Part shown: positions 1 to 22,884 of the stretch, piece by piece
Numbering within the stretch: position 1 is the stretch's first letter
How the letters are laid out: each line of letters starts with the position of its first letter
Origin: a virus
Reading direction: 5' to 3' (one strand)
Virus record (IMG/VR): IMGVR_UViG_3300042946_000144
Span: 88,332-111,215 of that record
DNA: 22,884 nt
The notes under the pieces: model-generated
What the model was told of the DNA's origin: nothing
Seen by the model: only the letters and a program-made list of their open reading frames with translations
The model's database searches: none
Position numbers and translations under genes: made by a program

Positions 1-1
1 G

Positions 2-319
2 TACAGAATGCTAGAAACAATGTCCGAACTAAGTAATAAATGGTATCATCAATGTCTAGAAGAACTTACTCCTATCCTTGGTAGAAAGAGAGCTAAGGAA
101 TCAGCTAGGTTCTTTAAGACATACAATTCTCAGATACAAGCAGATGTTATGTTTAACATGAGAAGCTTTGCTAACTTCTTGAAGCTTAGGATGTCTGAGC
201 ATGCTCAAGTAGAGATTAGAGAGATAGCTACAAAGATGTATGAATTAGTTAGGGATATACCTGGATCACCATTTAAAGAAACATTAAAATCATTTGGATA
301 TGGAAAAAACAATAACTAA
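2..319 (+). CDS. thyX: Flavin-dependent thymidylate synthase ThyX, C-terminal part
   Basis: ThyX methylates dUMP to dTMP using methylene-tetrahydrofolate, FAD and NADPH. The reading frame is open from base 2, so the N-terminal half lies outside the window. What remains fits the ThyX C-terminal domain: the helix with NMRSFANFLKLR followed by EHAQVEIREIA corresponds to the conserved dUMP- and FAD-contacting segment of the family. The signature RHR motif is not visible because it lies upstream. The stop overlaps the next gene by 20 bases. With dut, nrdJ and a MazG-like gene downstream it forms a dTTP-supply set. The family call is from memory of the motif, with no search run. Confidence 0.85.
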   Translation, partial: YRMLETMSELSNKWYHQCLEELTPILGRKRAKESARFFKTYNSQIQADVMFNMRSFANFLKLRMSEHAQVEIREIATKMYELVRDIPGSPFKETLKSFGYGKNNN

Positions 320-545
320 ATTGTATAGAAATCTTGCAGAAGTAAGAGACTATGATGTCCAGTCTGCAATTGATAAGAATGAACACTTTAAGATTAAGTA
401 TAGTGGGGATGTTATGACTCTATCTCCAGAAGATTTAAAGAATAAAGTGGTATCTACATCAAAAACTACATTCAAAAGTAAGGTTGGGGGTAAAGATTAT
501 AGACTAGTTGGATATGATTGGAACCCTGATGAAATGGATTATTAA
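300..545 (+). CDS. Hypothetical protein, 81 residues
   Basis: I do not recognise this protein. The ATG at 300 is preferred over the in-frame TTG at 294 because the phage otherwise uses ATG; it overlaps the end of thyX by 20 bases, which suggests translational coupling. The product is soluble and mixed in charge, with no membrane segment and no cysteines. The C-terminal half contains GGKDYRLVGYDWNPDEMDY, aromatic and acidic, as in many small phage proteins. Same strand and tight spacing place it in the operon of thyX and the exonuclease-like gene. Confidence 0.7.
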   Translation: MEKTITKLYRNLAEVRDYDVQSAIDKNEHFKIKYSGDVMTLSPEDLKNKVVSTSKTTFKSKVGGKDYRLVGYDWNPDEMDY

Positions 546-555
546 AATTTAAAAC

Positions 556-816
556 ATGGAAAACGAAAAACAACTAAAGGTATCTATCAACAGAACACCT
601 TCGTTCACAGAGATTTGGTATGAAGGATCTGTTGAATTAGATGGAGAAGAACACAAGTTCTGGTTGATACATCCACAGGGTGTAGATCCTAATGGTAATG
701 AGTATGAAGTGGACGTTAGATGGTTCTTCCAAAGGGTTCCTAGGGAGATAAGATCTATGGTTCCATATATTATTGACGCATTTAAACAGAAAGCACATGA
801 TACAGGGAAAGAGTAA
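556..816 (+). CDS. Hypothetical protein, 86 residues
   Basis: No family recognised. The ATG at 556 follows an A-rich leader (AAAATTTAAAAC) typical of this genome. The N-terminal two thirds looks like a small beta-rich domain (EIWYEGSVELDGEEHKFWLI), followed by a short amphipathic helix (VPYIIDAFKQKAHD). It is acidic and has no membrane segment. It sits 10 bases after the preceding gene, and its last 20 bases overlap the start of the exonuclease-like gene, so the two are probably co-translated. Confidence 0.75.
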   Translation: MENEKQLKVSINRTPSFTEIWYEGSVELDGEEHKFWLIHPQGVDPNGNEYEVDVRWFFQRVPREIRSMVPYIIDAFKQKAHDTGKE

Positions 817-1849
817 AACAGAGGCAACATATAGAGCCTTGCAGTTAGACAGCTCCTCTAGCTTAAAAGAGTTCTCCACAAATAGGAGAAAGTATTACAA
901 AAAGTATATACTGGGTGAGAAGGTTGAAGATGATGATACAAAAGCTGCCACTATAGGTAGGATTGTAGAAACATTATTGTTAGAACCACAAGAGTTTGAT
1001 GGTAGATTTTACATGTCCGTGTGTACATCTGCTCCAACAGGACTGATGCTTGCTTTTGTGGATGCTCTATATAAGCATACAAACCAAGCTACAGATGAAA
1101 TGGGGAATGTAACAAGAAGCTTTGAGGACATTGCAAAAGATGCATATGTAGATTCAGGGTTTAAGATTAAGTTTGAGGCTGTGCTTGCAAAGTTTTTGGA
1201 TAGTGATGCTGAGATTTATTACAAAGAGATCAGAGAGGTTAGATCGAAAGGGCTTACAGTGATTACAACAGAAGATGTAACCAATGCTGAGAAGATTGTA
1301 GAAGAGCTTAAAACAAACAGTGTTACAGCTGATATTGTAAACCTTGTAAATAGCAGTCGTTACACTATTGAGAACCAGATGCAGATTGAAGGATATTCTG
1401 TAATGGGTCATCCGTTCAAGAGCATGTTAGATAAGGTGATAATAGATCATAATGAGAAAGAAATCTTCATCTACGATCTCAAATGTGTATGGGCTGTAGA
1501 AGGATTCTATGATGAATACTATCTCTACAGAAGAGCATACATTCAAGCCTATCTGTATTGGATGGCTGTAAGTTCTCTCACTGTAGATAAGTCTAACGAA
1601 GTGTATGGATATAAAGTGCACTATCCAAGATTCATTGTTTGCGATAGTACAAACTATTATAACCCATTGATATATACACTCAGTGAAGTGGATATGCAGG
1701 AAGCTTTTGCAGGATTTGAACACAAAGGACGTAAATATCCTGGTGTAAAACAACTCATCGAAGATCTAAAATGGGCTATTGAGAACGATATATGGAATAT
1801 CAGCAGAGAAAACTATTTAAATAATGGAATGGTAAATATAAAAGCTTAA
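797..1849 (+). CDS. PD-(D/E)XK exonuclease-like protein (RecB/RecE type)
   Basis: A likely nuclease of the PD-(D/E)XK fold, related to phage exonucleases of the RecE/Cas4/RecB group, which resect double-stranded DNA for recombination. At 350 residues (start at ATG 797; an upstream in-frame start lies inside the previous gene) it shows motif I-like GRIVETLLLEP near residue 54, E193, D212 in SMLDKV, and the D227-x-K229 pair in YDLKC, followed by the Q250-x-Y of YIQAYLYW. The usual GxxxH of motif I reads GRIVE, with Glu in place of His. A recA gene lies in the same arm, consistent with a recombination role. Substrate and polarity cannot be read from the sequence. Confidence 0.7.
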   Translation: MIQGKSKTEATYRALQLDSSSSLKEFSTNRRKYYKKYILGEKVEDDDTKAATIGRIVETLLLEPQEFDGRFYMSVCTSAPTGLMLAFVDALYKHTNQATDEMGNVTRSFEDIAKDAYVDSGFKIKFEAVLAKFLDSDAEIYYKEIREVRSKGLTVITTEDVTNAEKIVEELKTNSVTADIVNLVNSSRYTIENQMQIEGYSVMGHPFKSMLDKVIIDHNEKEIFIYDLKCVWAVEGFYDEYYLYRRAYIQAYLYWMAVSSLTVDKSNEVYGYKVHYPRFIVCDSTNYYNPLIYTLSEVDMQEAFAGFEHKGRKYPGVKQLIEDLKWAIENDIWNISRENYLNNGMVNIKA

Positions 1850-2403
1850 TGGCAGACATGAAAAAAACAATAACCAGTATATTTATGGTTCCCACATTGA
1901 AAATCAAGAAAGAAAGACTACTTGAATGTGGGTTCATAAATGGTTATATACAAGACAATAGAAAGAGTATTCAATATGAAGGGTGTATATATCTACTCTT
2001 CAAACCTGAGAAACTAGACATATTCAGAGAGTTTCTAGACGATGAATATGAACGCACAAAAGCATTGGTTGATGATTATGATTATGAGGATGGATATGTT
2101 ATTGTGGTTTATATGCTAGATAAGAAATTCAAGAATGATTTTGATCTAGTTAAACGAGGTAAGTATTCTCAAACTTCTCCTTCATTTCAAGAATTGTTCC
2201 CAAAACATGTCAAGATTAACAAGAACGGTCGTAACTTTGAAGAGATTAGTCTTCAATATCGAGTGTTTAACAAGACAGAAGATCTTAGAAAATATTGGGA
2301 GGACAAGCTTGCTGTTGAATTTGATAATGAAATGGAAGTTTGGGATGGGTTTGTGTTTGAAAATGAAATTCTAAACCTTGATAAAATTAAACAAAATGTA
2401 TAA
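1849..2403 (+). CDS. Hypothetical protein, 184 residues
   Basis: No family recognised. The ATG at 1849 shares one base with the TAA of the exonuclease-like gene (TAATG), a classic coupled arrangement. The protein is soluble and rich in Lys, Glu, Asp and aromatic residues, with an acidic stretch near residues 70-80 (VDDYDYEDGYVIVVYMLD). No nucleotide-binding loop, zinc site or membrane segment is visible. Its position suggests it works with the nuclease, for example as a partner or modulator, but this is inference from location only. Confidence 0.75.
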   Translation: MADMKKTITSIFMVPTLKIKKERLLECGFINGYIQDNRKSIQYEGCIYLLFKPEKLDIFREFLDDEYERTKALVDDYDYEDGYVIVVYMLDKKFKNDFDLVKRGKYSQTSPSFQELFPKHVKINKNGRNFEEISLQYRVFNKTEDLRKYWEDKLAVEFDNEMEVWDGFVFENEILNLDKIKQNV

Positions 2404-2602
2404 CGAAGAAATCGTAAAAGTACTTCTTGAGAATAATCCTGTAGAGCAGGTGAAGATTTTCTGCAAGATAGAAAGTATGAAAAACAAAATGCTTGCTGAG
2501 GATTATAAGAAAAGAGGTATCACTGACACTTGGCCATATGAATTTGATTATGATGCTGAGTGGTGGGAAAACAAATACAATGAACTTTTAAACAACATGT
2601 AA
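2396..2602 (+). CDS. Hypothetical protein, 68 residues
   Basis: No family recognised. The ATG at 2396 is chosen over an in-frame TTG at 2378; it overlaps the preceding stop by 8 bases. The product is helical and charged, and ends in an aromatic-acidic segment (WPYEFDYDAEWWENKYNELL) that looks like a protein-interaction or capping helix. There is no membrane segment. The next gene starts one base after its stop. Confidence 0.7.
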   Translation: MYNEEIVKVLLENNPVEQVKIFCKIESMKNKMLAEDYKKRGITDTWPYEFDYDAEWWENKYNELLNNM

Positions 2603-2603
2603 T

Positions 2604-2978
2604 ATGACAATGCTAGAACTATTAAAAGAGTATCCCAACTCAGCCAACATTGTTAGACAATGGTTCTTAAACAAGATGTTGAATGGGTTGAAAGACGACA
2701 GTATTCCTGAGGGATTTAAGGAATACATGAAACAGAAGGGTGTAGATGATGAAAAGATCACAGACATTCTTCAGAACAGTCCCAGGTCTATGTTCGATGT
2801 GTTTGATGACAATGGTTTGTACATTGAGATTACAAGAGCAGACGATCATTTCTGGTGGGCTGTTAATTCTTCTGTCTATCAGGAGAAGTATTCTACAAGG
2901 AAAGATGCTGAAAAAGCAGCTATTTCTGAATCATTCAAACTGTTAAACGAAAAGCTAAATGAAGGACAAAATAGTTGA
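2604..2978 (+). CDS. Hypothetical protein, 124 residues
   Basis: No family recognised. The N-terminal 60 residues look helical (LLKEYPNSANIVRQWFLNKM and following). The C-terminal half reads as a small alpha/beta unit: DNGLYIEITRADDHFWWAVN, then YSTRKDAEKAAISESFKLLNEKL. The latter resembles the family of small phage domains in which a strand pair is followed by an Ala-rich helix ending in LNE. Its end overlaps the next gene by 20 bases, which suggests coupled translation. Confidence 0.75.
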   Translation: MTMLELLKEYPNSANIVRQWFLNKMLNGLKDDSIPEGFKEYMKQKGVDDEKITDILQNSPRSMFDVFDDNGLYIEITRADDHFWWAVNSSVYQEKYSTRKDAEKAAISESFKLLNEKLNEGQNS

Positions 2979-3210
2979 ACAAGTGGTTGACAAGTATTTC
3001 GAGAGAAGTGCTGTAGGTATTCTGAAATATGGAACAACCTTAGAAGGAAACAATAAGGATAACTACCTAAACCATCTACAGCAGGAACTTATGGATGCAA
3101 CACTATACCTGGAGAAATTTATGTCTATGCATCAGGAACTAACTACAATGGTTAAGACCTATGCGAATGATGCTGATCTTGGTATGGCTGTAAGAAAACT
3201 TGTTAAGTAG
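2959..3210 (+). CDS. MazG-like small protein (possible NTP pyrophosphohydrolase)
   Basis: At 83 residues this resembles small phage proteins of the MazG-like all-alpha NTP pyrophosphohydrolase group. The segment KYGTTLEGNN followed by HLQQELMDATLYLEKF has the E-x-x-D spacing and following Tyr seen in metal-binding helices of these enzymes, and RSAVGILKYG is a common opening of the phage versions. Enzymes of this type hydrolyse NTPs or dNTPs to monophosphates, so a house-cleaning or dNTP-balancing role beside nrdJ, dut and thyX would make sense. Only one clear metal-binding helix is visible, so activity is unproven. It is the last gene before a terminator. Confidence 0.5.
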   Translation: MKDKIVEQVVDKYFERSAVGILKYGTTLEGNNKDNYLNHLQQELMDATLYLEKFMSMHQELTTMVKTYANDADLGMAVRKLVK

Positions 3211-3224
3211 AATTTTTCAAATCT

Positions 3225-3257
3225 CTTGGTTCGTAAGGGCTGCATTTTGTATATTTG
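3225..3257 (+). promoter_or_regulatory. Bacteroidota-type promoter for nrdJ, inside the terminator
   Basis: CTTG at 3225-3228 and TATATTTG at 3250-3257, separated by 21 bases, match the Bacteroidota consensus (TTTG about 20 bases before TAnnTTTG). Transcription would start near 3263, giving a leader of roughly 30 bases before the nrdJ ATG. The -7 box lies in the loop and 3' arm of the terminator hairpin, so upstream transcripts stop where the new one begins. Confidence 0.65.
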
Positions 3258-3272
3258 CAGCCCTTTATTTTT
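3235..3272 (+). terminator. Intrinsic terminator of the first plus-strand unit
   Basis: A perfect 10-base-pair stem (AAGGGCTGCA at 3235-3244 with TGCAGCCCTT at 3256-3265) encloses an 11-base loop and is followed by TATTTTT. It lies 24 bases after the stop of the MazG-like gene. The following promoter overlaps this hairpin. Confidence 0.8.
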
Positions 3273-3293
3273 AACCAAATTAAAACAAAATGT

Positions 3294-5147
3294 ATGGATC
3301 TTGGACTAGAAACGTTGAGCGAACTAACAGTGTATACTAAGTATGCGAAGTATATACCAGAATTGAAAAGAAGAGAGAATTGGGATGAGATTGTAGACCG
3401 TTATCAGAACATGATGGTCAAGAAATACCCAAAATTAGAAGAGAGCATTGTAAAAAGTGCTGAACTTATTAGGATGAAGAAGGTGTTACCTTCTATGAGA
3501 GCTCTACAGTTTGCTGGTCCTGCTGCAGAAGTTAACAACGCTCGCATTTATAACTGTTGTTTTCTGCCTATTGACAGTTTACACAGTTTCAGTGAGACAA
3601 TGTTTCTCCTATTAGGAGGAACTGGTGTGGGTTATTCTGTACAGAAACACCACGTTGCACAGCTTCCCACTATTAAGAAGCCTGGAAAGAAAAAGACTTT
3701 CCTTATAGAGGATTCTATTATGGGATGGGCTGATGCAGTTAAGGTGTTGATGAAAGCTTATATGGAAGGATCATTTATGCCTAACTTTGACTTCAGAGCA
3801 ATTAGACACAAGGGTGCTAGATTGGTTACAGCAGGTGGTAAAGCTCCTGGTCCTGAACCATTAAAACTTTGTCTCACACACGTACAAGCTATGTTGGACA
3901 GAAAACAGGAAGGAGAAAGTTTAACACCTTTGGAATGTCATGATATCTTATGTCATATTGCAAACAGTGTATTGGCTGGTGGTATCCGTAGAAGTGCTAT
4001 GATTGCTTTGTTTAGCCATGATGATGAGGAAATGATTACATGTAAATATGGATCTTGGTGGGAATTGAATGAGCAAAGAGGAAGAGCAAACAACTCTGCT
4101 GTTCTTGAGAGAACAGAGGTTTTGGCTACAGAATTCTTTGATCTTTGGAAGAGAATCGAGGCTTCTGGATCTGGAGAACCTGGAATCTATTGGACAAATA
4201 ACAAAGATTGGGGAACCAATCCTTGCTGTGAGATTGGACTGAGACCATATCAATTCTGTAACCTGTGTGAGGTGAATGTAAGTGATGTTGCAGATCAAAC
4301 AGATCTTAACGATAGAGTGGCTGTTGCAGCATTTTTTGGAACATTACAAGCTGGTTTCACAGATTTTCACTATCTTCGTGATATCTGGAGACAAACAACC
4401 CAGAAAGACGCTCTTTTAGGTATTGGTATGACAGGAATTGGTTCAGGTGAAATCTTGAAACACGATCTTGATATTGCTGCAAACACAGCCAAGGTTGTAA
4501 ACTCTATGATTTCTGAGAAGATTGGAACAAATGAAGCAGCTCGCATCACATGTATCAAACCTTCTGGAACAACATCTCTTGTATTAGGAACAGCTTCAGG
4601 AATTCATGCATGGCATGCTCCTTATTATCTTCGCACTATGAGATTTAACAAGAACGAAGATGTTGCAGCATATTTGATGGTGAATCATCCTGAGTTGTGT
4701 GAAGATGATGTTCTTCGTCCTAATGATACAGTGTGTGTACGTATTCCTGTTAAAGCTCCTGAAGGTTCTATATTCAGAACAGAGACAGCTATTGATACAT
4801 TAGAACGTGTAAAGAAGTTTTCTCAGGAATGGATTAAACCAGGACACATAAATGGTGATAACACACACAACGTAAGTGCTACAGTGTCTATTCAAGATGG
4901 AGAATGGGCTAATGTAGGAGAGTGGATGTGGGAAAACCGTGATGTGTATAATGGTCTGAGTGTTCTACCCTATTCAGATCACACTTATGTACAAGCTCCT
5001 TTTGAGGACATTACAGAAGAAGAATATAATAAAAGAATTGGCTCACTGCACTCTCTTGATCTTTCTAAAGTGACAGAGATAGATGATAATGTAGACTTCG
5101 GTGCTATAGCAGCTTGTGCAGGTGGAGCATGTGAAATTAATATCTAA
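3294..5147 (+). CDS. nrdJ: Adenosylcobalamin-dependent ribonucleotide reductase (class II)
   Basis: Class II reductases make deoxyribonucleotides using coenzyme B12 to generate a thiyl radical, with no oxygen requirement and no second subunit. The 617-residue protein has the active-site N-x-C-x-E as N309-C311-E313 (NPCCE), with the second redox cysteine C322 eleven residues later, the same spacing as C408/C419 in the Lactobacillus leichmannii enzyme. A tail pair C608/C613 (CAGGAC) matches the C731/C736 shuttle, and the N-terminal redox cysteine is C88 or C89 (YNCCFLP). KPSGTTS (422-428) is the phosphate-binding loop. ATG 3294 is chosen because the in-frame TTG at 3255 lies inside the promoter. 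No intron or intein interrupts it. It appears to be a single-gene unit between two terminators. Confidence 0.92.
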   Translation: MDLGLETLSELTVYTKYAKYIPELKRRENWDEIVDRYQNMMVKKYPKLEESIVKSAELIRMKKVLPSMRALQFAGPAAEVNNARIYNCCFLPIDSLHSFSETMFLLLGGTGVGYSVQKHHVAQLPTIKKPGKKKTFLIEDSIMGWADAVKVLMKAYMEGSFMPNFDFRAIRHKGARLVTAGGKAPGPEPLKLCLTHVQAMLDRKQEGESLTPLECHDILCHIANSVLAGGIRRSAMIALFSHDDEEMITCKYGSWWELNEQRGRANNSAVLERTEVLATEFFDLWKRIEASGSGEPGIYWTNNKDWGTNPCCEIGLRPYQFCNLCEVNVSDVADQTDLNDRVAVAAFFGTLQAGFTDFHYLRDIWRQTTQKDALLGIGMTGIGSGEILKHDLDIAANTAKVVNSMISEKIGTNEAARITCIKPSGTTSLVLGTASGIHAWHAPYYLRTMRFNKNEDVAAYLMVNHPELCEDDVLRPNDTVCVRIPVKAPEGSIFRTETAIDTLERVKKFSQEWIKPGHINGDNTHNVSATVSIQDGEWANVGEWMWENRDVYNGLSVLPYSDHTYVQAPFEDITEEEYNKRIGSLHSLDLSKVTEIDDNVDFGAIAACAGGACEINI

Positions 5148-5176
5148 TTTGTTTTTGTGTGATTTTTAGTGATTGA

Positions 5177-5212
5177 CCCCCTGATATGTCTATATCGGGG
5201 GTTTTTTTTTTT
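5177..5212 (+). terminator. Intrinsic terminator after nrdJ
   Basis: CCCCC (5177-5181) pairs with GGGGG (5197-5201), extended by GATA/TATC with a one-base bulge, and is followed by eleven T residues (5202-5212). It lies 29 bases after the nrdJ stop and immediately before the recA promoter. Confidence 0.9.
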
Positions 5213-5213
5213 A

Positions 5214-5245
5214 TTTCGTATTTACACAAAAACTTCATATCTTTA
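5214..5245 (+). promoter_or_regulatory. Probable promoter for the recA-phoH unit
   Basis: TTTC (5214-5217), 20 bases, then TATCTTTA (5238-5245). Both boxes differ by one base from the Bacteroidota pattern TTTG / TAnnTTTG, but the spacing is exact, and the site sits directly after a terminator and 19 bases before the recA ATG. Transcription would start near 5252. Confidence 0.5.
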
Positions 5246-5264
5246 CAGACAAAATCAACTAAAT

Positions 5265-6299
5265 ATGGCAAAAGCAAAAGAGCCTACAGAAGGCAAAAGC
5301 AAGTTCCAGGAAGCTCTGGACAAACTTAACAAAACCTACGGTGTAGGTACAGTTCTTACATTAGATAGTAAGACAAATGGTAATTATGATGTCATCTCTA
5401 CAGGATCTGTAGGATTTGATCATCTCACTCTTGGTACAGGAGGCTTTGTAAAAGGTAAAATGTACGAACTTATGGGCTGGGAAGGTTCAGGAAAATCAAC
5501 AATCTGTGGTCATGCTGTAGCAGAGTGTCAAAAGAAAGGAGGAGTTGTTCTGTATATAGATGGCGAACATGCTGTTGATAAGAACTATTTCGAAGCAATT
5601 GGTGTAGACACAACAAAGATGTTGATTGCTCAACCATCTTGCGGTGAGGAGGGTTTCAATATTGCTATGGAAATGATTGAGACAGGAACAATTGATCTTG
5701 TTATCATCGATTCAGATTCATCTCTCATTCCTAAGAAGGTGTTAGATGGTGAGGTGGGTGATTCCTCTATCGGTAAGAAGGCTCTGCTTAATTCCAATGC
5801 CTATCCAAAGCTTAAAGGTGCTTTGTCACAACACAATGTATGCGTTATTGTAATCTCTCAGTATAGGGAGAAGATAGGTGTTATGTTTGGTAATCCTACA
5901 ACTACACAAGGAGGACATGCTCTTAAGTTTTATTCAGATGTTCGTATAGAAGTGTCTAAGAGTCTTGCAAAAGAGGGTGATACCACTTACGGTAATATCA
6001 CTAAGGTGAAAGCCATCAAGAACAAAATGTCTCCTCCATATAGAATGTCACAGTTTGAGATTGTGTATGGTGAGGGTATTGACAAGCTTGGAGAGCTTAT
6101 GGAGCTCATCAACGAATATGAGATTGGTAGAAAGTATGGTAAGACAATGACCATAGGAGAAACCAAGTATAACCTTGATGAATTCAAAGCAATGCTTATA
6201 GACAATGAGGAATTCCAAGCTTCTATCAAAGAGCAAATCATTAACAAAATTAATCAAACAGAAATCAAAATCGAAGAAGATGCTAGTAGTGAACTTTAA
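5265..6299 (+). CDS. recA: RecA recombinase
   Basis: RecA forms filaments on single-stranded DNA and catalyses strand exchange with ATP. The 344-residue protein is close to the usual bacterial RecA length. It has Walker A GWEGSGKST (71-79; bacteria usually have GPESSGKT), DGEHAVD at 99-105 carrying the catalytic Glu, Walker B LVIID (145-149) and the L2 DNA-binding region from QYREKIGVMFGNP to GGHALKFY. The C-terminus is acidic (EIKIEEDASSEL), as in bacterial RecA. ATG 5265 follows the leader AAAATCAACTAAAT; the in-frame extension upstream reads through the terminator and is not used. The last 20 bases overlap dut. Confidence 0.93.
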   Translation: MAKAKEPTEGKSKFQEALDKLNKTYGVGTVLTLDSKTNGNYDVISTGSVGFDHLTLGTGGFVKGKMYELMGWEGSGKSTICGHAVAECQKKGGVVLYIDGEHAVDKNYFEAIGVDTTKMLIAQPSCGEEGFNIAMEMIETGTIDLVIIDSDSSLIPKKVLDGEVGDSSIGKKALLNSNAYPKLKGALSQHNVCVIVISQYREKIGVMFGNPTTTQGGHALKFYSDVRIEVSKSLAKEGDTTYGNITKVKAIKNKMSPPYRMSQFEIVYGEGIDKLGELMELINEYEIGRKYGKTMTIGETKYNLDEFKAMLIDNEEFQASIKEQIINKINQTEIKIEEDASSEL

Positions 6300-6714
6300 G
6301 AAACTGCATGCAGATGCAAAGCTCCCTGTAAAGGGGAGCTCATCTGCTGCTTGTCATGATGTATATGCAACATCAGTGGAAGTGGATGAAAACCGTGTAG
6401 CAACCTATAGACTTGGGTTTGCAACAGAAATCCCTGAAGGTTGGAGAGGTGTAGTTGTACCAAGGAGCAACATCTCTAAACATCCATGGGTTTTAGCCAA
6501 CTCTGTAGGAATCATAGATTCTGACTACAGAGGAGAATGGATGGTGAAGTTTAAATGTGTAAGTAATTACATAGAAGCTGTACCTTATAGTTTAGGGGAT
6601 AGGGTGGCTCAGATATATTTTGAAAAGAATGTAGATGTGACCTTTACAGAAGTGGAAGAACTAGATGAAACCGCTAGAGGGGAAGGTGGATTTGGATCAA
6701 CAGGACTAAAATAA
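6280..6714 (+). CDS. dut: dUTP diphosphatase (trimeric dUTPase)
   Basis: dUTPase hydrolyses dUTP to dUMP and PPi, keeping uracil out of DNA and supplying dUMP to ThyX. All five trimeric-dUTPase motifs are visible in 144 residues: motif 1 AACHDVYAT (23-31), motif 2 PRSNI (61-65), motif 3 GIIDSDYRGE (77-86), motif 4 GDRVAQ (106-111) and motif 5 RGEGGFGSTG (133-142). Motif 1 has His in place of the more common Gly/Ala before Asp, and motif 2 has Asn in place of Ser. The chosen ATG overlaps the recA stop by 20 bases; longer in-frame starts lie wholly inside recA. Confidence 0.93.
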   Translation: MLVVNFKKLHADAKLPVKGSSSAACHDVYATSVEVDENRVATYRLGFATEIPEGWRGVVVPRSNISKHPWVLANSVGIIDSDYRGEWMVKFKCVSNYIEAVPYSLGDRVAQIYFEKNVDVTFTEVEELDETARGEGGFGSTGLK

Positions 6715-6719
6715 CTAAA

Positions 6720-6947
6720 ATGAGTAAGCTAATTTTATCAATTGATGAGGACGAACTTGATTTATTCAAGAAACAATACGTAAATTTGGTGGACCTTAAC
6801 GATGAGATTGAAAAACTCTTTGAAGAAGGTGAGAAGCTGGACAAGCGTAAGAAGAAAGCATACAAGGAATGGAAGGACAAAGTCAACTTCCTGATTGATA
6901 TGTATAACGGAAGATCCAAATTCAAAACCTATAACAAAGTAAAATGA
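6720..6947 (+). CDS. Hypothetical coiled-coil protein, 75 residues
   Basis: No family recognised. The protein is very charged: acidic N-terminal half (SIDEDELDLFKKQYVNLVDL), then a Lys/Glu-rich helix (EEGEKLDKRKKKAYKEWKDK). The whole is predicted to be helical and could form a coiled coil. The start lies five bases after dut, and the stop overlaps the next ATG by four bases (ATGA). It is probably a small accessory protein of the recombination unit; function unknown. Confidence 0.75.
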   Translation: MSKLILSIDEDELDLFKKQYVNLVDLNDEIEKLFEEGEKLDKRKKKAYKEWKDKVNFLIDMYNGRSKFKTYNKVK

Positions 6948-7345
6948 AATCACAGTGTAAAACCTGTGGTAGGAATTGTGAAGGAGAATACTGCTTTGCA
7001 CATAAGCCCAGAAAACCTTTGAATGTTGTAAAAAAATCAACGTTCTCTCGGAAAACATCCGATAAAGGTGACAAAAACCAACAAATGCGTGAGTTCTTTC
7101 TAAACATTTGGAAAAGACGACTGCATATTTCTGAGGTGAGTGGAACCTATCTAGGCAAGGAACCACTTACAGTATTCTTCCATCACATCCTTCCTAAGGA
7201 AAAATATCCTCAGGCTAAATATGACGAGGAGAATATAATTCTTCTAACTCTCGATGAGCATACTAACGTAGAAAGTGATATATACAAGTATGATGAGGTT
7301 AATAGGAGAAGAAACCTTTTAAAAATTAAATATGAAGGAACCTAA
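6944..7345 (+). CDS. Zinc-finger HNH-like endonuclease (NinG-like)
   Basis: The 133-residue protein has an N-terminal metal-binding cluster C5-x2-C8-x3-C12-x4-C17-x2-H20 and a C-terminal HNH-type core: HH at 80-81 (FFHHILPKEKYP), N97 (EENIILL) and H106 (LDEHTNVE). This arrangement resembles lambda NinG and related phage recombination nucleases, which cut branched DNA. Its place between dut and phoH and after recA fits a recombination role. A homing-type HNH nuclease is less likely, because it does not interrupt another gene. The nuclease fold is well supported; the NinG assignment is tentative. Confidence 0.65.
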   Translation: MKSQCKTCGRNCEGEYCFAHKPRKPLNVVKKSTFSRKTSDKGDKNQQMREFFLNIWKRRLHISEVSGTYLGKEPLTVFFHHILPKEKYPQAKYDEENIILLTLDEHTNVESDIYKYDEVNRRRNLLKIKYEGT

Positions 7346-7982
7346 CAGAGAACGTAAACAAGAAATCAAGTACAATGTTACACTCAATGATGAACAAAAA
7401 GAAGTTAAGAGACTTATCCTTGACAATCAAGTTGTGGTTATTACAGGTAAGGCTGGTTGTGGAAAGAGTCTTGTCTCAGCACAAACAGCTCTAGACTTCC
7501 TTTTTAAGAAGCAATGTGAACAGATTCTTGTTACAAGGGCTACAATTGAGGTGGGAAACTCATTAGGGTTCTTACCTGGAGGATTAAATGAGAAGTTTGA
7601 TCCCTATCTGGAAGCATTCAAGGAAAACCTTATGAAATGCTATGACAAAACAAAGGTGGAACAGCTTATTACAGATAAGAGAGTGTTAGCCCTACCTGTA
7701 CAGTTCATCCGTGGAAAGACAATTGATGATGTTCTAATTGTTGAAGAAGCTCAAAATCTCACAAAGTCTCAGATGTTAGCCATTCTAACAAGGCTTGGTA
7801 AAACAGGAAAGATGATTATAAATGGAGACAATGAGCAGAAGGACATTAGAGATGAATACAATGGTCTGTCCTATTTGATAGAGTTGTCCAAGAAGATTAA
7901 GGAAATCAAATGGGCAAAGCTCAAAGAGAATCACAGAAGTGATCTAGTTGGAAAAATACTAGAATTAGAATACGGTAAATAA
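7332..7982 (+). CDS. phoH: PhoH-like ATPase
   Basis: PhoH-family proteins are P-loop ATPases, some with RNA helicase activity, and are common in phages. The 216-residue protein has Walker A GKAGCGKS (39-46), the family element QILVTRATIEVGNSLGFLPG, and Walker B LIVEEAQN (135-142), where most PhoH have DEAQN. It ends with ENHRSDLVGKILELE, corresponding to the conserved C-terminal Arg region. The start overlaps the HNH-like gene by 14 bases. PhoH in phages is often proposed to act in nucleotide or phosphate stress, but its role here is not shown by the sequence. Confidence 0.88.
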   Translation: MKEPNRERKQEIKYNVTLNDEQKEVKRLILDNQVVVITGKAGCGKSLVSAQTALDFLFKKQCEQILVTRATIEVGNSLGFLPGGLNEKFDPYLEAFKENLMKCYDKTKVEQLITDKRVLALPVQFIRGKTIDDVLIVEEAQNLTKSQMLAILTRLGKTGKMIINGDNEQKDIRDEYNGLSYLIELSKKIKEIKWAKLKENHRSDLVGKILELEYGK

Positions 7983-7998
7983 TCAAAACCAAATAAAC

Positions 7999-8301
7999 AT
8001 GACAAATCTGTTCTTTTACACACGTAAGGAGTTGGTATCAGGAACTCCAGAGAATCCTGAATTCAAAGAGTTCAAAGACTCTTTTAACATTAACAAGGTG
8101 GTACGCACTGTTACAATCGAAGATGGTAGAGTGCTTGTATTGTTAGATGACATTCATGAAAGAGCACAACAAGTGCCTGATGTAGATCCTAAGACTAACA
8201 AGATGAAGGGCTACAAAAGAGAACGTAACACTTTCCAGAGCGAAATATACTTGGACCCTGCTGATGGAGAACGTTTTTACAAAATCACAGCAGCAAACTA
8301 A
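7999..8301 (+). CDS. Hypothetical protein, 100 residues
   Basis: No family recognised. The start follows the leader AATCAAAACCAAATAAAC, 16 bases after phoH. The protein looks beta-rich, with an extended charged loop (VPDVDPKTNKMKGYKRERN) and a C-terminal segment SEIYLDPADGERFYKI. There is no membrane segment and no cysteine. It is the last gene of the plus-strand arm, just before the convergent terminator. Confidence 0.8.
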   Translation: MTNLFFYTRKELVSGTPENPEFKEFKDSFNINKVVRTVTIEDGRVLVLLDDIHERAQQVPDVDPKTNKMKGYKRERNTFQSEIYLDPADGERFYKITAAN

Positions 8302-8321
8302 ACTCCTCTTGCATGCCTAAT

Positions 8322-8354
8322 AAAAAAGCCCTCGTTTTATTGAGGGCTTTTTTT
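8322..8354. terminator. Bidirectional terminator between the convergent arms
   Basis: AAAAAAGCCCTC and GAGGGCTTTTTTT form a symmetric stem with a loop of about 8 bases. The T tract follows on the plus strand, and its complement gives a T tract on the minus strand, so one hairpin can end both the metabolic arm and the late arm. The minus-strand stop at 8357 is only two bases away. Confidence 0.92.
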
Positions 8355-8356
8355 AT

Positions 8357-8530
8357 TCATTTAGAAAGTCTTTTCTGTTTCATTGGCCATTGAGGACTTT
8401 TTAATCTGAGCTTTGTGTCAGCTTCCTTCATGTAATTCCCTTTTGGATTGGGATTATTCACCTTAGGAGCTTTCTTTGGAGCACCAGATTTCTTAGCCTT
8501 ACCAAATGTTGTACTCTTACTTGCAGCCAT
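8357..8530 (-). CDS. Small basic protein, 57 residues
   Basis: I found this gene by translating the gap before the terminator. It starts MAASKSTTFGKAKKSGAPKK and continues with a Pro/Asn/Lys stretch and YMKEADTKLRLKSPQWPMKQ. It is strongly basic and likely disordered, in keeping with its neighbours. Its ATG overlaps the previous stop by 14 bases. The conserved-looking KEADTKLRLKSPQWP patch appears, from memory, in small proteins of other Bacteroidota phages. It is possibly virion- or DNA-associated; function unknown. Confidence 0.75.
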   Translation of the reverse strand: MAASKSTTFGKAKKSGAPKKAPKVNNPNPKGNYMKEADTKLRLKSPQWPMKQKRLSK

Positions 8531-9047
8531 ACATACATTTTTTAGTCATTTTACCACCAGACTTCATTGTAGGTTTCATAGAAGCAGCTGCACCACCATA
8601 TTGCATTTTCTTTTTAACTTTCATTCCTTTCTTAGCAATAACACCACGACCTTTAAGAATATCAGCCTTAGTGATTTTACCATCTTTGTTAAGATCAGGG
8701 AAAGAACCACCTTTCTTGAAAACACCATCTAATGGTGATTCTTTTGGATAAGGAGGATTAGCTTTCATTCCTCCCATTACACGAACTTTTGTTTGTTTCT
8801 TGCCTGGGGTTTTAGAAGCTTCCACCATTTTCTTAGCACCTCTTCTATTTGTTTCAAACTCAACAGTTCTACCTGAAGGACCTTTTCCAGTAACTTTAAA
8901 TCTTTTAGCTCCACCAGCAAGTCCTGAAGTATCTGCAGTCATTGTTCCACCTTTTGGACCAACAGTTTTTACGTAAGGAGGTTTAGATTCATCTCCACCA
9001 TTTTGCATCTTACGTTTGGTCTTTGATATCTTTTTCATCATTTTCAT
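8517..9047 (-). CDS. Lys/Gly-rich protein with one EF-hand-like loop
   Basis: The 176-residue protein is basic and low in hydrophobics. Three regions can be seen: a Lys-rich N-terminus with KMQNGG, a middle part (GGTMTADTSGLAGGAKRFKV to ETNRRGAKKMVEA), and a single calcium-loop sequence DLNKDGKITKAD at 118-129 with ligands D118, N120, D122, K124 (backbone) and D129. It then repeats KMQYGG and ends in a Lys/Met/Cys tail (KKCMYGCK). The EF-hand loop pattern is exact; a dockerin or full EF-hand pair is not present. Probably a virion or internal capsid protein, by place in the late arm; this is inference. Confidence 0.8.
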   Translation of the reverse strand: MKMMKKISKTKRKMQNGGDESKPPYVKTVGPKGGTMTADTSGLAGGAKRFKVTGKGPSGRTVEFETNRRGAKKMVEASKTPGKKQTKVRVMGGMKANPPYPKESPLDGVFKKGGSFPDLNKDGKITKADILKGRGVIAKKGMKVKKKMQYGGAAASMKPTMKSGGKMTKKCMYGCK

Positions 9048-9068
9048 TTTATTGAAGTTTTTTGATTG

Positions 9069-9470
9069 TTAGCAATTCCATTTACGCAAACTCTTGTTGA
9101 TCCTGCTGTTAGGATCGTTTGCTGTTTTAGCCGATGTAAGTCTTTTCTTCATGCCAGACATTCTAGCACAGAATGACTTTCTACGTTTAGCAGATTTAGA
9201 ACCTGGCTTAAGCTTAGAAGGCTTTGTTGTAACAGCTGTCTTAAGTTTAGATCCTGGGTTAGCTGCTCTATAAGAAGCAACTCCCTTAGCATTCAGACCT
9301 CCTTCAGGATTCTTTCCTTCTGATCTTTGCCAAGCTGGTGTTTTACCACCATTCTTCAGGGTAGAACCTTTGAATTCACCCTTCTTCTTAACAAGAGGAC
9401 CATTAGGAACAGGTGTTACACCACGCATCCTAGGAGCAGATTTAACGATTTTCTTGAGAGATGTAGCCAT
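9069..9470 (-). CDS. Basic phage protein with a conserved DUF6321-type region
   Basis: The 133-residue protein has a region starting TPAWQRSEGKNPEGGLNAKG and ending ARRKSFCARMSGMKKRL, then LRKWNC. I recognise it as a domain of unknown function widespread in marine and gut phages (DUF6321, named from memory). The N-terminus is a basic linker. The SFCARMSGM and terminal WxC elements are the best conserved in that family. Function is unknown. Its 5' end overlaps the 3' end of the upstream gene by 29 bases. Confidence 0.8.
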   Translation of the reverse strand: MATSLKKIVKSAPRMRGVTPVPNGPLVKKKGEFKGSTLKNGGKTPAWQRSEGKNPEGGLNAKGVASYRAANPGSKLKTAVTTKPSKLKPGSKSAKRRKSFCARMSGMKKRLTSAKTANDPNSRINKSLRKWNC

Positions 9471-9660
9471 GTCTTCCGAATGTTATATTGTTCTTTATGA
9501 TAAGATCTTTGTGTGTGAGCTGCCACATCTGACCAGTTTCATTTATAATCACTGTATAGATTGTGTCAGTCTCATGACCGTAGTCTGTAACCAACCATAT
9601 GATACCATCTCCCTTAGGTGTTTTAACTTCCACACGGTTAGATGGTTCAAATATGATCAT
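9442..9660 (-). CDS. Hypothetical protein, 72 residues
   Basis: No family recognised. Unlike its neighbours this small protein is neutral and beta-rich (DGIIWLVTDYGHETDTIYTVII, then GQMWQLTHKDLII), a pattern like a small SH3-like or PUA-like barrel. It overlaps both neighbours: four bases with the upstream gene (ATGA) and 29 bases with the downstream one. The long downstream overlap is unusual, but the frame, start context and amino-acid content support a real gene. Confidence 0.65.
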   Translation of the reverse strand: MIIFEPSNRVEVKTPKGDGIIWLVTDYGHETDTIYTVIINETGQMWQLTHKDLIIKNNITFGRHGYISQENR

Positions 9661-9995
9661 TTTTTCTTTCTAGCTTTAAGAATCTTTGGTGCAGACTTAC
9701 GAACAATTCCTCCCTTTCTCTTCTTCTCTCCAAGCTCTTCTAATTGCATTTTAGTAAGAGTGGATCTCTTTGTTGAGTCACCACCTTCTCTTCTTGCTTT
9801 AGACTGAGCAATGCTCATAGCAATATTATAATCAGGAGATTCTCCTGTATAATATCTTGGACCACCAGCTGTAGGTCTTCTTACAACACCTGTGTATGTT
9901 CTACCATCACTGGTTGCACCACTAGCACCAGATTTTGTTCCGTTTTGTGCTTTCTTAACAGAAGGTTTTTTAACAGAGACTTTTTTGCTTTTCAT
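9657..9995 (-). CDS. Small Lys-rich protein with KKAQNG motif, 112 residues
   Basis: The ATG at 9995 is chosen because the longer frame runs into the preceding gene, whose stop lies one base upstream. The N-terminus is MKSKKVSVKK followed by KKAQNG at 14-19. A Gly/Ser/Thr-rich middle with PTAGGPRYYTGESPDYNIAM follows, and then a Lys/Arg-rich helix. It is strongly basic and has no membrane segment. The KKAQxG element also occurs in adjacent genes. Probably a virion-associated or DNA-binding protein; function unknown. Confidence 0.75.
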   Translation of the reverse strand: MKSKKVSVKKPSVKKAQNGTKSGASGATSDGRTYTGVVRRPTAGGPRYYTGESPDYNIAMSIAQSKARREGGDSTKRSTLTKMQLEELGEKKRKGGIVRKSAPKILKARKKK

Positions 9996-9996
9996 G

Positions 9997-10155
9997 TTAT
10001 TTTCCTTTACGGGCTTTAGCCATTTTCTTGAATGTCTTAGCAAGAGTCTTAGCTCTTCCAGTGCAACCAGGTTTGGTTATAGGAGTACATTTACCCTCAG
10101 TGCCACGCTTCTTAATAGAAGCTGTAGCTTTCTGTATCCACTTCTTATCAGCCAT
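9997..10155 (-). CDS. Small basic protein MADKKWIQ type, 52 residues
   Basis: I found this by translating the gap. It begins MADKKWIQKATASIKKRGTE, has two cysteines in GKCTPITKPGCTGRAK, and ends TFKKMAKARKGK. The MADKKWIQ opening and the CTPxTKPxCTGRAxxLAKTFKKM core are, from memory, a recurring small protein in crAss-like and marine phages. The two cysteines nine residues apart may form a disulfide or bind metal. It is tightly packed, with two bases to the gene before and one base to the gene after. Function unknown. Confidence 0.8.
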   Translation of the reverse strand: MADKKWIQKATASIKKRGTEGKCTPITKPGCTGRAKTLAKTFKKMAKARKGK

Positions 10156-10157
10156 GA

Positions 10158-10562
10158 CTATTTCTTTTTAGACATTTTCATACCAGACTTTGCCTTGTTC
10201 AACTTACCAATGGTTTTACCAACACTCTTCTTACTAGGAGAAAGAGTGCCACCATTTTTATTTTTAGGTTTAGTAGCTTTTTTAGCAGCATTCTGACCTT
10301 CCCATCTACCCACTTTTTCAACGTTTCTCTCATTAGGATATCCTTTTTCACCCTTCAAACCTCTTTCAAAACCTCTTCTGTAATTATTACTATCTAGTCC
10401 TGTAGGCATGATGTCTTTGTTCTGACCTGTTGCCTCATAATATTCATTAGCAACTCCCATTCTCAAGTTTTTGTAAGTGGGAGTCATCTTTTGTGTTTTA
10501 CCTTTTTGAGCCTTTTTAACCATGGACTTCTTAGCCATAGCTTTTTTCATCATCATAGCCAT
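10158..10562 (-). CDS. Lys-rich protein with KKAQKG motif, 134 residues
   Basis: The ATG at 10562 (MAMMMKKAMAKK) is used; the frame stays open further upstream but that stretch lies inside the preceding gene. The N-terminal 30 residues are Lys/Met-rich with KKAQKG at 16-21. The middle region (YKNLRMGVANEYYEATGQNK, RRGFERGLKGEKGYPNE) looks like a small folded helical domain. A Lys/Ser-rich disordered tail follows, ending KMSKKK. Basic, no membrane segment. Function unknown. Confidence 0.78.
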   Translation of the reverse strand: MAMMMKKAMAKKSMVKKAQKGKTQKMTPTYKNLRMGVANEYYEATGQNKDIMPTGLDSNNYRRGFERGLKGEKGYPNERNVEKVGRWEGQNAAKKATKPKNKNGGTLSPSKKSVGKTIGKLNKAKSGMKMSKKK

Positions 10563-10569
10563 TGTAAAA

Positions 10570-10986
10570 TTATTTAGATTTTGATTTAATCTTTTTTTCT
10601 TGCTTAAGCATTTGGGCAGTGGGTTTTTTACCACTGCCCTTGTTAGCACGAATATTATCCCAAAGACCACGTTGAGAATAAGAACCATCAGCTCTTTTAA
10701 TCATCTCTTTGCCAGCTTTTGCTTTTGTTACTTTGCCACCAGTCTTGTTTTTCTTTATAGGAAATCCATTAGCATCATACCCAGGCTTACCTTTATATGC
10801 TTGTCTCCATTTATCTTTAAGTGCCTGCTTTTGTTCTTCTGATTTATCTGACGTACTTAATCCATACTTAGATCTAAGCTTTGCAATAGCAGAAGCATCT
10901 TCAAATTTTTGTTGATAGTAAGCACTGCTATCAGGTGTGGCTTTTACACCTTTCTGGGCTTTCTTAATTTTTTTGACTGTTGCCAT
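10570..10986 (-). CDS. Lys-rich protein with KKAQKG motif, 138 residues
   Basis: The protein begins MATVKKIKKAQKG (motif at 8-13). The middle is helical (YYQQKFEDASAIAKLRSKYG). The C-terminus has RGLWDNIRANKGSGKKPTAQ and MLKQEKKIK, which I recall as a recurrent tail in small proteins of tailed phages of many hosts. It is strongly basic. First of the uninterrupted series of lysine-rich genes that ends at the terminator. Function unknown; a virion-internal role is possible. Confidence 0.8.
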   Translation of the reverse strand: MATVKKIKKAQKGVKATPDSSAYYQQKFEDASAIAKLRSKYGLSTSDKSEEQKQALKDKWRQAYKGKPGYDANGFPIKKNKTGGKVTKAKAGKEMIKRADGSYSQRGLWDNIRANKGSGKKPTAQMLKQEKKIKSKSK

Positions 10987-10998
10987 AGTTATGTTTTT

Positions 10999-11259
10999 TT
11001 ATTCAGCAGCTTCTTTAACCATACCTGATTCAACAGCTTTTGCCAGGATTTCTTCAATCACTGTGTTAGCTTGGTTAGCCATCAGGATAGTTGTAGCTTC
11101 TTTGGTGTTTAAAACTGATCTGAAAGCATTCAAAACAAGACCAAACTCTCCTCCAGATAAGATAAACTGATCTTGTGGAGTCCATGTATACTTCTTGTTA
11201 GGATCGTAAGATGGAGTTGTTTGAGCTTCTTGCATTGTGGTTTCTTGTAAATTTTCCAT
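10999..11259 (-). CDS. Hypothetical protein, 86 residues, acidic
   Basis: The sequence PNKKYTWTPQDQFILSGGEFGLVLNAFR followed by an Ala/Glu-rich helix is, from memory, common in phages of this type, usually beside structural genes. It is mainly helical after residue 30, with no membrane segment and no cysteine. It is the first gene after a probable promoter (11290-11321) and precedes the lysine-rich cluster, from which it differs in charge. A small chaperone or scaffold-like role is possible but unsupported. Confidence 0.78.
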   Translation of the reverse strand: MENLQETTMQEAQTTPSYDPNKKYTWTPQDQFILSGGEFGLVLNAFRSVLNTKEATTILMANQANTVIEEILAKAVESGMVKEAAE

Positions 11260-11289
11260 TTGGTTTGATTTTTGGTTTAAAAATAATTA

Positions 11290-11321
11290 CGAAGATATGA
11301 AGGGTTTTTCAATTTTCCAAA
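11290..11321 (-). promoter_or_regulatory. Bacteroidota-type promoter for the lysine-rich gene cluster
   Basis: On the minus strand TTTG (11321-11318), 20 bases, then TATCTTCG (11297-11290), one base from TAnnTTTG. It overlaps the last three codons of the upstream gene and lies about 30 bases before the ATG at 11259. It shares TTCGTAA with the site at 14046-14076. Confidence 0.6.
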
Positions 11322-11596
11322 TTTATTTCGAACACAATTGTCGCAGAAGTCTTTATGCTCTTAGACAGATTTAGTTTTATTTGGAATAGATTGTGGAATT
11401 TTAATATCTCCTGTAGAAGCATCTCATTGTATTTAGGCAATGAGGGAGCTAGTCTGAAATGATATGAATAGGGGTTCTTTGTGATTTCCAATGTAGACAA
11501 TTCATCTACAGATGAAATAACTCCTTCAAGGTGTGCAAAATAAACTATTTCATTATCAGGCAACACTTCAGGAAAGAACCTTCTATTGATTTGCAT
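11309..11596 (-). CDS. Hypothetical protein, 95 residues
   Basis: No family recognised. The ATG at 11596 overlaps the preceding TAA by one base. The N-terminus (MQINRRFFPEVLPDNEIVYF) and the following strand-rich region suggest a small alpha/beta domain. The C-terminal third is Lys/Asn/Ile-rich with LNLSKSIKTSATIVFEINLEN. There is no membrane segment. Position after the ferritin-like gene gives no firm clue to function. Confidence 0.75.
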   Translation of the reverse strand: MQINRRFFPEVLPDNEIVYFAHLEGVISSVDELSTLEITKNPYSYHFRLAPSLPKYNEMLLQEILKFHNLFQIKLNLSKSIKTSATIVFEINLEN

Positions 11597-12009
11597 TATG
11601 AGAGAGTTAACAAGTATTTAGTTTTAGCAGCTTCACCAGACAGACTATCTGCAAGATTGCACACATCGTGAAAACTATTTCTTTCTCCATAGTCTTTTAA
11701 AGAAGATGCAAAAGACAGAAGATCTGATACACATTGCATGCCTGTACAATTTGTTAGAGCATCTATTTTATAAGCTGCAGGACGTTTGCCTGTATAGCCC
11801 ATGATTTTCTCAATCAATCCATCTTTGAAATCATGTACATAATCGTACAATCCTCCAAGTGCTTGGTGTTCAGCATAACTCTGTGTCTGCCAATGCAATA
11901 GATGTAGTTGCTCATGAAAGTATGTAAGCTTTGCTGCTATACTTTCTATGGTCATTTCTCCTCCTGAGGACTTCATCATGTCATCAGGAAACAATGATTT
12001 GATGGCCAT
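11596..12009 (-). CDS. Ferritin/Dps-like protein (DUF5856-type)
   Basis: The 137-residue protein looks like a small four-helix ferritin-fold protein. HLLHWQTQSYAEHQALGGLY then DFKDGLIEKIMGYTGKR resembles Dps: H48, D63 and E67 keep the spacing of H63, D78 and E82 of Escherichia coli Dps, and H39-W40 corresponds to H51-W52 with three fewer residues between the histidines. I recall this family as DUF5856 in phages. Dps proteins bind iron and protect DNA; whether this one oxidises iron, binds DNA or is only structural is unknown. Both cysteines fall in NCTGMQC near 107-113. Confidence 0.65.
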   Translation of the reverse strand: MAIKSLFPDDMMKSSGGEMTIESIAAKLTYFHEQLHLLHWQTQSYAEHQALGGLYDYVHDFKDGLIEKIMGYTGKRPAAYKIDALTNCTGMQCVSDLLSFASSLKDYGERNSFHDVCNLADSLSGEAAKTKYLLTLS

Positions 12010-12026
12010 TTGTTAGTTTTTATAAA

Positions 12027-12440
12027 TTAGGTTATTGTGGTAACTTCCATAGATATAGTTCCAGTTGGGCAAAGAATCTTTACAAGATCATTAGGCATTG
12101 CGAGAACTAATGTCACATCATCAGCTGAGAAATCTCCTAAAAAGTCTGTTGCCAAGTTTGTATTCAACTCAGTTACAAGTTCTCCAATACTTCCAAATGT
12201 AGTTCCTGTAAAATCCATTTGAAATACAACAACTGTACCACATAAGATTTGAATAGCAGGATCTACAAAAGTAGGATCTACAAATGTTAACTGTGTTGTA
12301 TTGCAACACTCATACCCCTGGACTTCTGTCCAATTACCTACCTTTGGTTTTTGTCTTCTCAGGATCAAAGAACCTGCAACTACTCTGCCACTACCATCAT
12401 AGCGGACATAAGCTTTAAGATCACGTTTGTTACTTCCCAT
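12027..12440 (-). CDS. Putative virion protein, 137 residues
   Basis: The opening MGSNKRDLKAYVRYDGSGR followed by LILRRQKPKVGNW is, from memory, a recurrent start of small proteins in structural regions of Bacteroidota phages. The rest is beta-rich with alternating hydrophobics and looks like a small beta-sandwich; cysteines occur at the CC of YECC and two further sites. There is no signal peptide or membrane segment. Likely a minor tail or surface protein, inferred from context. Confidence 0.68.
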   Translation of the reverse strand: MGSNKRDLKAYVRYDGSGRVVAGSLILRRQKPKVGNWTEVQGYECCNTTQLTFVDPTFVDPAIQILCGTVVVFQMDFTGTTFGSIGELVTELNTNLATDFLGDFSADDVTLVLAMPNDLVKILCPTGTISMEVTTIT

Positions 12441-12458
12441 TGTTTTAATTTTTAACGG

Positions 12459-13481
12459 TTAATAGTTGAGATTATATTTGTTTTTTAATTCAAACAGTTT
12501 TGTCAAGTAGTAGTGATTACAATACTTCTTGCTTTCAGGATGGTTTAGAACATCTGTTAAATGTTCCATATCACTAAATGGATTTTCTCCTTTGTGATAT
12601 TTTCCTTTATAAAAGGTTGGGTGGTCACCCATCACATCCCCTGTAATTCCTGCATTATGCAGAATGGTTGTTTTTTCGAGCTTTGACACTAGGTCAGGAG
12701 ACCATGCAAACTCTAGTTCAGGAACCACTTTTGTTTCAATCTTTAACATCCAGAGGTTCCAGAGAACAGACCACATGTCAGCACACCAACTTTGAAATCC
12801 TTTGTCCTCACTCTCAAAAAACTTTTGGTTTGCCGCTCTCAAGAAGGATCTTATTGTAATACAATCCTTTATCACCTTGTCCCAAAACATCCAAGATATA
12901 TTCTTTAGGAGATACTGTGCTCCTCCTGAATTATTATTGTTCTTCTCACAGATCTCTCTATTGATTCCTATTAAGGAAGATAGAGTGTTTAACATGTCTG
13001 TGTTTGAATACTCTTCCAACTTATCTGGAAGAACATCTTTCACCTTACTATCAAAATATGAAGCGTTTATATAGGAGTTTGTGTCTGATAGATATACAAC
13101 ATCATCCTCCAGAAACTTGTCTAAATTGAATTTATCTGTAAATAGAATATCACAATCGCAATAGAAAACAGCCATATTCTCCATCTCTGGATGATCTTTA
13201 AAATAGTTCCTAAGACAGAATGGGCGAAGAACAGGAATGTAAAGTCCTATTTTAGAGGAGATTTCATTCTTGTCATCTTTGTAAAAAACAAATTCTGTTT
13301 CAGGATATAGGCTGATTATACTATCCCATTTAGTGTTCCTCTCTCTGTATGACGGAGTGAAGATTAACACAATTGCCTTGTCTGACATTCCAAGGTTTCT
13401 AAGACTTTCAATCCAGAGGTGCACTTGCCAAGTGTAATAATTATCATCTGGTTGAACACAGATAAACCTTAAATCCTTCAT
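12459..13481 (-). CDS. Putative glycosyltransferase (GT-A-like)
   Basis: The 340-residue protein has features of a GT-A fold glycosyltransferase: an N-terminal beta-alpha region beginning LRFICVQPDDNYYTWQVHLW, and the metal-binding D-x-D as D109-C-D111 in VFYCDCDILFT, preceded by a LRPFCLRNYF helix as in sugar-nucleotide enzymes. HNAGITG near residue 280 resembles the C-terminal His-containing motif that helps bind the donor phosphates. There is no membrane segment. Donor and acceptor cannot be read; a virion protein or a host surface glycan are the plausible targets. The gene lies among virion genes. Confidence 0.68.
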   Translation of the reverse strand: MKDLRFICVQPDDNYYTWQVHLWIESLRNLGMSDKAIVLIFTPSYRERNTKWDSIISLYPETEFVFYKDDKNEISSKIGLYIPVLRPFCLRNYFKDHPEMENMAVFYCDCDILFTDKFNLDKFLEDDVVYLSDTNSYINASYFDSKVKDVLPDKLEEYSNTDMLNTLSSLIGINREICEKNNNNSGGAQYLLKNISWMFWDKVIKDCITIRSFLRAANQKFFESEDKGFQSWCADMWSVLWNLWMLKIETKVVPELEFAWSPDLVSKLEKTTILHNAGITGDVMGDHPTFYKGKYHKGENPFSDMEHLTDVLNHPESKKYCNHYYLTKLFELKNKYNLNY

Positions 13482-13509
13482 ATATGTAGTTGTGGTTTGA
13501 GAATCTTTA

Positions 13510-13608
13510 TTATCCTAAGATCTTACAGATCTGATCTAGTTGTCTCAGAATTTCGTACATCAAATTAGCTTCTGTAGAAAGATTTATAGGTTTCGATATG
13601 ATTGCCAT
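13510..13608 (-). CDS. 32-residue coiled-coil peptide related to the next virion gene
   Basis: I found this by reading the gap. The peptide MAIISKPINLSTEANLMYEI continues LRQLDQICKILG. It aligns with residues 5-31 of the upstream protein (VSKQIGWSQESNLLYEILRK...). The ATG has the leader AAAATTAATCAAA and lies 11 bases after the upstream stop, in a good translation context. It may be a small trimerisation or anchoring peptide for tail-surface proteins. Confidence 0.6.
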   Translation of the reverse strand: MAIISKPINLSTEANLMYEILRQLDQICKILG

Positions 13609-13619
13609 TTTGATTAATT

Positions 13620-14021
13620 TTAGTTGTACACTCTAATTTCTACAGGTAGGTTATAAGCAATGACACCATTAGTGTAAACCTTAAGAGTATCCTCACTCTC
13701 CACAGTTGCTATGAAAGGAGTGTTAGCACTGATGTTATTGTTTTGAGTGTAAAACACTGTCTTTCCTGTAACAAAAGCTCCTATTAAATCTGCTCTATAT
13801 TCATAAGATGCTTGCAAGGTCCATAAAATATCTGAACCTAAAGTGTTTTCAAGAACTATTACATCTACCCCAACACCATTATCACTAAGTAATGCAGAAT
13901 ACACCTTATAAGGTTTCACCTTAGAAGCAATTCCTGCCAGTTCACCTAGCTTTCTCAGGATTTCATACAGAAGATTGCTCTCCTGACTCCATCCAATTTG
14001 TTTTGATACTCTTGTTGACAT
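13620..14021 (-). CDS. Virion surface protein with N-terminal coiled coil and repeated C-domain
   Basis: The 133-residue protein has two parts. Residues 5-31 form an amphipathic helix (SKQIGWSQESNLLYEILRKL), shared with the 32-residue gene next door. Residues 38-132 form a beta-rich domain with YKVYSALL (38-45), ENTLGSDILW (58-67) and EIRVY (128-132). The same landmarks recur at the C-terminus of the partial tail-fibre gene at 22159-22884. This module is typical of Bacteroidota phage tail proteins, from memory. It begins a transcription unit, with a promoter at 14046-14076. Confidence 0.72.
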   Translation of the reverse strand: MSTRVSKQIGWSQESNLLYEILRKLGELAGIASKVKPYKVYSALLSDNGVGVDVIVLENTLGSDILWTLQASYEYRADLIGAFVTGKTVFYTQNNNISANTPFIATVESEDTLKVYTNGVIAYNLPVEIRVYN

Positions 14022-14045
14022 ATCTATTTGTATATTTACAAGTTA

Positions 14046-14076
14046 CGAATGTATGTGTTTTTCTCTAAATGACAAT
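14046..14076 (-). promoter_or_regulatory. Bacteroidota-type promoter before the 14021 gene
   Basis: On the minus strand ATTG (14076-14073), 19 bases, then TACATTCG (14053-14046), followed by TAACTTG. It lies in an 82-base gap with no gene, about 18 bases from the expected start of transcription to the ATG at 14021. One base differs from TAnnTTTG. Confidence 0.5.
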
Positions 14077-14103
14077 GTAATCCAAAAAAATACTATAATC
14101 AGA

Positions 14104-14313
14104 TCAATTATTTAGATGCTTCGAATAGTATATATAACAAGAGAAAAAGAAACCTGACATTAAGTAGAAAATGATATCTGCTGCCCAGAAAGAACCAGTG
14201 ATATCCATAATCATTTTGAATAGAAAGTCGTAACCAAATGGCAGAAAGAACATCCCTAACATTAGGAACAATTCCTTTTTCTTTTGTATTTTTTTTCTTT
14301 GATCTTGAGTCAC
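14104..14313 (-). CDS. Small membrane protein, 69 residues
   Basis: Two hydrophobic segments are visible: LFLMLGMFFLPFGYDFLF (about 15-32) and AADIIFYLMSGFFFSCYIYY (about 44-63), after a basic N-terminus. From memory similar sequences with LPFGYD and a tryptophan-bearing loop occur as small membrane proteins in Bacteroidota and marine phages. Two starts compete: GTG at 14313 gives this frame directly, whereas an ATG at 14320 with the usual A-rich leader is in another frame and joins only if one base of the A8 tract (14289-14296) is skipped. It is close to the lysis cassette, so a holin or lysis-regulator role is possible. Confidence 0.62.
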   Translation of the reverse strand: MTQDQRKKIQKKKELFLMLGMFFLPFGYDFLFKMIMDITGSFWAADIIFYLMSGFFFSCYIYYSKHLNN

Positions 14314-14337
14314 CGTCCATTGTTTAAAAATTGGTTA

Positions 14338-14466
14338 TCACCTACCCTGACCTCTATATTTAGAGACAGGTTTATCTTTTGGTCCTTTTCCTTTAGAGGG
14401 TTTTCCTCCTTTTCTTTTTCCGAAGGTGGTTTTTATTGCAACACCTACTGATTTTACTTTTGCCAT
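14338..14466 (-). CDS. 42-residue basic peptide
   Basis: I found this by reading the gap between the endolysin and the membrane protein. It begins MAKVKSVGVAIKTTFGKRKG, has a run GGKPSKGKGPKDKP, and ends KYRGQGR. From memory the FGKRKGGK and KYRGQGR elements recur in tiny proteins of Bacteroidota phages. It is very basic and Gly-rich, probably disordered. It has a proper leader and small spacing: 24 bases to the endolysin stop, 17 bases to the next ATG. Function unknown. Confidence 0.72.
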   Translation of the reverse strand: MAKVKSVGVAIKTTFGKRKGGKPSKGKGPKDKPVSKYRGQGR

Positions 14467-14490
14467 TGGTTATGTTTTGCTAAGTTTTGG

Positions 14491-15084
14491 TTATTTTAAA
14501 AGACTGTAGTATTCTTTAAAGTGCTTCAATCTATCAGGAAGTCCTATTGTACCACCATTAACACACTTAGTAACAGATGTAACTGTAGCATCAGTTGCGT
14601 CTACACACTTTTTTAAACAGTTCTTATGGAAGAACCAAGCAGCTGATAACAATGGGTATTTAGTTGCTACTAGATCAGGGTTGCTAATGATATCTTCTGC
14701 TACCACTTTATCAAACTCTGAGTAGTTAGATTTTCCAGTGAGCTGAATATAACCTCTACCTCTAAACTTATATCCTTCACCTGAAGCTTCGGGACCATTA
14801 CCCATTCTACCACCATAAACTAGATTAGCAATCTTTTCTGGTTTACGTTCGTATTCCTTAGCTTTAGCTTCTGTAGGGAAGTATTTCTTAAATATACCAA
14901 GAAGCCCTTTAGCTCCATAGTTTAAGTTTTCACTTACTGCTTTGAATCCACCTGATTCATGACCACACTGAGCTAAGAAATGAGAAAGCTCAACTGCTGT
15001 GTCTATTCCAAACTTCTGCTGCACCTCAGGAATTTGAGCTAATACAGCGTCTGGAATGTGTCCTTTTAGTTTGTTAATATCCAT
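14491..15084 (-). CDS. GH19 chitinase-type endolysin
   Basis: Phage GH19 enzymes cleave peptidoglycan glycan strands. The 197-residue protein has the catalytic region HFLAQCGHESGGF with E43 and the second acid E52 in SENLNYGAKGL, then the core FRGRGYIQLTGKSNYSEF and the conserved C-terminal AAWFFHKNCLKKCVD and TKCVNGG. There is no cell-wall-binding domain, signal peptide or membrane segment, so it needs a holin to reach the wall. It is the last gene of the lysis cassette, 27 bases after the PAS-membrane gene. Confidence 0.93.
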   Translation of the reverse strand: MDINKLKGHIPDAVLAQIPEVQQKFGIDTAVELSHFLAQCGHESGGFKAVSENLNYGAKGLLGIFKKYFPTEAKAKEYERKPEKIANLVYGGRMGNGPEASGEGYKFRGRGYIQLTGKSNYSEFDKVVAEDIISNPDLVATKYPLLSAAWFFHKNCLKKCVDATDATVTSVTKCVNGGTIGLPDRLKHFKEYYSLLK

Positions 15085-15111
15085 AGATTGTTTGTTTTAT
15101 ATTATTACCAG

Positions 15112-16230
15112 TTATTTTGATTTATCTTTCTTGTCATCTTGTGTAGCGTATTTAATACCCATAATTGTACCAACTATTGAAAATGCATTTGTTAGTAGAA
15201 CACTAAACATGTTACTCCAAGTAGAGCCAATTATCTGAGTATCTTTACCTGTTAGTATTGCCATCCAATATAAAATAGTGGTAACAACACCAACTCCTAC
15301 TATTACCGCCAAAGCACATTTAACTATTACTTTTATTAACTCATTTTGACTCTTCTTTAACACCATGTCTAAATCATTCAGAGCTATATTTTTTTCTATC
15401 TCTATTGAATCTTTAAGTTTGTTTGAATTATCTAACTCAATTTGTAAACTTTTTGAAAGTTCATCTATTTTCTTCTTATTATTTATTGAATCAGTAACAT
15501 CTGTAGCAATCTTAATCACTCCAGTAACATTACCCTTACTATCAAATACTGGGTTATATGATGCTTGTAAATATATTGTAGAACCATCTACTTTTCTTCT
15601 TTCAAATATTCCATCAAAATACTTACCCGTTTTTAAGCTTTCCCAAAACTTGACATACTCATCAGATTTAGAATACTCGTAACTTATAAATATGCTATGA
15701 TGCTTTCCAACGATTTTATTTTTTTCGTTAGATTTATAACCCATAGTCTTTAAAAATATAGAATTTGCATCTAGTATGAACCCATCAATGTTAAAACTAA
15801 TGATTGCACTACTTCTATTAATTGCATCTATTTGTTTTTTACTATCTACAATAGCAGTAATGTCAGTAGCAACTTTCATTATTTTAGTAATCTTACCACT
15901 ATCATCAAAAATGGGATTATAAGTTGCTTGTAAGTTAATTAAAGAACCATCTTTTCTTCTCCTTTCAAATTCTCCTTTGTAATACTTACCACTTCTTAGT
16001 ATATCCCAAAACTTTTCATATTCTAATGATCTAGCATAGTCTTCACATACAAATGTACTATGATGCTTACCAATAAGTTCTTCGTGTCCATTCTCACCAT
16101 ACCCCATTGCTTTCAAAAAGATATCATTTACACCTAATATAATACCATTAAGGTCAAAGTAAATAAGAGCATTACTCCTATTTATAGCTTCCATTCTACT
16201 CAACAACTCTTCTTTCGATAGATGTTTCAT
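15112..16230 (-). CDS. Tandem-PAS protein with coiled coil and two membrane helices
   Basis: The 372-residue protein has four regions. Two PAS domains, about 15-126 and 136-248, resemble each other throughout: AINRSNALI versus AINRSSAII, GKHHSTF versus GKHHSIF, RRKDGSLINLQATYNPIF versus RKVDGSTIYLQASYNPVF, ATDIT versus ATDVT. These are the PAS/PAC type of chemoreceptors and BdlA-like proteins, which can bind heme or FAD. A coiled coil follows (about 250-298), then two membrane segments (about 300-324 and 338-357) and a charged tail (DDKKDKSK). No methyl-accepting signalling, kinase or cyclase domain is present. Its start overlaps the previous stop in ATTCAGAATAATG, and it lies between a holin-like gene and the endolysin. 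Base content is lower in G+C than neighbours. A signal-controlled lysis protein is inferred. Confidence 0.82.
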   Translation of the reverse strand: MKHLSKEELLSRMEAINRSNALIYFDLNGIILGVNDIFLKAMGYGENGHEELIGKHHSTFVCEDYARSLEYEKFWDILRSGKYYKGEFERRRKDGSLINLQATYNPIFDDSGKITKIMKVATDITAIVDSKKQIDAINRSSAIISFNIDGFILDANSIFLKTMGYKSNEKNKIVGKHHSIFISYEYSKSDEYVKFWESLKTGKYFDGIFERRKVDGSTIYLQASYNPVFDSKGNVTGVIKIATDVTDSINNKKKIDELSKSLQIELDNSNKLKDSIEIEKNIALNDLDMVLKKSQNELIKVIVKCALAVIVGVGVVTTILYWMAILTGKDTQIIGSTWSNMFSVLLTNAFSIVGTIMGIKYATQDDKKDKSK

Positions 16231-16511
16231 TATTCTGAACCTGTGTTGTTAGTAGTATCGTTACCTTTGTTTTTAGCAGCAATGAACTTGTCTAAAGATG
16301 TAAGTCCCAGACAACCAAAAGCTAAAAGAGCTACACTCTCTACAAGGGCTGGTGATGGGGCAACGCTCTGTTCTGAAAAGCTATTGTGGTATAAAGTGAT
16401 ACACAAAGTGAGGCTGCAAACGATTCCCATTAATCTTTTAGAGGAAATTCTACCTTTGTCATCTGTAAACAACTCTCTAAAGTCTTTTAGTAAACTAGTT
16501 ATGATTTTCAT
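16230..16511 (-). CDS. Holin-like protein with two membrane segments
   Basis: The 93-residue protein has a charged N-terminus (FRELFTDDKGRISSKRL), a first hydrophobic segment LMGIVCSLTLCITLYHN (27-43), a short loop with a Pro, and a second segment LVESVALLAFGCLGLTSL (56-73), then a polar tail. Size and two-helix layout are those of class II holins. Its ATG overlaps the previous TAA by one base, and it lies upstream of the PAS-membrane gene and endolysin. I do not recognise a named holin family, so the call rests on topology and position. Confidence 0.6.
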   Translation of the reverse strand: MKIITSLLKDFRELFTDDKGRISSKRLMGIVCSLTLCITLYHNSFSEQSVAPSPALVESVALLAFGCLGLTSLDKFIAAKNKGNDTTNNTGSE

Positions 16512-17119
16512 TATTTCTTAAGTTTTATTTTCCAATATGAATGAATTCCGTATTGTAAATCCCCAAAAGAATTTACACCTACAGAACCTCCGAATAATTT
16601 ATCTTTCTTTGTTTTAACCATAAACCCACCCATTATACCATTTGGTACAGGAGATCCTATTATAGATCCTCCTATATACACCTGGTTTCTTTTCTTCTCT
16701 TGGATGGTGATGGTCTCTGTAATCTTTGGGACTTTTATATGGTAGTCTACAGATCTTCCAGATAAGGCATTTTTATTCACTGTATCTTTTATAGCTACAT
16801 AACCAAAGCTATCTAGCTTTACAGTGTCCTGATAGATTCCCATCTGTAAGAACTTGGATGACAGAGCAACATACTGTTCTAACAGTTTAGCATAGTTTGT
16901 GTCTGGTAGATACTCAGTAGACCATCTTTCTATAGGAACCTCAATTGTTTCAACAAGCTGAGGCTTAGTGACAATTGTACTATCCTTTACAATCCAAACT
17001 GTATCTCTTTTTACAGAAGGTTGAACTGGTTCAGAAGAACCACCACATCTTTGTAATAAGATGATGATAATCAACAAGATAACAATGAGTGCATTAAAGT
17101 TTTCTTTAATAAACTTCAT
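16511..17119 (-). CDS. Membrane-anchored envelope protein, spanin-like
   Basis: One N-terminal membrane segment (LIVILLIIIILL, about 11-22) is followed by a Cys-Gly-Gly linker and about 175 residues outside the membrane. The soluble part has a polar helical section (YAKLLEQYVALSSKFLQM) and a C-terminal region of short Gly-rich strands (QVYIGGSIIGSPVPNGIMGG and FGGSVGVNSFGDLQYGIH) like membrane beta-hairpins. Position in the cassette and layout suggest a spanin, which disrupts the outer membrane of Gram-negative hosts. The LQRC before the linker is not a normal lipobox. Call is inferred from context. Confidence 0.5.
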   Translation of the reverse strand: MKFIKENFNALIVILLIIIILLQRCGGSSEPVQPSVKRDTVWIVKDSTIVTKPQLVETIEVPIERWSTEYLPDTNYAKLLEQYVALSSKFLQMGIYQDTVKLDSFGYVAIKDTVNKNALSGRSVDYHIKVPKITETITIQEKKRNQVYIGGSIIGSPVPNGIMGGFMVKTKKDKLFGGSVGVNSFGDLQYGIHSYWKIKLKK

Positions 17120-17424
17120 TACTTTGATACATTTGAGATGATGGATGTAATGTATTGGGCAATCATAAGAATAGCAACCCCTATACCAACAGTCCAGTAA
17201 ACCCTGTTTCTGAAGGATCTTTGCTTCTCTTGTTCCTTCTCCAGTTTATCAATCTTGTCCTTCATCACTTCAATATCATGCATAAATCCTCCTGTTTTTG
17301 TCAGGGGATTACCAAGAATAGCATCCACCACCTGGGTGAGCTTGGTGTTAATATCATCAATTTTTTCTTCCAATTCTGTTAAGCGTGCATCCATGTTTTG
17401 TAAATCTGTGATAAACTGTTCCAT
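17119..17424 (-). CDS. Coiled-coil and C-terminal membrane protein, XhlA-like
   Basis: The ATG at 17424 gives 101 residues; an in-frame GTG at 17466 is possible but lies in the untranslated leader. The first 65 residues form a heptad-type coiled coil (MDARLTELEEKIDDINTKLT, and later EVMKDKIDKLEKEQEKQRS). One membrane segment follows (VYWTVGIGVAILMIAQYI, about 79-96). This layout is that of XhlA-type phage lysis-accessory proteins. It is the first gene after the promoter at 17519-17550. The next ATG overlaps its TAA by one base. Confidence 0.62.
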   Translation of the reverse strand: MEQFITDLQNMDARLTELEEKIDDINTKLTQVVDAILGNPLTKTGGFMHDIEVMKDKIDKLEKEQEKQRSFRNRVYWTVGIGVAILMIAQYITSIISNVSK

Positions 17425-17518
17425 TATAAAGTGTTTCTTTACATAAAAAAAGAATTCCCCACCCACAAATAGCTGCAGGAAAAGGGAATATTTAATTAAA
17501 GGTATTACAGTCTTACGA

Positions 17519-17550
17519 CAAAGTTAGGATAATCTTTCGAACTATCCAAA
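17519..17550 (-). promoter_or_regulatory. Bacteroidota-type promoter for the lysis cassette
   Basis: On the minus strand TTTG (17550-17547), exactly 20 bases, then TAACTTTG (17526-17519), a full match to TTTG-N20-TAnnTTTG. It lies in a 134-base gap otherwise without a gene. Transcription would start near 17512, with an untranslated leader of about 88 bases before the ATG at 17424. I see no clear hairpin in that leader. Confidence 0.75.
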
Positions 17551-17558
17551 TTTATTTT

Positions 17559-17879
17559 TTAGGCCAGGGTAAGCCCTAGTGTCTGAGCTACATATTCAAA
17601 AATGATGTCATCAGAGGGTCCCCATTGCTGAACTGTAGCAGCAGGAATCTCTAAAGATCCTTTAAACAAGTCTACAGCACTGGGTGCATTTACTATAGTA
17701 TTACCTTCCTCATCTACAAAGGATCCATTGTCCTGCATACCAATAAGAGTATATTCTACTGTTCCAGGACCATCGTTAAAATGATATCCGTAGAAGTTAA
17801 TTAGTCCAAGGTAGGTGGCAGGAACATTTCCTGTAGCTGTCCAAATTGGTGTAGGTTGTATTTGTCTTGTGTTTGCCAT
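17559..17879 (-). CDS. Putative virion protein, 106 residues
   Basis: The protein is beta-rich and has no signal or membrane segment. QIQPTPIWTATGNV then YLGLINFYGYHFNDG and AVDLFKGSLEIP are, from memory, common in small tail-associated proteins of Bacteroidota phages, often near tail fibres. The end of the protein overlies the upstream border of the lysis promoter. No enzyme motif is visible. The call rests on context. Confidence 0.68.
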   Translation of the reverse strand: MANTRQIQPTPIWTATGNVPATYLGLINFYGYHFNDGPGTVEYTLIGMQDNGSFVDEEGNTIVNAPSAVDLFKGSLEIPAATVQQWGPSDDIIFEYVAQTLGLTLA

Positions 17880-17882
17880 AGT

Positions 17883-18725
17883 TTAATATAAAAAAAAGAA
17901 TAATCCAGATGCACCAAGTGATATTGTCGTACTAAGTGTTACAGAAGCAGGTAGAGACGCTTGTGTAGATAAATATGTATACATCCTACCTGATGTAAAG
18001 TCAAAGGTTTGTACAGCAGCTGTTGTAATAGAAACACCCATTGCTCCAGGAGCTGTAACTTGAGCTGAATTGTTATACAAAGCTCCTATATAATAGGTAC
18101 CTCTAGGTGCATTTGCATAGGGGACACTAAATGCCTTACTCTGCCAAATCTGTCCACCTTTCCAAATATTGCCATCATTTGTAGAGCTAGCTACAAGTGT
18201 AGCAACACCTGCAGAAACCGAATACAAACCAATCCCATTATAAGCATCTCCTGTGTAGTTACCTGTTGTAGCTTGATACCATTTAACTCCTGTAAGTGTC
18301 TGACTAACAGGAAGATATACAGGAATTAACCAAAGTCTAGCATCCACCATTGCTGTAGTGGTACCAGCGGCAGTCATGTTAATACCTAACGGAAAACCTT
18401 TAATAACACTACCGAGTCCTTGATAACCAAGATTGGTTGTATCATCAGCAATTCTGTTATTAAATGTATTCCAATCTGTAGAAGTTAGAAATCCATTAGT
18501 TCCTGCTGTAGCCTGAGTTATGGATAAAGTCCTATTTGCAGAAAGATCTCCTCCTCCTAATAATGGAGCTGTTGTAGAAATGCTTCTACTTGTTTCAACC
18601 TGATTAACATTGCTATTATCTACATACGTCTTTATAGCCTTCTGTGAAGGAACGAGTAGATCACTATCTGCTGCTAACAGAGGATCTGTATCTATAGGAA
18701 CACCGCGTGTAGTACCTTGTGCCAT
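17883..18725 (-). CDS. Tail-fibre-type protein, 280 residues
   Basis: The N-terminal segment has the linker common to phage fibres: GVPIDTDPLLAADSDLLVPS, SQKAIKTYVDN, then LLGGGDLSANRTLSITQATA and FLTSTDWNTFNNR. The C-terminal half (about 105-280) is a beta-rich, Gly/Ser/Thr-rich domain with GNYTGDAYNGIGLYSVSAG, likely a jelly-roll tip that could bind a receptor. No signal peptide or enzyme motif is visible. The stop lies three bases from the next gene. Confidence 0.8.
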   Translation of the reverse strand: MAQGTTRGVPIDTDPLLAADSDLLVPSQKAIKTYVDNSNVNQVETSRSISTTAPLLGGGDLSANRTLSITQATAGTNGFLTSTDWNTFNNRIADDTTNLGYQGLGSVIKGFPLGINMTAAGTTTAMVDARLWLIPVYLPVSQTLTGVKWYQATTGNYTGDAYNGIGLYSVSAGVATLVASSTNDGNIWKGGQIWQSKAFSVPYANAPRGTYYIGALYNNSAQVTAPGAMGVSITTAAVQTFDFTSGRMYTYLSTQASLPASVTLSTTISLGASGLFFFLY

Positions 18726-18737
18726 GTTTTATTTTTA

Positions 18738-19982
18738 TTATCTACTTATTTCTTCCCAATCCATTGATGCAAGAACAGTATCGTTAGCACTATCAGAAGC
18801 TACTATAACAGTAAGTTCAAATGGTGTTGATGTTAATCCATTTCTTTCAAGCTGTGTTTTAAAAAGTGCCTCTTTAAGAATATCAACCTGAGTTGATCCT
18901 TGGTTTGATACACTAAAAAACCCACTTGCAAGTATTCTACCTCCTGCAAATGATGTTCCTGATATATTGTATTCTACAGAAGCATCTGCTCCTGCACTAA
19001 CCCAAGTACCTGCTGTTGTTGTACCTGATGCCACCACTTGCCAATTATAATTTCCTGAACTAGTTGCCATTACAGAAATTGCAGTACATATTACTATAGC
19101 ATCTAAACGATTAGGAGATGTTTTAAGACGTATACTTACTATAGGATAAAATGTTCCTGCTACTGCTAGTGTTCTTGGAGTGGTTACAGGAATACCTACT
19201 GCTTGTTGTAATCCATTTAATTGGTATCCTCCTTCAGATAGTACAGTAGAGCATATTTGCTTTAATATACTTGATGAAGCTGTAGCAGCTGTATTTGTTA
19301 TTTCATATCTAAGAGGCAGTGAAGCTGTAGTAATATACGTAGATGTAATTAAGTTAGCATGTTGAAATTTATGGCAAACATAAAAGTTACCATCTATTAC
19401 AAACCCTATTCTAACTGTACCAACACCTAACCATTCCAAGTCCATAAACAAGATTTGAGCTTTAGTAAGATCAAGTGTAATTCCACTAGGACCTGAACCA
19501 TTTAATGGGTCAACATTCCAATTTGCTTGAGCAACAGGTGTATTTACTAATGCTCCTGAAACAGAACTCCTCTCAACAAAACTTACTGTGCTGTCATTTT
19601 GCTCTAAGTAATAACCATTAGCTGCTCCATAATATCCAACTCTTTGTCTAAGACCTGTCTTAGCAGCATTCATTACAAATGTAGATAGTACAAGAAGACT
19701 CTTACCAGGTTGATATGCAAATACTTTTGTAGTTTCTCTAACCACTTCAGAACCTGATGCTGCTGTTACACCTAAATTGATTAATCCTTCATTAGCATCA
19801 AATGTAGCAGTTCCACTTACAGCAGTGGCTGTAGACCACAGACCATTATCATCAAATCTATGACTAGAGTCAAACAATGTAAATGGTGTACTAACTCTTA
19901 GTCTACCAAATGCATCTATATTAGGAGAGTTCTTATAAGAAACCTCGCTGCTAAATATACTATATCCTGAATATCCTTGCAT
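18738..19982 (-). CDS. Conserved phage virion protein, 414 residues
   Basis: The N-terminus NIDAFGRLRVSTPFTLFDSS, then KTGLRQRVGYYGAANGYYLE, LEWLGVGTVRIGFVIDGNFY and RYEITNT are, from memory, a conserved virion protein widespread in marine and Bacteroidota phages. It is beta-rich throughout with no membrane segment. It lies in a run of fibre genes with short gaps. The exact place in the particle is unknown; a tail-surface protein is likely. The C-terminus is acidic (DSANDTVLASMDWEEISR). Confidence 0.78.
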   Translation of the reverse strand: MQGYSGYSIFSSEVSYKNSPNIDAFGRLRVSTPFTLFDSSHRFDDNGLWSTATAVSGTATFDANEGLINLGVTAASGSEVVRETTKVFAYQPGKSLLVLSTFVMNAAKTGLRQRVGYYGAANGYYLEQNDSTVSFVERSSVSGALVNTPVAQANWNVDPLNGSGPSGITLDLTKAQILFMDLEWLGVGTVRIGFVIDGNFYVCHKFQHANLITSTYITTASLPLRYEITNTAATASSSILKQICSTVLSEGGYQLNGLQQAVGIPVTTPRTLAVAGTFYPIVSIRLKTSPNRLDAIVICTAISVMATSSGNYNWQVVASGTTTAGTWVSAGADASVEYNISGTSFAGGRILASGFFSVSNQGSTQVDILKEALFKTQLERNGLTSTPFELTVIVASDSANDTVLASMDWEEISR

Positions 19983-19986
19983 ATTA

Positions 19987-20316
19987 TTAACTTATTTCTG
20001 TTCCAAATAATTGAAATGAAAGACTAGCGTTTCCTGAATAAACTCTTATAACATCTGTTGTTGCAAGAGATATACCTATTGTAGCAATGAATGTATCATT
20101 ACCAGCTAATGTTACATCATAGTAAAGATAGTCTTTATTTGCTGTAGCAGCCCCTGCTTGGGATATACTCACCCTAAATGTAGTTTGCGTACCACCTCTA
20201 TTACATATAGATATGGAACTACATACAGATGATGTAGCTGCAGGAACAGTGTATAAAACTGTTTCCGTTGTAGCCAATGGACTTATTTGCCCTAATATTT
20301 TATATACGTTTGCCAT
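19987..20316 (-). CDS. Small conserved virion protein, 109 residues
   Basis: YKILGQISPLATTETVLYTV, PAATSSVCSSISICNRGG, and the ending RVYSGNASLSFQLFGTEI match, from memory, a small beta-sandwich protein common beside tail fibres in marine and Bacteroidota phages. No signal or membrane segment is present; two cysteines lie 6 residues apart in VCSSISIC. The ATG lies one base from the preceding stop, so it is co-translated with the fibre genes. It may cap or decorate the tail. Confidence 0.78.
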   Translation of the reverse strand: MANVYKILGQISPLATTETVLYTVPAATSSVCSSISICNRGGTQTTFRVSISQAGAATANKDYLYYDVTLAGNDTFIATIGISLATTDVIRVYSGNASLSFQLFGTEIS

Positions 20317-20317
20317 A

Positions 20318-22144
20318 TTATGCTCCCATTAATAAAAAGTTCATTTCAAATCCTGGAACCTGTGCTGTAGCATTAAGTGTTCCTCCAGATAAAGAAAGAC
20401 CTGTACCTACAGTTATTTCTTCCATTACACCCACACCTGCAGTACTCCTACCAATAAGTTTATTAGTAGCCATAGATGTAGATATTACAGGAGCTGTTCC
20501 ACCACTAGATGTTATAGGACTTGTAGCTGTTACACCAGTCACTGTACCTGTAGGTATAGCTTGTGTACTTAATACACCTGTAGAACTAGCTACCACCATC
20601 CTTGTACCCACTCCTCCAAGTGTTCCTATAACTACGTCACCATTTGCTTTTATTCTTAATTTTTCTGAATTATTAGTATAAAATGCTAAATCTTCATAAA
20701 CGCTTGATACTAATTCTGGTCTAATGTAGATACTATTTGTAGAAAATATTAATTTACTTTGATTAGCAATAAACAAATCAGCATTAAAAAATCCACTTCC
20801 TAAAACTTCCAATGTATATGCCCCTGGAGTTCCACCAACACCAAGTCTTTTATTAACATTATCCCAATAAAGACTTGAGTCACTAGATAGAGAAGAAGTT
20901 GTATTCCAAAATGCCACTCTTGTAGCTGTACCAGTTCCTGTCACTATATTTGTAGGAATGGTGGGTTTATTCAGTATCTGATTGTTACCACTTGTTGAAT
21001 TCCAATCTATAGGTTGCTGAACAAGCGGATATCCTGCTCCAAGATTTGTCCAATAAAGAGGAGAAGTTGATGGGGTTAGTGAATCATTATTAGCTATACA
21101 CCTGTATACATCACCAAGATACCAAACAAGATCTCCTATTGCATATTGATTATTGGTTATAGCTAAATGATCTGTTGTAAATGGTAAAGCTACAAGTGTA
21201 CCACTACCTGTTCCTGTAGCAGAAATTGTAAAATTAGGATAGGTTCCTGTTACATTAATACCTGTTCCATTATTCAATACAACTGTCTGATCAGGAGCAG
21301 TGTTTGTAATTGTTATATTTGGAGTGGTTGTAGGATTTGCTACAGAAGCAGAAATTCCAGTTCCAGGTGTTACACTAACTGATGTTACAGTTCCTGTACC
21401 ACCACCAACGGTCACTTCAGAAATAGAAGTGATTTGACCTTTAGAATTAACTGTAAAGGTTGGTATTTTTGTATTAGATCCGTATGTTCCTGGAGAAGAA
21501 AGTACATTGTCTATAGTTAGAGTGATGTTTGTACCTTCTGGTCCAGCCCCATAAACATCTCCTACAAACACAAGGGATGTTGGAGGAAGATTTATAGGTG
21601 TGTTTGTAACAGAAGTCACCCTACCCTTAGTATCTAGTGTTATCCTAGGAACTGTTGTAGCATTACCCCATGTTCCAGCATATAGAGCACTAACATCATC
21701 TAATGTGAATATAGCACTACCAGGACCACTAGCTGTTCCATCTCCTGTAAGAGCTGTTATGTAGTTGCCTGCAGGTTGATATGAACTGTTATCTAAAGAA
21801 CCATCTCCTTTAACAAACTGAGAAGAAGTTCCTCCAGACGTAGCATGAGCTCCTGCAACAAGTCTTCCTGTAACAGTGAGATTAAAACCATCACTGTTTA
21901 CAACAGTGTCTTCTATAAGAGAACCACCAATCTTTACAGGTGCACCAGGAGCTGTTTGAACCAATCCATTCTGAAAAACATACCCAAGACCAGCATCCCT
22001 GAACTTATTATCAATCTTTACAAGGGCCACTTGCAGACTGTCATTTGTTCTAATACCTGTATAAACAAGATTAGCACCTGAGTAAAATACACAGGTGCTA
22101 TCTAATATTATAGGACAAACTGGACCAGAACAAACATTATTCAT
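20318..22144 (-). CDS. Tail-fibre protein with repeats and a carbohydrate-binding-like segment
   Basis: The 608-residue protein is Gly/Thr/Ser-rich and beta-rich. The N-terminus has CSGPVC and the common fibre start TNDSLQVALVKIDNKF. Two copies of a fibre repeat occur at about 156-180 (AGTWGNATTVPRITLDTKGR) and 218-243 (PGTYGSNTKIPTFTVNSKGQ). Residues 331-372 (QYAIGDLVWYLGDVYRCI, ending PLYWTNLGAGY) resemble a CBM5/12-like chitin-binding module. After that come DWNSTSGNNQILNKP, typical of fibre joints, and LYWDNVNKRLGVGGTPGAYT. No intramolecular chaperone is visible at the C-terminus. It probably forms part of the host-recognition fibre. Confidence 0.85.
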   Translation of the reverse strand: MNNVCSGPVCPIILDSTCVFYSGANLVYTGIRTNDSLQVALVKIDNKFRDAGLGYVFQNGLVQTAPGAPVKIGGSLIEDTVVNSDGFNLTVTGRLVAGAHATSGGTSSQFVKGDGSLDNSSYQPAGNYITALTGDGTASGPGSAIFTLDDVSALYAGTWGNATTVPRITLDTKGRVTSVTNTPINLPPTSLVFVGDVYGAGPEGTNITLTIDNVLSSPGTYGSNTKIPTFTVNSKGQITSISEVTVGGGTGTVTSVSVTPGTGISASVANPTTTPNITITNTAPDQTVVLNNGTGINVTGTYPNFTISATGTGSGTLVALPFTTDHLAITNNQYAIGDLVWYLGDVYRCIANNDSLTPSTSPLYWTNLGAGYPLVQQPIDWNSTSGNNQILNKPTIPTNIVTGTGTATRVAFWNTTSSLSSDSSLYWDNVNKRLGVGGTPGAYTLEVLGSGFFNADLFIANQSKLIFSTNSIYIRPELVSSVYEDLAFYTNNSEKLRIKANGDVVIGTLGGVGTRMVVASSTGVLSTQAIPTGTVTGVTATSPITSSGGTAPVISTSMATNKLIGRSTAGVGVMEEITVGTGLSLSGGTLNATAQVPGFEMNFLLMGA

Positions 22145-22158
22145 TCTAAGCTATTAGT

Positions 22159-22884
22159 TTATGGATACACTCTAATTTCAATAAACACAGTACCACCACC
22201 AGTGTATGACGATGAATTGTTGAATGTTAAGAATGAATTGTATATAATTTTTGAACTACTTTGTCTATATCCATAAAAGTTGTATATGTAACCAAGATTT
22301 TGATAGTTTGAAGACTGCACCCAAGTTTTATTAAGAGTGAACACACTAGAAGATGCTGTAGCTTCAAAGTCTCCTCCTTGATTAAGCCAAATAACAGATG
22401 CTCCTAAAGTGTTTTCTAATTCTAAAACAATAGGATTTGCTGCACCTGTTGGTGTTATTAAAATAGCTGTGTAAACTTTATATGAAATTCCTACAGGAAT
22501 AGTAACCTCACCAAGAGCATTTGCAGGAACTCCATTTACAGACATTGCAAGATTTCCAGATTGATCAGGAAGTTTTATATCTCTATATGCAGTTGCATTA
22601 GTTGCAGCTAAAGTTGCATATCCAGATGAACTGGTTAAAAGTAAATTTCCTTTAAGAACAGAATCTGTATAAAGACTTGCTGATCCATTACCTGTATTAG
22701 ACTGCACTTGAAGGTTTGGAACACCATCAGCTGATAAGATTACATTTTTACCAAAACGGAAATTGTTTAAACTAACATCAAATCTAGCAAATTCATTGCT
22801 ATTCGCTTTGAATACAAGATCTTGAGCATCGTTTGTTCCAATGTAGTTTACATTTTCATTTGTTCCAGCATTACCTGTAAGTCC
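22159..22884 (-). CDS. Tail-fibre protein, C-terminal part
   Basis: The frame is open to the window edge, so the N-terminus is missing; 241 residues are visible. The first part (GLTGNAGTNENVNYIGT, then AQDLVFKANSNEFARFDV) is the common fibre stem of Bacteroidota phages. The C-terminal domain has YKVYTAIL, LELENTLGASVIW and EIRVYP at the end, the same landmarks as the virion protein at 13620-14021. The in-frame GTG at 22707 is not a true start, because the stem continues upstream. Confidence 0.85.
   Translation of the reverse strand, partial: GLTGNAGTNENVNYIGTNDAQDLVFKANSNEFARFDVSLNNFRFGKNVILSADGVPNLQVQSNTGNGSASLYTDSVLKGNLLLTSSSGYATLAATNATAYRDIKLPDQSGNLAMSVNGVPANALGEVTIPVGISYKVYTAILITPTGAANPIVLELENTLGASVIWLNQGGDFEATASSSVFTLNKTWVQSSNYQNLGYIYNFYGYRQSSSKIIYNSFLTFNNSSSYTGGGTVFIEIRVYP

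Follow-up and report, generated by a model that had tools for sequence, protein, structure and literature searches.

A lysine-rich gene cluster in a crAss-like phage

Seven short basic genes lie on the minus strand at 8357-10986 of the window, by which we mean the whole 22,884-nucleotide stretch analysed here (G000:88332-111215, the end of a 111,215-base IMG/VR virus record). An initial annotation had reported KKAQKG, KKAQNG, KMQNGG and KMQYGG in adjacent lysine-rich proteins of this cluster, and a re-reading of the sequence places each of them where it had been described. Here and in relatives, gene starts were set mechanically and protein class labels follow simple sequence rules. The genes and motif copies are:

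10570..10986, minus: lysine-rich protein, 138 aa; N-terminal tag, then KAKAG joint, then KEMIKRADGS... module
10948..10965, minus: tag KKAQKG, residues 8-13 of 10570-10986
10711..10725, minus: internal joint KAKAG at residue 88 of 10570-10986, directly before KEMIKRADGS
10158..10562, minus: lysine-rich protein, 134 aa, ATG at 10562
10500..10517, minus: tag KKAQKG, residues 16-21 of 10158-10562
10182..10196, minus: joint-like internal KAKSG, residue 123 of 10158-10562, near the C-terminus
9997..10155, minus: stand-alone module MADKKWIQKA..., 52 aa, untagged
9657..9995, minus: lysine-rich protein, 112 aa
9939..9956, minus: tag KKAQNG, residues 14-19 of 9657-9995
9069..9470, minus: lysine-rich protein, 133 aa, without AQxG; LKNGG joint before a C-terminal DUF6321 domain
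8517..9047, minus: lysine-rich protein, 176 aa; FKKGG joint before the SFPDLNKDGKITKAD module
8994..9011, minus: tag KMQNGG, residues 13-18 of 8517-9047
8592..8609, minus: internal KMQYGG, residues 147-152 of 8517-9047
8357..8530, minus: untagged basic protein of the same cluster, 57 aa, conserved in relatives

The five K[AYM]QxG copies are spread over four of the seven proteins. Four of them sit at residues 8-21, as expected from the N-terminal placement first described, but KMQYGG, at 147-152, is internal. A shuffle control bears the motif out: the seven proteins hold 5 [KR][AYM]QxG sites against 0.10 expected and none of 20,000 composition-matched shuffles reaches 5. Some parts of these proteins are exchangeable modules: KAKAG-KEMIKRADGS is internal in 10570-10986 and a separate 59-aa gene in L171, and the MADKKWIQKA... 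module is fused behind ...AKDG or ...AKGG in relatives. The DUF6321 domain of 9069-9470 is common to many cyanophage and pelagiphage proteins, so that some basic modules are traded far beyond the lineage. Just upstream of the cluster, at 11596-12009 of the window, lies a Dps/ferritin-like protein (DUF5856, phrog_858), perhaps another DNA-binding head protein.

The genome is that of a crAss-like phage of about 111 kb. Its late genes match the crAss-type tail ring proteins CrAss_Ring_1 (E=1.7e-11) and CrAss_Ring_2 (E=8.2e-7), its P22-like portal matches phrog_6547 (E=5e-103), and genes of 4179 and 1641 aa, putative giant RNA polymerase genes, stand in the expected order after the muzzle gene. 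Matches and gene order together thus provide the ring proteins, P22-like portal and giant polymerase-type genes past the muzzle that characterize Crassvirales-type genomes. At the best 80 of at least 591 IMG/VR loci the capsid protein shows 96-98% identity, and its sole match in 50,697 phage records is Leptolyngbya phage Lbo-JY46, at 26% identity. By sequence, the lineage is one of widespread, nearly uncultured crAss-like phages. Searches of the PDB with the capsid protein and with a profile of the giant cargo proteins described below matched nothing. Relatives were gathered through the capsid protein, after a search for close relatives with peptide patterns of the 1518-aa cargo protein had given none.

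The tag across relatives

The relatives also carry clusters of basic genes, in which 42 of 81 non-redundant lysine-rich proteins have K[AYM]QxG within the first 20 residues and some basic proteins have no tag. In total these 81 proteins contain 65 copies against 0.9 expected, a count that ignores the shared ancestry of what are non-independent samples; a control set of 1071 other proteins contains the motif once against 6.7 expected. The N-terminal consensus is M-[A/R]-x-[I/V/M]-K-K-A-Q-x-G, as in the example MATVKKIKKAQKG, with a hydrophobic residue at a fixed place three positions ahead of the Ala and another three positions past the Gly. Among orthologous tags Y or M replaces A, and E, K or A replaces Q, while the Gly is constant, and the general form is K-[A/Y/M]-[Q/K]-x-G(G). 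One back-translated form of the tag, scanned against IMG/VR, returned 43 stretches with 47 genes, all with K+R of at least 22.9%; a homologous capsid protein is present on 15 of the 18 larger source contigs, in one case merely 28% identical.

A recombination site, an early-codon translation enhancer or some other element of the DNA or RNA might by chance read as KKAQxG, and it would draw on the shuffling of modules at motif sites and on the translation-favouring effect of lysine-rich early codons. However, the tag codons vary at every position (GCT/GCC/GCA, GGT/GGC/GGA/GGG, AAA/AAG), which argues for selection on the peptide and not on a DNA element, and the same peptide occurs deep inside proteins of 1300-1500 aa. 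We give such an element almost no weight. Another reading, based on the clustering of the genes and their common modules, is common descent only, with the lysine-rich genes as recent duplicates and the tag as their last similar part. Yet the tag persists across 17 body groups (E 1e-5, 50% coverage) formed by 25 tagged proteins of this phage and its relatives, and the motif recurs in unrelated giant proteins, with variants in cargo genes of phi4:1 and Lbo-JY46, all of which leaves mere descent very improbable. The same grouping upholds the earlier remark that the tagged proteins otherwise differ, although short exchangeable modules are shared. As judged from codons and counts, the motif is selected as a peptide, and about half of the clustered lysine-rich late proteins carry it at their very N-terminus. 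On the small basic and giant cargo proteins of these phages it looks like a sorting or cutting signal, so far unreported there.

The motif in giant cargo proteins

Two giant genes beside the putative virion RNA polymerase contain three copies of KAQxG each:

G000:23173-27084: cargo A, 1303 aa
G000:27112-31668 (L004:7112-11668), minus: cargo B, 1518 aa, with a SET domain and HELGH

Over this genome and sixteen relatives, AQxG occurs 42 times in cargo A (10.0 expected from shuffles), 45 times in cargo B (3.9 expected) and 28 times in the lysine-rich proteins (1.6 expected), and is not enriched in the other 1111 proteins of the 17 genomes (39 against 54 expected). The motif is specific to two kinds of protein, giant cargo and basic. 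Its presence on giant cargo-block proteins, without enrichment in other phage proteins, fits the interpretation offered in the initial annotation, and both the lysine-rich and the giant cargo proteins are probably packed into particles.

In relatives the length of cargo B varies between 193 and 1787 aa, owing to cassettes that have been inserted beside the motif, between conserved blocks. In G005 it reads ASAQDG/KEV...HEIGH zincin...IAQNG/MEM where other relatives have ASAQNG/MEM, and a cassette follows KPYKAQIG/TML... in G010 at a point where G012 reads KPYKAESG/GWLDKY. The cassettes are mostly unnamed, given that Pfam found no domains in ten relatives of the 1518-type protein. The window's own phage has a SET domain at the cargo B N-terminus (E=9.7e-7) and a zincin-like HELGH motif (M91 E=0.03, below the cut-off); the zincin motif is HEIGH in G005 and absent from some relatives. 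A SET domain in a candidate phage virion cargo protein is unusual. Motif copies hold fixed, conserved cargo positions even where no cassette is inserted.

Motif copies at module joints

Homology breakpoints cluster around the motif. Within 5 residues of it lie 134 of 228 breakpoints in cargo B (null from 1000 shifts 61.6 +/- 8.0, maximum 91), 28 of 64 in the lysine-rich proteins (null 14.8 +/- 3.3, maximum 25) and 17 of 47 in cargo A (null 9.9 +/- 3.1, maximum 21), although shared motifs can themselves attract alignment ends. A module-context test was added for this reason, in which four recurring modules of basic proteins were located. A Gly lies within 4 residues upstream in 59 of 62 distinct internal module contexts, against 0 of 12 gene-starting copies (Fisher p ~2e-11, shared ancestry ignored). 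As far as alignments and contexts can tell, the motif marks the boundaries of exchangeable modules in the lysine-rich proteins and in both cargo proteins, all of them mosaic and probably disordered.

Given that the motif is missing on gene-starting modules, which have nothing upstream to remove, a cut or joint function is favoured, and the internal copies are more readily explained by a cut site or a joint than by a tag used for targeting alone. An inert Gly-containing linker, recognised by no factor and maintained by frequent module shuffling, would explain why lysine-rich joints often read KxGG or LKxGG and why breakpoints are located there. A mere linker is nevertheless disfavoured because the N-terminal tag, with about 6-17 residues before it, has nothing to join although it is the best conserved of all forms; in the counts above, A and Q also far exceed composition, and some cargo copies border no inserted cassette. 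We therefore consider an inert linker improbable. Taken together, the absence from gene-starting modules and the N-terminal tag recall T4 internal proteins, whose leader peptides serve in targeting before they are removed. N-terminal tags have Q where many joints have K, so tags and joints may differ in function, but this contrast is inflated, since starts in the 81-protein set were trimmed towards Q-type tags.

Search for a protease and the preferred reading

The initial annotation had offered a protease site as an alternative, for which the internal copies at module joints are suitable; no T4- or HK97-type prohead protease was detected to act on it. A Pfam search covering most proteins above 60 aa gave no prohead protease, and a PHROGs scan of the late genes gave no peptidase among the 25 of 31 families listed. 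Direct searches for S78 and for Peptidase C39 (the double-glycine leader peptidase) had no match while their controls worked; that for S77 had no match and its control was equally silent. The sole peptidase-like sequence is HELGH in the 1518-aa protein. Three genes considered as protease candidates were dropped: a 425-aa gene between portal and capsid encodes an acidic scaffold-like protein, a 289-aa late-operon gene is the split-off end of the muzzle, and a 322-aa late-operon gene has no peptidase-like look.

That Pfam, PHROGs and S78 searches name no protease is in line with a docking peptide that works without cleavage, binding a head component (scaffold, portal or other cargo) and recruiting the tagged proteins, with several copies on giant proteins giving multivalent binding. 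The N-terminal placement on half of the basic proteins and the fixed hydrophobic residues on either side also suit docking, and in crAss001 the C1 cargo is bound to the portal within the head (PMC10172136). On the other hand, stand-alone modules lack the motif and fused ones have it, the opposite of a per-protein address tag, and the Gly is constant where Ala and Gln can change. Docking without cleavage is a serious contender, if on balance unlikely.

Our preferred reading, to which we assign a probability of roughly 45%, is that KKAQxG serves the inner-head proteome of this crAss-like lineage as a signal for packaging and processing. A virion-assembly factor would recognise the motif and the chain would be cut after the Gly. 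At the N-terminus the motif would be a short leader that delivers basic proteins to the head under assembly and is subsequently removed. Internally it would set apart the modules within basic proteins and within multi-domain cargo, for example the SET and zincin cassettes in the 1518-aa protein. More tentatively, and with rather less confidence, the whole might be an undescribed modular cargo system in which DNA-binding and effector modules are strung like beads split by one peptide, N-terminal copies sort them into the head and a post-Gly protease releases them.

Comparison with known systems

The T4 internal proteins IPI, IPII and IPIII carry N-terminal capsid targeting sequences that are proven to target and are cut by gp21 (PMC9026906). 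As in T4, short N-terminal peptides of similar length are common to otherwise different basic late proteins. The differences are that sequence and cut consensus are other than in T4, that no gp21-like protease was found, and that here the motif is also internal at joints and occurs many times in giant cargo proteins. The T4 cleavage consensus is (I/L)xE, and the tag consensus has no LxE. The conserved N-terminal tag on differing basic proteins stands as described in the initial annotation, and the motif does not resemble the T4 cleavage consensus. T4 is a functional parallel, and the tag is not counted among T4-type sequences; the earlier interpretation as a whole is partly supported.

In having several shuffled functional domains on one polypeptide, the 1518-aa protein is like the polyvalent proteins of phages and plasmids, which are multi-domain, have shuffled domains and in some cases contain zincin-like peptidases proposed to process them (PMC5512222). 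Here, in contrast, the zincin is not universal, one recurring peptide joins the modules and small lysine-rich proteins take part in the same scheme.

Among crAss-like phages, the best-known C1 cargo is crAss001 gp45 (C1), located in head and tail (PMC10172136). Like gp45 and gp46 (C2), which are virion proteins, the cargo genes here lie between the muzzle and RNA polymerase genes in a crAss-type tail order. The motif is not enriched in gp45 (2 against 1.1 expected), so the tag system would belong to part of the crAss-like phages. We know of no report of clustered, tagged lysine-rich genes in crAss001. The nearest experimental support for a virion location comes from phi4:1 gp040, a cargo homologue that is a virion protein by MS/MS and has an N-terminal KKYKRG and several internal FQxGG/YQxGG. 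In Lbo-JY46 (L008:2555-7532), three cargo-block genes start with the tag-like PKAQIG, SFGQNG and KYKFG, and the gene starting with KYKFG matches the block conserved in cargo B.

Adenovirus and African swine fever virus proteases cut core-protein precursors at Gly-containing motifs. Basic core proteins and polyproteins cut at a Gly motif make this a works-like analogy only, with the difference that Pfam searches of this genome gave no such protease.

The word 'protease' is absent from the Crassvirales review consulted, as is 'cleav' from the crAss001 structure paper. A ten-residue tag makes the loading and release of large protein cargo by crassviruses directly testable. It would also help to find cargo proteins and injected effectors among very many uncultured phages, and foreign proteins could be brought into phage heads with it, in the way the T4 peptides have been used.

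Other features of the genome

An SPFH/Band 7 domain protein is encoded at G000:56064-56594 (L005:16064-16594, minus), between the portal and scaffold genes; a Band 7 protein is also found in phi4:1, where it is annotated as a virion component. The terminase gene (G000:59191-61200) is seemingly interrupted, with only a 254-aa frame and then some 1.2 kb in which no long frame matches; an intron or a frameshift may be the cause. At 14491-16230 of the window, a GH19-type endolysin gene adjoins one whose protein has two PAS-like repeats and, at its C-terminus, a membrane part, and Cellulophaga phage phi14:2 has a similar pair in gp088 (glycoside hydrolase) and gp089 (PAS domain).
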